Under the pieces are notes generated by a model. That model had not been told where the DNA came from. It was given only the letters and a program-made list of their open reading frames with translations, and did not search any database. Both the position numbers and the translations under genes were made by a program. A DNA stretch of 64,000 nt, taken from the NCBI GenBank assembly GCA_036397555.1, contig DASWIS010000031.1:144052-208051 (forward strand), read 5' to 3'. How positions within the stretch are numbered: position 1 is the first letter of the stretch; each line of letters starts with the position of its first letter. Shown piece after piece: positions 1 through 64,000 of this stretch. Source of the DNA: Candidatus Zixiibacteriota bacterium. GTDB taxonomy: Bacteria > Zixibacteria > MSB-5A5 > WJJR01.

Positions 1-1252
1 CCGCCTCCCGCAGCGCCCGCTCGATCATCTGCCGCTCGGCCCCATCTAATCCGTCGGAAAGTTCCGCCGCCGGCGGCTCAGGATGCCGCACCGCCGATGG
101 CTGGCGTTCGCTGAGATTCAGATCATCCGCTGTGATCGGCCCACCCGACGCGAGAATGGTCGCCCGCTCCAGGACATTGCGCAGTTCCCGCACATTCCCC
201 GGCCAACTGTAGGTGCACAGTCGGTCGACAACACCCTCGGCCAGTGCCGTCTGGGGATAGCGAAACTTTCGCAGGAAATACGCCGCGATCGCCGGTATGT
301 CCGCCGTCCGCTCCCGCAGCGGCGGGACATGGATCGGAAAGACATTGAGACGGAAAAACAAATCTTCCCGAAACTTTCCATCGGCGACCCGCACAGCCAG
401 GTCGCGATTCGTCGCAGTCACGACACGCACATCGACTTTGATCGGATCGGCCGAGCCGACCCGGACGATTTCGCGCTCCTCCAACGCCCGCAAGAGCTTG
501 GCCTGGAACGCGTCGGAGACTTCACTGATTTCATCGAGAAAGAGTGTGCCGCTGTCGGCCAGCTCGAAGCGTCCTGCGCGCTGACGAATCGCTCCGGTGA
601 ACGCGCCACGTTCGTGACCGAAAAACTCGCTCTCGGCCAAGGTCTCGCTGAGCGCCGCGCAATTGGTGGCGACAAACGGTCGCTGTGCCCGCCCCGACGC
701 CCGGTGGATGGCGCGCGCCACCAATTCCTTGCCCGTCCCTGATTCCCCCGTAATCAACACCGTCGTCTCCGTCGGGGCGACGCGATCGATCAGCAGTCGC
801 AAACGGCGCATCGGCGGCGAATCGCCGACCAAATCGTCATCCACGAGCGATGCGAGATCGCGCTGTAGCGATTCGACCCGCTCGCGCGTCCGTCGCTGCT
901 CCTCCCAACGTTGCACCCAGAGCGACAGCTCATCCAAATCCAGCGGCTTCGACAGATAGTCGAGCGCCCCTGCCTTCATCGCCGCGACGGCCGACGATGT
1001 CGACCCGTGCGCCGTCAACACCACGACATCGGGCCGGGTGTCCATCCGACGGACCGATGTCAACAAGGCCATGCCGTCAACCGGCTCCATCCGCAGATCG
1101 GTGATGACCAGATCAAAGGAGCCCTTGCGGATGCGGTCGATCGCCGACGAGCCGTCGGTGACATACTCCGCCCGGTGGCCCAGATCGACCAGCGTGTCGG
1201 ACAACAGCAGCCCGATGCGTTCTTCGTCATCGACGATCAGTATTCGGGACAA
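1..1252 (-). CDS. Sigma-54-dependent response regulator, NtrC/ZraR family (3' end missing)
   Basis: Cytoplasmic transcription activator, the output half of a two-component pair. Translation from a TTG at 1252 gives a receiver domain with phosphoacceptor Asp52 (ITDLRM) and the acidic VDDE patch near residue 8. A AAA+ domain follows with Walker A GESGTGKE and the sigma-54 contact loop GAFTGA (encoded at about 590-607). The window edge cuts the gene inside the C-terminal Fis-type DNA-binding helices. AGGAG lies just upstream of the TTG. The first 26 bases overlap the end of the kinase gene, so the two are translationally coupled. Family knowledge: phosphorylated dimers form hexamers and activate sigma-54 polymerase from upstream sites. 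A -24/-12 element at 2839-2854 is the obvious local target, which is inference. Confidence 0.95.
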   Translation of the reverse strand, partial: MSRILIVDDEERIGLLLSDTLVDLGHRAEYVTDGSSAIDRIRKGSFDLVITDLRMEPVDGMALLTSVRRMDTRPDVVVLTAHGSTSSAVAAMKAGALDYLSKPLDLDELSLWVQRWEEQRRTRERVESLQRDLASLVDDDLVGDSPPMRRLRLLIDRVAPTETTVLITGESGTGKELVARAIHRASGRAQRPFVATNCAALSETLAESEFFGHERGAFTGAIRQRAGRFELADSGTLFLDEISEVSDAFQAKLLRALEEREIVRVGSADPIKVDVRVVTATNRDLAVRVADGKFREDLFFRLNVFPIHVPPLRERTADIPAIAAYFLRKFRYPQTALAEGVVDRLCTYSWPGNVRELRNVLERATILASGGPITADDLNLSERQPSAVRHPEPPAAELSDGLDGAERQMIERALREA

Positions 1253-2627
1253 CCTGTGCTCCTGCCTTTTGGAGTGATGGATCCGACGGCGCCTTCGGCC
1301 ATGTCACGATAAACCGGGCGCCGCCGCCGGGATTGTCGATGACCGCCACGCTGCCGCCGTCTCGTTCGACCAGCGTCTTGACGGCATACAATCCCAACCC
1401 GCTGCCCCTGACCTTGGTCGTATAAAACGGCTCGAATACGCGTTCCCGCATTTTGTCCGGAATACCGGCGCCCGCATCGGCGACTTCGAGACTGAGGCGA
1501 TCATCATGCGTCCGCTTCCACTCGATGGTCACCGATGATCCCTGCGGCGATGCATCGATGGCATTGCGGACGAGATTGATGATGACCTGACGCGGTGCCT
1601 CGGCATCGGCGAGGATCGGGCCGGTCTCCTCGATGCGCACATCGGGCGCGTGCGCGCCCGGATCGCTTCCATCGTAGGCGATGGCGATCCAGTCACGCAG
1701 GTGGTCGTGGACATCGATGGCCACCGGGCGCGGGGCGACCGGATCGGCGATCCCCAGGTAGCCGGTCAGGATGCGGTTGAGACGGTCGGTCTCCTCGGGA
1801 ATGAAGTGCAGCAGCTCTCGCCGCTCCTCCGACGAGATCGCTCCCCGCGATTCGAGGCGTTCCAGTCGCTGCGCGGTCGCCTTGATGATCCCCAGCGGGT
1901 TTCGGATCTCGTGGGCGATGGTCGCCGCCAGTCGTCCCAGTCCGATCAGTTTTTCCGAGTGCAACAGATTGTGCTCCCACGCGCGTTCACGGGCGTTGTA
2001 CCACCAGAATACCCCCGCCAGCGCGACGGCCAGCACCAGCGACAAAACGTGGATCAGCCAGCCGACCTGACTGAGTCGGGCCAATGGGGAAAAGTATTCC
2101 GCATCCGCCTCGATTCTCACGACAGCGACAACGACTCCGTCGGCTGGGTCGAAGATCGGCGCAAACGCGCTGCGATAGAAACTCTCACCCCAACTGTAGC
2201 TCTCCGAAACCCATGTCAATCCGGCCAGCAGCGGGCGACGTGCATCTTGATCGAGCAACGCACCGATGGCGCGAGACAATGAGTCACTGTCCGCTGCCAA
2301 CAGATCGTTCCACGCCGTGTCGAGAATGGTCACGTCGACAAGGCGGTTCGCCAACGCATAGGCGCGCGCGGCATCCCAGAGGCGCAGAAACGCCTCCGGC
2401 GCAAAGTCGCGTCCCTCGGATGTCGCACCGGACAACAGGAGTGCATCGATCCCCTCGGCAAACGATTCCGCCAATCCGGCCAACTGCTCACTCATACTGT
2501 CATCGAGCGAACGACGAAGCTCCGAGAAGATCATGCGGTAGGCGATGTTGACGCCAAGCAGCATGACGATCACAGCGGAGGCGATGAGCCATCTTCTCCG
2601 CGAACGTCTGTTGGAAGGAGACTTCAT
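1227..2627 (-). CDS. Membrane sensor histidine kinase, ZraS/NtrB-like
   Basis: Sensor kinase of 466 residues partnering the adjacent sigma-54 activator. It has an inner-membrane anchor at about residues 13-33, an extracytoplasmic sensing region at about 36-188 with no recognised fold, and a second membrane helix at about 189-210. The HisKA box AHEIRNP carries the phosphorylated His239. The ATP-binding domain shows the N box (NLVRNAIDAS), G1 (DAGAGIP), the F box (FEPFYTTK) and G2 (GSGLGLY). The topology resembles ZraS, which senses envelope stress, but the sensed signal cannot be read from sequence. The gene ends inside the regulator gene and is divergent from two lipoprotein genes. Confidence 0.95.
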   Translation of the reverse strand: MKSPSNRRSRRRWLIASAVIVMLLGVNIAYRMIFSELRRSLDDSMSEQLAGLAESFAEGIDALLLSGATSEGRDFAPEAFLRLWDAARAYALANRLVDVTILDTAWNDLLAADSDSLSRAIGALLDQDARRPLLAGLTWVSESYSWGESFYRSAFAPIFDPADGVVVAVVRIEADAEYFSPLARLSQVGWLIHVLSLVLAVALAGVFWWYNARERAWEHNLLHSEKLIGLGRLAATIAHEIRNPLGIIKATAQRLERLESRGAISSEERRELLHFIPEETDRLNRILTGYLGIADPVAPRPVAIDVHDHLRDWIAIAYDGSDPGAHAPDVRIEETGPILADAEAPRQVIINLVRNAIDASPQGSSVTIEWKRTHDDRLSLEVADAGAGIPDKMRERVFEPFYTTKVRGSGLGLYAVKTLVERDGGSVAVIDNPGGGARFIVTWPKAPSDPSLQKAGAQVVPNTDRR

Positions 2628-2704
2628 TCTGTATTCAGCCGGCTCTACGACTCCCGGATCATGCCAATGTGCCCCGCTGTATTACCTAATCGGAACTAAA
2701 ATGA

Positions 2705-2714
2705 ACCGTACGGT
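2705..2714. promoter_or_regulatory. Palindrome ACCGTACGGT, possible activator site
   Basis: A perfect 10-base inverted repeat about 135 bases upstream of the sigma-54 element, in the range where NtrC-class activators bind. It could equally serve the divergent kinase operon. No binding consensus for this activator is known, so the role is inference. Confidence 0.3.
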
Positions 2715-2838
2715 ACAATAGTGGGCCAGCAGTCTGGCGGCACCGTGTTAAGTGTACATCCCTCCGCCGTCGCCAAGCTGTTGGCGTACCGCGTGTTAGA
2801 CATTCATCGTCCATGTCTCGCGACCGAATCACAATCTC

Positions 2839-2854
2839 TGGCAAGGCCATTGCA
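2839..2854 (+). promoter_or_regulatory. Sigma-54 (-24/-12) promoter
   Basis: TGGCAAGGCCATTGCA matches the consensus TGGCACG-N4-TTGCW at all but one conserved position, with correct spacing. It points at the LTxxQ lipoprotein gene and predicts a leader of about 160 bases. Its position opposite a gene pair encoding a sigma-54 activator and its kinase makes a chance match less likely. Confidence 0.7.
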
Positions 2855-3025
2855 ATTGTTCTGCCCGATGCTCTGCCACGACGACCACTGCCTGCTCCGG
2901 TACGCGTTGATCTTCTCGTCTATTGTGACGTTGAGTGAACCGGCCAGCGGACGGCAACCAGTGAGCGAGGACCGGGTTGGATTTGGCGATCAACTGGTAT
3001 AATTCGGATGAACGGAGGATCTCTC

Positions 3026-4192
3026 ATGAACAGACGCGCAAGGGCAGTATCCTGTGAACGGACTCCCTGGAGTATGTTGCTGCTGATCGCCCTCGGAATC
3101 GTGGCGGCGGGAGTATTGCTGGGATGTCAGGGATCGGATGGCGATGGGGCCACGGGATCGCTGCAACCGAACGCCGAATCCGCGGCCCGCTTCGGCGGAT
3201 TCCGGATGGCGCCTCCATCTCTGGAGCAAGTGAAGTCGGCCGTCGCGCTCACCGAAGACCAGACCGCGAGGATGGCCGTGGCGCTCGGCGACTGGGATGA
3301 GGCAATTGCGCGCCGTCAGGAAGAAAGGCGGGCCTCACGCGCGGAGGACCAGCGTGGTCGCGCATGGCCTGGTGATCGCAGCTTCTCCCGGCAGCCGATG
3401 CCGCAATTCCTGTTGGCGGCGTCCGATGTTCTCACCGTCGAACAGTTCGTCGCGTTGACCGAACTGTTGGCGGCGCAAAAGGAAGATCGAGCGCAAACGC
3501 GCCGCAGCGCACTCGACAAAAAGCGGGATCGCATCCAACGATCGCAGGAGGATTCTCGACCGCGCGGCGAACGGATTCTCGGTGAGTTCTCCGAGACCCT
3601 GAATTTGAGCGAGATGCAGCAAAACGACATTGAACAGGCGTTCGCGGCGATGCGCGAGCAGATGCGCGCGCTGCGTGAAGCCCGCCGGTCCGACTGGCGC
3701 GATACGCGCGAAGAGTCCCGTACGACCCGCGAGGCGCTCGATGCGCGCATCCGCGAAATCCTCACCGATGAGCAGTATCGGCAATTGGAGGAATCACGAT
3801 CACAACGCCGGGACGAGCGACGGCAACAAATCGAATCCTTCCGTCGGGACCGTCTCAGTGACCGCCTTGAGTTTCTCACCGAAATTCTGGATCTGAACAC
3901 GGATCAATTGCAGCAGGTGCGTTCCATTCTCACGCGGGCCGATGCCGAACGCACCGGCCTCTGGCAGCCCGGTCGTGGGAAAGTTGACGATCGGGCGGTC
4001 AGGCGCGAGGCATTCGACGCCGTCCGCGACCGTGCCAATGAACAGATTCGCGACGTCCTCTCAGCCGAGCAGGAGGTGGTGTATCAGGCATTGAGAAACC
4101 TCGAACCGGAAGGCCGCGGGCCGCGCTTTCAGGGCGCACCGCAGGCCGCACCATCCGGGGGGAATGGCCGACAGACCGGCATGGTCGGCTGA
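3026..4192 (+). CDS. Spy/CpxP/ZraP-like LTxxQ-repeat lipoprotein
   Basis: Predicted lipoprotein of 388 residues. A basic N-terminus and hydrophobic segment (about 17-33) end in the lipobox LLGC with Cys34. The mature part is highly charged, helical and rich in Arg, Glu and Gln, with six motifs of the LTxxQ type: LTEDQ (75), LTVEQ (136), LNLSEMQ (192), LTDEQ (246), LNTDQ (290) and LSAEQ (345). Spy, CpxP and ZraP are small periplasmic chaperones or metal-binding stress proteins with two such motifs. This protein looks like a fused, membrane-anchored multi-repeat version. The start was chosen because GGAGG lies 7 bases upstream; an ATG at 3008 lacks such a site. It is probably expressed from the sigma-54 promoter and cotranscribed with the next lipoprotein gene. 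Confidence 0.85.
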   Translation: MNRRARAVSCERTPWSMLLLIALGIVAAGVLLGCQGSDGDGATGSLQPNAESAARFGGFRMAPPSLEQVKSAVALTEDQTARMAVALGDWDEAIARRQEERRASRAEDQRGRAWPGDRSFSRQPMPQFLLAASDVLTVEQFVALTELLAAQKEDRAQTRRSALDKKRDRIQRSQEDSRPRGERILGEFSETLNLSEMQQNDIEQAFAAMREQMRALREARRSDWRDTREESRTTREALDARIREILTDEQYRQLEESRSQRRDERRQQIESFRRDRLSDRLEFLTEILDLNTDQLQQVRSILTRADAERTGLWQPGRGKVDDRAVRREAFDAVRDRANEQIRDVLSAEQEVVYQALRNLEPEGRGPRFQGAPQAAPSGGNGRQTGMVG

Positions 4193-4244
4193 GTGTCAAA
4201 GCCGTCACACCGGTCGAACTGATGATCCATTTCGGGAGATAAAA

Positions 4245-5345
4245 ATGAAACGATGGACAGTTCAGACGCTCGTGGCTCCGTTGCTGTTCGGAGCCGTGCT
4301 CTTCGGTGGCTGTTCACAGCGCCCATCATCGGGAACAGCCATCGACGACGGCGCGCTGTCGCTCGAGGCGCCGTACGGCGGATACACGGCAACGAACGAA
4401 TCGCCGCAATTCGGCGAGATGCTCTCCCCATCAGCATTTGAAGAGTCGGAACCGGCATTCGATGGACTGGTCGAGTCGGATGAGTGGGACCGCCTGAGTT
4501 CCGCCGCGGGCGCGACGGTTTATCTGGTCGCCGTGCGTTGGGGCATGCTGGATGGAGACTCCACCGTCACGATGGCGACTGACTGGTCCGGCTCGGCCGC
4601 CGTATCGCACGGCATCATCGGCGTCCGCCGATTGATCCGATTCGAACGCGCGCAGGACCATCTTCTTGGTCCACGCACCAGCCGGCAGTTGGTCGAGTGG
4701 GCGTCGCAGACGACTGTTCACTACGACGGCCTGCTCCTGACAATTGTTGATCCGCCCGCGACCAATGCCGACGTCGCCGACGACGAAGGCACATTGAGCA
4801 TCTCGGCCGGAGAATACTCTCAGACATTTCTGTTTTCAGAGCTTGCCGAACTCGACTTGCTGGTCGATGTCGACAATCTCGGTAATCAGGTCTCCATCGA
4901 GTCACGTTCCGGCGCGGTGCATCGCTGCGGCGGCGGACCGACCAGCGGCGTCTGGGCGTTTGACGACGATCATGTCTCCGGCCACTTTCTCGGCGCCTGG
5001 ATGTCCGCCGACGGTGCGGTCGCCGGTCACGTACGCGGACATTTCGGCGTGCACGGTGACGCGCAGTTGTTTTATGGCAAGATCATCGGACTTGATGGCG
5101 AGTTCCGTGGCTACCTCCGCGGTCACTGGTGGCGGGGCGATACCGATCGCCCCCACGGCGGATTCGAAGGAGAGTGGATCGCCGCTGACGGGCATCCCTT
5201 CGGCATCATTCGCGGGCGATGGCACGCGGGACGCAACAGCGATGACGCTGATTCCGATAACGACCGGCAGATGCATGGTTTCTTCGCCGGGTGGTGGGTC
5301 AAGTTCTGTCCCGAAGACCCGCCCGACAAACCCGACAGCCCGTAG
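4245..5345 (+). CDS. Lipoprotein with C-terminal G-x-W repeats, function unknown
   Basis: I do not recognise this 366-residue protein. It begins with a lipoprotein signal (LFGGC, Cys23). A central part of mixed strand character spans about 85-225. The C-terminal 110 residues (about 244-351) are four to five degenerate repeats of the form F-x-G-x-W, ADG, then a glycine-rich turn: SGHFLGAW, GHVRGHF, GYLRGHWW, FEGEWIAADG, FFAGWW. They recall MORN-like strand repeats but match no family I can name. Two cysteines (228 and 355) bracket the repeats and could form a disulfide. The start is supported by GGGAG 6 bases upstream. The gene follows the LTxxQ gene by 52 bases and ends just before a strong terminator, so both belong to one operon. 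Confidence 0.8.
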   Translation: MKRWTVQTLVAPLLFGAVLFGGCSQRPSSGTAIDDGALSLEAPYGGYTATNESPQFGEMLSPSAFEESEPAFDGLVESDEWDRLSSAAGATVYLVAVRWGMLDGDSTVTMATDWSGSAAVSHGIIGVRRLIRFERAQDHLLGPRTSRQLVEWASQTTVHYDGLLLTIVDPPATNADVADDEGTLSISAGEYSQTFLFSELAELDLLVDVDNLGNQVSIESRSGAVHRCGGGPTSGVWAFDDDHVSGHFLGAWMSADGAVAGHVRGHFGVHGDAQLFYGKIIGLDGEFRGYLRGHWWRGDTDRPHGGFEGEWIAADGHPFGIIRGRWHAGRNSDDADSDNDRQMHGFFAGWWVKFCPEDPPDKPDSP

Positions 5346-5376
5346 TCTCGGCCTTACTGCATCAACCATAATCCAT

Positions 5377-5406
5377 CCCGGTGAGCACGACCGCTCACCG
5401 GGTTTT
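5377..5406 (+). terminator. Intrinsic terminator of the lipoprotein operon
   Basis: A perfect 10-base stem (CCCGGTGAGC with GCTCACCGGG), a six-base loop and TTTT. It lies 31 bases after the G-x-W lipoprotein stop codon. Confidence 0.9.
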
Positions 5407-5422
5407 CATTGTTTGAAAGCCC

Positions 5423-5452
5423 GTGAAGCGGCGGCCATTGTGGTGCTATAAT
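5423..5452 (+). promoter_or_regulatory. Sigma-70-type promoter of rarD-queG
   Basis: A perfect -10 TATAAT lies at 5447-5452, with a weak -35 GTGAAG 18 bases upstream. Transcription would start near 5459, about 30 bases before the ATG preferred for rarD. Confidence 0.6.
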
Positions 5453-5488
5453 CCCGTGACCGTCCGCATCTGCACGGTCGCCAAGCCC

Positions 5489-6448
5489 ATGAATCGACTC
5501 GATACCCGTCCCGGAGTTCTGTGCGCGCTGGCTGCCTACATCGTGTGGGGCAGTATGCCCGCATTCTGGAAGCTGCTTGGGAGCGTGCCGGCCTCCGAAA
5601 CGCTCGTGCATCGAATGGTTTGGTCGCTGGTGTTCTTGTCGGTATTGCTGGCGATGCAGGTTCGATGGCGTTGGATCGCCCGGCATCTGAGTCGTCCCCG
5701 AACACTTCTCGCGTCGTTGGCCGGAGCCGCCCTGTTGTCGATTAACTGGTATGTCTTCATCTGGGCGATGAACCATGGCTTTGTGCTGCAATCGAGTCTG
5801 GGATACTTCATCTGCCCCCTCGTCAGTGTGATGCTCGCCGCCGCTGTCCTCAGGGAGCGTCTGCGCTGGTGGCAGGGAGTGGCCGTTGCCATCGCGTTGC
5901 TGGCCGTCGGCTTCCTCTCTATTTCTCTTCGAGAGGTGCCGACGATCGCACTAATCCTGGCGACAACTTTTGCTCTGTACGGTCTCCTGCGCAAGATCAG
6001 CGCTCTGGAATCACTGGAAGGGCTTTGGACCGAGACAGTCTTTATGTTTGTTCCGGCGCTGGTCGCTCTCATGCTCATCCACAGCCGGGGATCGGGATCT
6101 TTCGTCACTCAAGGGGTTTGGATCAGCTCGTTGTTGGTATCGACCGGTGTCGTCACATCGCTCCCCTTGCTGCTGTTCGCACACGGCGCGCGTCGCGCGA
6201 GTCTCACCACGATCGGCATCCTCCAATACATCACGCCATCAGCGCATTTTCTTCTCGGCAAGTTTGTGTATCGCGAAACCTTCACCACGTACCACTGGAT
6301 CGCCTTTGCCGCCGTCTGGGTCGCCGTGTCGATTTACGTGATTGAGGGCATGCTGCGGTCGCGCGCGAACCTCGGACATGCCGTCACGCCCTTTTCCGAT
6401 CAAACGCAATCCCACGATCCCGCCGCTCAATCCGTAAGTAACGTGTGA
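5489..6448 (+). CDS. rarD: RarD-type EamA/DMT transporter
   Basis: Inner-membrane protein of 319 residues with about ten hydrophobic helices. The family hallmark comes straight after the start: RPGVLCALAAYIVWGSMPAFWK, split as RPGVLCALAAY and IVWGSMPAFWK. RarD proteins are drug/metabolite-superfamily members linked to chloramphenicol sensitivity, but their substrate is unknown. The ATG at 5489 is preferred over an upstream GTG at 5423 because the -10 hexamer lies between them. The last codons overlap queG by 4 bases. Confidence 0.85.
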   Translation: MNRLDTRPGVLCALAAYIVWGSMPAFWKLLGSVPASETLVHRMVWSLVFLSVLLAMQVRWRWIARHLSRPRTLLASLAGAALLSINWYVFIWAMNHGFVLQSSLGYFICPLVSVMLAAAVLRERLRWWQGVAVAIALLAVGFLSISLREVPTIALILATTFALYGLLRKISALESLEGLWTETVFMFVPALVALMLIHSRGSGSFVTQGVWISSLLVSTGVVTSLPLLLFAHGARRASLTTIGILQYITPSAHFLLGKFVYRETFTTYHWIAFAAVWVAVSIYVIEGMLRSRANLGHAVTPFSDQTQSHDPAAQSVSNV

Positions 6449-7500
6449 GTGTTCCGGGCCAATTGTCGCCATTGCAACGGCGCACGCATCTTTCCTCGGC
6501 TGCCGTTGAGTTGGGATTCGATCTTTTCGGGGTTGCCGATGCGCGGCCCGTCGCCCAAGACCGCAGCCGCCTGCTGGCATGGCTTATGCAGGGCTTTCAG
6601 GCCGGCATGGGGTGGATGGCGCATGATCCCCAACGGCGCAGCGATGTCCAAAACGTCATGCCCGGTGCGCGGTCGGTCGTCTCCGTTGCCGTAAACTACT
6701 ACCATCCGTGCAATGGCGACGAAACTGTCGGGGGCTGCAAGGTGTCGCGTTATGCCCGGGGGGAAGACTACCATCGTGTGCTGGGGGGGAAACTGCGCGA
6801 GCTGAAGCGGACTCTCGATGAACTGGCGCCCGGCTCCCAGTCGGTCACCTATGTGGACACCGGTCCGATCATGGAGAAGGCATGGGCCGAGCGCGCCGGA
6901 CTGGGATGGATCGGCAAGAATGGGAATCTGATAACACGATCCCACGGCTCGTGGGTCTTCTTGGGCGAGATCATCACGACCGTCGAGCTGCCGCCGGACG
7001 AGCCGCATTTCGACTTTTGCGGCTCCTGCACACGTTGCATTGAGGCGTGCCCTACCGATGCCATTGTCGAACCGTACGTGGTCGACTCCAACCGCTGCAT
7101 CTCGTACTGGACTATCGAACACCGGGGGGATTTCCCCGATGGCATCGCCGGCGAACTCGACGGATGGCTCTTCGGCTGCGACGTTTGCCAGGATGTCTGC
7201 CCCTGGAATCGGTTCAGCACCCCCACACGCGAGGAGGCGTTCTCGCCGCGCGTTGATTGCGTCAATCCGCCGGTTGGGCGATGGAGCCGGTTGTCGGCGG
7301 AAGAGTTCCGCGAGGAGTTCGCCAATTCCGCGATCCGTCGCTGCAAACCCGAAGGACTGAAGAGAAACATTCAAGCCGGTTGCAACGACCCACTCTCGAA
7401 AGTGTTGCAAGGCGTTGACACTAAACCCGAATCGGCGTCGTCGGGCATCGGACTGCCAATCGACCCTCTGTCCGACTCGCTTGGTCCGAAAAGCTCTTGA
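6445..7500 (+). CDS. queG: Epoxyqueuosine reductase
   Basis: Cytoplasmic iron-sulfur, cobalamin-dependent enzyme of 351 residues that makes the last queuosine step in tRNA (epoxyqueuosine to queuosine). The N-terminal reductase domain is followed by two [4Fe-4S] cysteine clusters. These are CGSCTRCIEACP, and CDVCQDVCPWN with the conserved PWN turn. A short basic C-terminus replaces the HEAT-repeat tail seen in longer homologues. It starts with GTG in a four-base overlap with the rarD stop, so it is translationally coupled. No other queuosine gene lies in the window. Confidence 0.93.
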   Translation: MSVPGQLSPLQRRTHLSSAAVELGFDLFGVADARPVAQDRSRLLAWLMQGFQAGMGWMAHDPQRRSDVQNVMPGARSVVSVAVNYYHPCNGDETVGGCKVSRYARGEDYHRVLGGKLRELKRTLDELAPGSQSVTYVDTGPIMEKAWAERAGLGWIGKNGNLITRSHGSWVFLGEIITTVELPPDEPHFDFCGSCTRCIEACPTDAIVEPYVVDSNRCISYWTIEHRGDFPDGIAGELDGWLFGCDVCQDVCPWNRFSTPTREEAFSPRVDCVNPPVGRWSRLSAEEFREEFANSAIRRCKPEGLKRNIQAGCNDPLSKVLQGVDTKPESASSGIGLPIDPLSDSLGPKSS

Positions 7501-7598
7501 CCTTCCCTCGCCTGCGCCCTATCTCAAAGCGGTTTATCGGATTGGGGCAGGGACATTTTGACTTTTCATTCCGACTCAATCGGTGGAGATCCACGACC

Positions 7599-8546
7599 AT
7601 GGTTACTGTGACCATTCCTCGCAAATCCGCACCGGCGACCGAGCGCATCGCGCGCCCGTCGCTGTGGGACCTCGACATCTCAGCCGGGAAGAAAGCGCGG
7701 CTGTACCGCATGCTGTATCAGTTCGGCCCGCGCAACGGCACCTTCTTGTTTCTGCCGCTCGATCAGGGGCTCGAACACGGCCCGGTCGACTTCTTCGACA
7801 ATCCCGATGCGCTCGATACCGATTACATCTTCCGCCTGGCCATTGCAGGAAACTACTCCGGTGTCGCCTGCCATGTCGGGCTGGCCGAGAAGTACTATCC
7901 GAAGTATGCCGGACGTGTCCCGCTGGTGTTAAAACTCAATGGACGGACGAATGTACCCTCGTCCGCCCAGGCGATTTCGACACTGACCGGCACAGTGCAG
8001 GATGCGATCCGTCTGGGGGCCGATGCGGTCGGCTACACGCTGTATCTCGGGTCGCCGCGTCAGGACGAAGACATCGCCCAACTGAACGAAGTGCGCTTCG
8101 ATGCCGACGCGGCGGGCATGCCGCTGATTGTCTGGTCATACCCACGCGGCGAAGCGATCGAGAAGAAAGGCGGACGCGACTCGCTCTATGCCGTCGACTA
8201 CGCCGCCCGCGTGGCCGAAGAACTCGGCGCCGACGTGGTGAAGATAAACCTGCCGAAGGGCACATCGCCCGATTCGCCCGCGCCCTATCCTGCGCTTGAA
8301 GCCGATGAATTCTCGATGGCGCGCCGCGTTGTGCGCTCGGCCGGTAAGTGCCTGGTGCTGTTTTCCGGCGGCTCCAGGGTCAGCGATGATGATCTGATCC
8401 ACAAAGTCGACGTCTGCCTGAAAGCAGGCGGCACCGGCTTGATTTTCGGGCGCAATATGTGGCAGCGGCCGTGGGATGACGCCTTGTCCATCGGTACGCG
8501 GGTGCACGACATTCTCGGACGCTACGGGATCCCCGAGCGGTCCTGA
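7599..8546 (+). CDS. Class I fructose-bisphosphate aldolase, archaeal/DhnA type
   Basis: Cleaves fructose 1,6-bisphosphate to DHAP and glyceraldehyde 3-phosphate through a Schiff base. The 315-residue TIM barrel has the family signature LPLDQGLEHGP near residue 52 and the Schiff-base lysine in ADVVKINLPKG (Lys215). The phosphate-binding end is LFSGGSR. This is the archaeal-type class I family (FbaB/DhnA), unrelated in sequence to metal-dependent class II enzymes. An ATG at 7599 with GGAG 10 bases upstream is preferred to the longer reading from 7497, whose first 34 residues look non-homologous. It sits directly before dxs, which consumes glyceraldehyde 3-phosphate. Confidence 0.9.
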   Translation: MVTVTIPRKSAPATERIARPSLWDLDISAGKKARLYRMLYQFGPRNGTFLFLPLDQGLEHGPVDFFDNPDALDTDYIFRLAIAGNYSGVACHVGLAEKYYPKYAGRVPLVLKLNGRTNVPSSAQAISTLTGTVQDAIRLGADAVGYTLYLGSPRQDEDIAQLNEVRFDADAAGMPLIVWSYPRGEAIEKKGGRDSLYAVDYAARVAEELGADVVKINLPKGTSPDSPAPYPALEADEFSMARRVVRSAGKCLVLFSGGSRVSDDDLIHKVDVCLKAGGTGLIFGRNMWQRPWDDALSIGTRVHDILGRYGIPERS

Positions 8547-8582
8547 CGGGTAAACCCTGCAACCCCGGCCACGGACGGCACA

Positions 8583-10559
8583 GTGAGCGATACTCAGATC
8601 CCGCAGCTATTAGCAACGATCAAGTCGCCCGCCGATCTGCGCCGGATTCCCGAAGCTGAACTTCCACAACTCTGTTCTGAGATTCGCGAATACCTCGTCT
8701 CGGTCATCCGCGAAGTGGGCGGACACTTCGCCTCCTCTTTGGGCGCGGTCGAACTGACCGTGGCGCTGCACTACATTTACGACACGCCGCAGGACCGCAT
8801 CGTCTGGGACATCGGGCATCAGGCGTACGTGCACAAGATGCTCACCGGACGCTGCGACCTGCTGCCGACCATCCGGCGCTACGAAGGCATGTCCGGGTTT
8901 CTTCAGCGCAAGGAGTCCGAGTATGACACCTTCGGCGCCGGGCACTCCTCGACGGCGATATCGGCGGCTCTGGGAATGGCGGTCGCCCGCGACCGCAAAG
9001 GGGAGGACCACGAAGTGGTCGCTATTGTCGGCGATGGCGGCATGACCGGCGGCTTGGCGTATGAGGGACTGAATAACGCGGGGGCCACCGGCACCGATAT
9101 CACCGTCATCCTCAATGACAATCGCCACTCGATCTCGCCGAATGTCGGCGCCATGTCCCGCTACCTGGCGGAGATCATCACCGACCCACGTTACAACCGA
9201 CTGCGCGAGGACATCTGGAAGGCGCTCGGCAAAGCGCCGTTCCATGAGACGCTGCAATCGCTGGCCAAGCGCCTCGACGAGTCGCTCAAGACATTCGTCT
9301 CGCCGGGGATGCTGTTTGAAGATTTGGGGTTCAAATACGTCGGCCCGATCGACGGAAACAACGTGCGCGATCTGTTGCCGATCTTGCGCAAGGCGAAATC
9401 GTTCAAAAAGCCGCTCTTGATCCATGTCGTGACGCGCAAGGGGTGCGGCTACGAACCCGCCGAACAGGATCCGGTCAAGTGGTACAGCGTCAAACCGGCG
9501 GCTCCGAAATCGCCCGCGGCTTCTGCCAGAAGAGTCTCGACCCCCCCGGCCTATACCGAAGTCTTCGGCGCATCGATGCTGCAATTGGCCGAACGCGACG
9601 ACCGTGTCATGGCGGTTACGGCGGCGATGTCGATCGGCACCGGGCTGATCCCGTTCGCGGAGAAGTACCCGAAACGGTTATTCGATGTCGGTATTGCCGA
9701 AGGACATGCGGTCACGTTCGCGGCCGGGCTGGCCACCGAAGGGTTCCGTCCCGTATGCGCGATCTACTCGACGTTTCTGCAGCGTGCCTACGACAATCTG
9801 TTCCACGACGTGGCCATCCAGCAATTGCCGGTCATCTTCTGCCTGGACCGCGCCGGTGTCGCCGGCGAGGATGGGCCGACCCATCACGGGCTGGGCGATT
9901 TGGCCTACCTCTGCTGCATTCCAGAGTTGGTTGTTGCGGCGCCGAAAGATGGGAATGAGTTGCGCGATTTGATGTTCACGGCGCTGGCGTATGAGCACGG
10001 CCCCTTCGCGATTCGTTATCCGAAAGACAACGCGTGGCGGTATGATCCCGATGAGAGATATCATCCGATCCCGATCGGACAATGGGAACGGCTCTCAGAA
10101 GGCAGCGAACTGTGCATTCTTGCAGTCGGCACGATGGTCCGCACGGCGCTCGATGTGGCCGCACGGCTCGCCGCCGATGGCATCTCCTGTGAAATCATCA
10201 ATGCGCGATTCGTCAAACCGCTCGACGACGAAGCACTCGACAGGATTGCGTCTCGGCACCGGCTCGTGGTCACGCTCGAGGAAGGGGTCCTCCGTGGCGG
10301 TTTCGGACAGGCGGTGACACTGGCCCTGATGCGCCGCCGCTGCGATGCCATCGTCGAGGCCATGGCGGTCGAGGACAAATTCGTCCCGCACGGCGCCCGT
10401 GCCATTCTTCTGGATTGGGCGGGACTTTCCGTCGCCCGCATTGAAAAGCGCATTCGCGCGCTGCTGGGTGATGCATCGGCGCATGCGCGGATCGAGACGA
10501 GTCGTCTGCGAAACCACGCTGTCTTAATGAACGATACGGGCGACCGACAAGTAGAGTAG
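8583..10559 (+). CDS. dxs: 1-deoxy-D-xylulose-5-phosphate synthase
   Basis: First enzyme of the MEP isoprenoid pathway, joining pyruvate and glyceraldehyde 3-phosphate with thiamine diphosphate. The 658-residue protein has the usual order. An N-terminal TPP domain carries the DIGHQAYVHK and GDGGMTGGLAYEGLNNAG motifs. A pyrimidine-binding domain contains DRAGVAGEDGPTHHG, and a C-terminal transketolase domain follows. The GTG start has only a weak ribosome site. ispH follows immediately, so an early and the final MEP-pathway enzyme are paired. Confidence 0.96.
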   Translation: MSDTQIPQLLATIKSPADLRRIPEAELPQLCSEIREYLVSVIREVGGHFASSLGAVELTVALHYIYDTPQDRIVWDIGHQAYVHKMLTGRCDLLPTIRRYEGMSGFLQRKESEYDTFGAGHSSTAISAALGMAVARDRKGEDHEVVAIVGDGGMTGGLAYEGLNNAGATGTDITVILNDNRHSISPNVGAMSRYLAEIITDPRYNRLREDIWKALGKAPFHETLQSLAKRLDESLKTFVSPGMLFEDLGFKYVGPIDGNNVRDLLPILRKAKSFKKPLLIHVVTRKGCGYEPAEQDPVKWYSVKPAAPKSPAASARRVSTPPAYTEVFGASMLQLAERDDRVMAVTAAMSIGTGLIPFAEKYPKRLFDVGIAEGHAVTFAAGLATEGFRPVCAIYSTFLQRAYDNLFHDVAIQQLPVIFCLDRAGVAGEDGPTHHGLGDLAYLCCIPELVVAAPKDGNELRDLMFTALAYEHGPFAIRYPKDNAWRYDPDERYHPIPIGQWERLSEGSELCILAVGTMVRTALDVAARLAADGISCEIINARFVKPLDDEALDRIASRHRLVVTLEEGVLRGGFGQAVTLALMRRRCDAIVEAMAVEDKFVPHGARAILLDWAGLSVARIEKRIRALLGDASAHARIETSRLRNHAVLMNDTGDRQVE

Positions 10560-10598
10560 ATGGGATTACAAATCGATCCAGTCCGGAAAGCGACCACA

Positions 10599-11477
10599 AT
10601 GCCTCTTAAGATCATCATCGACGAGAACGCCGGGCCGTGCGGCGGCGTCAAACGCGTCATCCGGCTGACCGAGAAGTCGATGTCTGAGGGATGGGACACA
10701 GTTTCATTGGGCAAGGTCATCCACAACCAGGTGGAGATCGACCGGCTCGAAGCGCTCGGGCTCTCCGAGGTCGATCACCGTGAGTTCGACCGCGTGGCCG
10801 ATGGCGGGACCCGCCGCAAGGTGATTGTCCGCGCGCATGGCGAGCCGGAAGCGGTCTTCAAACGCGCCGAACAGCTCGGGGTCGAGGTCGTCGACGGCAC
10901 CTGCCCGGTTGTCACCCGCTCACAACGTTATGCGCAAAAGTACCACATGGCGGGATACCAGGTGGCCATCATCGGCAAGCCCCGGCATGCCGAGGTCATA
11001 GGGATTCAGGGGTACTGCAACAACGAAGTCGTCGTCATCCACGATGAAGACGACATCGACGCGCTCGATCCCAAACGTCCGACCTATGTCATCGCCCAGA
11101 CGACGATCTCGCACGAAATGTGGTGCACTCTGTTGGAGAAGATTCAACAGCGAGTCGCCGATGTGACCTCGCGCAATACGATCTGCTCCTTCGTGGCCGA
11201 CCGCGAAAACGAGGTGCGGGAGTTTGCAACGACCTGCGACGTCGTCATCTTTGTCGGCGGGCGCAATTCTTCGAATACGAAAGTCCTCCACGATGTCTGC
11301 TGTGGCGTCAATCCCCGATCGTACTGGGTCGAGACCGCTGACGAAATCGAAGAGGAGTGGCTCGACGACGCTGAGACTGTCGGTGTCTCCGGCTCCGCCT
11401 CGACTCCGCAGTGGCTCTTGGAAAAGGTCGCCGAGGTACTGGCCAGACGCTTCGCCGAACGGTTGGCATCGGCCTGA
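10599..11477 (+). CDS. ispH: 4-hydroxy-3-methylbut-2-enyl diphosphate reductase
   Basis: Iron-sulfur enzyme that releases IPP and DMAPP at the end of the MEP pathway. In the 292-residue reading from 10599 the cluster cysteines are Cys14 (GPCGGV), Cys102 (DGTCPVV) and Cys196 (NTICSF). Substrate-binding His42, His80 and His130 and the acid Glu132 (RHAEV) are all in place. An in-frame ATG at 10560, right after the dxs stop, would add 13 residues. I prefer 10599 because homologues begin close to the first cysteine. A terminator follows. Confidence 0.93.
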   Translation: MPLKIIIDENAGPCGGVKRVIRLTEKSMSEGWDTVSLGKVIHNQVEIDRLEALGLSEVDHREFDRVADGGTRRKVIVRAHGEPEAVFKRAEQLGVEVVDGTCPVVTRSQRYAQKYHMAGYQVAIIGKPRHAEVIGIQGYCNNEVVVIHDEDDIDALDPKRPTYVIAQTTISHEMWCTLLEKIQQRVADVTSRNTICSFVADRENEVREFATTCDVVIFVGGRNSSNTKVLHDVCCGVNPRSYWVETADEIEEEWLDDAETVGVSGSASTPQWLLEKVAEVLARRFAERLASA

Positions 11478-11498
11478 GTATCGCGGACGGCTGATCTC

Positions 11499-11527
11499 AA
11501 CGGCGGCCCCGGGTCGCCGTTTTCTTT
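11499..11527 (+). terminator. Intrinsic terminator after ispH
   Basis: The stem AACGGCG/CGCCGTT surrounds a GC-rich loop and is followed by TTCTTT. It lies about 20 bases after the ispH stop and closes the aldolase-dxs-ispH run. Confidence 0.7.
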
Positions 11528-11673
11528 GTCCCCCATACGGATGCGCGGTGTCAAATCCGCCAGCACAGTTGTTGACAGCCGATAGAGTCCCACATATCTT
11601 CCGCGCCCTGCCGGAGCCGTAACGGCACGCAATCGGGCGCCGCGCAAGCGGCGTGTCGGGCCCGGATCCCTTC

Positions 11674-12876
11674 ATGGCTGAGACACCACAGACGTTGACC
11701 ATCGGAATCGCACGCGAGCTGGCGGCGCACGAGAATCGGGTGGCGGTCGTGCCCGTGTCGCTGGCGGCATTTGCCAAAGCCGGTGTCGGCGCAATCGTCG
11801 AACAAGGAGCAGGCATCGCGGCCGGATACCCGGACGCGGACTATCGGGCAGCCAAAGCCGAGATCGTGTCCGACCGCAAGGCGGTATTCGCCGGGGCCGA
11901 TATCGTCTGCCAGTTGCATGGATTGGGTGCCAATCCCACCGGCGCGCGCGTCGATCTCGACCTGGTCCGCAAGGGGCAAGTGTTGGTCGGCTTTCACGAG
12001 GCGCTGGCCGAACCGAAATCCGCACAGGAGTTGGCGGCCAAAGGCGTCACGATCCTTTCGATGGAACTGATGCCGCGCATCACGCGCGCCCAGAGCATGG
12101 ACGCCATTTCCTCGATGGCGACCGTGGCCGGATACAAAGCCGTCCTGTTGGCCGCCGGAAAGCTGCCGCGCATGTTCCCGATGCTGATGACCGCCGCCGG
12201 TACCGTAGCGCCAGCGCGCGTGTTTGTGGTCGGCGCCGGCGTCGCCGGATTGCAGGCGATCGCCACCGCGCGACGGCTAGGCGCGGTCGTATCCGCCTAC
12301 GACGTCCGTTCGGCCGTCAAGGAACAAGTCGAGAGTCTGGGCGCGAAGTTCGTCGAGATGGAGCTGGACGCCGGGGACGCCGAAGACCGTGGCGGCTACG
12401 CCAGAGAAATGGGTGAAGACTTCTACCGTCGTCAACGGGAGATGATGCTCAAGGCGGTGACGACCGCCGATGTCGTCATCACGACCGCTGCGATCCCCGG
12501 TAAAAAGGCGCCGGTCCTGATCACCGAGGAAATGGTACAGGCGACGCCCGCCGGCTCGGTCATCGTCGATCTGGCCGCCGAATCGGGCGGAAACTGCGCG
12601 CTCACCAAACCCGACGAGACCATCCACGTACACAACACCACGATCATCGGCGCGATGAATCTCGCATCAACCGTGCCGTATCATGCCAGCCAGATGTACT
12701 CGCGCAACATTCAGACATTCCTGCTGCACTTGCTCAAAGACGGCAGACTCAATTTCGATTCCGGCGATGAGATTGTCGCCGGGACGTTGGTCGCGCGCGA
12801 CGGTCAGATCGTCCATCCCAAGGTCAAAGAAAAACTTGGACACAGCACGGCGATCCTCAGCGGGGGAGGGGCCTGA
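11674..12876 (+). CDS. pntAA: NAD(P) transhydrogenase subunit alpha part 1 (NAD-binding domain I)
   Basis: Soluble NAD(H)-binding subunit (about 400 residues) of the proton-translocating transhydrogenase, which makes NADPH from NADH. It has an alanine-dehydrogenase-like N-terminal half, then a Rossmann fold with GAGVAGLQAIATARRLG and the acidic ribose binder in AYDVRS. The mobile loop and TTAAIPGKKAPVL follow. The ATG at 11674 is preferred; a GTG at 11653 would add seven residues and neither has a clear ribosome site. The stop overlaps the pntAB start (TGATG). The split alpha subunit resembles the Rhodospirillum type rather than the fused E. coli PntA. Confidence 0.93.
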   Translation: MAETPQTLTIGIARELAAHENRVAVVPVSLAAFAKAGVGAIVEQGAGIAAGYPDADYRAAKAEIVSDRKAVFAGADIVCQLHGLGANPTGARVDLDLVRKGQVLVGFHEALAEPKSAQELAAKGVTILSMELMPRITRAQSMDAISSMATVAGYKAVLLAAGKLPRMFPMLMTAAGTVAPARVFVVGAGVAGLQAIATARRLGAVVSAYDVRSAVKEQVESLGAKFVEMELDAGDAEDRGGYAREMGEDFYRRQREMMLKAVTTADVVITTAAIPGKKAPVLITEEMVQATPAGSVIVDLAAESGGNCALTKPDETIHVHNTTIIGAMNLASTVPYHASQMYSRNIQTFLLHLLKDGRLNFDSGDEIVAGTLVARDGQIVHPKVKEKLGHSTAILSGGGA

Positions 12877-13157
12877 TGGAAATCTTCGTGGTCGCATTGA
12901 CAATCTTTGTGCTGGCGATTTTTGTCGGCTTCGAGGTCATCACCAAAGTGCCGCCGACATTGCACACGCCGTTGATGTCGGGCTCCAATGCGATTTCCGG
13001 GATCACGCTGATCGGGGCGTTGCTGTCGGCCGGGACCAAACATTCCACACTCACTGCCGTGCTCGGTCTGGCCGCGGTCATTTTTGCCACTATCAACGTG
13101 GTCGGCGGGTTCATGGTGACCCATCGCATGCTGCGCATGTTTCGCAAGAGGGGCTGA
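12876..13157 (+). CDS. pntAB: NAD(P) transhydrogenase subunit alpha part 2 (membrane domain)
   Basis: Small integral-membrane subunit of 93 residues with three hydrophobic helices. It carries the family motif KVPPTLHTPLMSGSNAISG, which lines the proton path with PntB. Length and position between pntAA and pntB are typical of three-gene transhydrogenase operons. Confidence 0.93.
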   Translation: MEIFVVALTIFVLAIFVGFEVITKVPPTLHTPLMSGSNAISGITLIGALLSAGTKHSTLTAVLGLAAVIFATINVVGGFMVTHRMLRMFRKRG

Positions 13158-13160
13158 CCG

Positions 13161-14549
13161 GTGCCGGGCTTCATCATCAATCTGGCGTATGTCGTCGCGT
13201 CGGTCCTGTTCATTCTGGGACTGAAGGGGCTGACACATCCGCGAACGGCGGTGCGCGGGAATGTCCTGGGTGCGCTCGGAATGTTTCTCGCGGTCCTGGT
13301 GACGCTCGCCGACCGCAACATCATCGGCTTCGAATTGATCTTCATCGGCATCGTGGTCGGTTCCGGGATCGGCGCACTGCTGGCGACCCGGATTCAGATG
13401 ACCGCCATGCCGCAGATGGTTGGGCTGCTCAACGGCTTCGGCGGCGCGGCATCGGTACTGGTCGCGGGCGCGGCGCTGATTGAGGCGGTGATCACGCCCG
13501 GCCCGCCGTCGATGCAGACCACCATCGCCACCGCCGCCTCCGGGCTGATCGGCGCCGTAACATTCTGGGGCAGCATGATCGCCTTCGGCAAGCTGCAAGG
13601 GATCGTGTCCGAGAAGTCGATCACGCTCCCCGGACACCAGGTTGTCAACGCGCTCCTGTTTGTCGTGTGCATTGCGGTCGGCGTGCTGATCGCCGTGGAT
13701 CCAGGGAACCAGTACTACTACTGGGCATTGGTGGGAGTCGCCTCGATCTTCGGCCTGACGCTCGTGCTGCCCGTCGGCGGTGCAGATATGCCGGTCGTGA
13801 TCGCTCTGTTGAACTCGTATTCGGGGATCGCCGCCTCGGCCACCGGGTTTGTCATCAACAACAACGTGCTCATCATCTCCGGCTCGCTGGTCGGCGCATC
13901 GGGCATCATTCTCACGCAGATCATGTGCAAGGCGATGAACCGTTCGCTGGTCAATGTCATGGTCGGCGGCGGCACCGCATCGGGACCGGTCGCGAAGTCC
14001 GCTGAAATCTACGAGGGCAAAATCAAGGCGACCTCGGCCGAAGAACTGGCGATGCTCTTCGATGGCGCCCAACGGGTCGTGGTTGTACCGGGATACGGCC
14101 TCGCCGTGTCGCAGGCGCAGCACGCGGTCCGCGACTTGGCGAATTTGCTGGAAGCGAAGGGCACGACGGTCGAATACGCAATCCATCCGGTCGCCGGCCG
14201 CATGCCGGGGCACATGAATGTGTTGTTGGCCGAAGCCGACATTCCCTATGACAAGCTCAAGGAAATGGACGAGATCAATCCCACCTTCGCCCAGACCGAC
14301 GTCGCATTAGTCATCGGCGCCAATGACGTGGTCAACCCCGTCGCCCGCACCGATCCCAAATCGCCGATTGCCGGCATGCCGATCCTCGATGTCGACAAGG
14401 CGCACACTGTCGTTGTCATCAAACGCAGTCTCGCGCCCGGATTCGCGGGCATCCCCAACCCGCTCTTCGCCGCCGACAACTGCCTGATGTTCTTCGCCGA
14501 CGCCAAGAAGGCGCTCTTAGAGACGATCGCAGCGGTGAAGGAAAGTTAG
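13161..14549 (+). CDS. pntB: NAD(P) transhydrogenase subunit beta
   Basis: Membrane and NADP-binding subunit of 462 residues. About eight to nine helices cover residues 1-260, with a PTMPQMVGLLN-like segment (TAMPQMVGLLNGFGG). The NADP(H)-binding domain III has the inverted-Rossmann fingerprint VVPGYGLAVSQAQ, the conserved HPVAGRMPGHMNVLLAEA and GANDVVNPVAR. The GTG start lies three bases after pntAB. The operon would supply NADPH at the expense of the proton gradient. Confidence 0.94.
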   Translation: MPGFIINLAYVVASVLFILGLKGLTHPRTAVRGNVLGALGMFLAVLVTLADRNIIGFELIFIGIVVGSGIGALLATRIQMTAMPQMVGLLNGFGGAASVLVAGAALIEAVITPGPPSMQTTIATAASGLIGAVTFWGSMIAFGKLQGIVSEKSITLPGHQVVNALLFVVCIAVGVLIAVDPGNQYYYWALVGVASIFGLTLVLPVGGADMPVVIALLNSYSGIAASATGFVINNNVLIISGSLVGASGIILTQIMCKAMNRSLVNVMVGGGTASGPVAKSAEIYEGKIKATSAEELAMLFDGAQRVVVVPGYGLAVSQAQHAVRDLANLLEAKGTTVEYAIHPVAGRMPGHMNVLLAEADIPYDKLKEMDEINPTFAQTDVALVIGANDVVNPVARTDPKSPIAGMPILDVDKAHTVVVIKRSLAPGFAGIPNPLFAADNCLMFFADAKKALLETIAAVKES

Positions 14550-14647
14550 TTTCAGAACAGGAACAGCGCACCATCACTCCTGGCGCTCCGCGTACCCCAA
14601 GCGACGGGTCGATACAAACTCACTGGGCACGACCCCGTATCAATTCC

Positions 14648-15187
14648 ATGCGCGTCGCAAGCACGTTAATCGGAGGAATGCTGATGGCCACTGCCGTAAC
14701 TGCCCACGCTGCCGACACTCTGAAAGTCGGCGCCGCCGCGCCCGACTTCACGCTCCCCTACGCGACCAAAGACACCATCGCGCAGGAGCCGTTGACGCTC
14801 TCGTTGGAGGCGAAGAAGGGGCCAATCCTCTTAGCGTTCTATCCTGCCGACTGGAGCGGCGGCTGCACCAGGGAACTCTGTTCGTTCCGCGATGACTTCG
14901 GGCAGTTCGCCGAACTCGGCGTCCGCATTTGGGGAATTTCCGGCGACTATGTTTACTCGCATCACGAGTGGGCCAAGCACCACAATCTGCCGTTTGAATT
15001 GCTCGCCGATCACGACCACACGGTCGGCAAGCTCTACAACTCCTACAATCCCGAGTACGGCCAGAACCGGCGCGCAGTCTACGTCATCGGCTCCGATGGC
15101 AAGATCGCCTTCGCCAAGCCCGTCTACAGTGTCCGGACTCCCGATGACTATGAGGAACTGAAGAAGGCACTCGCCGCGCTCAAGTAG
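14648..15187 (+). CDS. Peroxiredoxin/TSA-family thiol peroxidase, probably exported
   Basis: Thioredoxin-fold peroxidase of 179 residues related to AhpC/Bcp. A putative signal peptide (residues 1-22, ending AHAA) precedes the domain, which opens with VGAAAPDFTLP. The peroxidatic site is WSGGCTREL, with a second cysteine four residues later (CTRELC), as in atypical 2-Cys Bcp enzymes. Another in-frame ATG at 14684 has GGAGGA at good spacing. That start would remove most of the signal and leave a cytoplasmic enzyme, so location depends on which start is used. It stands alone after the transhydrogenase operon. Confidence 0.85.
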   Translation: MRVASTLIGGMLMATAVTAHAADTLKVGAAAPDFTLPYATKDTIAQEPLTLSLEAKKGPILLAFYPADWSGGCTRELCSFRDDFGQFAELGVRIWGISGDYVYSHHEWAKHHNLPFELLADHDHTVGKLYNSYNPEYGQNRRAVYVIGSDGKIAFAKPVYSVRTPDDYEELKKALAALK

Positions 15188-15226
15188 GGTGTGCTCGGCC
15201 TACAATCACAGTCTGTGTCGCGGCGC

Positions 15227-15256
15227 TTGATCGTCTGTGTCCCACGTCGGTATATT
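15227..15256 (+). promoter_or_regulatory. Promoter of tRNA-Ala
   Basis: -35 TTGATC, an 18-base spacer and -10 TATATT. Transcription would start about 28 bases before the mature tRNA. Confidence 0.65.
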
Positions 15257-15290
15257 CACCAGGGAACGCGACTCTGACTCGGCGACAGAT

Positions 15291-15363
15291 GGGGCAGTAG
15301 CTCAGCTGGGAGAGCGGTACGTTCGCAACGTACAGGTCGGCGGTTCGATCCCGCTCTGCTCCA
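15291..15363 (+). tRNA. tRNA-Ala, anticodon CGC
   Basis: A complete 73-base cloverleaf. The acceptor GGGGCAG pairs with CTGCTCC, the D arm is GCTC/GAGC, and the anticodon stem GTACG/CGTAC holds the loop TTCGCAA. The T arm is GGCGG/CCGCT and the discriminator is A. The G3-U70 wobble pair, the main alanine identity element, is present. CCA is not encoded. It reads GCG codons and has its own promoter and terminator. Confidence 0.97.
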
Positions 15364-15396
15364 TTTTGACTTGCCCGCCTCAGGTGGGACATACGA

Positions 15397-15424
15397 GGCC
15401 ATCATCCGATGGTCCCGTTTTTTT
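15397..15424 (+). terminator. Terminator of tRNA-Ala
   Basis: The stem GGCCATC/GATGGTC (one G-T pair) with loop ATCC is followed by a run of seven T. It lies 33 bases after the tRNA. Confidence 0.8.
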
Positions 15425-15433
15425 GCCTCCATC

Positions 15434-15472
15434 GAACAAAACAAGGGCCGGAGAATGAACCTCCGGCCCTTG
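15434..15472 (-). terminator. Terminator of the cysteine-rich operon
   Basis: A 12-base perfect stem (CAAGGGCCGGAG with CTCCGGCCCTTG) and a seven-base loop, followed on the minus strand by TTTTGTT. It lies 45 bases after the cysteine-ladder gene. Confidence 0.88.
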
Positions 15473-15517
15473 CCGCAGATCCCCCCGCTTTGGGGGAGTT
15501 CCTGCTCGACGACTCAG

Positions 15518-15871
15518 CTACTTCGCCGCGGGCTGTGAGACTGCGACCTGCACGGCATCCGCAGATGATCCCGCTTTGGTCTTCTCGCAGCAGACCACCG
15601 CACAGGTCTGCGTCTTGGCTTCAGTGCTCGGTGCAACGGCAGCCGCTGTCTTCGTCACCGCACACTTTTCCCTGCAATCGTCCGGACAGGGTAAAGGGCA
15701 AGGGTCGGGACAAGGCACGGGGCATTCCATCAGGCACGTTTGCGCGCATGCCTCGCTGGACTTGACCATCTTGCAGGACGCTGGATTGCCGGCCGCGACC
15801 ACCGCCGTTGCGATGAACAAGAGCGCGACCAGCGCGATTCCGGTCGCGATGAAAGTCAGATTCTTCCGCAT
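15518..15871 (-). CDS. Exported small protein with a four-residue cysteine ladder (CPxP repeats)
   Basis: I do not recognise this 117-residue protein. An N-terminal signal or anchor (about 5-27) precedes a cysteine-rich stretch. Eight cysteines sit at exactly every fourth residue: 42, 46, 50, 54, 58, 62, 66 and 70. The middle reads CPVPCPDPCPLPCPDDC. Cys33 and a CAVVCC cluster (90, 94, 95) add four more. The tail is Ala/Lys/Thr-rich. Such spacing suggests metal binding or a disulfide/thiol scaffold outside the cytoplasm, which is inference. The start has AGGAG 6 bases upstream; a longer reading from 15973 has no such site and would overlap the previous gene. It follows a second cysteine-rich gene and ends at a strong terminator. 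Confidence 0.8.
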   Translation of the reverse strand: MRKNLTFIATGIALVALLFIATAVVAAGNPASCKMVKSSEACAQTCLMECPVPCPDPCPLPCPDDCREKCAVTKTAAAVAPSTEAKTQTCAVVCCEKTKAGSSADAVQVAVSQPAAK

Positions 15872-15969
15872 GTTGTTTCTCCTTTTGATCCACGTGTCGA
15901 TCGTAGTCATCTGAAGTGCGTCCACAGACGACAGCTCTGTACAACCAGTTTGTCGGGAGAAACTGAATC

Positions 15970-16527
15970 TCAAATCAGGAAAGAGCAGACACGAATGCAG
16001 ATGTCTCGTCCCGATTCCGAAAGAATCGGCTCGGTCGGCCGATGGTCATGACTACTTCGTCGCAGCGCGTTGGCAAACTGCAATTGCTCGCTGCTGCTCG
16101 AGTTCGGAGTGGTTGGATCCCTGTCCGGTCGTTCGGCAATGCTGGGGATTCGCTCGGCCAGCACACGTCCCGGCAGGCAGATCCAGCATTCATCCCACCC
16201 AAACGGGCACCCGTTTTCGTCGAGAGGGCAACCGTCCGTATCGGTATTACAGGCATCAGCAGGCAAACACGCGACATCCGCAAGACTGCAGCCGCCCTGA
16301 GGTTCCGGGGTGCGCTCAGCGGCTGTCGCACAACATCCGATCTCCTCGACCACGCACTCAACGACACCGCCCAGCGACGGGCCGCAGACGCACATCATTT
16401 CCACCATGTCGCCGCTTCCGGGCATGGGGCATCGCGCACGGCACAGCACAAACGGACCCGGCGCGGTCTGAAAGGCAATCACGATCAGCCCGACCGTTGC
16501 CGCCAGCGCCGCACGAATGAGTCGCAT
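15970..16527 (-). CDS. Cysteine-rich exported protein, function unknown
   Basis: Unrecognised protein of 185 residues. It begins with a basic, hydrophobic signal-like segment (about 1-22). It has 16 cysteines, mostly between residues 29 and 117, in pairs and clusters such as CVC (46-48), CC (65-66), CPLDENGC (100-107) and CWIC (114-117). CWIC is a CxxC motif of the thiol-redox kind. The C-terminal 65 residues are polar and probably disordered, ending in a last Cys pair (176, 181). The ATG at 16527 has no ribosome site but lies six bases after a possible -10 box, so the message may be leaderless; a start at 16557 is the alternative. It is upstream of, and probably cotranscribed with, the cysteine-ladder gene. 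Confidence 0.65.
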   Translation of the reverse strand: MRLIRAALAATVGLIVIAFQTAPGPFVLCRARCPMPGSGDMVEMMCVCGPSLGGVVECVVEEIGCCATAAERTPEPQGGCSLADVACLPADACNTDTDGCPLDENGCPFGWDECWICLPGRVLAERIPSIAERPDRDPTTPNSSSSEQLQFANALRRSSHDHRPTEPILSESGRDICIRVCSFLI

Positions 16528-16533
16528 GATCTG

Positions 16534-16564
16534 CTTATACGTCTTCGGGATACCCATGTGTCAA
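16534..16564 (-). promoter_or_regulatory. Possible promoter of the cysteine-rich operon
   Basis: On the minus strand, TTGACA (16564-16559) and TATAAG (16539-16534) are separated by 19 bases, longer than ideal. Transcription would begin close to the ATG at 16527. Confidence 0.4.
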
Positions 16565-16616
16565 GAAAATGATGCGAGCAACTGTCAACTATTAGGAAAC
16601 GTATCCGGATCGTGGC

Positions 16617-16645
16617 TTGTTCCTGATTTGGGCCAAGTGTATACT
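16617..16645 (+). promoter_or_regulatory. Promoter of the SRP RNA gene
   Basis: -35 TTGTTC, a 17-base spacer and -10 TATACT. The predicted start lies seven to eight bases downstream, exactly where the terminal helix of the SRP RNA begins. Confidence 0.8.
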
Positions 16646-16652
16646 CCCAAAC

Positions 16653-16933
16653 GGGTTCGTGCTAGGTGGGGAGCCAGCGGTGCCCTGTACCCGGAATCCG
16701 CTATACCGGGACCGAAGACCGCTTGAGGCCTCGAGGTTGCCGTGGAAACCGGTCGGATGAGTCGATGTTGAGGGTCGGGTCTTGCGCAACGGCCGGGCGC
16801 CGAACCCCGTCAGGACCGGAAGGTAGCAGCGGTAAGCGTATTCGTTCGTGTGCCGCAAGGTTGCCCGGCCGGAGTCGGCCGTTCGACCGCTCCCGGTCGC
16901 CGGGGTCGACAGCGGGTGCACGAACCCATTTTT
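16653..16933 (+). ncRNA. ffs: Signal recognition particle RNA, large (Alu-containing) type
   Basis: RNA core of the signal recognition particle. The Ffh-binding hairpin GTCAGGACCGGAAGGTAGCAGC lies around 16809, split as GTCAGGACCGG and AAGGTAGCAGC. Nested helices GGTCGGG/CCCGGCC and CTTGCG/CGCAAG flank it. The 5' part carries the Alu-domain signature GTGCTAGGTGGGGAG and GGTGCCCTGTACCCG. The 5' GGGTTCGTGC pairs perfectly with the 3' GCACGAACCC, closing an RNA of about 275 bases, the size of Bacillus scRNA rather than the 114-base E. coli 4.5S RNA. A run of five T follows the terminal helix. It lies just upstream of dnaX. Confidence 0.95.
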
Positions 16934-16948
16934 ATTGCGAGCATCACC

Positions 16949-18643
16949 ATGTCCGAGTATGAGGCATTAGCCCGACGGTATCGTCCGCAGACCTTCGACG
17001 ACGTCTTATCACAGCCGCAGGTCACCCAGACGCTGAAAAACGCGATCGGGATGGGACGCATCCATCATGCGTATCTGTTCTGCGGTCCGCGCGGGACCGG
17101 CAAGACCACCACCGCGCGCATTCTCGCCAAGGCGCTCAACTGCGAACAGGGGCCGACTGCGACACCGTGCAACGCATGTCCGTCGTGTGTCGGTATCACC
17201 AATGGGTCGCACATCGACGTGCGCGAGATCGATGCCGCCTCGCACACCGGTGTCGATGACATCCGCGAGTTGCGCGATTCGACGCAGTATGTCCCGGCCA
17301 TGTCGCGATTTAAGATCTACATCATCGACGAAATCCATCGCCTGTCGCCCAACGCCAAGGATGCGCTGCTCAAGACGCTCGAAGAGCCACCGCCGTCGGT
17401 GAAATTCATCTTCGCGACGACCGAGCCGCACGAGGTCCCGGCGACGATCCGTTCACGCGCGCTGCGTTTCGATTTCCATCTCGTGACGCACGATGTATTG
17501 CGCGATCAACTGCGACGGATCGCCGGGCAGGAGGGATTGTCGATCGACGCCGATTCGCTGGACATCATCGCCGCCGAAGCGGCCGGTTCGGTGCGCGATT
17601 CCCAGTCTCTGCTCGATCAGATCGCTTCGTATGCCGATGGCGCGATCACCGCGCCGATCACCAACGAGGCGCTCGGGCTGGTCGACACCGAAGCGCTCTT
17701 CGCCTTCAGCGATGCGGTCGCCGCGTCCGATCCGGCGGGCGCGATCGACGTTGTCGGCCGTGTCTCACGCGGCGGCCGCGACTACGGGCAATTCGTGCGC
17801 CAACTCAATGAACATTTTAAGCGCCTTCTGTTTGCGCGCACCTTGCGTGAACGCTTCGCCGACCCGGGGCTGGGCGAAGAGACGCGAACGCGATACGCCG
17901 AATCAGCGAAGATACTCAGCGAGAATGACTGGCTGCGCGCCTTGCTGATGTCGGTTGAAACGGGGCGTTCGCTCCGCTATTCCCCGCAGCCGCGTCTGGA
18001 GATGGAATTGTTTGCGTTGCGCGTTTCGCAAATGGACCGGTCGGTCGACATCAAATCGCTGTTGGATCGCATTGGGCGACAAATCGGTGCGCCCGATCTG
18101 TTCGGTTCGTCGCCGTCGACACCGCGCCCCAATGGTCCGACGCCGGCGACGCCACCGAATCCGGCTCCGATGCAACGCCCCACCGTGCCCGCGCCACGCA
18201 TGGAGACGCGACCGACGCCGGCGCCGGAACCTTCGGATGCGTATCACGGCAGCAACGGGCGCCTGGATTTCGAGCCGATCCTGCATGAAATCTGCCGTCA
18301 CCGTCCGACGCTGCGCGCCATTCTCGGAGCAGCGGAGTTGATGCGCACTGAGGGCGGTGTCGAATTGAACGTGTACAACGGTTCGACGTTTCACCAGCGT
18401 CAGTTGGGACAAAAACCGGTGCGTGACTTGATCCACACCGAGATCGCGCGCGCTCTGGGCGAGGGCATCAAAGTCGTCGTCCACGTCAAAGAGGGCCCGT
18501 CCCCGCATTCCGGACTCGCGGACGACGCTGCGACCGCGGGACCGACGACGCCGGACGATCCGGCCCGGTTGCGCCGGGACACCGAAAACGAGCACCTCTT
18601 GCAGGAGATCATTCGCCGTTTCGACGGCGAAATCGTCGAATAA
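16949..18643 (+). CDS. dnaX: DNA polymerase III subunit gamma/tau
   Basis: Clamp-loader ATPase of 564 residues. The start MSEYEALARRYRP fits the family; longer readings run back into the SRP RNA. It has Walker A GPRGTGKT (46-53), a zinc module of Cys65, Cys74, Cys77 and Cys80, Walker B IIDEIHRLS and the sensor TTEPHEVP. A proline-rich linker (about 395-465) leads to a C-terminal tau-like domain that would touch the polymerase. I saw no slippery A-run for an E. coli-style frameshift to gamma. ybaB and recR follow in the common arrangement. Confidence 0.95.
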   Translation: MSEYEALARRYRPQTFDDVLSQPQVTQTLKNAIGMGRIHHAYLFCGPRGTGKTTTARILAKALNCEQGPTATPCNACPSCVGITNGSHIDVREIDAASHTGVDDIRELRDSTQYVPAMSRFKIYIIDEIHRLSPNAKDALLKTLEEPPPSVKFIFATTEPHEVPATIRSRALRFDFHLVTHDVLRDQLRRIAGQEGLSIDADSLDIIAAEAAGSVRDSQSLLDQIASYADGAITAPITNEALGLVDTEALFAFSDAVAASDPAGAIDVVGRVSRGGRDYGQFVRQLNEHFKRLLFARTLRERFADPGLGEETRTRYAESAKILSENDWLRALLMSVETGRSLRYSPQPRLEMELFALRVSQMDRSVDIKSLLDRIGRQIGAPDLFGSSPSTPRPNGPTPATPPNPAPMQRPTVPAPRMETRPTPAPEPSDAYHGSNGRLDFEPILHEICRHRPTLRAILGAAELMRTEGGVELNVYNGSTFHQRQLGQKPVRDLIHTEIARALGEGIKVVVHVKEGPSPHSGLADDAATAGPTTPDDPARLRRDTENEHLLQEIIRRFDGEIVE

Positions 18644-18670
18644 CGCTCACGCCGACCCTGGGGAGTGACA

Positions 18671-18988
18671 ATGGACATGAAGGGCATGGACAAGCTGTTG
18701 AAGCAGGTGCAGAAGATGCAGGCCGAGATGGAAAAAATTCAGGCCGATCTGGAGGATGAAACGGTTGAGGGCACCGCGGGCGGCAACATGGTGCGCGTGG
18801 CCATGAACGGCAGACGCGAAGTCCTCGAAGTCAAGATCGATCCGGAGGTCGTCGACCGCGACGACGTAGAAATGCTCGAAGAACTAATCGTGGCGGCGGT
18901 CAATCAGGCGCATCAAAAGGCGGTGGCATTGCAGACCGAGAGCATGTCGAAGCTCGCGGGCGGCCTGCCGTTGCCGGGCATGATGTAG
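18671..18988 (+). CDS. YbaB/EbfC nucleoid-associated protein
   Basis: Small dimeric DNA-binding protein of 105 residues. It opens with a Met/Lys/Gln-rich helix (LLKQVQKMQAEMEKIQ), then the VEGTAGGNMVRVAMNG strand region and a C-terminal helix. The ATG at 18671 is preferred because GGGGAG is five to six bases upstream; a GTG at 18665 lies inside that site. The position between dnaX and recR is conserved in many bacteria. Confidence 0.93.
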   Translation: MDMKGMDKLLKQVQKMQAEMEKIQADLEDETVEGTAGGNMVRVAMNGRREVLEVKIDPEVVDRDDVEMLEELIVAAVNQAHQKAVALQTESMSKLAGGLPLPGMM

Positions 18989-19022
18989 CATATCCGTACC
19001 ACCGCAGGGGGGCAGGCAATCC

Positions 19023-19622
19023 ATGGCCAACACATCGGCGACGCTCGAACAACTGATCGACCAGTTCGCCAAACTGCCGGGGATCGGCAAGAAGACGGCG
19101 TACCGTTTGGCCTACCATGTGCTGAATGTGCCCTCCGATCAGGCGAAGGCGCTGGCGCTGGCGATCGTCGCGGTCAAAGAGAAAATCCGCTTCTGCTCGG
19201 TCTGTTTCAATGTCACCGATGATGACCCCTGCCCGATCTGCCGCGCCGCCGACCGTGATCACGCGGTCGTTTGTGTCGTTGAGGAGCCGCACGATGTCCT
19301 CGCCTTCGAACGTGCGGGAACATACCGTGGGTTGTATCATGTCCTGGGCGGCGTGTTCGCTCCCTTAGACGGCGTCGGTCCTGAAGAACTGAAGATCAGC
19401 GAACTCGTGGCGCGCATCAAAGGCGACGGCATCGCCGAGGTGATTGTCGCGACCAACCCCACGTCAGAGGGAGAAACCACGGCGAACTATCTTGCCAAAG
19501 TGCTCAAGCCGCTGGGTGTCTCGGTCACGCGCATCGCGCGCGGCCTGCCGATGGGCGGCGATGTCGAGTATGCCGACGCCAACACAGTAATCCGGGCACT
19601 GGAAGGACGAACGGAGTTTTGA
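19023..19622 (+). CDS. recR: Recombination mediator RecR
   Basis: Works with RecF and RecO to load RecA at gaps. The 199-residue protein has the helix-hairpin-helix LPGIGKKTAYRLAYHVL, a four-cysteine zinc finger (CSVCFNVTDDDPCPIC) and a Toprim domain starting VCVVEEPHDVLAFE. It also has the conserved GGVFAPLDGVGPEEL and a C-terminal Walker-B-like segment. Length is normal. It closes the dnaX-ybaB-recR operon. Confidence 0.96.
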   Translation: MANTSATLEQLIDQFAKLPGIGKKTAYRLAYHVLNVPSDQAKALALAIVAVKEKIRFCSVCFNVTDDDPCPICRAADRDHAVVCVVEEPHDVLAFERAGTYRGLYHVLGGVFAPLDGVGPEELKISELVARIKGDGIAEVIVATNPTSEGETTANYLAKVLKPLGVSVTRIARGLPMGGDVEYADANTVIRALEGRTEF

Positions 19623-19689
19623 AATGCAGGCGTTAAGCCACTCGTTTTGCGCACGGTGTCAGTAGCAGGGCTAAGATAGCTCATTAACT

Positions 19690-19720
19690 GTGATCCCCGG
19701 GCGTCCTCGCCCGGGGCAGA
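19690..19720 (+). repeat. REP palindrome 1 (5' flank of RAYT)
   Basis: A perfect hairpin, CCCCGGGCG and CGCCCGGGG around loop TCCT, preceded by GTG and followed by GCAGA. It shares loop and flanks with the copy at 26333, and lies in inverse orientation to the copy after the transposase. Confidence 0.8.
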
Positions 19721-19731
19721 CTGATTCGAAC

Positions 19732-20262
19732 ATGGGGACCCGCGGCCGCGACAATCTGAATGACTCAAAGCTCTTCTTCGTCACGACGACGCTGAAGCGG
19801 CACGAGAGGTTGTTTGCGACTGCGACGATCCGAAACGAAGCCGCGAGCATGCTGTTCCGTGTTGCCCGGGCAAACCAGACGACGCTGATGGCGTATTGCA
19901 TGATGCCAAGTCACATTCACTTGATCGCTGGCCACCCCGATGGCGGCTCCGGCATCTCACGATTCTTGCAGTCGTACAAGTCACTCGTGTCTCATATACT
20001 ATTCCGTGAGCGGCACGGTGTCTGGACGCCCCGGTTTGATGACGTCGTCATCGCATCAGAAAGTTTATTCCTGGCAAAGTTGAATTACATCCACGAGAAT
20101 CCGGTTCGCGCCGGACTGGCCATCAGGGCAACCGACTGGCGATGGTCCAGCGCGCGCTTCTGGTACCTTGACGAGCCGTCTGATGCACTATCGAAGTCCT
20201 TCGGAGAGGACGAACCGGCCGGGGGCGCCAGGCGGGGACGCCTGGCGGGCACACAATACTAA
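19732..20262 (+). CDS. REP-associated tyrosine transposase (RAYT, Y1/HUH family)
   Basis: Single-strand DNA transposase-like protein of 176 residues. It has the metal-binding HUH motif as HIHLIAGH within MMPSHIHLI. The catalytic tyrosine lies in [13 protein letters not shown], with the following WRWSSARFW block typical of RAYTs. Such proteins are domesticated enzymes that spread short REP palindromes. REP-like hairpins flank it in opposite orientation, and the 3' copy is read through as the C-terminal [14 protein letters not shown] chose the ATG at 19732 because the upstream GTG lies inside the 5' REP. It is inserted between recR and secA. Confidence 0.9.
20221..20256 (-). repeat. REP palindrome 2 (3' flank of RAYT)
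   Basis: Read on the minus strand it is CGCCAGGCG, loop TCCC, CGCCTGGCG, preceded by GTG. It is inverse to REP 1 and overlaps the last codons of the transposase gene. Confidence 0.78.
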
Positions 20263-20273
20263 TAGCTGATCCC

Positions 20274-23240
<2,967 letters not shown>

Positions 23241-23251
23241 GGAGGTCACCA

Positions 23252-24805
23252 ATGGGCCATTGGGCTGGGCGCGCATCCGGACTGTCCTGTTCCCTGATCG
23301 CGCTCGCGTCGGTGTGTACGTCGGCGTCCGCCGATGATGTCGCGCTGGATGTTAAACGGCATGTGCTCGACAACGGCATGACCATTCTGGTCGTCGAACG
23401 GCACACCGCTCCGGTCTTCTCGGCGTACATCCACTATCGGGTCGGCTCGGCCAACGAATGGCCGGGGATGATCGGCGCCGCGCATCTTTTGGAGCACATG
23501 CTCTTCAAAGGAACCACGACACTCGGCACAAAAGACTACGCGCGCGAAGCGCCGCTTCTGGCGCGCGAGGATTCGCTGCGCGCACAGATCACGCGCGAGG
23601 AGAATCGCTCCCGTATGCTGAACTTCCAGCGCTCGCTGGGTTTGGCCGATGTCGAAGACAATGCGCCGCGCATCGCGCAATTAACCGCGGAATTGGAAGC
23701 GGTTAAAACGGCGCTCGCCGACCTGGTCGAAAAGAACGAGTACGAGGAATTGTACAATCGCAACGGCGCAACCTCGTTCAATGCGGGCACCGGCTATGAC
23801 GGCACGACCTATTATGTCGCGCTGCCGTCCAATCGCCTGCCGTTGTTTTTCGAAGTCGAGGGCGACCGTATGGCCAATCCGATTTTGCGCGAGTTTTACG
23901 CCGAACGCGACGTGGTCATCGAGGAACGCCGTCTCAAGGTCGACAACGAAGGCGATGCCAAGCTCTTCGAGCAATTGATCGGTACCGCGTTCATCGCCCA
24001 TCCCTACCAGATTTTTTGGGAGTGGAAGTCCGAAGTCGCGCAATTGACCCGCCCCAAACTCGTCGACTTCTTCAAACGCTACTATGCGCCCAACCGCATG
24101 GTGCTGGCCATCGTCGGCGATGTGTCCGCCGAGGACGTGTTCGCCCTGGCCGACCATCACTTCGGCCCGACGCCGCGTCAGCCCGATCCCGATCCCATTG
24201 CGACGGTTGAGCCGGTGCAGGAGGGCGAGCGCCGCGTCTGTCAGGAGTTCGACGCCGAGCCGTATCTCTCCGTCGGCTATCACAAGACCGCATTCGACGA
24301 TCCCGAGGAGATCGTCTTCCGCGTCATCCATCGCGTGCTCTCCGATGGACGCACGTCGCGCCTGTACAAGTCGCTGGTGCTCGATCAGCAAATCGCGGTT
24401 CACGTCTCCACGTATGATTTCCCCGGTTCGGAATCGGGCGATTTGTACCCAAATCTGCTCGGCATCGACGTTGTACCCAAGGCGCCCCACACGACGGCGG
24501 ATGCCGAGCAGGCGCTGTATGCCGAGCTCGATCGCCTCGGACGCGAACCGATCAGCGGCGACGAACTGCAGAAGGTGAAGAATCGCATCGAAGCCGACTT
24601 TGTCTGGTCGCTGTATTCGAATCTGGGTCTGGCGTCGAATCTGGCTGAATACGAAGCGCGCGCCGGTAATTGGCAGTATCTGCTGACCGTCCGCGATCAA
24701 CTCGCCAAGGTGAGCCAGAACGACATCATGCGCGTGGCATCGATCGCATTCCGCCCGCAAAACCGCACGGTCGCAACATTGGTGCCGATGGAGCCGGAGG
24801 GCTGA
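23252..24805 (+). CDS. M16-family zinc peptidase, active subunit
   Basis: Pitrilysin-like protease of 517 residues with a signal peptide (about 1-27, ending SASA). It carries the inverted zinc motif HLLEH (His78, Glu81, His82). The third ligand is likely Glu218 in the ERDVV motif. Between them is a charged, helical insertion of about 60 residues (about 100-165) absent from shorter homologues. NGATSFNAGTGYDGTTY follows, as in the family. GGAGGT five bases before the ATG supports the start. It is paired with an inactive partner 27 bases downstream. M16 pairs usually degrade peptides in the periplasm; the role here is unknown. Confidence 0.9.
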   Translation: MGHWAGRASGLSCSLIALASVCTSASADDVALDVKRHVLDNGMTILVVERHTAPVFSAYIHYRVGSANEWPGMIGAAHLLEHMLFKGTTTLGTKDYAREAPLLAREDSLRAQITREENRSRMLNFQRSLGLADVEDNAPRIAQLTAELEAVKTALADLVEKNEYEELYNRNGATSFNAGTGYDGTTYYVALPSNRLPLFFEVEGDRMANPILREFYAERDVVIEERRLKVDNEGDAKLFEQLIGTAFIAHPYQIFWEWKSEVAQLTRPKLVDFFKRYYAPNRMVLAIVGDVSAEDVFALADHHFGPTPRQPDPDPIATVEPVQEGERRVCQEFDAEPYLSVGYHKTAFDDPEEIVFRVIHRVLSDGRTSRLYKSLVLDQQIAVHVSTYDFPGSESGDLYPNLLGIDVVPKAPHTTADAEQALYAELDRLGREPISGDELQKVKNRIEADFVWSLYSNLGLASNLAEYEARAGNWQYLLTVRDQLAKVSQNDIMRVASIAFRPQNRTVATLVPMEPEG

Positions 24806-24832
24806 GGCGCGATCAACCCATCACGGAGAACG

Positions 24833-26257
24833 ATGAGAATGAAATCACTTCGCACACAGACTTGGTTGATGGCGGTCGCAGTCGCGGGCATGGCCGCTTC
24901 ACTCACGCCGCCCGCCGATGCGCGATCGCCGTACTTTGACCGCACGTTCGATCCGATTCAATTCGAACCGCCGACACCCTCGCGTTTCCAGCTCGGCAAC
25001 GGCATGATCGTCTACTTCCTGCCCGATCAATCGTTGCCGGTTGTCACAGTAAATGCGCTCGTGCGGGCCGGAGGCGTGTACACTCCGGAGTCACAAACTG
25101 GATTGGCGTCGATCACCGGCGAGACGATGGTGACTGGCGGCACGCGCACCTTCGATCCCGATCGGCTCGATGCCTTCATCGAGTTCCGCGGCATCCGTCT
25201 GGACGGATCGATCGGCGACGAATCCGGCTCGTTTTCGCTGCGGTGTCTCGCCGAGGATTTCGACACGGCGCTGTCGGTCTTTGCCGAAGTCCTGCGATTC
25301 CCGCGATTCGACTCCGCGCGCGTGAATCTTGCGCTCGCTGACGCGCGCGAAGACCTGCGCCGGCAGAACGATTCGCCCGGACGCATCATCGCCCGCGAGT
25401 TCTCGAAGTTGGTCTACGGCAGCCATCCGTATGGACGATCGGCGACCGAGCAGACGCTCGATGCGGTCACACGCGCGCGTCTGATCGACTTTCACAAACA
25501 ATTCTTCAAACCCAACAACATCATGTTGGCGATCTCAGGAAGCATCGATGGCGCCGCCCTGAAGCAGCGTCTGGAATCGACGTTCGGCGACTGGGTTTCC
25601 GCCCCGGTCGATTGGCCGCAGATTCCCGGCGTTCAGGCGCCACAGCCGGGACTCTACCAAATCGCCAAGGACATCAACCAGACCAACATCCGTTTCGGGC
25701 ACCTCGGAGTCGAACGGCACAATCCCGACCGCTACGCCCTGCGCGTGCTCAACGACATCCTCGGCGGCGGCGGATTCACCTCGCGTATGATGGAAAGCGT
25801 GCGCTCCGACTCCGGCTGGGCCTATTCGGTCGGCACACGCTTCACCGCGCTCAATCAGCCCGGCGTCTTCTACGCGTCGTGCCAGACCAAGGCCGAGACC
25901 ACGATGAAGACACTCAAACTGATGCGCTGGATCGTCGACGACATCATCGACCGCGGCATCTCACAGGACGAACTCGATGTCGCCAAGGACGCGATCCTCA
26001 ACTCCGATGTCTTCCAGTACGAGACCCCGCGCGAGATCGTCGAACGCTACGCATGGATGGAGTATTACGGCTTCCCGATGGACCAGATGAAGAAGGACGT
26101 CGAAGCCATCGCCGCCGTGACCAGGGCGGACGTCGAAGCCGCCGCCCGCAAGTATTTGCATCCCGACAACTATGTCGTGCTGGTCGTCGGCCCCATCGAC
26201 GAATTCGATGCGCCGCTCGGCAGCGCGGGCGAAGTGAACACGATTGAGCTGGAATAG
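24833..26257 (+). CDS. M16-family peptidase homologue without zinc motif
   Basis: Partner of the upstream M16 protease, 474 residues, with a signal peptide (about 1-30). It has the M16 fold landmarks LGNGMIVYFLPDQ and GSHPYGRSATEQTL, and the second-domain Arg/Tyr signature in GWAYSVGTRF. The HxxEH position is replaced by SITGE, so it cannot bind zinc the usual way. In known heterodimers the inactive subunit supplies the R/Y substrate contacts. GGAGA lies upstream of two near-adjacent ATGs (24833 and 24839). Confidence 0.88.
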   Translation: MRMKSLRTQTWLMAVAVAGMAASLTPPADARSPYFDRTFDPIQFEPPTPSRFQLGNGMIVYFLPDQSLPVVTVNALVRAGGVYTPESQTGLASITGETMVTGGTRTFDPDRLDAFIEFRGIRLDGSIGDESGSFSLRCLAEDFDTALSVFAEVLRFPRFDSARVNLALADAREDLRRQNDSPGRIIAREFSKLVYGSHPYGRSATEQTLDAVTRARLIDFHKQFFKPNNIMLAISGSIDGAALKQRLESTFGDWVSAPVDWPQIPGVQAPQPGLYQIAKDINQTNIRFGHLGVERHNPDRYALRVLNDILGGGGFTSRMMESVRSDSGWAYSVGTRFTALNQPGVFYASCQTKAETTMKTLKLMRWIVDDIIDRGISQDELDVAKDAILNSDVFQYETPREIVERYAWMEYYGFPMDQMKKDVEAIAAVTRADVEAAARKYLHPDNYVVLVVGPIDEFDAPLGSAGEVNTIELE

Positions 26258-26332
26258 CCGTCAACAGAGCAATCCTGGGCGGGTCAGACCCTGGGCTGAC
26301 CATCGTTACGACCGAAACGGAAACCTCCATAC

Positions 26333-26365
26333 GTGTGCGCCAGGCGTCCTCGCCTGGCGCAGATT
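26333..26365 (+). repeat. REP palindrome 3 (solo)
   Basis: GCGCCAGGCG and CGCCTGGCGC around loop TCCT, preceded by GTGT and followed by AGA. This is the same family as the two copies flanking the transposase 6 kb away. It lies between the M16 pair and a convergent lipoprotein gene. Confidence 0.8.
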
Positions 26366-26396
26366 TCCACTCACCTGAAGTCCGAGCGCGCAACTA

Positions 26397-26433
26397 ACCC
26401 TCTCCCTTTTGAGTGAGAGGGAAGGGTGAGGGT
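26397..26433. repeat. Imperfect CCCTCTCCC hairpin repeat
   Basis: ACCCTCTCCC, a short spacer, then GAGAGGGAAGGGTGAGGGT; the 7-base arms CCCTCTC and GAGAGGG pair. Similar CCCTCACCC-type intergenic elements occur in other bacterial genomes. No T-run follows on the plus strand. Confidence 0.45.
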
Positions 26434-26488
26434 GCTCGTGTATTGCGACCCGACCGCCGCTAACCCGGTCGGAAACATGCGGCGTTAG

Positions 26489-26986
26489 TCAGTCCGAACG
26501 CGATTCCGTCAATTCGTACTCCACCGAAATCACTTCCCGCAGTTCATCGTCGAAAACGTGCAGCAGCAATACTTCCGCCCCAGCGTCTTCGCCGTACATC
26601 TGCCGGTAACGCTCCGCGACCGGAGACAGGTCGAACCGCAATGTCGCGGGAACGTTTGCGGTGCAGTAGTCCTCATTGCCGTCGTGCCGCAGAAACAACA
26701 TCACCTGCGGCAGATCTGTCGGGATGAACAGGTCCGGCGCCATGAACATCCCGAAGTGGTGCTCCTTGCAGCCACCGCCGTACTGGATGAACAGTTCCAG
26801 TGAATCGCCGATCACGGCGGCCGTGTGGAGCGTAAACTCGTCGAGCAGCAATTCTGCCGGCGGCGTGTTGACGATCTGCACCACGTGGTCACTGTCGCCC
26901 TCCGATCCTGTGACGCGGCTGCACGCAGCGAGAACTACAATCAGCGATGCCACCAGCGATGCAGTTGCTACGTGGGTTGACTTCAT
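26489..26986 (-). CDS. Small lipoprotein, function unknown
   Basis: Protein of 165 residues with a lipoprotein signal (VLAAC, Cys22) and a mature domain of predicted beta character. It contains IQYGGGCKEHHFGMFM and DYCTANVPATLRFDL; the two cysteines could form a disulfide. I recognise no family. AGAGG lies five bases before the ATG. It is convergent to the M16 pair, with REP 3 between them, and has no obvious operon partner. Confidence 0.8.
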   Translation of the reverse strand: MKSTHVATASLVASLIVVLAACSRVTGSEGDSDHVVQIVNTPPAELLLDEFTLHTAAVIGDSLELFIQYGGGCKEHHFGMFMAPDLFIPTDLPQVMLFLRHDGNEDYCTANVPATLRFDLSPVAERYRQMYGEDAGAEVLLLHVFDDELREVISVEYELTESRSD

Positions 26987-27220
26987 GAGTACCTCTCGGA
27001 TCTGAGCTTGAAGCGGACTCTATAGGGTCTGCTTAAACGGACACGTCTTCTTAAGTAAGCAACCTGCGTACCGACCGACATATCGGCATGGGTTACAACA
27101 TCTTGTCAATGAGGTACAAAAAATGCGAGGATGGCAGCGCACAGAATCGGTGCACAGAGGCATCAGATCGAACTGTCTGCGGAATGGCCGCTAATCTGGT
27201 CACCCCGGGCCGGGGACATG

Positions 27221-28393
27221 CTATACGGCGGTCTCCCCGGCGCAGGTCCCCGTGTGGTAACGATATGCCGTCAGCAGAAATCCGCCCAGCCCGGAGCACA
27301 GCACGATCAGCTCGGCCAGCCAGCCGACATAGGGAATCCCGGTCACCAGCGCGACGATCAGTACGCCGAGGAACATTCCGGCGATCAGCCCCAGCCCGCG
27401 CGACATGCGTGTACGTCCGAGGATCATATCGCCGATGGCCAACCCCACAAATACCGGCGCCAGATAAATCAGCACGATCCACCCCAGCATGACCAGTATC
27501 GCCACCGGGATGCCGAGAACGGTCAAACCGAGAATGACTGCGGCAATGGGAAGGCAAATCAGGAACAATGCGCCCAGTCCCAGACTGCGAAGTGATGCGG
27601 CGCTTAGGCAATGGATCGACTCACGCATGAAGGGGCGGAACAACACAAGCAGCAGCAGGCCGGTGACGAAGCGCGCCAGGAACCACCATGCATCCCACAC
27701 AAAATCCCCGGTCGAATAACCGGTATCCTTCCCCTCGGGCTTGCCGACGGTCACGCCGCCGAGAATCGATGCGCCTTCATCGATCGTCGGTTCGTTTTCG
27801 GATTCGATTGTCAGCCGTCCGCCGATGATCGCCGTGGGAAGAATCACAACTTTGTGCCCTTCTATCTTGGCGTCGCCGTCGATCTGCCCGGCGATCGTCA
27901 CAGTGTTTCCGCCCGCATGCAGCAATCCGCCGACCCGTCCGCGAATCACAATTTCGTTTCCGAACAGCGTCGCGTCCTTCTCGACCCAGCCGCGCGAATC
28001 GAGGGTGATGTTTTCAGAAAATGCCAGCAGGTTGCGTTCGATGTGACCGCGCACCGTGGTTGTCTGCGCGGCGACTCGCACCGAATTGCGCACGCGACCG
28101 TTGATGTCCACGCGCTGTCCGACTGCCATGACCGAGTTGTCGATGTCGGCGCTGTCGCTGACCGTAATCGTTCGCCCCGCCGCAAAGAAGTCGCCGATGA
28201 CCACGGCATCGAGATGGATGTCGCCGCCGGCAGTGAAGATGTCGTCGAGAATCTCGCCGCCGGATATCTCGACCACGTCGGCCGAGCGGAACTGGGTCGC
28301 CAAAAGATTCGCCGGACAGAGGATCAGCAGGGCTCCCAGCCCCACCGCGGTTGACACGGCATTTGAGAAACGGCTCAACCTTTTCTCCTTCAT
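27221..28393 (-). CDS. Exported bactofilin-like beta-helix protein with C-terminal membrane domain
   Basis: Protein of 390 residues with three parts. A signal peptide covers about 15-33. A repetitive hydrophobic-alternating region (about 38-215) resembles the bactofilin/polymer-forming cytoskeletal beta-helix, with rungs such as ISGGEILDDIFTAGGDIHLD, VIGDFFAAGRTITV and NGRVRNSVRVAAQTT. Four to five membrane helices follow (about 235-375). Bactofilins are normally cytoplasmic; here the signal would place the helix outside the inner membrane. AGGA precedes the ATG. It is divergent from the diguanylate cyclase gene. The role may be envelope or shape related, which is inference. Confidence 0.8.
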   Translation of the reverse strand: MKEKRLSRFSNAVSTAVGLGALLILCPANLLATQFRSADVVEISGGEILDDIFTAGGDIHLDAVVIGDFFAAGRTITVSDSADIDNSVMAVGQRVDINGRVRNSVRVAAQTTTVRGHIERNLLAFSENITLDSRGWVEKDATLFGNEIVIRGRVGGLLHAGGNTVTIAGQIDGDAKIEGHKVVILPTAIIGGRLTIESENEPTIDEGASILGGVTVGKPEGKDTGYSTGDFVWDAWWFLARFVTGLLLLVLFRPFMRESIHCLSAASLRSLGLGALFLICLPIAAVILGLTVLGIPVAILVMLGWIVLIYLAPVFVGLAIGDMILGRTRMSRGLGLIAGMFLGVLIVALVTGIPYVGWLAELIVLCSGLGGFLLTAYRYHTGTCAGETAV

Positions 28394-28638
28394 CAGGTTT
28401 CCTGAGTTACCGACTGGTCTTTGTACGTGATTTCACATCCGGTGTTTCGGGCTCATGTAAGGCCCTCTACGGGTTGCCGCAAGCTTTTTGTTCGTGGTCC
28501 GACGGTGGTCGAGTTTCGATCAGTCAGACTCGATCTGGGGACATTTACCCACTCGACACAAGCGATCTTCTGCCGATACAAGGACTTAGAGCACCACGTC
28601 CGGTCGCGATCAGTGCATCCGGATCGTGGCGTTGTGCC

Positions 28639-30258
28639 ATGCGCATTGCCAGCATCCCATATTGGGAATCGTACGCGCGCGTCGAGCGGTTGTATTGGTT
28701 CCTGCGAGTCCTTGTCTTTGCGGGCGTCGCGCTCAACATCAATCCCCTGAGCGATACTCTGGCGGTACCGTGGTATCGGTGGGCGATACCGTCCGGATAC
28801 GCGTTGTCTCTGGTGTTGCCTCCGTTACTCCAGAGGATTCCGTCGGTCGGTTTCGCGGCAATTTTCTGGCCGGTGCTCGCATTCGACGTGACCGTGATCA
28901 GTGCGGTGTCCCACTTCGCCGGGTCGGGGACGCACGATTTATTCGTTCTCTATTACGTATTGGTCGCATTCGTCGGCTACCATTTGGACTTTGTCACGGC
29001 CATCTGTGTCGCGTTCGGAATGGCCGTGGTTTACGCCGTTCCGCCCATGCTGACTCATGGAGCATTTCAGCCGACCCAGATGGTGTTTCGCGGCGCGGTG
29101 CTGTGTGCATTCGCCGGCGCGATGAGCATGGCCGCCCGCTCGGCGCGGACCTCGACCGACCGGCTGCTGAATGCCATGGACAAGCTCAACGAACGGACGA
29201 CCGAACTGGAACGCAGCCACGCGCAGTTGCAGACCATCTATGAGACCTCGCGCTCACTGGCGCACATGCTTGCCGAGCAGAGTGTCATCGAGCGCGTATT
29301 GCACATCGCCCGCTCGGTTCTCAATTATCCCGTGTGCGAAATCTACACCTGGGACCAGGTGTCGGGCAAACTGCGACTGAAAGGTCGCGTCGACGGCCCC
29401 ACCACGCGCCGCTACGATCGCGCGCCGACTGTCCCGATGACGCCGAACTTCCAGCGGGCGATCAACAAGCAGGAGATTGCCAGGGTCGTCGACCGCAATC
29501 TCGGGCGCACCGTCGTCGACGGCACGCCGCATCGTTCGCAATTGGTCGCGCCGATGATGACCGAGGGCAAGGTCATCGGTCTGCTCAATGCCGAGTCGCC
29601 CAACATCAATGCCTTCAGCGACCGGGATGAACGCGTCTTCTCGATCCTGGCGGCCTCCACCGCCCTGGCGCTGAAAAATGCCGATCTGCACCGGCAAATG
29701 GAGAAGCTGACCATCGAAGACGAACTGACCCGCGTGTTCAACTTCCGCTACTTCCGATCACGGCTCGAAGACGAACGACGCCGCGCGGTGCGCTACGGGC
29801 AGCCGTTATCACTCATCATGGTCGACATCGACTGGTTTAAGCAGCTCAACGACCGTCATGGCCATCAGATCGGCAACATCGCGCTCTGCCAGCTCGCCTC
29901 TGTCATCGGCGCTTGCATCCGCGACGTTGACATTCTGGCCCGCTACGGCGGCGAGGAGTTCATCGTCATCCTGCCCCAGACCGGCACTGATGAAGCCCGT
30001 TCCATCGGCGAGCGCATCCGGCATAAGGTTGAGCAAACCGAGTTCGGCCCCGACGCCGCCGAACGTCCGATCCGCATCACCGTTTCGGTCGGCGTCTCGT
30101 GTTTCCCCGAAAGCGGCGGCTCCGAAGAAAATCTGGTCGAGTCCGTCGACCAGGCGCTCTATCGGGCCAAGGACGCCGGCAAGAATTCCGTGCGTCTCTA
30201 CGAGGCCGGATTCACGATGCCCGCGGGTGCATCGCGGCCCACCCACACCGCCCACTAA
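28639..30258 (+). CDS. Membrane GAF-GGDEF diguanylate cyclase
   Basis: Makes cyclic di-GMP. The 539-residue protein has about six N-terminal membrane helices (15-160) and a coiled coil (about 165-205). A GAF domain (about 215-345) leads to a GGDEF domain (about 365-525) with the active site RYGGEEF. RDVD, five residues before it, matches the RxxD inhibitory site, so feedback inhibition is likely. The ATG at 28639 is preferred; a reading from 28351 adds about 96 residues that look untranslated and overlap the divergent gene. No EAL domain or receptor is in the window. Confidence 0.92.
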   Translation: MRIASIPYWESYARVERLYWFLRVLVFAGVALNINPLSDTLAVPWYRWAIPSGYALSLVLPPLLQRIPSVGFAAIFWPVLAFDVTVISAVSHFAGSGTHDLFVLYYVLVAFVGYHLDFVTAICVAFGMAVVYAVPPMLTHGAFQPTQMVFRGAVLCAFAGAMSMAARSARTSTDRLLNAMDKLNERTTELERSHAQLQTIYETSRSLAHMLAEQSVIERVLHIARSVLNYPVCEIYTWDQVSGKLRLKGRVDGPTTRRYDRAPTVPMTPNFQRAINKQEIARVVDRNLGRTVVDGTPHRSQLVAPMMTEGKVIGLLNAESPNINAFSDRDERVFSILAASTALALKNADLHRQMEKLTIEDELTRVFNFRYFRSRLEDERRRAVRYGQPLSLIMVDIDWFKQLNDRHGHQIGNIALCQLASVIGACIRDVDILARYGGEEFIVILPQTGTDEARSIGERIRHKVEQTEFGPDAAERPIRITVSVGVSCFPESGGSEENLVESVDQALYRAKDAGKNSVRLYEAGFTMPAGASRPTHTAH

Positions 30259-30266
30259 AAGCCCCA

Positions 30267-30297
30267 TTGCGCGCCGCCGACACAGTGTCTTTATAAT
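30267..30297 (+). promoter_or_regulatory. Promoter of nagZ, probably leaderless transcript
   Basis: A perfect -10 TATAAT (30292-30297) with TTGCGC 19 bases upstream. The predicted start falls on or just before the GTGATG that begins nagZ. Confidence 0.5.
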
Positions 30298-30305
30298 CAC
30301 TCGTG

Positions 30306-31235
30306 ATGACTCACGCGCGGAACATCTCATCGCCTCTGGTCTTCTCCTACGACGGCACTGGCCCGGACCGTGAGCTGCTGCGCTGGATCGAGGATCGACG
30401 GGTCGGCGGTGTCGTGATTTTTCGTGAGAATGCCGTCGATGAACGGGCGCTGTCCATCGCCATCCGCGCATTGCGCGACGCCGGCGGTCCCACGCTGCGG
30501 ATCATGATCGATGAGGAGGGCGGCCAAGTCCGCCGTCTGCCGGACGCTCCCACCTCGATGCGCGACCTGCGGGACTACGAAGCGGAGGATGTCCGCGTCG
30601 TGGCGGATGCCTACGCCAATGTTGCCCGACGGCTCGATGGCTTCGGCATCGATACTCTATTGGCGCCGGTCGTGGATGTCGGGAACCACCATGCCGAGTG
30701 GCTCCGTCGAAGGACGTATTCCGATTCGGCGCCTCAAGTGGCGCTCATGGCTTCCGCTGTGATTCCGGCCATTCAACGGGTCGGCGTTGCCGCATGCGCC
30801 AAGCACTTCCCCGGTACGCGTACGGTCGCGCAGGATACGCACCGCAACGAAGCAATCGGGGACGCGTCGATTCCGGATTGGGAACGAATTGACGTAATCC
30901 CCTTCCGGGCCGCCATCCAGGCGGGTGTCGCGACCGTCATGGTCGGCCACCAGCGGATGCAGTCGCTGGATGCGGCACGTCCAGCCTGCCTCTCGCCGAT
31001 CATCGTGAGAGCACTGCTTCGCGAACGGCTCGGCTTTAACGGCTTGGTGTTGACCGATGACATGGCGATGAGCGCGATCACGCAGCGCTACTCGATGGAC
31101 ATGGCGGTGCCGGCCGCGAGCGCGGCGGGATGCGACTACCTCCTCGTCTGTCGCAATCGTCTCCTCCAAAGGCAGGCGCTGTTTGCCTATGAAGAGCACC
31201 TTGCCAACGCGACAACTTCCCAATCGACCTCATGA
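30306..31235 (+). CDS. nagZ: Beta-N-acetylhexosaminidase, glycoside hydrolase family 3 (NagZ-like)
   Basis: Removes GlcNAc from anhydromuropeptides during murein recycling. The 309-residue TIM barrel has IDEEGGQVRRL, the catalytic-loop Asp-His pair (DTH) and the nucleophile aspartate in LTDDMAMSAI. The usual KHFPGHG reads KHFPGTR here, a departure at the base of the catalytic loop. An in-frame GTG lies three bases upstream of the chosen ATG. The end overlaps anmK by four bases, which supports the recycling role. No signal peptide is seen, so it should be cytoplasmic. Confidence 0.88.
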   Translation: MTHARNISSPLVFSYDGTGPDRELLRWIEDRRVGGVVIFRENAVDERALSIAIRALRDAGGPTLRIMIDEEGGQVRRLPDAPTSMRDLRDYEAEDVRVVADAYANVARRLDGFGIDTLLAPVVDVGNHHAEWLRRRTYSDSAPQVALMASAVIPAIQRVGVAACAKHFPGTRTVAQDTHRNEAIGDASIPDWERIDVIPFRAAIQAGVATVMVGHQRMQSLDAARPACLSPIIVRALLRERLGFNGLVLTDDMAMSAITQRYSMDMAVPAASAAGCDYLLVCRNRLLQRQALFAYEEHLANATTSQSTS

Positions 31236-32407
31236 GAGCGGGCAATTCCCTCAAAGACATCCTGCGCCGCCGCCGCCTCAATGTGCTGGGTGTCAACAGC
31301 GGCACGTCCATGGATGGCCTCGATCTGACTTTGTTGCGGATCGACGATCGGCGGCCGTCGCCGCGATTTCGAGTGCTGGCAACCGGACAGAATGCAATCC
31401 CCGGACGCATTCGGCGCGCGCTCATGTCTGCTGCATCGACGGACACATTGGACAAGCGCGAACTCATCGTTCTGGACATGGCGCTCGGACGTGCCATCGC
31501 CGCTGCGGCACGGTCAATCATGCGCCGTCATCCCGTCGATGTGATCGCTTCGCACGGGCAGACGGTTGCCCATTACCCGAAGTCGTCGCCGGCTCTGTGG
31601 AGCGGCCCGACCACGCTGCAAATCGGATCACCCGACGTGATCGCTCACCTGTCGGGTCGTGTGACGGTCGGCGACTTCCGCGCAGCCGATACCGCCGCGG
31701 GCGGGATGGGGGCGCCGCTGTCCGGATACTATCACCATTTGCTGTTTGGAACAGGATGCATCGTCCTGAACCTCGGCGGCATCGCCAACATCTCGGTATC
31801 ACAATATTCGCGCGGCCGGCTCCGGGTTATCGCATTCGACATCGGTCCCGGCAACATGATCTCCGACGAACTCGCGAGACGGCTGTTGGGCAGGCCCTTC
31901 GATCGTCATGGTCGTGAGGCGATGCGCGGCACAGCAATCGCCCCCGCACTCCGGCGCGTATTGAATCATCCTTACTTTCGCCGGCGTCCGCCCAAGACAT
32001 GCGGCCGGGAGGAGTTTGGCGCAGCATTTGTGGAACAGAGCGTTCTGATGAGGGGTGCAAGCAGTGACAAGCCCGCCGATTGGCTGGCCACCGTCGTCGA
32101 GATCACGGCGCGCGCGACGGAACGCGCGATCAGCCGATGGATCAAGCCGATCACGTCATCACGCCGGCTCATCGTCTCCGGCGGCGGCGGTTGCAATCGC
32201 GCGTTGATGCGGCGGCTGCGCGATCTGTTGATCGGATGGGAGCTGGTCGGAAGTGATGAATTCGGAATCCCGCCGCAGTTCGTGGAACCGGCGGGGTTTG
32301 CGATACTGGCTCACGAAACTCTGCGGGGCCGCGCGGGAAATCTCGGGAGCGCAACCGGGGGCAAGCCCGCCGTTCTCGGCGTGATTGCGCAGCCCTATAC
32401 TGGATAG
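31232..32407 (+). CDS. anmK: Anhydro-N-acetylmuramic acid kinase
   Basis: Opens and phosphorylates 1,6-anhydro-MurNAc to MurNAc-6-phosphate. The 391-residue ASKHA-fold kinase has the N-terminal phosphate loop GVNSGTSMDGLD, SHGQTVAHYP, NLGGIANIS and FDIGPGNM. The second-lobe VSGGGGCNRALMRRL motif is also present. It overlaps nagZ (ATGA) and is followed by a SpoIID-like gene. No MurQ etherase is seen in the window. Confidence 0.93.
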   Translation: MRAGNSLKDILRRRRLNVLGVNSGTSMDGLDLTLLRIDDRRPSPRFRVLATGQNAIPGRIRRALMSAASTDTLDKRELIVLDMALGRAIAAAARSIMRRHPVDVIASHGQTVAHYPKSSPALWSGPTTLQIGSPDVIAHLSGRVTVGDFRAADTAAGGMGAPLSGYYHHLLFGTGCIVLNLGGIANISVSQYSRGRLRVIAFDIGPGNMISDELARRLLGRPFDRHGREAMRGTAIAPALRRVLNHPYFRRRPPKTCGREEFGAAFVEQSVLMRGASSDKPADWLATVVEITARATERAISRWIKPITSSRRLIVSGGGGCNRALMRRLRDLLIGWELVGSDEFGIPPQFVEPAGFAILAHETLRGRAGNLGSATGGKPAVLGVIAQPYTG

Positions 32408-32411
32408 CTCA

Positions 32412-33674
32412 ATGTCCCGATTTGTTCGGTATTCGTCACTCTTCGCATTACTGCTGCCCGGCGCGACCGGCTGCGTCTCCCAGCTTACGACGACGGCCGG
32501 ATTGTTTCGCGCCGATCGAACGGTGCCGCCGGTCGTGCGCGTGCGGCTCCCCGATCCCGGCAGTGAGTTGATCGTCTCCACGACCGACCGCATGCTCATC
32601 CGTATTCCCGAGCAGCCGACCGGCGCCATATTGACTTACTCGACGCACGCCAGTGTGCAGCTTACGATTCATAATGGCGGCATCGACGTCATTTCGGCCG
32701 ACGGCGCGCGCCTGGGGCTGGACCTCAATGGCCTCACGATCCAGACTGTCAACGACGACGGAGTCCTCACGGTCAACGGCATCGCTCATTCCGGCTGTCT
32801 GATCGTTGGCCGCGACAACGCGGAGATTCAGGTTGTCAACCGCCTCAATCTCGATGACTACCTCACCGGGGTCCTGCAGCCGGAGCTGGGGGAACGTCGG
32901 GATGATGAAATCGAAGCGGTCAAGGCGCAGGCGGTCGCCGCGCGAACTTATGCCCTGGCGCATTTGGGCCAGTACGAATCGAAGTCGTACGACCTGCACG
33001 CCGATGTCAGCGATCAGGTCTACCTCGGGCGCAGCCAGCGCCGCGACTGGGTCGACCGGGCCGTCTCCGCGACTGCTGGCGAAGTGATCCGCTCAGACGG
33101 CCACTTGATCGACGCGTTCTATCACTCAACCTGCGGCGGCTCCACCGATGCCATCGAGGACATCTGGGGATCGTCGCCGCGACCCTATCTGCAAAGAGTC
33201 GTCGACGACACGTTTTGCCTCTGGTCCAAATACACCGAGTGGACAGAAGAATTCGACGAACCGACACTGACCGGCAACCTGCGCTCCTATCGGCGTCTGC
33301 TGCGTGACGCCCCCATCGCCGACTTTGATCGTATCACCGACATCCGTCTCGATGGCAGGACTGCCGGGGGGCGGTACCGCCGCCTGACGGTGGAAACATC
33401 GTCGGGGATTTGGACAATCCTGGACGACAAGATTCGCTGGGCGCTGGGACGTCCGTCGCGTCCGGGGACGATTCTGCCGTCGAGCAATTTCACTCTGGAG
33501 CCGACGCGTGACGCCGATGGCCGCGTTGTCGGTGCTGTTGTTCACGGCACCGGATACGGCCATGGGGTCGGCATGTGCCAGTGCGGCATGATCGGTCGCG
33601 CCCGCGACGGGGAGCGTTATGACATAATCCTGACGACGTACTACCCCGGCACCGAGGTCGTACGGGTGTACTGA
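32412..33674 (+). CDS. SpoIID/LytB-domain lipoprotein, probable lytic transglycosylase
   Basis: Protein of 420 residues with a lipoprotein signal ending GATGC. The C-terminal half carries the SpoIID core: YLTGVLQPELG, EAVKAQAVAARTYAL, YHSTCGGSTD and GHGVGMCQCGM. SpoIID enzymes cleave glycan strands lacking stem peptides, and relatives act at septa. The acid corresponding to the SpoIID catalytic Glu lies in LQPELGE. Placement after nagZ and anmK suggests a unit that both cuts and recycles murein. The ATG at 32412 lies four bases after the anmK stop. Confidence 0.9.
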   Translation: MSRFVRYSSLFALLLPGATGCVSQLTTTAGLFRADRTVPPVVRVRLPDPGSELIVSTTDRMLIRIPEQPTGAILTYSTHASVQLTIHNGGIDVISADGARLGLDLNGLTIQTVNDDGVLTVNGIAHSGCLIVGRDNAEIQVVNRLNLDDYLTGVLQPELGERRDDEIEAVKAQAVAARTYALAHLGQYESKSYDLHADVSDQVYLGRSQRRDWVDRAVSATAGEVIRSDGHLIDAFYHSTCGGSTDAIEDIWGSSPRPYLQRVVDDTFCLWSKYTEWTEEFDEPTLTGNLRSYRRLLRDAPIADFDRITDIRLDGRTAGGRYRRLTVETSSGIWTILDDKIRWALGRPSRPGTILPSSNFTLEPTRDADGRVVGAVVHGTGYGHGVGMCQCGMIGRARDGERYDIILTTYYPGTEVVRVY

Positions 33675-33679
33675 GCACT

Positions 33680-33714
33680 TCGGATAGCTGCGCGACTGAA
33701 TCGCCCCTATCCGA
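33680..33714. terminator. Hairpin between convergent SpoIID and mazG genes
   Basis: TCGGATAG pairs with CTATCCGA over a 19-base loop. It overlaps the mazG stop codon and has no strong T-run on either side, so termination is only possible. Confidence 0.3.
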
Positions 33715-34525
33715 CAACCTTCTTCGCCGCCTCCCACAACACATCCAGTTCGGCCAGACTCGCCTCGCCCAATCTCTTGCCGGTTTTCGGAAGGTGCTTT
33801 TCGATGTATTGAAATCGCCGAATGAAACGCCGGTTGGTTTTTGTCAGCGCCGTCTCGGGGTCGATGCCCAGATGACGCGCGAGATTCACCAGCGCAAACA
33901 GCAGATCGCCCAATTCGTGCTCCACCTCCTGCTTGCGCCGTCGCCGACCCTTGCGGCTCTTCAGCGAACGGCGCAGCTCATTCTCTTCCTCCGCCACTTT
34001 ATCGAGCACGGCCAGCGGCTCGTCCCAGTCAAAGCCGAAACGCGCCGTCTTTTCCTGAAGTCGAAATGCTTTCAGCAGCGCCGGCAAACTCGACGGCACC
34101 CCGTCCAATGCGCCGCGCGACTCCCCGTCGGTTTTTGACTCCTGAATCTTCAACTGCTCCCAGTTGCTCAGCACCTGGCGCGCCGACAGGCGCCGCTTCT
34201 TCTCGAACACATGCGGATGCCGCGCGATCAGCTTGCGACAGATGTGATCGGTGACGTCGTCGATGCTGAACCGCTTGCGTTCGCTGCCCAACTGCGCGTG
34301 GAATACAACTTGCAACAGCAGGTCGCCGAGTTCCTTGGACAATTCGTCCATGTCGCGCTTCTGAATCGCATCGGCGACCTCGTAGGTTTCTTCAATCAGA
34401 TAGGGGAGCAGCGACTGATGATTCTGCTTGCGATCCCATGGACAGCCGCCCGGCGCGCGCAAGCGGCCCATGATGGCGACCAGATCATTGAAGCTGTACT
34501 TCTTTGGGTGTGGGCGGCGAGGCAT
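33707..34525 (-). CDS. mazG: Nucleoside triphosphate pyrophosphohydrolase MazG
   Basis: House-cleaning NTP pyrophosphatase of 272 residues with two MazG repeats. The first has GGCPWDRKQNHQSL, LIEETYEVADAI and KELGDLLLQVVFHA. The second has EEENELRRSL and HELGDLLFALVNLARHL. These provide the EExxE/ExxD metal-binding sites. Length is typical of full bacterial MazG. It is convergent with the SpoIID-like gene, 32 bases apart. Confidence 0.95.
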   Translation of the reverse strand: MPRRPHPKKYSFNDLVAIMGRLRAPGGCPWDRKQNHQSLLPYLIEETYEVADAIQKRDMDELSKELGDLLLQVVFHAQLGSERKRFSIDDVTDHICRKLIARHPHVFEKKRRLSARQVLSNWEQLKIQESKTDGESRGALDGVPSSLPALLKAFRLQEKTARFGFDWDEPLAVLDKVAEEENELRRSLKSRKGRRRRKQEVEHELGDLLFALVNLARHLGIDPETALTKTNRRFIRRFQYIEKHLPKTGKRLGEASLAELDVLWEAAKKVVG

Positions 34526-34666
34526 AGGAGTGAAAAATCGAATCTCAATGGAATATTACGCTGCTATCGCGTGTAATCCATACGAATGTCGCGTCAAAGG
34601 GCGCATTGGTGGGGCGTCCCCAAGTCGCGAAGTCGCCAATGGTGACCGAATTTGTCGGAATCGGGC

Positions 34667-34850
34667 CGGTGACGCTGCTTCGCCGCCGATTCCGTTTGAC
34701 AAGCCGCTGGAGATGCCGAACTTGAAGCCGATCAGGCAGAAGAATGGAAGGGAGCTGGATTGCGGTCTATGGCAAGTGGGCTCTCGTCTCTCCTGACGTG
34801 CATGGCGGTCTGTGCCGTTCTCGCCGGCTGCGCTGGCTGCACGGAGGAAC
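34667..34850 (+). repeat. Duplicated segment, copy 1 (leader plus signal peptide)
   Basis: About 185 bases nearly identical to 35775-35960. They cover the untranslated leader and the signal peptide codons of the two propeller lipoproteins, and the match fades after the polyproline tract. A perfect TTGACA is conserved in both copies, but no good -10 accompanies it. Confidence 0.85.
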
Positions 34851-35728
34851 GGACCGTGGCGGGGCCACCTCCACCCCCGCCGCCTCCACCACCGCAACTC
34901 GGCTACAGCGATGGATTTCCTGCTTGGTCGCCCGATGGGAGAACGGTTGCATATGTATCCGCCGAAACCGACTCGAATCAGATCAATATTCGAGCCTATA
35001 TCCGACTTGTCGACGTCGGGACCTACGACACGACTACGATTCTACGAGATGATCAGATGTTCGTCTTCGACCTGGCCTGGAGCCCCGATGGGCACTGGCT
35101 GTTGTTATCCACGGAAGTTGGCATCTTCAAGATGCTGGCAACCGGAGACAGCCTGACGCTCCTGAAGGTCGGAGAGTTTCACGTTTCAGCGAGCTGGTCT
35201 TCCGTCAGCAACAGGATATTCTTCGGGATCAACGGCGGATCCGAGGGCGGGATATACTCGATGCAGCCGGACGGTTCAAACCTTCAAAGGTGGACCTATC
35301 CAGCATCGGGGGTCATGCAATGCCCGTATGTTTTTCCGGACTCGGATACGCTCGTCGTACAAAGTTACGACGCAAACGGCGATTACTGCATTGCGCTCTA
35401 CTACCCTCACGATGTGCTGCTTGAAGAGGTCTTGGCGTGTGGACTGCCCTTGGTCGCCCACCCCCGCCCGGCACCGGATCAGAGGAGTGTCTTTTTTGTC
35501 GGATTCGACACGGCTCAAGAGATTCAGCGCATTTACAATCTCAAGAGGGAATTCGGTGTGTCAACTCCTTTGACGGGCGCAACGAGTCAGAATCCCTTCA
35601 GCGTTTCGCCGGACGGAAATTATATTGTCTATCACGACGCAGCGAGGACACGCGGGCTACAGATAATCAGCATTCGTACTGGACAGGTGTTCCAACTCAC
35701 GCGCAAGGATGGACAGTCGGTGCATTGA
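34760..35728 (+). CDS. Polyproline-linked beta-propeller lipoprotein, copy 1
   Basis: Secreted lipoprotein of 322 residues. The signal ends LAGCAGC; a linker of exactly ten prolines (about 36-45) precedes a TolB/PD40-like propeller. Blades are marked by FPAWSPDGRTVAYVS, LAWSPDGHWLLLS, YSMQPDGSN and FSVSPDGNYIVYH. Function is unknown; such propellers usually bind proteins or glycans. It starts with TTG where copy 2 has ATG, with an internal ATG three codons on, so it may be translated less efficiently. It is a tandem duplicate of the next gene, with a 1109-base period. Confidence 0.82.
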   Translation: MRSMASGLSSLLTCMAVCAVLAGCAGCTEERTVAGPPPPPPPPPPQLGYSDGFPAWSPDGRTVAYVSAETDSNQINIRAYIRLVDVGTYDTTTILRDDQMFVFDLAWSPDGHWLLLSTEVGIFKMLATGDSLTLLKVGEFHVSASWSSVSNRIFFGINGGSEGGIYSMQPDGSNLQRWTYPASGVMQCPYVFPDSDTLVVQSYDANGDYCIALYYPHDVLLEEVLACGLPLVAHPRPAPDQRSVFFVGFDTAQEIQRIYNLKREFGVSTPLTGATSQNPFSVSPDGNYIVYHDAARTRGLQIISIRTGQVFQLTRKDGQSVH

Positions 35729-35774
35729 TGCGCCGAGATTGGGGGTAACATGTTCAGGCAATGGAGTTGTCGGA

Positions 35775-35960
35775 CCGGTGACGCTGCTTCGCCGCCGATT
35801 CCGTTTGACAAGCCGCTGGAGATGCCGATCTTGAAGCCGATCAGGCAGAAGAAAGGAAGGAAGCCGGAATGCGGTCTATGGCAGGTGGGCTCGGGTCTCT
35901 CCTGACGTACATGGCCACATGCGCGGTTCTCGCCGGCTGTGTGGGATGCACGGAAGAACG
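35775..35960 (+). repeat. Duplicated segment, copy 2 (leader plus signal peptide)
   Basis: Partner of 34667-34850; the leader differs by one indel and a few substitutions. The conservation of non-coding leader sequence suggests recent duplication, gene conversion or a shared regulatory element. Confidence 0.85.
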
Positions 35961-36816
35961 GACGGTGGTCGGTCCGCCGCCACCCCCGCCTCCGCCCCCT
36001 CCGAGCCCGAAAGGTCTCGATGCGTGTCCCGCTTGGTCGCCTGACGGTCGGACGGTGGCCTATTGGGCTGAAGAACAGTCTTCAACGCCTTACTTGTACA
36101 ACACGTTCATACGGCTGGTAGATGCGGAGTCAAGAGAGATCACGACAATCTGCGATGAGTTTCAGTTCGCCCTCAATATTGATTGGAGCCCTGACGGTCG
36201 CTGGCTTCTGTTATCGGGGGATAGAGGAATATGGAAGATACTCGTTGGCGGCGACAGCTCAACGGTGCTGATGGACGGTTCATATGCCTCGGCAAGTTGG
36301 TCGAGAGTCAGCGGTCGGATCTTCTTCTCGAATGAGCATGGCTCCGCGGGCGGAGTGTACTCCATGAATCCCGACGGTACTGACGTGATCCGCCATACAT
36401 CCAATGATTCAGATTATGTCTCGTCTCCGCATGTGTTTCCCGACTCAGATTCAATGGTCGTGCTGGTTAACGGAGCGGGCTATCGCGATTGCATCGCTCT
36501 GCTGTCGACCGGGGAGATGTCTCCGCGAGATACAATTCATTGTGACACCCGGACAATCGATAATCCGCGGATGAGTCCCGACCATGGATCCCTGTACTTT
36601 ACCGCCTACGATTCTCAACTGAGTTCCTACAGAGTCCTTCAACTCCACAGACTCTCACAGTCACTGAGGCCCCTAGCCGTCTCAGCGTGGACTCCGTTTG
36701 GATTGTCACCAGACGGAAGATTCATAGTCTATTCCGATACTCGTAGCTCACGCGGGCTCCAGATACTCAAGATCGAGACCGGCCAGATATTCCAATTGAC
36801 GCCAGGCTATCAGTGA
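35869..36816 (+). CDS. Polyproline-linked beta-propeller lipoprotein, copy 2
   Basis: Paralogue of 315 residues. It has the same signal peptide pattern (LAGCVGC), the same ten-proline linker and the same PD40 blades: CPAWSPDGRTVAYWA, IDWSPDGRWLLLS, YSMNPDGTD and FGLSPDGRFIVYS. The propeller sequences have diverged far more than the leaders. ATG start with GGAAGG upstream. Proline codons in the linker differ between copies while the count is kept, which hints at selection on linker length. Confidence 0.83.
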   Translation: MRSMAGGLGSLLTYMATCAVLAGCVGCTEERTVVGPPPPPPPPPPSPKGLDACPAWSPDGRTVAYWAEEQSSTPYLYNTFIRLVDAESREITTICDEFQFALNIDWSPDGRWLLLSGDRGIWKILVGGDSSTVLMDGSYASASWSRVSGRIFFSNEHGSAGGVYSMNPDGTDVIRHTSNDSDYVSSPHVFPDSDSMVVLVNGAGYRDCIALLSTGEMSPRDTIHCDTRTIDNPRMSPDHGSLYFTAYDSQLSSYRVLQLHRLSQSLRPLAVSAWTPFGLSPDGRFIVYSDTRSSRGLQILKIETGQIFQLTPGYQ

Positions 36817-36864
36817 CTAGCTCAGAATCCCTTTGCTCCTGACATTCCCATCGTTCGCCGCCCC

Positions 36865-36894
36865 TTGACAGACCCCCGCGACGCGGCGTAGTAT
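36865..36894 (+). promoter_or_regulatory. Sigma-70-type promoter of valS
   Basis: -35 TTGACA, an 18-base spacer and -10 TAGTAT, ending 32 bases before the valS ATG. No T-box-like leader fits in so short a space. Confidence 0.75.
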
Positions 36895-36926
36895 GCCGCT
36901 CTTTCAGCGAAGCTAAAGCGGCACCC

Positions 36927-39581
36927 ATGAGCGCCATCGAACTACCCAAGAACTACGATCCTCGCAGCGCCGAGACACGCTGGCTGCAAGAGTGGCAGGA
37001 CAGACGCTATTTCCACGCCGATCCAAAGTCCCGAAAGCCCAAATACACGATCGTGATCCCGCCCCCGAACGTCACCGGCATCCTGCATCTGGGCCACGCG
37101 CTCAACAACACGATGCAGGATGTGATGATCCGTTACAAGCGCATGTCGGGATTCGAGGCCGAGTGGCTGCCGGGCATCGACCATGCCGGCATCGCCACTC
37201 AAGTCGTCGTGGAAAAACAGGTGATCAAAGAGGGCGCCACCCGCGAAGCGTTGGGACGCGAGAAGTTTTTGCAACGCGTCTGGGACTGGAAGAAAAAAAA
37301 CGGCGACACGATCCTCGAGCAATTGCGGCTGATGGGCTGCTCCTGCGACTGGGAACGCAGCCGCTTCACCATGGACGAGGGCCTGTCGAAGGCGGTGCTG
37401 GAAGTTTTCGTCCGTCTATACAACAAAGGTCTCATTTACAAGGGGACGTACATCGTCAACTGGTGTCCGCGCTGCGGCACCACCCTCTCCGACGATGAAC
37501 TCGAACGCGAAGACCGCGATTCCTCGCTCTGGTACATCCGTTACCCCCTGGAGGACGGCTCCGGGCACATCGTGATCCCGACCACGCGTCCGGAGACGAT
37601 GCTCGGCGACACCGCCGTCGCGGTCAATCCCCGGGACAAACGCTACAAGAAGCTCATCGGCAAAAAGGCAATTCTGCCGTTGATGAACCGCGTGTTGCCG
37701 ATCATCGGCGATGCCTACATCGACATGACGTTCGGCACCGGCGCGATGAAAGTCACTCCCGCGCACGATGCGAATGACTTTGAAATCGGGCGTCGCCACT
37801 CCCTCGATTCGATCAAGGTGATCGACCCCGACGGCACGATCAACTCGACGGGCGGCGCCTACGCCGGGCTGGACCGCAGCGAAGCGCGCCAGAAGATCAT
37901 AGCTGATCTTCAAGCACAAGACCTCCTGGAGAAGACCGAACCCTACAAGCTGTCCGCGGCCATCTGTTATCGTTGCTCGACCATCATCGAGCCGTATCTC
38001 TCCGAGCAGTGGTTCGTCAAGATGTCCGAGTTGGCGCCGCCCGCGATCGCGGCGGTCACTTCCGGACGCATCCGGTTTCATCCCGAGCACTGGTCGAAGG
38101 TGTACCTCCACTGGATGGAGAACATCCACGATTGGTGCATCTCGCGGCAGTTGTGGTGGGGACACCGCATCCCGGTCTTCTATCACAATGACAACGGCTC
38201 GGTTCATGTCGGTCCCAACCCGCCCAACGCCGCACTATATCGTCAGGATGAAGACGTCCTCGACACTTGGTTTTCCTCGTGGCTCTGGCCGTTTTCGACT
38301 TTCGGCTGGCCGGAGAAGACCGATGAGCTCAAACAGTTCTACCCGACCCAGTCTCTTTTCACCGCCTCGGAGATCATCTTCCTCTGGGTGGCGCGGATGG
38401 TCATGGCCGGGTGCGAATTCATGGGTGAGATCCCCTTTTCCGACGTCTACATCCACGGTACCGTGCGCGACACGCAGGGACGGCGCATGTCGAAGTCGCT
38501 GGGCAACGGCATCGATCCTTTGGATGTCATCAACGAACACGGCGCCGATGCGCTGCGTCTGTCGCTGATGCTGGCGGCTCCCGAAGGACGCGATCCGCTG
38601 ATCGGCCCGAATACGTTCGAGCTCGGACGCAACTTCGCCAACAAGCTCTGGAACGCCGCGCGACTGGTGTTGGCCAATCAGGGCGACAATCCCGAGCGGG
38701 TCGCGCTGGAGCCGGATTGGGACGACAACGCGCTCGCCATGCCCGACCGCTGGATTCTCAGCCGCCTGTCGCGCACGATCCGCGATGTGTCCGCCCAGCT
38801 CGATGAATTCCGATTCAACAGCGCATCAAAGGCGCTGTATGATTTCATTTGGGCCGAGTTCTGCGACTGGTACCTCGAACTGGTCAAACCCCGATACGCG
38901 GGCGACGACGCCGCCGACCGTCGCACGGCGACGACTGTGTCGCTGTATGTCCTGCAACACATCGTCCGCCTGCTGCATCCGCTGGCCCCGTTTGTGACCG
39001 AAGAGTTGTGGCAGCATGTGCGACCCATGCTGCAGGGCGCGCCCGATCACGTGACGATCAGCGTCTGGCCCCAAGCCGGCGAGCAACGCATCGATGACGA
39101 GTTGGAAGAGGCGATGAGCCAGGTCTTCGCCGTCATCAATGCGATCCGCAGCGTGCGCTCCGAGATGAAGATTCCCGCCGGCCGCCGCATCGATTGTCTG
39201 ATCCGCGCCGACCGCACCAGTCTCCTGCGCCACCTGCGCACCTACGCCGACAACGTGCGGATCCTCGGGCGCATCGAAAACCTGACCATCGACAAACAGG
39301 TCAACAAGCCGATTCCGAGCGCCTCGGCGGTCATCCGCGATGCCGAGATATTCATTCCACTTGAAGGAGTGGTCGACTTGGCGGCCGAACGGCGCCGGTT
39401 GGAGCGCGACCTCGAACATCACTCGACACAACTGGAAAAGATCAACCGCAAGCTCAGCAACGATGATTTCCTCGCCAACGCCCCCGCCGACGTCGTCGAG
39501 CGCGAGCGCGCCAAGCGGGAAAACTTCGAAAAGATCGTCGCCCGCATCCAGTCGAACCTCGAACAGTTGGTCGGCTGGTGA
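36927..39581 (+). CDS. valS: Valyl-tRNA synthetase
   Basis: Charges tRNA-Val. The 884-residue class I synthetase has PPPNVTGILHLGHALN (the HIGH box as HLGH, 54-57) and a CP1 editing domain with TTRPETMLGDTAVAV. It also has the KMSKS loop as RRMSKSLGN, an anticodon-binding domain and a C-terminal coiled-coil arm (about 815-884). A run of eight A at 37293-37300 encodes KKKN early in the gene. Single-gene transcription is likely. Confidence 0.97.
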   Translation: MSAIELPKNYDPRSAETRWLQEWQDRRYFHADPKSRKPKYTIVIPPPNVTGILHLGHALNNTMQDVMIRYKRMSGFEAEWLPGIDHAGIATQVVVEKQVIKEGATREALGREKFLQRVWDWKKKNGDTILEQLRLMGCSCDWERSRFTMDEGLSKAVLEVFVRLYNKGLIYKGTYIVNWCPRCGTTLSDDELEREDRDSSLWYIRYPLEDGSGHIVIPTTRPETMLGDTAVAVNPRDKRYKKLIGKKAILPLMNRVLPIIGDAYIDMTFGTGAMKVTPAHDANDFEIGRRHSLDSIKVIDPDGTINSTGGAYAGLDRSEARQKIIADLQAQDLLEKTEPYKLSAAICYRCSTIIEPYLSEQWFVKMSELAPPAIAAVTSGRIRFHPEHWSKVYLHWMENIHDWCISRQLWWGHRIPVFYHNDNGSVHVGPNPPNAALYRQDEDVLDTWFSSWLWPFSTFGWPEKTDELKQFYPTQSLFTASEIIFLWVARMVMAGCEFMGEIPFSDVYIHGTVRDTQGRRMSKSLGNGIDPLDVINEHGADALRLSLMLAAPEGRDPLIGPNTFELGRNFANKLWNAARLVLANQGDNPERVALEPDWDDNALAMPDRWILSRLSRTIRDVSAQLDEFRFNSASKALYDFIWAEFCDWYLELVKPRYAGDDAADRRTATTVSLYVLQHIVRLLHPLAPFVTEELWQHVRPMLQGAPDHVTISVWPQAGEQRIDDELEEAMSQVFAVINAIRSVRSEMKIPAGRRIDCLIRADRTSLLRHLRTYADNVRILGRIENLTIDKQVNKPIPSASAVIRDAEIFIPLEGVVDLAAERRRLERDLEHHSTQLEKINRKLSNDDFLANAPADVVERERAKRENFEKIVARIQSNLEQLVGW

Positions 39582-39695
39582 GGCGATTGCCGTCCCATGA
39601 AATTTCCGGGACGATCCGCGCACCTCGCGGGTAACAGTCTCGGAATCACAGCGTGGACCGGTGCTCATAATGTTCTCTGGAACGGGGGTATTCGA

Positions 39696-41036
39696 ATGAG
39701 ACGATGGATGACAATGGGGCTGATCGTGTGCGCGGCGATGGCGTCAACGGCGCGCGGCGAAGTCCGACTGACGGTCTACAACAACGATCTGGCGCTGGTA
39801 AAGGAAACGCGCACGCTCGACTACCAACGCGGCGTCTTCGATCTCGAATTCACCGACGTCGCGGCCGCGATCGATCCGACTTCGGTGGCGTTTACCGCCG
39901 TCGATCATCCGAACGCCGTCACGCTGCTCGAGCAGGATTACCGCTACGATCTCGTGTCGGTCGACAAGATCCTGCAAAAGTACATCGACCAGCAGGTCCA
40001 ACTGATCACCAAGCAGGAAAAAGTGCACGACGGCGTCCTGTTGGCCGCCGACCCCAGCGCATACACGCTGCGTCGTCCCGATGGGGGATTGACCCTTGTC
40101 AATCGCGCAGAGGTCGCCGACTTATCATTGGCCGAGCTCCCCAAAGATTTGATTACTCGTCCGACTTTGGTCTGGAAGCTCCAATCGGACGTCGACGGGT
40201 CGGTGCGCTCAGAGGTGCGTTATCTCACCAAACAGATCGGTTGGCACGCCGAATACATCGCGACGATCAATGCCGCCGAGGACGGGCTGGAGCTGGCCGG
40301 TTGGGTATCGATCGACAACCGTAGCGGTGCGACCTACGCTGATGCCCGTATCAAACTGGTCGCGGGGGACGTCAATCTGGTTCAGGATCAATACAAGCCC
40401 CGCCCCGAAATGATGGCGATGTCGCGCGCGGCATCGGACTTTCAGCAGGAACAGTTCTTCGAGTATCACCTCTACACGCTTGATCGCCCCTCGACCGTGC
40501 GCGACAACGAGATCAAGCAGTTGTCCTTGTTTGAACCGGCAACCGTGAACGCGAAGAAGGTCTACACTTACGAGGGGGCGCGCTACGGCGACAACGTGCG
40601 CGTCACGATGGAGTTCGTCAACTCCGAGAGTGCCGGGCTCGGCATGCCGCTGCCGAAGGGAAAAGTCCGCGCGATGAAGGCATCCTCGGACGGCTCGCTC
40701 GAATTTGTCGGGGAAGACTTGATCGATCACACGCCCAAAGACGAGGAGGTCCGCGTTTATCTCGGCAATGCCTTCGATATCATCGGAGAACGAACAGTCG
40801 TCAACCAGCGACGCATCGCCGACCGCGTGGTCGAAATCGACATCTCGGTCAACCTGCGCAACCACAAGGACACCGACATCTCGGTTTTGGTTGTCGAACA
40901 CTTTTGGGGTGACTGGTCGATATCCTCTGAGTCACACAAGTTCGAGAAGAAGGACGCGAACACCGCCGAGTGGCGGCTCCCGGTAACCGCCAACGGCGAA
41001 ACCACGTTGACGTTCACCGTCCGCCAGCGCTCCTGA
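39696..41036 (+). CDS. DUF4139-type secreted protein
   Basis: Exported protein of 446 residues with a signal peptide ending TARG (about 1-20). It begins with the DUF4139 family pattern VRLTVYNNDLALVKETR. A central beta-rich domain contains GWHAEYIATI and GWVSIDNRSGATYADARIKLVAGDVN. The end is an Ig-like WRLPVTANGETTLTFTVR. Members are widespread but have no assigned function. GGGGG lies about eight bases before the chosen ATG. The neighbours are valS and a TPR gene. Confidence 0.85.
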   Translation: MRRWMTMGLIVCAAMASTARGEVRLTVYNNDLALVKETRTLDYQRGVFDLEFTDVAAAIDPTSVAFTAVDHPNAVTLLEQDYRYDLVSVDKILQKYIDQQVQLITKQEKVHDGVLLAADPSAYTLRRPDGGLTLVNRAEVADLSLAELPKDLITRPTLVWKLQSDVDGSVRSEVRYLTKQIGWHAEYIATINAAEDGLELAGWVSIDNRSGATYADARIKLVAGDVNLVQDQYKPRPEMMAMSRAASDFQQEQFFEYHLYTLDRPSTVRDNEIKQLSLFEPATVNAKKVYTYEGARYGDNVRVTMEFVNSESAGLGMPLPKGKVRAMKASSDGSLEFVGEDLIDHTPKDEEVRVYLGNAFDIIGERTVVNQRRIADRVVEIDISVNLRNHKDTDISVLVVEHFWGDWSISSESHKFEKKDANTAEWRLPVTANGETTLTFTVRQRS

Positions 41037-41211
41037 GCGTCGCGCGGTTCCCAGAGGATGCGGGATCGTCCGACAGTGAGCCGGCGGTGTAAGAAGAGTT
41101 GACACAATGCGCAGAAACCGCTTGCCGCCAACATGCACGGCGTCATATGCTGGCGGCCTGCAGCCCAGGTTATCGAAGATCGCGGGATGGCATGACGGGG
41201 AGGAGCAGACG

Positions 41212-42693
41212 ATGAGGATTCTCAGAGGATTGGTCATAGCAGGGTGTGTCATCGGTTGTTCCGCCCTCGCATTCGCGCAAAAGTCGTTGGAGTCGGTGCA
41301 GCCGGTCGACGTCTACCTGCGTACGGCCCGCATTGCTCTGCAGACGAATCCTCCCGAGTTCAATCGCGCCATCCAGAATCTCGACATCGCCCGCGCCAAC
41401 TATCCGGAGAATCATGACGTTCACTTCCTCATGGGAACGATTTGGGCGGAGAAGGACGAGATCGACAGCATGGTCGCCTCCTACGAGTTGTCGAAGTCGC
41501 TGGCCACGCCAAAGCAGTGGGAAAAGGAAGCGAAGGAATTGGACAAGCTCTATGAATCGTTGTGGATCAAACGCCTGGAGGATGCCGTGAAGCTCTTCAA
41601 CCAGGCCGATTCCCTCGCCTCGCTGGCGGACACGATCACCGATCCCGCATTGGCCGACAGCACGCGCAAAAACGCCGGGATCGTGCGTGGAATGTCCCAA
41701 AACAAGCTGCGCCAGTGCGTTCTGCTGCGGCCGCTGGAGTTCAGGGCGTACTCAGTCCGCGGGCTGATCCACCAACGGCGCGGCGACGTCGATTCGACCA
41801 TCGCCGACTTGGCGAAGGCCGAGACCCTCTTTCATCGCTACGAATTCGTCGATTCCACCACCGACTGGTACGATTCGACTGTGTTTTTCTCCGGTTCGAC
41901 CGGCTCCCCGACAGAGGCGTACAAGGAATTCGAGAAAAAGTACAAAAAACTCACCGACGAGAAGCGCAGCCGCTACCGCAACATCCTCTCGGCGCTGGGC
42001 TCCGCCTATTACGACCAGGAGCAGTGGGGCAATACGATCGCCATCTATCGCCGCTATCACCAGCTCGACCCGGCCAACATCAACACGATCGTGACGATCG
42101 CCGACTGCTTCTCACGCTTGGACAACGAGCAAGAGGCGTACAAGTGGTACGAGCTTGTCGTGCGCCAGGATCCCAATTCGAAAGACACCTGGTACAACAT
42201 GGGGATTTTCTTCTACAACAACGCCATTCGGCTGCAGGACTCGCTGGCCAAGTACGACAAGACGCTGCTGGCCAACGCCGGCGACAATGTCGCCAAGACC
42301 TCCTACATCGGTTTCCTCAGACAGTCCTTCGAAAACTTCGCACGCGGCATTCCGAACTTAAGAAAGGTCGTCGAGCTCGACAAGAAAGATGACGAAACGT
42401 GGCGCCTGCTGGGCATCGCCTACTACTCCATCGCCTCACAACTGACCGAGGTTGAGACGCGCTTCACACAGGCGGACCGGGACGCGATTCTGACCGACAT
42501 CCGCACGCTCATCGAAAATCACGTCGGTGTCGCACCCGAGCAGTCTGCCCTGTGGGAGGAGAGCCGAGAGATGCTGCTGGCCGCCGCCGAAAACAACCCC
42601 GATAACATCGGCATCTGCCGGATGATGAAGGTCACCCTGGCACGGCTGAACCGTCCCGACGAGTTGCAGGAGTGGGCGCCGAAGTGCCCGTAA
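41212..42693 (+). CDS. Secreted TPR-repeat protein
   Basis: Exported protein of 493 residues. The signal region could be cleaved after AFA or act as a lipobox (IAGC), which I cannot decide. Helical TPR-like repeats run through most of the protein: PEFNRAIQNLDIARANYPEN, AYSVRGLIHQRRGDVDSTIADLAKAE, NTIAIYRRYHQLDPANINTIV, AYKWYELVVRQDPNSKDTWYN and a final block near RKVVELDKKDDETWRLLG. TPRs mediate protein contacts. GGAGGAG precedes the ATG. A strong terminator follows. Confidence 0.87.
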   Translation: MRILRGLVIAGCVIGCSALAFAQKSLESVQPVDVYLRTARIALQTNPPEFNRAIQNLDIARANYPENHDVHFLMGTIWAEKDEIDSMVASYELSKSLATPKQWEKEAKELDKLYESLWIKRLEDAVKLFNQADSLASLADTITDPALADSTRKNAGIVRGMSQNKLRQCVLLRPLEFRAYSVRGLIHQRRGDVDSTIADLAKAETLFHRYEFVDSTTDWYDSTVFFSGSTGSPTEAYKEFEKKYKKLTDEKRSRYRNILSALGSAYYDQEQWGNTIAIYRRYHQLDPANINTIVTIADCFSRLDNEQEAYKWYELVVRQDPNSKDTWYNMGIFFYNNAIRLQDSLAKYDKTLLANAGDNVAKTSYIGFLRQSFENFARGIPNLRKVVELDKKDDETWRLLGIAYYSIASQLTEVETRFTQADRDAILTDIRTLIENHVGVAPEQSALWEESREMLLAAAENNPDNIGICRMMKVTLARLNRPDELQEWAPKCP

Positions 42694-42718
42694 TCGCGCG
42701 GCCCGAAGATCACTTTCT

Positions 42719-42746
42719 GCGGCCCCGGCAATGGGGCCGCTTTTTT
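42719..42746 (+). terminator. Intrinsic terminator after the TPR gene
   Basis: GCGGCCCC and GGGGCCGC around a six-base loop, then six T. It lies 26 bases after the stop. Confidence 0.92.
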
Positions 42747-42778
42747 GTGCGCGCCCCGTGGCATACATTCGTGGCGCC

Positions 42779-45280
42779 ATGAATCCCCGTCTCGCATCGA
42801 CAGACGGCGCCGACCCCACGGGCGCCAGTCCGTCGCCACGCGCGCGCGCGGCTGTCGCAGTGGATGTCGCCTTCAAACGCCGGGTCCGACGCGAGTTCTC
42901 CTATCGTGTACCCGACCATTGGCCCGATGTCCCCCAACCGGGAGAGTTGGTGGTGGCGCCGTTGGGCGGTTCCGACGCAGTCGGCATCATTGTCGCGGCC
43001 GATACAATCGAAAATCGCAATGAAGTACTCAAGTCGCTCAGGCATCCGATCGATTCCGGTTGGACGATTCCTCCGGATGTGCTCGCGCTGTGTCGGTATG
43101 TCGCTGCCTACTACCGTTGCTCGCTGGGCGAGGCATTGGCGGTCGCCGCCGCTCCCATGATGTCGGACGCCGTGGAGACGTGTCGCATGATTCGCCCCGA
43201 CTGGAACGATGTGCCGGCGCAGGCGCCGCGCCTGACCGCGACCGAGCAGCGCATCCTGCGACATCTGCCGTCCGATCGCGACACCCCGGTCACGACTCTG
43301 GCACGCGGTATGACACGCTCCGGGCGATGGCGTCTGACGCTCCATCGTCTGGCCGAACGGGGCCTGGTCTCGCTTCGCTGGCAAACGAAACGTCCCCCCA
43401 TTCCTGGCGACGCGATCTTCTTCGGACGGCACCCGGCGTTCACCGGCGAACTCCCCGCAGAACTCGAACCGCTGTTGCAGTCCGGCACGACCTTTCGGGA
43501 GGCGGTGACTGCGCGCGCCATGACACGCCGCCTGTCCCGAGGAGCAACGCAGTTGTGCGAACTTCTGGAACAGGATGCACTCGATTGGCATCCCGTCTCC
43601 GATCGGCACGCCGAGCAGTGCGTCGGCGCCGAGCCGGAATACGACAAGCTCAATGATGAACAGCGGCGTGTGCTGGAGGAGTTCGACGCCATCCGCGGCG
43701 ACCGTGCCTCCCCAATCGCGCTCCTATGGGGGCCGACCGGTTCGGGCAAGACAGCCGTTTATTGCGAGGCGATCCGACGGACTTGGGCGGGCGGGCAGAA
43801 CGTTCTGTTTCTGGTTCCCGAGATCGTGCTCGCCGGGCAGCTCATCGGGCGCCTGCAGGAGTCGTTGAAGGAACGCATCGCTGTCTGGCACTCCGGATTG
43901 TCGTCGGCCGAACGGTACTGGATGGCCCGGCTTGTTGCCCGGGGCCGCTACCGGATGGTGGTCGGCGCGCGGTCGGCCGTGTACGCGCCGATGCCGAATC
44001 TCGGACTGATTATCGTCGACGAAGAGCACGCTGAATCCTACAAACAATCCGATCCGGCGCCGCGCTACCATGCGCGCGACCTCGCCGTACAACGCGCGCG
44101 CTTGACCGGGGCGATCTGTCTGCTCGGCTCCGCGACACCGTCCCTGGAGACCATTCACAAATCCAACGAGCGGGAATATCGGCTCCTGCGACTGACGCAG
44201 CGCGTTGGCCACGGCGTCCTGCCCACGGTTCGAATCGTCGATTTGCGCAGTGCCGAGCGATTCGGCGACGAACGCTGGGTCTCTCCGACTCTGAAATCGG
44301 CCATCGAGGAAACGCTCCGTTCCGGACGGCAGGCCATCATCTTCCTCAATCGCCGGGGACATTCTACGAGCGTGGCCTGCCGTGCCTGTGGTCAACCGGT
44401 CAGGTGCCCCTCGTGCGATCTGGCGCTGACCTACCATGCCCGCGACCGGTCGATGCGCTGCCATGTTTGTTCCCATGTGATGAAAGCGCCGGATCATTGT
44501 CCCGCGTGCAATGGCGCAGAGTTTAATCTGCGCGGCGCCGGCACGCAGAAGATCGAGCTGCTGCTGGCGAGTCTGGACGCGCCCGTGCGGATCGAACGGC
44601 TCGATGCCGACATCGCCGCCCGGCGGGGGACCGCCGCAGGCATCCTGAGACGGTTTGCGTCGGGCGAATGCAACCTTCTGGTCGGAACACAGATGGTCAC
44701 CAAAGGTCTCGATGTCGGCAAGGTCGACTTAATCGGCGTCATCTGGGCGGAGCAACAGATGTCGCTGCCGGATTTCCGCGCCGAGGAACGCACGTTCCAG
44801 CTTCTGACCCAAGTCGCCGGACGCGCCGGTCGTCGGGCCGATGCCGAGCCCGGACGCGTGATCGTGCAGTCATTCTGCCCGGATAATGACCTGCTCGCCA
44901 TCGCGGCGCGCCAGGACCCGCAGGAGTTCTTTGCCCGCGAACTTCCGCGACGGCGCGCCTTGCGATACCCGCCATACGGCCATCTTGTCCTGTGCGTGTT
45001 CAGTGCGACCGAACCGCAGCGCTCGCTGACTGCCGCAAAGGGCCTGACTGAATTCTGGAAGAATGCGGGCGCCGATACCGGCGCGGGCGCCGTATACGGA
45101 CCCGCGCCGGCCTTGTTCGCCAAACGCGGGCGGATCTACTTCCATAATGTTCTCATCAAGACCGACTCGATCCCGGCGACGCATGAACGGCTGGACCAAT
45201 ACGAATCCGAATCGACCGCATCATTGCGCAGAAACCACATCAATTGGCAGGTCGATGTGGACCCGGTTGATTTCTTTTGA
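42779..45280 (+). CDS. priA: Primosomal helicase PriA
   Basis: Restarts collapsed replication forks; 3'-5' helicase of 833 residues. After an N-terminal DNA-binding domain come Walker A GPTGSGKT and Walker B IIVDEEHAESYK. A zinc-binding insertion follows: CRACGQPVRCPSCDLAL, then CHVCSHVMKAPDHCPAC. The helicase motif TQMVTKGLDVGKV and QVAGRAGRR are also present. The ATG at 42779 is preferred because longer readings begin inside the upstream terminator. Confidence 0.95.
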   Translation: MNPRLASTDGADPTGASPSPRARAAVAVDVAFKRRVRREFSYRVPDHWPDVPQPGELVVAPLGGSDAVGIIVAADTIENRNEVLKSLRHPIDSGWTIPPDVLALCRYVAAYYRCSLGEALAVAAAPMMSDAVETCRMIRPDWNDVPAQAPRLTATEQRILRHLPSDRDTPVTTLARGMTRSGRWRLTLHRLAERGLVSLRWQTKRPPIPGDAIFFGRHPAFTGELPAELEPLLQSGTTFREAVTARAMTRRLSRGATQLCELLEQDALDWHPVSDRHAEQCVGAEPEYDKLNDEQRRVLEEFDAIRGDRASPIALLWGPTGSGKTAVYCEAIRRTWAGGQNVLFLVPEIVLAGQLIGRLQESLKERIAVWHSGLSSAERYWMARLVARGRYRMVVGARSAVYAPMPNLGLIIVDEEHAESYKQSDPAPRYHARDLAVQRARLTGAICLLGSATPSLETIHKSNEREYRLLRLTQRVGHGVLPTVRIVDLRSAERFGDERWVSPTLKSAIEETLRSGRQAIIFLNRRGHSTSVACRACGQPVRCPSCDLALTYHARDRSMRCHVCSHVMKAPDHCPACNGAEFNLRGAGTQKIELLLASLDAPVRIERLDADIAARRGTAAGILRRFASGECNLLVGTQMVTKGLDVGKVDLIGVIWAEQQMSLPDFRAEERTFQLLTQVAGRAGRRADAEPGRVIVQSFCPDNDLLAIAARQDPQEFFARELPRRRALRYPPYGHLVLCVFSATEPQRSLTAAKGLTEFWKNAGADTGAGAVYGPAPALFAKRGRIYFHNVLIKTDSIPATHERLDQYESESTASLRRNHINWQVDVDPVDFF

Positions 45281-45311
45281 TGCGGTCCTCCTTATGCGCC
45301 CCGATGGGGAG

Positions 45312-45340
45312 TTGACAAAGCGGCGGCGGCGTCCCTAAAT
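45312..45340 (+). promoter_or_regulatory. Possible promoter of purM
   Basis: A perfect TTGACA, a 17-base spacer and a poor -10 (CTAAAT). It lies between priA and purM. Confidence 0.35.
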
Positions 45341-45382
45341 GCGGCCCTCGCGTCAATGGCGGGAGGGATCACAGCAAGGCGA

Positions 45383-46432
45383 ATGGCCAAAGTCGATTAT
45401 CAATCAGCCGGAGTCGATCTGGAAGCCGCCGATCAGGCCGCAGGCCAGATCGCCAGGATCGCTCAGACGACCTATACAAACGGTGTGCTGGCAGGCGTCG
45501 GACCATTCTCCGGGCTCTTCGAAATCGACACGGCGACTGAACGCCGTCCCGTGCTCGTTTCCAGTTGCGACGGCGTCGGAACAAAGCTCAAGCTCGCAAT
45601 CCGGTCAGGCCGCCACGGCACCATCGGCCAGGACCTGGTCAATCACTGCGTCAACGACATCCTGACCAGCGGCGCGCGCCCTCTGTTCTTTCTCGATTAT
45701 CTCGCCCTGGGACGCCTCGATCCCGCCATCGTCGCAGATGTGGTATCCGGGATTGCCGAGGCGTGCCGTACCAATCTCATGGCACTCATTGGCGGCGAAA
45801 CCGCGGAGATGCCCGGGCTTTACAAGGTCGGCGACTACGACATCGCCGGATTCATCGTCGGGATCGTGGAGCGTGATGCGATCATCGACGGCTCCGCGGT
45901 GAAGGCGGGACAGGCGTTGATCGGGCTGGCGGCCAATGGGCCGCACACCAATGGCTACTCGCTGGTGCGCAAGGTGCTCTTCGACTTGAACAACTTCGCC
46001 TTCGACGATACACCCGATGAGCTCAAGGGGCAGGCAGTGGGCGATGCGGTCATGGCCGTGCACCCGTCGTATCGTCACGCCGTCGACGCGCTGCGCCGTC
46101 GGGTGGGCATTCACGGCATGGCGCACGTCACCGGCGGCGGAATCGAAGGCAACCTCATTCGCATTCTGCCCGAGGGTGTACAGGCGGTCGTCGATCCCTC
46201 CCAATGGCCCCCATTGCCGGTGTTCACGTTCATTCAGCACGAGGGGCAAATTGAAGTCGACGAGATGTTCCGCGTCTTCAACATGGGGATCGGATTTATC
46301 GTCGTCGTCGACCTTGACGCCGTCACCGAGGCGATTGCCGCTCTGGCGGAAGCGGGTGTGTCGGCGTATCACATCGGCAGCACGCTCAGCGGCCAACGGA
46401 GCGTCCGCCTCTCTGTCGGAACGGGACGCTGA
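45383..46432 (+). CDS. purM: Phosphoribosylformylglycinamidine cyclo-ligase (AIR synthetase)
   Basis: Fifth step of purine synthesis, ATP-dependent closure of the imidazole ring. The 349-residue protein has VDYQSAGVDLEAAD at the N-terminus and SSCDGVGTKLKLA. The nucleotide-site HCVNDILTSGARPLFFLDY, GGETAEMPGLY and NGPHTNGYSLVRKV follow. The C-terminal domain has HVTGGGIEGNLIRILP. The ATG at 45383 with AAGG five bases upstream is preferred over 45356. No other purine genes are nearby. Confidence 0.95.
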   Translation: MAKVDYQSAGVDLEAADQAAGQIARIAQTTYTNGVLAGVGPFSGLFEIDTATERRPVLVSSCDGVGTKLKLAIRSGRHGTIGQDLVNHCVNDILTSGARPLFFLDYLALGRLDPAIVADVVSGIAEACRTNLMALIGGETAEMPGLYKVGDYDIAGFIVGIVERDAIIDGSAVKAGQALIGLAANGPHTNGYSLVRKVLFDLNNFAFDDTPDELKGQAVGDAVMAVHPSYRHAVDALRRRVGIHGMAHVTGGGIEGNLIRILPEGVQAVVDPSQWPPLPVFTFIQHEGQIEVDEMFRVFNMGIGFIVVVDLDAVTEAIAALAEAGVSAYHIGSTLSGQRSVRLSVGTGR

Positions 46433-46455
46433 GATCATCGCCTCAGACTCTCGGT

Positions 46456-48045
46456 ATGTCCTCCGCGTCAACTGCTGTCCCGGTAAATATCCAGAGCGAT
46501 CGCCGCGGCGCACTCTCCGCTCGCGCGCTGTCGTGTGTGATCGCCGGCGCACTGCTGGCGCTCTCCTATCCGCCGTTTCCTCTCGGATTTCTGGTTTACC
46601 CTGCGCTCGGACTCGCGCTGTGGACGGCTGGCTTGGGGCGCAATCGGCCAATCTCCTGGAAGACAGCCGCGCGCCGAGGGTGGCTGATCGGCTTCGTCTG
46701 GCACTTGGGGACATTGTACTGGGTGGTCTGGGTGGCGCCGCCAGGCATGCTGGTCATGGCGGCCATCCTTGGTCTCTATGTTGCAACTGTCTTCGGACTA
46801 TGTGCACTCTTCGAAACACGATTTGGCCCGCGCGCCATCTGGCTGTTTCCCGTCGTGTGGGTGGGTCACGAGTACCTCCGTGGCCTCGGCGAACTGGCGT
46901 TTCCGTGGACCAATCTGTCGCTAAGCCAGGTCACGTACGTCTACATGATCCAGCACGCCGACATCGCCGGCGATCTCTTTGTCGGTTTCACGGTGGCGTT
47001 CACGTCCGTCCTGATGCTGCGGCTGTTCCTCCGCTGGACAGCGCGTCGCCAGGGAAACGTCCGCTTCCACGTGCTCAGTCTCATCCTCGCACTGGTCCTG
47101 CCGTACCTGTACGGGCACGGCGCGGTCGATCGCCTCGAGAGCGTCGAGAGCATCCGCATCGCCGTTTTGCAGGGGGACATCGACTCGTTTCAGAAGTGGG
47201 AAGATGGCGCGGTCGACCACTCGTTTGCCGTCTACGAGACGCTGACCCGTGCCGCCGCCGATAGCGGTGCGGCTCTCATAGTCTGGCCGGAAACCGCCGC
47301 ACCGCTCTACCTGCGTTCGAGTCCCGAACATCGCATCGCCATCCGACGGCTCTCCGCGGAACTGTCCGTGCCCATCCTGCTGGGAACGCTCGAATACGAA
47401 CGCCTGTCGCCCCAGCAGTATCTGCGCTACAACGCGGCGGTCTATGTCCGCGACGGCGCATACGACAGCGCGTATCACGCCAAGCTGCAACTGGTGCCGT
47501 TCGGCGAGTGGATACCGTTTTCAAATCGCTGGCATGTCCTGGATAATCTCGATGTCGGCGGAGCGCATTTCACGGCCGGGACAACGTATTGGCTCTTCGA
47601 GCACGAACACGGGCCCTTCGCCGCCGCCATCTGCTTTGAATCGGCATTTCCCGCCATCATCAGGCGCTTCGCCGCGAACGGGGCCCGTTTCTTGGTGAAC
47701 ATCACCAACGATGGCTGGTACGGCTTCACATCCGGCCCCACGCAGCATGCCGACATCGCCGTATTCCGGGCCATTGAGAATCGCCGGCCGATTGCCCGAT
47801 CGGCCAACACCGGAATCTCGTGTTTCATCGACCGGGCCGGACGGATTCGGGATGCCGGCGCCCAATATGTTCCCGATGTCCGAATCTTCGACCTGCCGCT
47901 GGGCCGACCCGACGAGACGACGTTTTTTCTCCGTCACGGGATGTTTTTCGGGCAGGGATGTGCCGCCGCCGCCGCCGCACTGGCTTTGATCGCCGCCCTG
48001 TTGTCACGGCGCTCGCGCACGACGCCGACCGCGCATTCCGTTTGA
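46456..48045 (+). CDS. lnt: Apolipoprotein N-acyltransferase
   Basis: Adds the third acyl chain to lipoproteins in the inner membrane, a diderm trait. The 529-residue protein has about six N-terminal helices and a periplasmic nitrilase-fold domain. The triad is in place: Glu in VWPETAAP, Lys in KLQLVPFGEWIPF and Cys in AICFESAFP. NITNDGWYG and NRRPIARSANTGIS are typical, and a last membrane helix ends the protein. The many lipobox proteins in this window are likely substrates. Confidence 0.95.
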   Translation: MSSASTAVPVNIQSDRRGALSARALSCVIAGALLALSYPPFPLGFLVYPALGLALWTAGLGRNRPISWKTAARRGWLIGFVWHLGTLYWVVWVAPPGMLVMAAILGLYVATVFGLCALFETRFGPRAIWLFPVVWVGHEYLRGLGELAFPWTNLSLSQVTYVYMIQHADIAGDLFVGFTVAFTSVLMLRLFLRWTARRQGNVRFHVLSLILALVLPYLYGHGAVDRLESVESIRIAVLQGDIDSFQKWEDGAVDHSFAVYETLTRAAADSGAALIVWPETAAPLYLRSSPEHRIAIRRLSAELSVPILLGTLEYERLSPQQYLRYNAAVYVRDGAYDSAYHAKLQLVPFGEWIPFSNRWHVLDNLDVGGAHFTAGTTYWLFEHEHGPFAAAICFESAFPAIIRRFAANGARFLVNITNDGWYGFTSGPTQHADIAVFRAIENRRPIARSANTGISCFIDRAGRIRDAGAQYVPDVRIFDLPLGRPDETTFFLRHGMFFGQGCAAAAAALALIAALLSRRSRTTPTAHSV

Positions 48046-48093
48046 TCGACATACGCCCGTCGTGCATGTTGGGCGTGACCGTTCGACACGACC

Positions 48094-50355
48094 ATGCGCG
48101 ACTGCGCCGACCAAAACCTTCGATTACTCCCGCTTGGGGCCGCGACGTCGATTCTCGCTCTGGCGTTCACAGTGACCGTGAGCGCCGGTGCGCAAGGCCG
48201 CACTTGGACCAACTACACCGACGTGAATGGAGTCATGGACCTCGCCGTGTCCGACGACACACTCTGGATGGCGACGCGCGGGGGACTCGTGTGGATGAGC
48301 ACATCTGGTAATCCCGCCCAACGCCGGATGACCAACTCCGATGGTATGGGCGAAAATGATCTGCGCTTCGTCTCCGTCGATGCCCTCGGCCGTGTCTGGT
48401 GCGGCGGGACACGCGGACGGCTCAGCCGCCGTCGCGCCGATGCCCAATGGAGTGTCTATGGTTTTGTCGATCCCGACGATCGGCCCATTGCGATTTACTC
48501 TGCCGACGATGACGCGTACGGCTACCTATGGGTCGGCTCTCAGGTTGGCATTCACAAATTCGACATCGAACGGCATGGCGGAGAGATTCAAGAGAGCTAC
48601 CTGCGCATCGGCGGTTGGCCCGACAACTCGCCGGTCGACGATGTATTCATTGACGATACCGTCTTGTGGATTGCCGGCGACGTCGGCTTGGCGCGTGCCG
48701 GAGTCAACGACCCGTTCCTCCTGATTCGTTCGCATTGGCAGACATGGTCGCCGGGTGGGGCATTTCACACGGTGATCACGTTTCGCGGCGACGCGTACGC
48801 CGGCGGCGAGCATGGAGTGTTCCGATATAACGTCGCCGCGGATTCCTGGGAGCAGGTTGCGTTTCCCGACATGCAGATTGTCGATCTGGTCGTAGACAAC
48901 GACACGCTTTGGGTCATGTTGGAATCCGGACTCGGGTATTGCACGCCAACCGTGTGCGGGTTGGCCATCATACCCGGCGCCTTGCCCGGATTCTTCAGCG
49001 CGATCGCTGCCGACGGCAACGGCTTGCTGTGGGCCGGACAGACCGGATACGGAGTCTGGGGCCGCAATGCGGCCGGTTGGAAACAAGAGTTGTTCGACGG
49101 TCCGCTGGGGAATTCCGTCAGCGACGTGGCCATCGATTCAGACGGGCGCGCCTGGTGCATTTTTCCAAACTTTGGGGCTGCGTATCTCCAGGACGGTCAC
49201 TGGACAACGCTCCCTTACTATCACGTCGGCGCCAGTTTCCCCGGCGAAGTCGTTGAAATCGCGCCCAATGGCGATGTCTGGCTCGGCGCCTTCGGAACCG
49301 GGGCGTACAAGGTCAACTCCCGAGTCCCGCTGTCCGACACCGGGTGGATTCACTACGACACATTGAATCGCGACGAACACACGTTGATGTGGTTTCAAGC
49401 CGACAACCAACAGCCCAACAACTTCATCCTCGTCACCGATATCGTCATCGATGACGGCGGTCGCGTCTGGTTGGCCAATACGTTCGCCGACTCGGGACGC
49501 GCCATCGCCTTCGCCGAAAGCGATTGCTGGGGATACTTTGGTGCCGCCGACGGTATCCAGATCCCGGAGCTGCGCGCGTCGCTGGCGCTGGATGAAAATG
49601 CCCTGTACATCGGGACGCGAGGCAACGGGCTGATCCGCATGTCGCACCCGTCGTCCTTGTGCAACGACGGTGACCCGCTGCCCGTCAATGTTCAGGTCAG
49701 CTACTTTACGATGCAGCACGGTCTCCCGTCGGATGCCGTCTACGCGGTGCTGGTGGATCGCCTCGATTCGCTCTGGGTCGGCACAACCCTCGGGCTGGCC
49801 AAGTGGCGTCCGCGTTTGCAGCGTTTTGTACATATCCCGTTACCGGGAGACGCGGGACTGACCATCACCGCGCTCGCTGCCGATGTCGCCAACGGCATCT
49901 GGGTGGGGACTTCGCTCGGCGTGGTCTATCTCGCGGCCGACGCAACCGAGCAGTTTTTCACTTCCACCAATTCAGGCATTGCGGGTGAAGGCGTCCGTCG
50001 CATCACCGTCGATGAGGCGACCGGCAACGTCTGGTTTGCCACCCAGGGCGGTCTGTCATCGACCAACGGACCGCCCCCGGTTGCCGAATCTGTCCGACAA
50101 GTCATCGCGTATCCCAACCCGGTCGAGATCACAGGAGCCGATCCGGCGATCGTCCGCTTCAACGCCGATCCGAATGGCCGCGTCATGGTCTACACCATCG
50201 ACGGACGCGAAGTCCACAATGGTCCGGTGAATGCCGGCTGGGATTGCCGCACCACGGACGGTTCCGATGTCGCCAGCGGAATCTATCTCTTCGTGATCAG
50301 CGGTCCCGATGGTTCGCACGGACGCGGCAAAATCGCAGTGATCAATCGGCGTTAA
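48094..50355 (+). CDS. Secreted two-component-regulator-type propeller protein with FlgD-like tail
   Basis: Exported protein of 753 residues. A signal peptide (about 1-34) precedes two sets of short propeller repeats of the reg-prop kind, such as DDTLWMATRGGLVWMS, LWVGSQVGIHKF, LWVGTTLGLAKW and IWVGTSLGVVYL. The C-terminal 95 residues form an Ig-like FlgD/T9SS-type tail: AYPNPVEITG, VMVYTIDGREV, SGIYLFVIS. Reg-prop domains normally form sensor ectodomains; here no kinase follows, so the protein is free or surface bound. It is upstream of a FemAB-like gene and three glycosyltransferases. Confidence 0.83.
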   Translation: MRDCADQNLRLLPLGAATSILALAFTVTVSAGAQGRTWTNYTDVNGVMDLAVSDDTLWMATRGGLVWMSTSGNPAQRRMTNSDGMGENDLRFVSVDALGRVWCGGTRGRLSRRRADAQWSVYGFVDPDDRPIAIYSADDDAYGYLWVGSQVGIHKFDIERHGGEIQESYLRIGGWPDNSPVDDVFIDDTVLWIAGDVGLARAGVNDPFLLIRSHWQTWSPGGAFHTVITFRGDAYAGGEHGVFRYNVAADSWEQVAFPDMQIVDLVVDNDTLWVMLESGLGYCTPTVCGLAIIPGALPGFFSAIAADGNGLLWAGQTGYGVWGRNAAGWKQELFDGPLGNSVSDVAIDSDGRAWCIFPNFGAAYLQDGHWTTLPYYHVGASFPGEVVEIAPNGDVWLGAFGTGAYKVNSRVPLSDTGWIHYDTLNRDEHTLMWFQADNQQPNNFILVTDIVIDDGGRVWLANTFADSGRAIAFAESDCWGYFGAADGIQIPELRASLALDENALYIGTRGNGLIRMSHPSSLCNDGDPLPVNVQVSYFTMQHGLPSDAVYAVLVDRLDSLWVGTTLGLAKWRPRLQRFVHIPLPGDAGLTITALAADVANGIWVGTSLGVVYLAADATEQFFTSTNSGIAGEGVRRITVDEATGNVWFATQGGLSSTNGPPPVAESVRQVIAYPNPVEITGADPAIVRFNADPNGRVMVYTIDGREVHNGPVNAGWDCRTTDGSDVASGIYLFVISGPDGSHGRGKIAVINRR

Positions 50356-50372
50356 GCGGTCATCTCTGCCCC

Positions 50373-51350
50373 ATGAAATGGACCTGCCACAGTGTGCGCA
50401 CGTTTCCACGCGTCGATTGGCTCAAACTGCTGTCCGTTACCAAAAACCCTTCACCATACCTGCTCCCCGAATGGCCGCTGTTTTGGGAGATGATGTGGCC
50501 AGGCACCCGCGCAGAACTCTGGACTCATTGCAACGAGGTGGGCGCGATTGAATGCGCCGTTCCGGTCGTACGCCGAGGACGGTTCGGACTCCAGATGTGC
50601 CATTCGCTGCCGATGGGAACACCGTACGGCCCGATGGGAGATGACGCCGCACTATCGGGAAGCGCCTGGCTCGATTTGCACAAAGCGTTGTGCGGCCGAA
50701 GGACGGTCGAATGGTGCCGAACCGGTGGTCCGTCGCACGCCGACATCAAGGGGTGGACCGTCGATCGACTTGGACACGCAACCTGGATCATCGATGCACT
50801 CGCTGTGGACCGCGAAAGTTTGGCGACCCAATGGTCTCCAGGGCATCGTCGGAATGTCCGCGAAGGCAACGCACGGAATCTCGAGTTTCGCCCAGTCCGA
50901 AATCGATCTGACGTCAGCGAGTTGATCGATCGCTGGCAGAACGCGGCACACCGATCACGCATCGTCCTGAATCGGCGTGCCGGCCCGCGATTGTGTGACG
51001 TGTTCTCAACGACCGATGCACTGCTTTGGGAATCCGCGTGGTGGAACGGAAGACCGGTCGCCACCGCGCTGTTTCTGGTGCATGCAAACAGCGCCGTCTA
51101 CGTCGACGGCGCTGTCGTCCGTGAGCAATCCCACGGCGGAGCCAATCATGCACTATTTGCCCGAATTCTCGCGTCATTAGCGCAGCGGGGCATTCACACG
51201 GTCGATCTGGGCTCCGGTCCGGGGGGGCAGTCCACGGACGGCTTGGATCAATTCAAACGCGGCTGGGGCGCGCGTTCCACTCAGCGTCGGGAGTTGCGTT
51301 GCCGCCGAAGGTGGTATGCGGCCATGCGAAAGGCGCTCGGGACAGCGTGA
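50373..51350 (+). CDS. GNAT/FemAB-like N-acyltransferase
   Basis: Cytoplasmic enzyme of 325 residues with the two-lobe GNAT fold of FemAB/BioF2-like transferases. It shows WSPGHRRNVREGNARN, then ALFLVHANSAVYVDGAVV, then the terminal motif VDLGSGPGGQSTDGLDQFKRGWGA. These enzymes move an acyl or aminoacyl group to a sugar or peptide; the substrate is not readable. The ATG at 50373 is preferred to 50244, which would overlap the previous gene. It is followed by three glycosyltransferases, so a modified surface glycan is plausible. Confidence 0.8.
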   Translation: MKWTCHSVRTFPRVDWLKLLSVTKNPSPYLLPEWPLFWEMMWPGTRAELWTHCNEVGAIECAVPVVRRGRFGLQMCHSLPMGTPYGPMGDDAALSGSAWLDLHKALCGRRTVEWCRTGGPSHADIKGWTVDRLGHATWIIDALAVDRESLATQWSPGHRRNVREGNARNLEFRPVRNRSDVSELIDRWQNAAHRSRIVLNRRAGPRLCDVFSTTDALLWESAWWNGRPVATALFLVHANSAVYVDGAVVREQSHGGANHALFARILASLAQRGIHTVDLGSGPGGQSTDGLDQFKRGWGARSTQRRELRCRRRWYAAMRKALGTA

Positions 51351-51405
51351 GCCGCAATGCGGATTCCGCTTTCCGATTGGGTGTCCCTCGCCGTTGTTTG
51401 CGCGC

Positions 51406-52506
51406 GTGCTCATCAACGATCGCCCGGCGAAGATTCTGATTCTCGGCGAAGCGAGCGTCACCCATGCCCAGCGATGGGCGCAGTGGTTTGCCGACCGCGC
51501 TTGGACAACGCGCTGGTTGTCGTTTGCCCCGATTTCCTCTGGTCAGCCGGCCGAGTCCCTGGGCGCGGTGACCGGACACCGCGCATGGCGAGTTCTCCGA
51601 ACAGTCAGCAAAGTCCGCCGAATCATCGATCAATTCCGCCCCGATATCGTCAGCGCCCTGTTCATTCCGGACTATGGCTGGCTGGCGGCAATGGCCGGAT
51701 CGCATCCTGTCAGCGTCTCCGCCTGGGGCTCCGATGTGCTGATCTCCCCGCGGAAATCCCCGCTGCACCGTTGGCGCATATCCTATGTCCTCAAACGGGC
51801 CGACCGAGTGTTCGCCGATGCCGAATTCCTGCGAGGCAAGTTGCTCGATCTGGACGCGAAGCCCGACGCCATCTCGCTGATCCCGTTGGGTGTCGATGAT
51901 GAGTGGCTGGATATCGCGAAGACGCGCCCACGCGAGCCGCTCTCTCACGTAACCGTCGTGATCAACCGCCGCCACGAACCGCTGTATCGCGTCGAGACGC
52001 TCGTGCAGTCGGCATCGCTTCTCTCACCCGAAGAACAGTCGCGGTTCCGTTTCGTCCTGATCGGCGAAGGTTCGCAGTCGGAGCGCTTAAGAGAGCTGAC
52101 CCATCGATTGGGAGTCGGGGCATTGTTTGAGTGCAGACCATGGTTGGCGGCCGAACAACTGCGCGAAGCGCTGTCCAAAGCCGACCTCTATGTCAGCACG
52201 TCCTCATCGGACGGAACGTCCGTGTCCCTGTTGGAAGCGATGGCAGCCGGATGCTATCCGGTCGTCACCGACATTCCCGGAAATCGCGAGTGGATTGTCG
52301 ATGGCGATAATGGTCTGTTCTTTGAGGTCGGTAACGCCGACATGCTGGCCGAGCGCCTCCGTCGCGCCGCCGCGCAGCCGGATCTGCGCGAACGGGCCGC
52401 CGCGCGCAATCGCGAAATCATCACCCGGCGCGCCCGCTGGATTGACAACATGACCGCAGTCGAGAACGCCATGATCGAAACAATTCAGGCCTGTAACAGT
52501 GTCTGA
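51406..52506 (+). CDS. Glycosyltransferase, GT4-like
   Basis: GT-B-fold transferase of about 366 residues. The N-terminal domain opens AKILILGEASVTHAQRWAQWF and contains VSVSAWGSDVLI. The C-terminal nucleotide-sugar domain has VLIGEGSQSERL and the E-x7-E-like block SSSDGTSVSLLEAMAAGCYPVVTDIPGNREWI. The start is uncertain: GTG at 51406 keeps the first beta strand, TTG at 51394 is close, and neither has a ribosome site. The end overlaps the next gene by eight bases. Donor and acceptor are unknown. Confidence 0.85.
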   Translation: MLINDRPAKILILGEASVTHAQRWAQWFADRAWTTRWLSFAPISSGQPAESLGAVTGHRAWRVLRTVSKVRRIIDQFRPDIVSALFIPDYGWLAAMAGSHPVSVSAWGSDVLISPRKSPLHRWRISYVLKRADRVFADAEFLRGKLLDLDAKPDAISLIPLGVDDEWLDIAKTRPREPLSHVTVVINRRHEPLYRVETLVQSASLLSPEEQSRFRFVLIGEGSQSERLRELTHRLGVGALFECRPWLAAEQLREALSKADLYVSTSSSDGTSVSLLEAMAAGCYPVVTDIPGNREWIVDGDNGLFFEVGNADMLAERLRRAAAQPDLRERAAARNREIITRRARWIDNMTAVENAMIETIQACNSV

Positions 52507-53818
52507 GTATTCCGGCATGCCGACGCACACGCCGCCGCGCATACTGATTGCCTGCTACTACTTCCCGCCCATGGGAATGGGGGGAGTGCAACGCCCGTTG
52601 AAGTTCGCCAAATACCTGCCGGAGTTCGGTTGGGACGTCACGGTCATCGCGCCCGACGTCGGCAGTTATCACCAGTTCGATCCCACGCTGCTGGATGATC
52701 TGCCCGCGACTGTCCGCGTCGAGCGCGTCAAACCATGGACACCGGACCGGCTCCCATTCAAAGTGCGCAGACAATCGTCCGGTATCCGGGGACGAGGCGG
52801 AATTGCGCCGGTCTTGCGGCGTGCCTGGAACCAATGGACACGTTTGCCGGACGACAAAGTCTTCTACGCGCGGCAGGCGTGCCGTCTCGCGCTACGGCTA
52901 CATCGTGAGAAGCCCTTCGACGTCATCCTGACCACGTCGCCGCCGCCCTCAATACACCACGTCGGTGAAAGTCTGCGTTCACACGTCATTTGGGTCGCCG
53001 ACTTTCGCGATCCCTGGGCCATTCGCGCCGGAGATTGGGGCGCGACCCCGCTGCACGAGGCGATCAATCAGAAATCGATGCAACGAATCGTGCGGTCCGC
53101 CGACCGGTTGATCGCGGTCAACGACGGCATCGCCGCAACCTTGGCGCAACATGGCCCGGCCCATCCTGTCGAGATCATTCACAATGGCTACGACGAATCC
53201 GACTTCGCGGACACGTCGACGGCGAGTGCCCGCGACGCAAACTTCACGATCGTCTGCCCCGGCACATTCAGCGAGGAGTTTTCGCCTGAGCCGATCTTCG
53301 CCGCCGTCAGGGCCTGGAAAAACTCCGGGACACAGTTGACCGTTCGAATCTCACATGTGGGAGCTTCCATCGGAATCGACGCAAACGCTATGGCGGACCG
53401 CTGCGGACTTGATGCGATCTTCGATGAAGTCGGGTACCTGCCTCATAGTCAGTCGATCCGAGCCATCGTGGCCGCGGATGTGATTGCCATTCCGATCAGG
53501 GACATTCAAGGGTCCGGCGCCATCGTGCCGGGACGCATCTTCGAAGCGCTGCGGACCTTGCGCCCGATCCTGCTGATCGCGCCATTGCATGGCGCCGCCG
53601 CGCGCCTCCTGCAAGGCGTGCCCGGATGCTGGGTCGTTGCGCCCGATGACACCGGTGCTGGAGCCGCGGCGCTTCATCAGATTGCGTTGCTGACGCGCAC
53701 GGCGCCGGTCCGACGCATCGCCGACATCGCCCGATTCGACCGACGCGACCAGACGCGCCGTCTCTCGGAACTGTGTGCCTTGCTCGCGGATGAGCGCCGC
53801 AGGAGTGCCGGGCCGTGA
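52499..53818 (+). CDS. Glycosyltransferase, GT4-like (second)
   Basis: GT-B transferase of 439 residues. The glycine-rich acceptor loop is PPMGMGGVQRPLKFAKYLPE near the N-terminus. FDVILTTSPPPSIHHVG and WVADFRDPW follow, as in exopolysaccharide transferases. The C-terminal half has IIHNGYDESDF, FTIVCPGTFS and an active-site region less conserved than in its neighbour. The GTG start overlaps the upstream stop; an ATG at 52517 is a possible alternative. Confidence 0.85.
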   Translation: MSEYSGMPTHTPPRILIACYYFPPMGMGGVQRPLKFAKYLPEFGWDVTVIAPDVGSYHQFDPTLLDDLPATVRVERVKPWTPDRLPFKVRRQSSGIRGRGGIAPVLRRAWNQWTRLPDDKVFYARQACRLALRLHREKPFDVILTTSPPPSIHHVGESLRSHVIWVADFRDPWAIRAGDWGATPLHEAINQKSMQRIVRSADRLIAVNDGIAATLAQHGPAHPVEIIHNGYDESDFADTSTASARDANFTIVCPGTFSEEFSPEPIFAAVRAWKNSGTQLTVRISHVGASIGIDANAMADRCGLDAIFDEVGYLPHSQSIRAIVAADVIAIPIRDIQGSGAIVPGRIFEALRTLRPILLIAPLHGAAARLLQGVPGCWVVAPDDTGAGAAALHQIALLTRTAPVRRIADIARFDRRDQTRRLSELCALLADERRRSAGP

Positions 53819-54687
53819 GCAACGCCATCTGCGATGTCGTGATTGTTACCCACAATTCGGAGCGCGAAATCGTGGCTTGCATCGAATCCGTGTATGCCGC
53901 GAGCGCGCAGCCGCTGAATGTCGTTGTCGTCGACAACGCATCGTCCGACCGGACGGTCGATCTCATCGCGCGGACATTCCCTCACGTGCGGTTGATCGCC
54001 AACACGACCAATCGCTTCTACGCCGCCGCCGGCAACCAGGGCGCCGAGTGCGCGGCTGGAGAGTTTTTGGTCCTGCTCAATCCCGATACTGTCCTGCCGG
54101 TCGGCGGTATCGATGCACTGTTCCGGCGCTTGAAGCACGATACCGGACTGGCAGCCGTCGCGCCGATGCTGATCGGTCCCGATGGGAAGCGGCAGTTGTC
54201 ACTGCGCGAACTGCCGCGGCTGGATACTTTGTGGTACGACCTTCTGGGTTTGTCCCTTGTGTTTCACGGATCGGAAACATTCGGACGCTGGCGCATGGGC
54301 TACTTCGACGGCTGCACATCCCGGCCGGTCGAACAACCGATGGCCAGTTGCCTGATGATCAGAAGATCAGTTTGGCAGGAAGTGGGGCCATTCGATGAAT
54401 CGTACCCGATGTTCTTCAACGATGTCGATTGGTGCCGTCGCCTCAAGGAGCACGGCGGGAAGATCCTCTACGACCCCGACATCACCGTCCGGCACGTCGG
54501 TGGCGCATCGATCAATCGGCGCAAGGTGAGGATGATCTGGATGGGGCATGCGGCATACCTGCGCTATCTGGATCGCTTGTACCGTCCGCGCCCGCATTGG
54601 CGGATGCTCGTCTGGATGTCCGCGCCGCTCGTCTGGCTGGCGGCCGCGGTGCGTTCGATTTGGTGGAGTGTCAAACGCGCAGGGTAG
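53815..54687 (+). CDS. Glycosyltransferase family 2, rhamnosyltransferase-like
   Basis: GT-A transferase of 290 residues resembling WbbL-type enzymes. It has VVIVTHNSEREIVACIESV, VVVDNASSDRT, the DxD-like LLNPDTVLP and the acceptor/base region FNDVDWCRRLKEHGGKI. A C-terminal hydrophobic segment (about 265-283) may touch the membrane. The GTG start overlaps the upstream gene (GTGA). It ends only two bases from the convergent C25 peptidase gene. Confidence 0.9.
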   Translation: MSNAICDVVIVTHNSEREIVACIESVYAASAQPLNVVVVDNASSDRTVDLIARTFPHVRLIANTTNRFYAAAGNQGAECAAGEFLVLLNPDTVLPVGGIDALFRRLKHDTGLAAVAPMLIGPDGKRQLSLRELPRLDTLWYDLLGLSLVFHGSETFGRWRMGYFDGCTSRPVEQPMASCLMIRRSVWQEVGPFDESYPMFFNDVDWCRRLKEHGGKILYDPDITVRHVGGASINRRKVRMIWMGHAAYLRYLDRLYRPRPHWRMLVWMSAPLVWLAAAVRSIWWSVKRAG

Positions 54688-54689
54688 GA

Positions 54690-57131
54690 CTACCTCAACA
54701 AGACCAGCTTTCTCACACGTGTCTCGGCCCCCTGCGCTAACCGCACAAAATAGACACCGGTGCCCAACGGACTCCCGTTATCATCGTTTCCGTCGAATGC
54801 GACTCGATGCGCACCGGCGGATTCGGTCTGATCGCACAGTGTGCGGACTTTGTGCCCCAGCACGTTGTACACAGCCAGGGATACACGATCCGATGCCGCC
54901 AGTTCGAAGGGGATGACCGTCCCTGCATTGAACGGATTGGGGTAGTTCGCCCCCAACGAAAAGCGTTCGGGCCGTATCTTGTCCCCATCGTTGACATCTG
55001 TGATGATCGATACCGGAATCGTGTCCACAACCAAGCGATGCTCGGGTTTGCTCGCGGTGATGATGATGTCGTGGTCCGACGGCATCGCCCAGTCGATGTC
55101 GACACTCCCGGAGCCGCCCGTGACCCCCGCGTTCCAAACTCCCTCGCTCCCGGCGACGGTCACCAGCGCTCCTGCAACCGGTGAGTCGCCTTCGCGGACA
55201 GTGACAGTGCCCAAACCATATCCCGGGAAAAACGACGACGGTGCTTCGACCGTGAGGGAGCGTGGCCGATCCTTCCAGACCGGCATCTCCGGATCACCAT
55301 GAAGATTGTTGCCATAAATCAGATCGCGGTATCCCGGATAGGCGAGCTTGGCGAGCGTCTGGTAGACACCGACATGATTCGGCGTCTGCCCATCGGCCAC
55401 ATACTGATAAAACTTTTGCGACAGTTTCCACGACGATGACACCCAACCCCAGCGCGACTGCCCGATGAATGCGACCGCCCCGCCCAGCGGCGTCAACAGC
55501 AGCCGTTCGGCAACGCACTCCGCCGTCGAACCGCTCATCGGCGGGGAGTCGGTGTCGAATGCCCCCTGATCGCACGCCGCCGAGACATGAATTCCCGGAC
55601 GCGGCGTCGCCGGGATCGTGTTCAGGTGCCCGTTGCCGTCACCGACTGTACCGAAAGTGAAGACATACGAAAGGGCGCTTTCGTTCAACCCGCTGGAGCG
55701 CACGACAAACCGATCATGGCTGCCGTGGACATAGTAATTGACCCAGCCGGCGCCGGCCGACAACAGCCCCGGTAAGTCCGCACCGCTGGGTGCGCTGGGG
55801 GCCGGCGCATCTCCCGACGGGTTTTCAACCATCGATGTCAGATCGTCGCTCCAGTACGATGGCCCCGCGTCGGCGACCAACTGGTGCTGCCCGCCGCCGC
55901 TCCAGTCGCGCATCTGGTCGGCGCAGATGTGCAATGACTTCGTCAGATAGGAGTCGTCGAGCGGCCCGCGCTCATACGCGATGATCTTCTGGACAATCGT
56001 GTTGGCCTCGGCAGCCGTCGAAAACAGCAGTCGGCCGACATACAACTCCGGATAGATTTGCGGGTTGTCGCCGGAGATCTCGCCGTAGATGCCGTCGCCG
56101 TCGGCATCCCAGTCGCCGTTTAACTCGACAAAGTACAGATCGCAAACTTGCAGATTGTACGGACTGCCGGGATCGGAGTCGAAGCCCGCATAGGCGTAAC
56201 GAATCGGTACGACCGTCTCATCGCCGCCCAGCACCACCCACTTCAGTCCCTGGCTGTGGGCCGCGGCGATGTAATTGCGAATCTGCGCCGCCTGGTCCTC
56301 ACCGCCGTACTGCGCCACGATTGCCTCAATCGTCGCTACGCCAGCCGCCAACCCGCGCCGCGCCTTCCACTCCGCCAGCGGACGCAACGTGTTTTTGAAT
56401 GCGGACTTGGTAATCACGACATATTCGATTCCCAACGGCAGATCGCCCGGCCAGGTCCAGTCCGGCGGGGATGGGACACCGGGGATCCTCGACGGCGGGA
56501 TGTTGGGGGCCGTCTCCAGTTGTTGACGGGCGAGTGATGCGAGCATGTCATACGGGTTCAATGTGTCGCATGGCGGGCTGATCGGGTCGGCTTCGCCTCC
56601 CTGACTGACCGTGAGCGCCGCACGTCGGATCACGATGAGTTGATTCCGGCCCGGGTTGTATCGATACGGGCACCAGGCGAGGGCGGTGACCGCGGTCTCG
56701 CCGACTGCACCGCTCGACAACACACTAACCGGCGCGTCCGGATACCAGCGGTCGATCCCATAAACCTCCGGGCTGGGTGACAGTCGTATCGGCGCTGTGG
56801 CCGTGTCTGAGGTCGGCATGTCTCCGGACCACGGCGCGAGTTGACCGTTGATCTCCAGCGTATCCGATTCGAGGATCTCAAGTCGCAGTTCGTCAGTGGC
56901 CACTGCCCCAGGCACCACAAGGGTCTTCCATGCCAAATCCGGCTCGCCCAGGGTCCCCGGAACCTCCGAGCCCGCGGTCAGCGAAAGCATGCCGCTGCCG
57001 GACTCGTGGAAGTCGGGAGTGTCGTGATGGACGAGTTCGTAGATTGGGCCGGAGGCCAGAGCCGGACGCGAAGTCCCGACCGTGGCAATTGTAATCAGCA
57101 AAACCCTGCAAAGCACCCAACCGCGGACCAT
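54690..57131 (-). CDS. Secreted C25 (gingipain-like) cysteine peptidase with FlgD-like tail
   Basis: Exported protein of 813 residues. A signal peptide (about 1-27) precedes a propeptide-like beta region (about 30-225) and a C25 domain (about 230-640). The catalytic dyad is likely His469 (YYVHGSHDRF) and Cys520 (SAACDQGAFD). An Ig-like domain (about 655-725) leads to a C-terminal tail with NYPNPFNAGT, VSLAVYNVLGHKV and GTGVYFVRL, of the FlgD/T9SS-sorting kind. GGAGG precedes the ATG. Gingipain relatives process surface proteins. Whether this one matures the propeller protein 4 kb away is inference. Confidence 0.9.
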   Translation of the reverse strand: MVRGWVLCRVLLITIATVGTSRPALASGPIYELVHHDTPDFHESGSGMLSLTAGSEVPGTLGEPDLAWKTLVVPGAVATDELRLEILESDTLEINGQLAPWSGDMPTSDTATAPIRLSPSPEVYGIDRWYPDAPVSVLSSGAVGETAVTALAWCPYRYNPGRNQLIVIRRAALTVSQGGEADPISPPCDTLNPYDMLASLARQQLETAPNIPPSRIPGVPSPPDWTWPGDLPLGIEYVVITKSAFKNTLRPLAEWKARRGLAAGVATIEAIVAQYGGEDQAAQIRNYIAAAHSQGLKWVVLGGDETVVPIRYAYAGFDSDPGSPYNLQVCDLYFVELNGDWDADGDGIYGEISGDNPQIYPELYVGRLLFSTAAEANTIVQKIIAYERGPLDDSYLTKSLHICADQMRDWSGGGQHQLVADAGPSYWSDDLTSMVENPSGDAPAPSAPSGADLPGLLSAGAGWVNYYVHGSHDRFVVRSSGLNESALSYVFTFGTVGDGNGHLNTIPATPRPGIHVSAACDQGAFDTDSPPMSGSTAECVAERLLLTPLGGAVAFIGQSRWGWVSSSWKLSQKFYQYVADGQTPNHVGVYQTLAKLAYPGYRDLIYGNNLHGDPEMPVWKDRPRSLTVEAPSSFFPGYGLGTVTVREGDSPVAGALVTVAGSEGVWNAGVTGGSGSVDIDWAMPSDHDIIITASKPEHRLVVDTIPVSIITDVNDGDKIRPERFSLGANYPNPFNAGTVIPFELAASDRVSLAVYNVLGHKVRTLCDQTESAGAHRVAFDGNDDNGSPLGTGVYFVRLAQGAETRVRKLVLLR

Positions 57132-57593
57132 CGTCCCCCTCCGCGGGCCGCATCATTAAGACAGCCCCAGAGGATGGGGGATCAAAAGCGATGCCGGGGA
57201 CTTATTTCGAGGTTGTCTTGAAGAGTGATCCGTAAGATATTGCTGTTCTGTATGTTACGTCGTGTCGAGAATTAGCAATCCGAATAAGTCAAACTGGCCT
57301 ACAGGCCCGCACAACCTAATGTGTTGGATTGGTCCCATATACTAACCCCAGTCTTCAACAGACAGCGAAAATCTCATCCTGACAGACGCTTAGACACAAA
57401 ATACCGCTTGCGATTGATCCCTGAATTCTCCATTTAATCCCTGTCGATGGGGAGATTCCCTACCAGTCCCTGAAGCTGAGGAATCTATCATATTCCCCGT
57501 TCGGTGGCCGGGTCGCAGTCTCCGGCCTGAATTGCTGAATTATCAAAACTGAATAACCATCTGGTACTCAATCGATTGCCGTAACGACACCCA
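57132..57593. other. Intergenic region between C25 peptidase and mraZ
   Basis: About 460 bases without a credible gene and visibly lower in GC than its surroundings. It must hold the promoter of the division cluster and that of the C25 gene. TTGTCT with GATATT 17 bases on (about 57214-57242) is one weak plus-strand candidate. The clearest signal is the repeat array at 57418-57472. Confidence 0.6.
57418..57472 (-). promoter_or_regulatory. Helically phased CAGGGA repeats, possible MraZ boxes
   Basis: On the minus strand CAGGGA occurs at 57472-57467, 57443-57438 and 57423-57418, and TAGGGA at 57462-57457. Starts are 10, 19 and 20 bases apart, so all lie on one helix face. MraZ represses its own operon by binding direct GGG-containing repeats with about 10-base period upstream of mraZ. 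The exact motif and orientation differ here. Confidence 0.5.
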
Positions 57594-58028
57594 GTGGGAT
57601 TCCTCGGATCATACAAGGCCGCGCTTGACTCGAAGTCGAGGCTGAGCATCCCTGCCAAGCTGCGACAGTCCTCTGATGCGTCGCTTGAGGTGGCGTATCT
57701 AATGCTGGGCCTCAACGGGTGCCTCTTTCTGGTGCCGAGGGCTGAATGGCGGCGCATCCAGTCAAAATTCGACCAGTTCAATTTCGCGCACGGCGACGCC
57801 AACTACTTCATGCGCGTTCTCATGCTCAATACGCATGAGATCTCGCCGGACACGCAGGGACGTTTCCAAATACCCACGGAATTGGCCGGGAAAGTCGGCA
57901 TCGACCATGATGTCCGCCTTCTGGGCATGAACCGCCGCATCGAAATCTGGAGCGCGAATAAGCTCGACGAGTATATCGCGGGATACGGCAAGTCATACGA
58001 GGAGGTCGCCGCGCAATTACTGCTGTGA
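57594..58028 (+). CDS. mraZ: Transcriptional regulator MraZ
   Basis: First gene of the division and cell-wall cluster, 144 residues, an AbrB-fold DNA-binding repressor that forms rings. It has two SpoVT/AbrB-like repeats: FLGSYKAALDSKSRLSIPAKLR and THEISPDTQGRFQIPTELA. Start is GTG, with no strong ribosome site. The end overlaps rsmH (GTGA). Family knowledge: MraZ controls the cluster and its own gene. Confidence 0.95.
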   Translation: MGFLGSYKAALDSKSRLSIPAKLRQSSDASLEVAYLMLGLNGCLFLVPRAEWRRIQSKFDQFNFAHGDANYFMRVLMLNTHEISPDTQGRFQIPTELAGKVGIDHDVRLLGMNRRIEIWSANKLDEYIAGYGKSYEEVAAQLLL

Positions 58029-58957
58029 CGGCCGCAGAGGGGACCGGAGCGTCCGGCAGCCGGCATCGTCCGGTGTTAGTCGACGCCGTCGTGCGCGAGT
58101 TGATCGTTGGACCGGGAGATTATCTGGATGCGACAGTCGGCGATGGAGGGCACGCCGAGGCAATGTTGACGGTGCTGAGGGGGCAGGGACGCGTCATTGG
58201 GCTGGACCGCGACGCCGCCGCGATCGCAGGGGTGCAAACGCGGCTGGCGCAGTTCGGTGACCGGTTAATTGCCGTCCACGCCGACTATCGCAATCTCGCG
58301 GATGTGATCGAAACGCTGGGCGTCCGTCAACTGACGGGCGCCCTCTTCGATCTGGGGCTCTCGACGCCGCAAATTGACGATCCGCGACGCGGTTTCGCAT
58401 ACCGATTCGAGGGGTCGCTGGATCTGCGTTTCGATCAAACGCACGGTGTCACCGCATCGGAGTGGATCAACCGCGCGGGCGAGCGCGAACTCACCGGAAC
58501 ACTCAGGGAGTACGGAGAAGAGCGTCACGCGCGGCGTCTGGCGCGCGGCATTATTGCGACGCGTCGTCGCGCGCGCGTCGAAACCACCGGGCAGCTCAAC
58601 GACGTCATTCGTTCCGTCGTCGGCGCGCATGGCGCCGCTTTCGGACGGACCGCGGCGCGAGTCTATCAGGCGCTGCGCATCAAAGTCAACGATGAGCTGG
58701 CCGCGATTCCCCGGGGAATCAATGCGGCACTTGAGTATCTGCGTCCTGGCGGTCGAGCTGCAGTGATCGCGTATCACTCGCTGGAGGATCGCCTCGTCAA
58801 GCAAATATTCAGGTCCGACGTGCGCGGGCGTCCGTTGCATCGACGCGTCATTCGGCCCGACCAGGACGAAATCGCCGCCAACCCGCGCGCGAAGGCGGCG
58901 CGACTCCGGGTCTTCGAGCGCACGGGTGAGGCGGCGTTCGACGAGGGGACACGATGA
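58025..58957 (+). CDS. rsmH: 16S rRNA (cytosine-1402-N4) methyltransferase
   Basis: SAM-dependent methyltransferase of 310 residues. It has HRPVLVDAVV, YLDATVGDGGHAEAML (SAM motif I), GLDRDAAAI and FDLGLSTPQIDDPRRGFAYRF. LRIKVNDELAAI and AVIAYHSLEDRLVK follow in the C-terminal half. Translation starts with GTG overlapping mraZ and ends overlapping ftsL. It is also known as mraW. Confidence 0.95.
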   Translation: MTAAEGTGASGSRHRPVLVDAVVRELIVGPGDYLDATVGDGGHAEAMLTVLRGQGRVIGLDRDAAAIAGVQTRLAQFGDRLIAVHADYRNLADVIETLGVRQLTGALFDLGLSTPQIDDPRRGFAYRFEGSLDLRFDQTHGVTASEWINRAGERELTGTLREYGEERHARRLARGIIATRRRARVETTGQLNDVIRSVVGAHGAAFGRTAARVYQALRIKVNDELAAIPRGINAALEYLRPGGRAAVIAYHSLEDRLVKQIFRSDVRGRPLHRRVIRPDQDEIAANPRAKAARLRVFERTGEAAFDEGTR

Positions 58958-59283
58958 AACGCAGCCGTCGCCGTCGTATTCACCTGCGCTGGTGGCTGTT
59001 GGCGTTCGGACTGGCCACGATGGCGGTTTGGCAACGCTACGCCGTCGTCAAGCTGGGCGAGGATGTCGATCATCGGCAACGTGAGATCACCGAATTGACT
59101 CGCGTGCGTGATGACCTGTTGGCCGAAACCGCCGTACTCAGCTCCCGTGAGCGCATCGAGGCCATTGCCGTCAATCGATTAGGGATGAAACCGACCACGG
59201 CGAAGCAGCGGCGTGAGATTCCGATTGATGCCGTCAACCCGCCTGCGTCGCCCAATGACGTTTCGATCACGGAGAAACTCTAA
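58954..59283 (+). CDS. ftsL: FtsL-like cell division protein
   Basis: Small bitopic division protein of 109 residues. It has a basic N-terminus, one membrane helix (about 11-27) and a periplasmic coiled coil with heptads (about 33-70) ending in the conserved-type RIEAIAVNRLGM turn. FtsL joins FtsB and FtsQ to activate FtsWI. Assignment rests on size, topology and position between rsmH and ftsI, since FtsL sequences diverge greatly. ATGA overlap with rsmH. Confidence 0.85.
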   Translation: MKRSRRRRIHLRWWLLAFGLATMAVWQRYAVVKLGEDVDHRQREITELTRVRDDLLAETAVLSSRERIEAIAVNRLGMKPTTAKQRREIPIDAVNPPASPNDVSITEKL

Positions 59284-59343
59284 GAATTCCGCGCAGGCGC
59301 AGGGCCCAAACGGCCGCACAGACCGAGAGACAGGGATCGTCGG

Positions 59344-61425
59344 ATGAGACAAGGGGGGAGCGGTCGCGAGTTGGCGCGCACATTCGTGCGACGGCGTCGG
59401 CTGCTGTTGATCGCCGCGGTTTGTGTTTGGGGGGGCGTTTGGGCTCGTGCCTTTCAATTGCAGGTCCTGCACCAATCCGATCTGTCATTGGCCGCCGTTG
59501 AACAAAGCGACCGACTCGTGCGCCTCGCGGCGCCGCGTGGCGACATCGTCGATTCCAAGGGCCGACACCTGGCGCTCAATGTCGCGCGCCGCTCGTACTT
59601 TGCGTATCCGGACCGCGAGACCTCGACCGCAACGCTGGCATTGAAGTTTGCCTCGGTTCGCGGGACCAACGTCCAGTCTCTCAGGAGTCAGTGGGCTCGG
59701 CGCGATGATCGTTTCACCTGGATGATTCGCCGTTGCGATGCCCAGACGGCATCACGCATCGACGGTTGGGAGTTGCCGGGCGTCCATCCGACCTGGGAGT
59801 TTGATCGCGAATATCCGTCCCAGCCGTCCGGATGTGCGGGGGCCATCGGCTTTGCCAATGCGGATTTGATCGGCGCGGCCGGTTTGGAGTTGTACTACGA
59901 CGACGCTCTGCGGGGACGCGACGGCGAGGGCGTGTTCCTCTCCGACGCCGTTGGACGGCGCTTTCGTGTTGATCCGATTGCCGGTCGCAAGCCGATCAGC
60001 GGCGCCCGTCTGCATCTGACCCTCGATCTGTGGTGGCAATCGGTCCTCTCCGACGAGTTGACGCAGGCGGTCGCCAAATGGAAGGCAAGATCGGGATGCG
60101 CCCTGTTGATGGACCCCTACACCGGGGCCATCCTCGCCATGGCCGATGTCAATCCGCATGGGCCGTCCACCCGCGATTTGAAAAGCCGCCTGGTATCGGA
60201 TGTATTCGAGCCGGGTTCGACATTCAAGCTGGTCACGTTTGCGGCGGCGTTGTCCGACGGCGCGGTGCACCTCGGAGAATACTTCGACGGCGGTGACGGG
60301 GTCGGGGTGTTCTCCGGGCGCCGCATACGTGACGACAAGAAGCACGGTGTGCTCTCGGCACGGGAAGCGTTTACGGTCTCTTCCAACGTCATCACGGGGC
60401 GGGTCGCCAACCAACTTGCGCCCGGCCGCCTCGACTACTGGGTCCGTCGGTTCGGATTCGGCGAGCCCACGGGGATCGATCTGCCGGGCGAATCCGGCGG
60501 TCGCATTGCCATCCAACGCCGTTCCGACTTCAACATCGCGCAGCGGGCCATCGGGCACGGCATCGCGGTCACGCCGATTCAGTTGGCCACGGCCTTCGCC
60601 GCGGTCGCCAATGGCGGCTACCGGGTGCGCCCCCATCTGGCGCGGTCAATCGAGTATCCCGACAGCGTTACGACCGACATCGGGACACACGGTACGCGCA
60701 TCCTCTCGCCGGACGTGGCATCGCTGATGGCGGAGTTAATGGCCGGCGTCGTGCGCGAAGGAACCGCCAGGACGATCTACGATGACGAGTATCCGATTGC
60801 CGGAAAGACCGGCACCGCCGAGAAACCCGATCCCGTCACCGGCGGGTACGACAAAAACAAATACATGGCCTCGTTCGTCGGATTCTATCCAGCGGATAAG
60901 CCGCAAATCCTCGGTTTGGTCATTCTCGACGAGCCCGAGCCGATCCACTACGGCGGGCATACGGCGGCGCCGGTCTTGTTGAACACGATCCGCCGTGGCA
61001 CCGCGCAATCGCGTCTCGATCCCGCGCAGCAAAACCTGCCGTCGAAGTCGCGTTTCAGTGAAGACTCTGCCGACTGGTCGCACCGCCTGGTGGCGTCGGT
61101 CGCGCCCTGGATCAGCCCAAAGGAAGCGTTCGCGGCGCCATCGGCCGATGAAGGAGACAATTCGTCCGAACGATCAGGCCTTCCCGGTAGTGAAACAGGG
61201 TGGAGCCGTCTGGGTCTGACGCCTGTCCGCGAAACCAACGCGGATGTTACCGAGCCCGATGTCTGGCCGGAAGTCACTGGAATGAACTTGAAAGATGCAT
61301 TGAGCACACTGCGCGCGCACGGCGCACTCGCCGAGTTTTCCGGCAGCGGCGTGGTCATCGCGCAAACCCCGGATGCCGAGACGCCGATGACGGGAGACCG
61401 GACGTGCCGGTTGCAACTGCAATGA
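59344..61425 (+). CDS. ftsI: Division transpeptidase FtsI/SpoVD-like PBP with PASTA domain
   Basis: Class B penicillin-binding protein of 693 residues that cross-links septal murein. It has one membrane helix (about 19-36), a dimerisation/pedestal domain starting RLAAPRGDIVDSKGR, and a transpeptidase domain. The active-site motifs are SxxK at Ser292 (GSTFK), SSN at 346-348 and KTG at 488-490. A C-terminal PASTA domain (about 635-693, DVWPEVTGMNLKDALSTLR) follows. PASTA tails are typical of SpoVD/Pbp2x and uncommon in proteobacterial FtsI. The stop overlaps murE. Confidence 0.93.
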   Translation: MRQGGSGRELARTFVRRRRLLLIAAVCVWGGVWARAFQLQVLHQSDLSLAAVEQSDRLVRLAAPRGDIVDSKGRHLALNVARRSYFAYPDRETSTATLALKFASVRGTNVQSLRSQWARRDDRFTWMIRRCDAQTASRIDGWELPGVHPTWEFDREYPSQPSGCAGAIGFANADLIGAAGLELYYDDALRGRDGEGVFLSDAVGRRFRVDPIAGRKPISGARLHLTLDLWWQSVLSDELTQAVAKWKARSGCALLMDPYTGAILAMADVNPHGPSTRDLKSRLVSDVFEPGSTFKLVTFAAALSDGAVHLGEYFDGGDGVGVFSGRRIRDDKKHGVLSAREAFTVSSNVITGRVANQLAPGRLDYWVRRFGFGEPTGIDLPGESGGRIAIQRRSDFNIAQRAIGHGIAVTPIQLATAFAAVANGGYRVRPHLARSIEYPDSVTTDIGTHGTRILSPDVASLMAELMAGVVREGTARTIYDDEYPIAGKTGTAEKPDPVTGGYDKNKYMASFVGFYPADKPQILGLVILDEPEPIHYGGHTAAPVLLNTIRRGTAQSRLDPAQQNLPSKSRFSEDSADWSHRLVASVAPWISPKEAFAAPSADEGDNSSERSGLPGSETGWSRLGLTPVRETNADVTEPDVWPEVTGMNLKDALSTLRAHGALAEFSGSGVVIAQTPDAETPMTGDRTCRLQLQ

Positions 61426-62909
61426 CCGATACCGCCCGCGGATGTCCGCTCTCGGGGATCATGCCCGACTGCGGCGCCCCGGCAGCGGAGGTTGTCGTCC
61501 ATGGCATCGCGTATGACTCCCGGCGCGTGCGGCCGGGCGATCTGTTTTTTGCCTTCAAGGGGCTGCGCGCCGACGGGGCCGATTTTGTCGCCGATGCCGT
61601 CGCCCGCGGGGCGGCGGCGGTCGTCGCCGAGCGCGACGTTCGATGCGATGTGCCGGTCGTCGTCGTCGACAACGCGCGGCGAGCGATGGCCGAGGCGTCG
61701 CATCGTTTCCACGACCATCCGGATCGCGCCATCAAGCTCATCGGCGTGATCGGCACCAACGGCAAGAGCACGGTGGCCGCCGGATTGCATCGGATTCTCA
61801 TGCACGCGGGCATGCCCGCCGGTCTGATCGGCACACTGGAATGCACCTGGCCCGGTGCTTCCATCAAGGCCGAGCGCACCACTCCGGAAGCGCCCGACAT
61901 CGATGCGATGCTGGCGCGCATGCGCGAGGGGAGTGTCACGCACGCCGCCATGGAGGCCTCCTCTCATGCCGTCGCGCTCGACCGCGTGTGGGGGCTGACA
62001 TTCGCCGGGCTGGTGTTCACGAACCTCACCCGAGACCATCTCGACTATCACGCATCGATGGACGCCTATAAAGCGGCGAAGCGCGCGCTCTTTGAGCGGC
62101 TGAACGACTCGAACCAGTTCGCGGTCATCAACGGCGAGGATCCCGTCGCCAACGAGTTCGCCGCCGCCAGTGAACCGGCGCGCGCCATGCGCTTTTCACG
62201 AACGTGGCATGACGGCGATGTCACGATCTCGATCGATTCGCACACGCTCGACGGGACCAGCGGCCGACTCAGTTTCGGCGAGGACGAGATGATGTTTCAA
62301 TCGCCGCTCTGCGGCGAATTCAACCACTCCAACATTGCAGCCATGGCCGCCGCTGCCTGGGGCGCGGGCTTGGCGCCCAATGTCATTGCGGGCGGTATTT
62401 CCAGGTTTGGCGGCGTACCCGGGCGTCTGGAGTTCATTCACTCCGGCGCGCCATTCTGGGTGTGCATCGATTTCGCACACACTCCCGATGCATTCACCTC
62501 AGTCTTATCGACATTGCGCCCGATGGTCGGCGGACGTCTCAATGTTCTCTTCGGCTGCGGCGGCGACCGCGACCGCGGCAAACGGCCCCTGATGGCGAAG
62601 GCGGTCGCCCAGTGGGCCGATCAGGTGTACCTCACCTCGGACAACCCGCGTTCGGAAGACCCCGACGCGATCATTGCCGAGGTGCGGGCCGGATTCGATC
62701 CGGATTTTTCTGTTTGGGTCCAGGCAGATCGCGCACGCGCCATTGCCCACGCGATCGACGATGCGCAGCCCGGTGATTTGGTCCTTCTGTGCGGGAAGGG
62801 CCACGAGACAACTCAGGAAATCGCCGGAACGATGCATCCGTTTTCCGATCGCCAGGTGGCGGCCGAAGCGCTCGCGGCGGCAGGGCACCCGCCGCCAAAG
62901 GCCCCATGA
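61422..62909 (+). CDS. murE: UDP-MurNAc-tripeptide synthetase
   Basis: Mur ligase of 495 residues that adds the third stem-peptide residue. P-loop GTNGKST lies at 111-117, TTPEAPD in the uracil/MurNAc region and TRDHLDYH as usual. The candidate carbamylated lysine is in AYKAAKRALF. The specificity loop DNPRSEDP (407-414) is that of meso-diaminopimelate enzymes, so the wall is probably DAP-type. The start overlaps ftsI (ATGA). A small hairpin covers its stop codon. Confidence 0.95.
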   Translation: MTDTARGCPLSGIMPDCGAPAAEVVVHGIAYDSRRVRPGDLFFAFKGLRADGADFVADAVARGAAAVVAERDVRCDVPVVVVDNARRAMAEASHRFHDHPDRAIKLIGVIGTNGKSTVAAGLHRILMHAGMPAGLIGTLECTWPGASIKAERTTPEAPDIDAMLARMREGSVTHAAMEASSHAVALDRVWGLTFAGLVFTNLTRDHLDYHASMDAYKAAKRALFERLNDSNQFAVINGEDPVANEFAAASEPARAMRFSRTWHDGDVTISIDSHTLDGTSGRLSFGEDEMMFQSPLCGEFNHSNIAAMAAAAWGAGLAPNVIAGGISRFGGVPGRLEFIHSGAPFWVCIDFAHTPDAFTSVLSTLRPMVGGRLNVLFGCGGDRDRGKRPLMAKAVAQWADQVYLTSDNPRSEDPDAIIAEVRAGFDPDFSVWVQADRARAIAHAIDDAQPGDLVLLCGKGHETTQEIAGTMHPFSDRQVAAEALAAAGHPPPKAP

Positions 62910-62921
62910 CGGGGCGTTTTT
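62901..62921 (+). terminator. Weak terminator or attenuator at the murE stop
   Basis: GCCCC, loop ATGAC, GGGGC, then GTTTTTA. The loop contains part of the murE stop codon, so ribosomes finishing murE would disturb it. It lies inside an otherwise continuous wall operon, before murF. Confidence 0.45.
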
Positions 62922-63010
62922 ACCGATCGGGTGTGTGGATCCAGGGGGGGATCCATCCCCGATTCGCCAACAAATCCCCGCGTGCGGGGCGCACATAGAT
63001 TGTGATCAGA

Positions 63011-64000
63011 ATGAGTGCCGAGAATGCCTGCGCCATCATGAATGGGACATTGGCCCGCGTGCAGGATGGCGCGCGCCGTTTCGCCGGTGTCTCCATCGAC
63101 TCGCGGACGCTGCGGCCGCGCAACGCCTTCTTCTGCCTGCGGGGCGAACGTGTCGATGGGCACCGCTTTGCCGAGACGGCTGCGCGGAATAGCGCCGGCA
63201 CCATTGTGGTTAACAGGGAGCGTCTGCCGCGTTTTCGCCGACTGCCGGTTCCCGTCATCGGCGTCGATGACACGGTCACTGCGCTCGGCGATCTGGCGGC
63301 GGAGTTTCGCAAACGCTTCCCGACGCGCTATATCGCCGTCACCGGGTCGGTCGGCAAGACCACGACCAAAGAGATGATCGCAGCGGTCCTGGCGACCAAG
63401 TGCCGAGTCTTCCGCTCGCCGGGCAACTACAACAACCTGCTGGGCATTCCCCTGGCATTGCTGGAACGGACCCCTTCGTCGGATGCCGAACCGCTGGGCG
63501 TTCTCGAGTTCGGAATGTCCTCGCACGGTGAGATCGCGCGTCTTACCGGGATGATCCAGCCCCAATGGGGTGTGGTGACCCGCATCGGCGTCGCGCATTT
63601 GTTGCAGATGAAATCGTTGCTGCAGATCGCGCGCGCCAAACGCGAGTTGTTCGATCATTCGGATCCGAGCGTCACGGCCTTTCTGAATGCCGATGACCCG
63701 TACCAGCGGCGCTGGGCGGCCCGATGGCGCCGGCCGACCGTTCGCTACGGGATCGACCACGCCGGGGATGTCACGGCCTCCGATCTGCGCTCCACCGCAA
63801 GCGGCGTGTCCTTTCGCGTCAATGCTCGTCACGACTTCGCGATTCACATGGCGGGCGAGTACAACGTTTCCAATGCGCTTGCGGCCATCGCCGTCGGCCG
63901 TTCGTTCGGCGTCAGCTTTCGCGACATCGCCGACGCGTTGCGACGAGTCCGGCCGGTCGGTGAACGCTCGCGCATCCTGCGCTGGAACGGCGCGCTGATT
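63011..64000 (+). CDS. murF: UDP-MurNAc-tripeptide--D-alanyl-D-alanine ligase (3' end missing)
   Basis: Adds D-Ala-D-Ala to the UDP-MurNAc tripeptide. The visible 330 residues have the N-terminal substrate domain (FAGVSIDSRTLRPRNAFFCLRGERVDGH) and P-loop VTGSVGKTTTKEM. NNLLGIPLALL, EFGMSSHGEIARL and the carbamylated-lysine region IARAKRELF follow. NVSNALAAIAVG begins the next part, and the gene runs off the window. A GTG three codons upstream (63002) is an alternative start. It lies about 100 bases after murE, beyond the hairpin. Confidence 0.94.
   Translation, partial: MSAENACAIMNGTLARVQDGARRFAGVSIDSRTLRPRNAFFCLRGERVDGHRFAETAARNSAGTIVVNRERLPRFRRLPVPVIGVDDTVTALGDLAAEFRKRFPTRYIAVTGSVGKTTTKEMIAAVLATKCRVFRSPGNYNNLLGIPLALLERTPSSDAEPLGVLEFGMSSHGEIARLTGMIQPQWGVVTRIGVAHLLQMKSLLQIARAKRELFDHSDPSVTAFLNADDPYQRRWAARWRRPTVRYGIDHAGDVTASDLRSTASGVSFRVNARHDFAIHMAGEYNVSNALAAIAVGRSFGVSFRDIADALRRVRPVGERSRILRWNGALI

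Follow-up and report, generated by a model that had tools for sequence, protein, structure and literature searches.

The window, that is, the whole stretch of 64,000 nucleotides analysed here, holds two small genes on the reverse strand between the genes for tRNA-Ala and SRP RNA. The full order is peroxiredoxin (+), tRNA-Ala (+), ladder gene (-), partner gene (-), SRP RNA (+) and dnaX (+), where the ladder gene is the one whose product carries a regular series of cysteines. The features to which we refer are the following:

14648-15187 (+): peroxiredoxin gene of the AhpC/TSA type (Pfam, E = 3.6e-32) with a signal-like N-terminal stretch, convergent with the ladder gene
15440-15474 (-): strong hairpin followed by TTTTGTT, 3' of the ladder gene, the likely terminator of the two-gene unit (z = -5.8, 91-nt stretch)
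15518-15871 (-): ladder gene, encoding a cysteine-rich protein of 117 aa, exported as judged by inspection
15590-15607 (-): second small cysteine cluster, CAVVCC (C89, C93, C94)
15662-15748 (-): cysteine ladder, C42 to C70, eight cysteines at +4
15791-15871 (-): signal peptide, residues 1-27, proposed cleavage after VVAA (by inspection; the N-terminus resembles that of the G003 homologue)
15879-15883 (-): AGGAG ribosome-binding site of the ladder gene
15970-16527 (-): partner gene, encoding a cysteine-rich, leader-like protein, exported as judged by inspection, of 185 aa if translation starts at the ATG at 16527, or of 195 aa from an in-frame ATG further upstream at 16557
16033-16050 (-): HDHRPT in the partner, at the position of HxH[AS]PP in relatives, 44 residues after the CxxC as counted to the H of HRPT
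16177-16188 (-): CxxC of the partner (CWIC)

Translation places the cysteines of the ladder protein at residues 33, 42, 46, 50, 54, 58, 62, 66, 70, 89, 93 and 94. A sequence-only reading of this locus had described eight cysteines, 42 to 70, at an exact spacing of four residues, with CPxP units in the middle of the series, in a small exported protein. The translation bears out the spacing and the units (CPVP, CPDP and CPLP), and adds C89-C93 as a further +4 pair. Export is supported as well, for the N-terminus reads by inspection as a Sec-type signal ending in VVAA before GN. The start codon is credible, given the AGGAG, the basic N-terminus, the hydrophobic stretch and the VVAA-GN junction; the sequence that precedes the ATG at 15871, AAAAGGAGAAACAAC, is a good ribosome-binding site. 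Removal of the signal peptide would leave about 90 residues, which include all 12 cysteines.

The spacing is far above chance expectation. The pattern of four cysteine codons TGY-N9 is expected 0.10 times in the window under dinucleotide shuffles and occurs five times, always inside the ladder gene, and when the residues of the mature protein were shuffled 20,000 times, no shuffle gave eight gaps of four or a run of seven. Since Tandem Repeats Finder reports no DNA tandem repeat under the ladder gene of the window, the +4 register does not stem from a recent DNA duplication.

The first impression was that the ladder protein is an orphan: similarity searches with this protein alone gave nothing convincing, only weak matches with E from 0.002 to 0.004. 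A DNA pattern based on the cysteine spacing then recovered its true relatives. Across the phylum, seven TGY codons at 12-nt spacing yielded two protein-like matches, in G002 and G005, plus many simple-repeat artefacts. Both of these ladder genes adjoin dnaX, as does that of the window, and the dnaX-side locus of family members yielded ladder genes in G002, G003, G004 and G005, whose products resemble the window protein at the N-terminus (NLT...AAGN.PA.CKM; for one pair, the window and G003, BLASTP gives E = 2e-8). Profile searches added G001, G007, G008, G123 and G060, which represent three further families of the class. The ladder gene is therefore present in ten genomes of Candidatus Zixibacteria (the window, G001, G002, G003, G004, G005, G007, G008, G060 and G123), and G039 has a similar gene pair with looser cysteine spacing. 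No copy was found in the PLSDB plasmid collection.

Several candidates were set aside. Most other pattern matches (for example, L006-L028) are simple repeats of the CTG/CAG type read in the cysteine frame and were discarded, and L002-L005 were dropped because they have no cysteine ladder. We make no claim for G324 and G327, from outside the phylum, which offer a simple repeat and a short exported protein without a partner, respectively, or for G054 (L083), where a protein with CPYM and CPMH motifs has no partner that we could find.

Comparison of the homologues separates what is conserved in the ladder from what is not. The filler between the cysteines differs wholly, with CPVPCPDPCPLPCPDDC in the window, CKAECKDKCRAECKDKC in G002, CTTECKEKCKSGDMSKCTAECKDKC in G003 and CRDVCPPECVVIC in G004; relatives have runs such as CKAECKDKC against CPDPCPLPC in the window. 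Over ten proteins, a set that includes G039 and leaves out G005 as a near copy of G003, 59 of 130 cysteine-to-cysteine gaps are exactly 4, and much of the remainder in close relatives is 8. The sequence-only reading had made conservation of the spacing among homologues a test of its observation. In close relatives, where gaps are mostly 4 or 8, the spacing is kept; in distant ones it drifts, to mixtures of 3 and 4 in G007, of 4, 5 and 6 in G060, and of 3, 4 and 5 in G039.

These comparisons also bear on the two shapes that had been suggested for the chain. The proposed proline rod does not generalise: in most homologues the 4/8 spacing persists with a filler of K, E, D and A and few prolines, so that the CPxP run is peculiar to the window copy and the spacing is the conserved feature. 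The other suggestion, a helix with the thiols along one face, fails on geometry. In an alpha-helix, positions four residues apart drift by about 40 degrees at each step, so eight cysteines would wind round the helix rather than line a single face; in the window protein, moreover, CPxPCPxP argues against a helix at that point. The two AF2 models, whose mean pLDDT is 54.7 and 52.8, are too uncertain to be informative.

In the close pair G003 and G005, the dN/dS of the ladder gene is about 0.21 and all 14 of the cysteine codons compared are retained. This one close pair shows purifying selection on the ladder gene. It might nevertheless be supposed that the ladder is low-complexity drift, produced by slippage of a 12- or 24-bp repeat and serving no particular function. 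A 24-bp tandem array does underlie the G002 ladder and illustrates how a series of this kind can arise, and the loosened spacing of G007, G060 and G039 would suit that account too. But the register holds in the window copy, which has no underlying DNA repeat, the G003/G005 pair retains its cysteine codons at low dN/dS, and the partner is constant in ten genomes; we therefore regard drift as very improbable. The ladder proteins form a real, selected and undescribed family. The earlier statement that no known family has this pattern stands: none of the ten homologues matches Pfam, NCBIfam gives sub-threshold scores only, and no PDB relative was found by sequence, the weak match to Ole e 6 having E = 4.8. 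Searches of the literature for cysteine-rich proteins of Zixibacteria or for CxxxC repeats found nothing under those terms.

The partner gene, which the sequence-only reading did not mention, is the more informative find and the best lead to function. It lies directly upstream of the ladder gene on the same strand in all ten genomes, at a distance of 69-98 nt in the four genomes measured; in the window, the RNA fold of the intergenic stretch is not unusual (z = 0.14). The partner proteins are cysteine-rich and 148-201 aa long, with a hydrophobic N-terminus in all nine members of alignment A5 (by inspection), and the partner dN/dS for G003 against G005 is 0.21. Seven relatives from the order to which the window belongs (G001, G002, G003, G004, G005, G007 and G008, where the CxxC of G007 is the aligned one at 116) have a CxxC, exactly 44 residues, H[AS]PP, and exactly 20 further residues, usually ending in CSFLL. 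The partner in the window retains the 44-residue spacing but has HRPT instead of H[AS]PP, and the layout was not seen in the partner of G060.

This arrangement resembles that of leader proteins that sense copper during their own synthesis and control the next gene, namely CruR of Bordetella, with CXXC, 45 residues and RAPP, and CutF of Rhodobacter, with a CxxxC 45 residues from a C-terminal motif. Like leaders of the CruR/CutF/DUF2946 kind, the partner has a cysteine motif that precedes a proline motif by about 45 residues, and the first place in a same-strand pair; by inspection, its hydrophobic N-terminus may also be an export signal. HAPP has been listed as a RAPP-like arrest motif, although most tested proteins with RAPP-like motifs failed to stall (PMC10987492). 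Unlike those leaders, the partner proteins have H[AS]PP for RAPP, most have a conserved 20-residue tail after the motif, and the gene downstream encodes a cysteine-ladder protein. The partner, to judge from its sequence, is thus laid out like a CutF/CruR leader. We do not claim membership, because it matches no Pfam model, DUF2946 included, and falls outside the published leader filters: these ask for a length under 150 aa and a proline motif no more than 15 residues from the C-terminus, whereas the partners span 148-201 aa and their motif mostly lies about 20 residues from the end. Neither ladder nor partner is covered by a described protein family.

The unit is not present throughout the family of the window. 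In G006, a genome of that family that is 93% complete, the SRP RNA and tRNA-Ala genes lie 98 nt apart with nothing between them (L047, 4481-4915), and neither the ladder nor the partner profile matched anywhere in the genome. The two-gene unit is therefore dispensable, having been lost in G006 or gained in the other genomes.

What might an exported ladder of thiols do? We consider the chances roughly even that the ladder protein is exported to buffer a soft metal, for example Cu(I), with its thiolates; here we infer both the binding and the metal. Paired CxxxC units would hold soft ions, Cu(I) being the most likely, as the CXXXC units of copper storage proteins do. The chain would probably remain unfolded until loaded with metal, which would account for a spacing that is kept amid freely changing filler. 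Aliphatic and aromatic residues number only 0-4 in the cysteine spans of six of the ten homologues, a composition that suits a chain dependent on metal or disulfides for its fold. The spans of the window protein (63 residues, 10 hydrophobics), G001, G004 and G039 hold 8-10 such residues, which counts against the metal buffer.

Disulfides, then, are the competing use for these thiols. The protein could be a structural one in which CxxxC disulfides, within or between chains, staple a rigid or cross-linked envelope component that involves no metal. Such a protein might be likened to the twin-CX3C helical hairpins known from the literature or to the proline/cysteine repeats of the cornified envelope, and it would suit an exported, cysteine-rich chain with CPxP repeats in its window form; the weak PDB match, Ole e 6, is itself a cysteine-rich pollen protein. 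Searches of the genome of the window for DsbA-family and VKOR-family proteins found none, however, and within the scope of those two families this makes catalysed disulfides less likely and free or metal-bound thiols likelier. CPMH in G002 and CPH in G001 point in the same direction. An upstream leader resembling CutF and CruR also fits metal better, and we consider the disulfide-stapled protein unlikely. Thus, when the sequence-only reading held that the thiols could either bind metal or stack disulfides, its first option remains plausible and its second is weakened.

Comparison with known systems helps to place the thiolate buffer. Metallothioneins resemble the ladder protein in being small and cysteine-rich with few hydrophobic residues (true of six of the ten ladder homologues, the window copy with its 10 being outside them). 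Metallothioneins use CxC, CxxC and CC, whereas in the ladder CxxxC is dominant, there is an export signal, and no match to the metallothionein family model was found. Twin-CX3C helical hairpins, such as the small TIMs and the alpha-hairpinins, share CX3C units with the ladder. They consist of two disulfide-bonded CX3C units with a loop between, a layout absent from the ladder, where up to eight cysteines stand in an unbroken +4 series; this difference, too, weighs against a disulfide staple. The copper storage proteins Csp1 and Csp3 have many cysteines, some exported members, and CXXXC units, also present here, that bind Cu(I) on a single helix in Csp3 (PMC5171941). But Csps are helical bundles with a cysteine core, and the ladder proteins, which by sequence have no Pfam match or PDB relative, have few hydrophobics in many members; the window copy is proline-rich and so unable to form a helical Csp site.

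Two further roles were considered. The AhpC/TSA-type peroxiredoxin is a conserved neighbour of the unit in G002, G003, G004 and G005, as in the window, and the ladder might be an extracytoplasmic redox buffer or oxidant sink whose thiols are sacrificed or cycle with this exported enzyme. But the peroxiredoxin gene converges on the ladder gene with tRNA-Ala between them, it is not seen beside the unit in genomes outside the family (as far as ORF starts tell), and a sink has no need of exact spacing. We judge this role improbable. The ladder could instead be a metal chaperone that hands one ion to a specific enzyme, a role suggested by the copper chaperones and transporters that often follow CutF/CruR-like leaders (PMC9973294, PMC9426467). 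At least 11 cysteines per chain exceed the needs of one site, however, and no cuproenzyme gene was recognised beside the unit from ORF starts, so that a chaperone, too, has a slim chance of being the right description.

Returning to the thiolate buffer, we ask what the partner would add. The first gene would encode a CruR/CutF-like exported leader with CxxC, 44 residues, H[AS]PP and a 20-residue tail, and this leader might plausibly respond to the metal that the ladder binds, while itself being exported, and so adjust expression of the ladder gene. The two genes would then constitute a previously undescribed metal module of Zixibacteria, in which a long, cysteine-rich nascent-chain sensor of the HAPP type controls a new class of exported thiol-ladder buffer, with selection acting on the +4 spacing and not on fold or filler; we offer this tentatively, as a possible but somewhat doubtful whole in which we infer regulation by the leader and metal-driven folding. 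Against this reading stand the HRPT of the window partner, the unremarkable intergenic RNA fold in the window and the neighbouring genes: judged by ORF starts, none beside the unit is a metal gene in the window, G007, G008, G060 or G123.

If the module is real, it matters in several respects. Known bacterial examples of exported proteins that store metal in bulk are few. Cysteine spacing that is kept across proline-rich and charged fillers would mean that a regular thiol geometry can be selected by itself. The CruR/CutF idea, that metal is sensed during synthesis and export, would extend to another phylum, with a leader layout that published filters would have excluded.

Some minor observations concern individual sequences. 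In G005 (L050), the ladder ORF departs from that of G003 after about residue 100 (near position 3690) and extends for about 100 aa more, either because the stop codon was lost or because the assembly is wrong here. In G074 C25, L021 (about 87888-88034, -) is a long, degenerate array built from 12-nt units with TGY, of the CNC and CKC type; it has an in-frame TAG and is therefore likely a non-coding repeat. L091 of G324 (1501-1977, +) encodes an array of the type CQARCQGRC, with cysteines at +4 over about 20 units and GARHGAKDGAK in another frame, and is probably a simple repeat. L083 of G054 (1295-2122, +) encodes an exported-looking protein of 275 aa with CPYM, CPMH and CxxxC motifs and no Pfam match, possibly another metal-related cysteine protein. 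Finally, L092 of G327 (1459-1803, +), from outside the phylum, encodes an exported-looking protein of 114 aa with CTPEQMAKCTPEEAAKCVAKC and cysteine spacings of 8, 8 and 4, which could be an analogue of the ladder protein.

Follow-up and report, generated by a model that had tools for sequence, protein, structure and literature searches.

Probable segmental gene conversion at the 5' end of an old tandem pair of genes for predicted propeller lipoproteins

In a genome assigned to Candidatus Zixiibacteriota, we analysed a stretch of 64,000 nucleotides (henceforth the window) that contains two adjacent genes for predicted lipoproteins with a propeller domain (Table 1). The pair is flanked upstream by a mazG-like gene on the minus strand (33707-34525) and downstream by a valS-like gene on the plus strand (36927-39581), both named from reading their translations. 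We consider it likely that the pair arose by an old tandem duplication and that its 5' end was homogenised much later by segmental gene conversion. In the sequence comparison three zones differ: the leader and about the first 15 codons are alike as DNA, codons 24-45 are alike as protein, and the propeller shows an old divergence whose silent sites are saturated.

Table 1. Positions of the tandem genes and their parts in the window.
Feature	Position	Strand	Remarks
Copy 1	34760..35728	+	predicted lipoprotein with propeller domain, 322 aa, starts with TTG
Copy 2	35869..36816	+	predicted lipoprotein with propeller domain, 315 aa, starts with ATG
Copy 1 leader, non-coding part of putative homogenised tract	34654..34759	+	90/94 nt equal to copy 2 over 34666-34759
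Copy 2 leader	35767..35868	+	compared with copy 1 leader
Shine-Dalgarno-like GGAAGGGAG ahead of copy 1 TTG start	34746..34754	+	direct reading
Shine-Dalgarno-like GGAAGGAAG ahead of copy 2 ATG start	35855..35863	+	direct reading
Copy 1 putative signal peptide	34760..34828	+	putatively homogenised to about codon 15; LAGC lipobox (by eye), Cys is codon 24
Copy 1 ten-proline linker	34865..34894	+	
Copy 2 ten-proline linker	35974..36003	+	
Copy 1 TolB-like propeller	34895..35725	+	PD40 3.8e-10; all-beta model, TolB top match
Copy 2 TolB-like propeller	36004..36813	+	PD40 5.2e-11

Three zones of similarity between the two copies

The sequence-only reading of this DNA, made before the present analysis, had described nearly identical leaders and signal peptides ahead of diverged propellers, and the alignments bear this out. 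The leaders (34666-34759 vs 35775-35868) are identical at 90 of 94 positions. Once a 6-nt gap flanked by TCGG repeats is allowed for, identity reaches a few bases farther upstream, to about 34654. Signal codons 1-23 encode 19 identical residues out of 23. When rates were compared across leader, linker and propeller, as that reading had proposed, three zones differed. Early in the signal (codons 2-15), 38 of 42 nucleotides are identical, fourfold sites are equal at 9/9 and the differences are all amino-acid changes (dN 0.145, dS 0), followed by 18 of 24 identical nucleotides in codons 16-23. In codons 24-45, i.e. the stretch after the Cys and the ten prolines, first and second codon positions agree at 42/44 and fourfold sites at 7/16 (dN 0.044, dS 1.6). 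Finally, the propellers share 119 of 270 residues (44%) and 414 of 810 nucleotides, and their fourfold sites are equal at 17 of 62, which is the chance level given by base composition (0.27); since silent sites are saturated, dN/dS is undefined there.

A model of total identity with one break gained 48.4 log units, a value reached in 0 of 1000 shuffles, so that chance does not account for the pattern, and placed the break at 34882, inside the linker. The repeat formed by copies 1 and 2 was the sole direct repeat of at least 40 nt found in the window. Both genes were found as open reading frames with the different start codons first reported, TTG and ATG, and reading of the sequence places GGAAGG(G/A)AG five bases before each; the TTG of copy 1 is a credible start because its Shine-Dalgarno-like site is spaced as for the ATG of copy 2. 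The pair neatly displays three natural modes of sequence evolution side by side: DNA homogenisation in the leader, protein-level constraint with free codons in the linker, and old divergence in the propeller.

An old duplication with a recopied 5' end

In the proposed sequence of events, a gene for a propeller lipoprotein would first, long ago, have been duplicated in tandem. Much later, about 150 bp, comprising the leader with its ribosome-binding site and the first 15 or so codons, would have been copied from one gene to the other by segmental gene conversion or by an unequal exchange with the same effect. Later changes would account for the present differences in the tract, namely 4 of 94 bases in the leader, 4 of 42 in codons 2-15 and the base that distinguishes the TTG and ATG starts. 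The lipobox region and the ten-proline linker would lie beyond the tract, both maintained by ordinary purifying selection at the protein level.

Within the pair itself, two observations favour conversion, which is the better supported of the two options offered by the sequence-only reading. First, silent and non-coding similarity at the 5' end (leader 90/94, fourfold sites of codons 2-15 9/9) is far above that of the rest of the pair (propeller 17/62), and after one and the same duplication a non-coding stretch is not expected to stay alike longer than silent sites do, unless it is constrained or recopied. Second, the changes in codons 2-15 all alter amino acids, unlike what selection on the protein would produce, and codons 24-45 show the opposite pattern. 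Against this, identity falls off gradually, from 38/42 to 18/24 and then to 22 codons whose likeness is mainly at the protein level, so that it is uncertain where the tract ends on its 3' side.

The earlier reading also held that the binding part diversifies. What the comparison shows is only an old divergence of the propellers, with synonymous sites at chance and no diversifying selection seen. For the same reason we regard as scarcely credible a young duplicate pair in which the propeller alone came under rapid positive selection: this superficially fits a conserved 5' part joined to a divergent binding domain, but positive selection on the protein does not bring fourfold sites to chance.

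A pair in a sister genus alike at its 3' end

Genome G004, from another genus of the same family as the source, carries its own tandem pair (G004:C102:5421-6236 and 3749-4558, minus strand). Over the last 39 codons its copies are identical at 112 of 117 bases, with fourfold sites equal at 21/22 vs 24/64 over the propeller; at the 3' end, 126 of 128 nucleotides are identical in a run that continues about a dozen bases past the stop. The 5' parts are unlike, i.e. this pair is homogenised at its 3' end only. When the 3' segment is compared with a third paralogue in the source genome, fourfold sites agree at 11/20 for both G004 copies, and we therefore take the protein to be conserved there and the DNA identity to be local to the pair. 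This gives a partial view, for the G004 pair, of copies within a genome grouping together in the putatively converted segment. Since one pair is homogenised at its 5' end and the other at its 3' end, recombination between neighbours fits better than a rule about leaders. Within a few kilobases of the G004 pair we observed three protein-kinase-like open reading frames (G004:C102:1-14000; named from translations). The two assemblies are in draft form (35 and about 110 contigs), and chimaerism in them may have contributed to the pattern.

The third paralogue (within G000:C1:173-3982), which adjoins a transposase-like open reading frame near the end of its contig (also named from translation), shares 49 of 86 fourfold sites (0.57) with the downstream G004 copy and 20 of 71 with the upstream one. 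This closest cross-genus pair showed no meaningful similarity upstream of the genes; leaders in the propeller lipoprotein family thus decay freely. The tandem pair, with a fourfold identity of 0.27 over the propeller, is more diverged than these two genes; if rates are alike, the tandem duplication probably predates the split of the closest cross-genus pair.

No orthologue of the tandem pair was found in 132 genomes of the class, and the pair with its leader is carried by one genome only among them; members of the wider family (E up to 1e-15) occur in 7 of the 132, the source genome included. A first scan of contigs, before profiles were used, found no relative, and a profile scan retained 80 of 251 relatives, at 23-40% identity and from many phyla. 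We also inspected the DNA before valS in six relatives. In four of these mazG was found, either no more than about 250 bases from valS across an empty gap (G001 and G003) or with other open frames in the gap (G002 and G006), and none of the six has a propeller match before valS. The corresponding gap in the source genome (34526-36926) holds the lipoprotein pair, so gene content here varies among relatives. The pair has probably either moved to this site in the source lineage or been lost in the others.

Variable gene content is also what one might expect if two different propeller genes had each recently acquired a copy of one leader through recombination, in a capture of promoter and signal, which would give the same 5' identity. 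We judge this very unlikely. Among the relatives found, neither propeller has a nearer one than its neighbour (44% vs about 30% with any other). In the lipobox region and the ten-proline linker the copies agree in protein sequence while their codons have diverged, so these parts were common to both genes before the DNA was homogenised.

The leader as a candidate regulatory element

The other option raised from the sequence was selection on the leader. In a wider form, strong selection at the sequence level on the leader and signal start, acting on a promoter, an RNA element or a translation signal, could have kept the 5' ends alike without any conversion. An identical TTGACA hexamer in both leaders (34696-34701 and 35805-35810) and the well-placed Shine-Dalgarno-like sites agree with this, and retention would benefit both genes. 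Yet a promoter-like pair was not called in either leader, neither leader matched Rfam at E up to 1, and four leader fragments folded no better than their shuffles (z 0.50 to 1.97), with best folds that differ between the two leaders; the Rfam and folding results led us to reject an RNA element in the leader. Moreover, 90 unchanged bases out of 94 exceed what such elements need, the signal codons have amino-acid changes but no synonymous ones, and the sister-genus pair is homogenised at the opposite end. We therefore find selection of this kind unlikely.

A search of the genome for further leader copies, also suggested by the sequence-only reading, returned nothing beyond the two places ahead of the tandem genes. 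In a broader DNA search the list grew to 23 places, of which the other 21 were short and at chance level (E 0.17 and above), and we rejected the leader as a repeated or mobile element. It was absent from all 131 other genomes of the class (with at most six candidates scored per genome), i.e. present in 1 of 132, the source. Among 58 relatives searched with an E limit of 0.01, four genomes besides the source showed matches, which were short (23-40 nt). The absence from the class, together with the ordinary folding and the 3' homogenisation in G004, speaks against selection on the leader. The pair serves as a warning that a leader conserved between paralogues should not be read as a regulatory element.

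Protein architecture and the ten-proline linker

Both proteins have the same order of parts: a short N-terminal signal, a Cys within LAGC (residues 21-24 in both copies; lipobox read by eye), a GCTEERTV-G stretch, ten prolines and the propeller. The PD40 family of Pfam matches with 39.9 and 42.6 bits (curated cut-off 20.9). An AlphaFold2 model built from a two-sequence input is all-beta, with 24 strands, no helix and a mean pLDDT of 67.4; by strand count the predicted propeller is roughly six-bladed, a number made uncertain by that pLDDT. The best 18 Foldseek rows against the PDB are all TolB (TMq mostly 0.63-0.67, one 0.43), and a profile search of PDB sequences, which used the same family alignment as the profile scan of genome contigs, also returns TolB. 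The likeness to TolB (PDB 2hqs, 1crz and others) thus consists of the top fold matches (TMq 0.67, 18% identity), the profile matches and the PD40 repeats. The pair differs from TolB in having a predicted lipoprotein signal and a polyproline spacer where TolB has its N-terminal domain, and in sitting between mazG-like and valS-like genes, outside any tol-pal cluster. Among the 9 and 6 Pfam families listed for the two proteins, none was the TolB N-terminal domain, and residues 1-50 of both contain the signal, lipobox and prolines.

As the sequence-only reading had it, each copy has exactly ten prolines, written with different codons (6 of 10 differ). At their first and second positions the proline codons are equal at 20/20, vs 330/540 over the propeller (one-sided Fisher 7e-5), which argues for conservation of the linker at the protein level, although short motifs as conserved as this are also found within the propeller. 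The suggested selection on the linker is supported by this retention of prolines under diverged codons; lying apparently outside the converted tract, the linker fits ordinary purifying selection, and with two copies the exact count of ten could reflect simple inheritance. The genome has just three sites with eight CCN codons in a row, two of them in these genes, and we rejected polyproline runs as a genome-wide habit; a backwards control pattern gave an equal count, as expected from a nearly symmetrical pattern. The third such run in the DNA, of eight or more CCN codons, lies at G000:C8:417794-417825 (minus strand).

A polyproline II spacer of ten residues is stiff and about 3 nm long. Elongation factor EF-P, which helps ribosomes through proline runs, is encoded once in the genome. 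From the order of parts we infer that both proteins would be anchored in the membrane through a lipidated Cys, with the stiff spacer holding the propeller off the membrane for binding of a partner, to which the genes of the neighbourhood gave no pointer.

Comparison with known conversion systems

The tandem pair has counterparts among duplicated genes in other bacteria. Segmental gene conversion is documented for the outer-membrane paralogues babA and babB of Helicobacter pylori, which resemble the present pairs in having near-identical ends and a divergent middle (PMC4552749). The present case differs from that description in that two adjacent lipoprotein genes are involved, one end is affected per genome and no phase-variable repeat was seen. 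One could go further and suppose that tandem pairs of this family repeatedly exchange ends (the 5' expression and secretion module here, the 3' end in the other genus), like a small two-cassette diversification system. We give this idea little credence; if true, repeated exchange would keep diverged binding domains coupled to a common expression module.

For duplicate genes of prokaryotes under concerted evolution, high similarity between paralogues at both synonymous and non-synonymous sites is described as the mark of gene conversion (PMC6053082). The pair described here shares with those duplicates a similarity that extends to silent sites, and differs in that a short gene end is affected while most of the gene has diverged. 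As we read it, the tandem pair is a further instance of the known segmental conversion between paralogues, each step being of a known kind, and copying of DNA from one gene to the other is known to preserve a partial likeness between duplicated genes.
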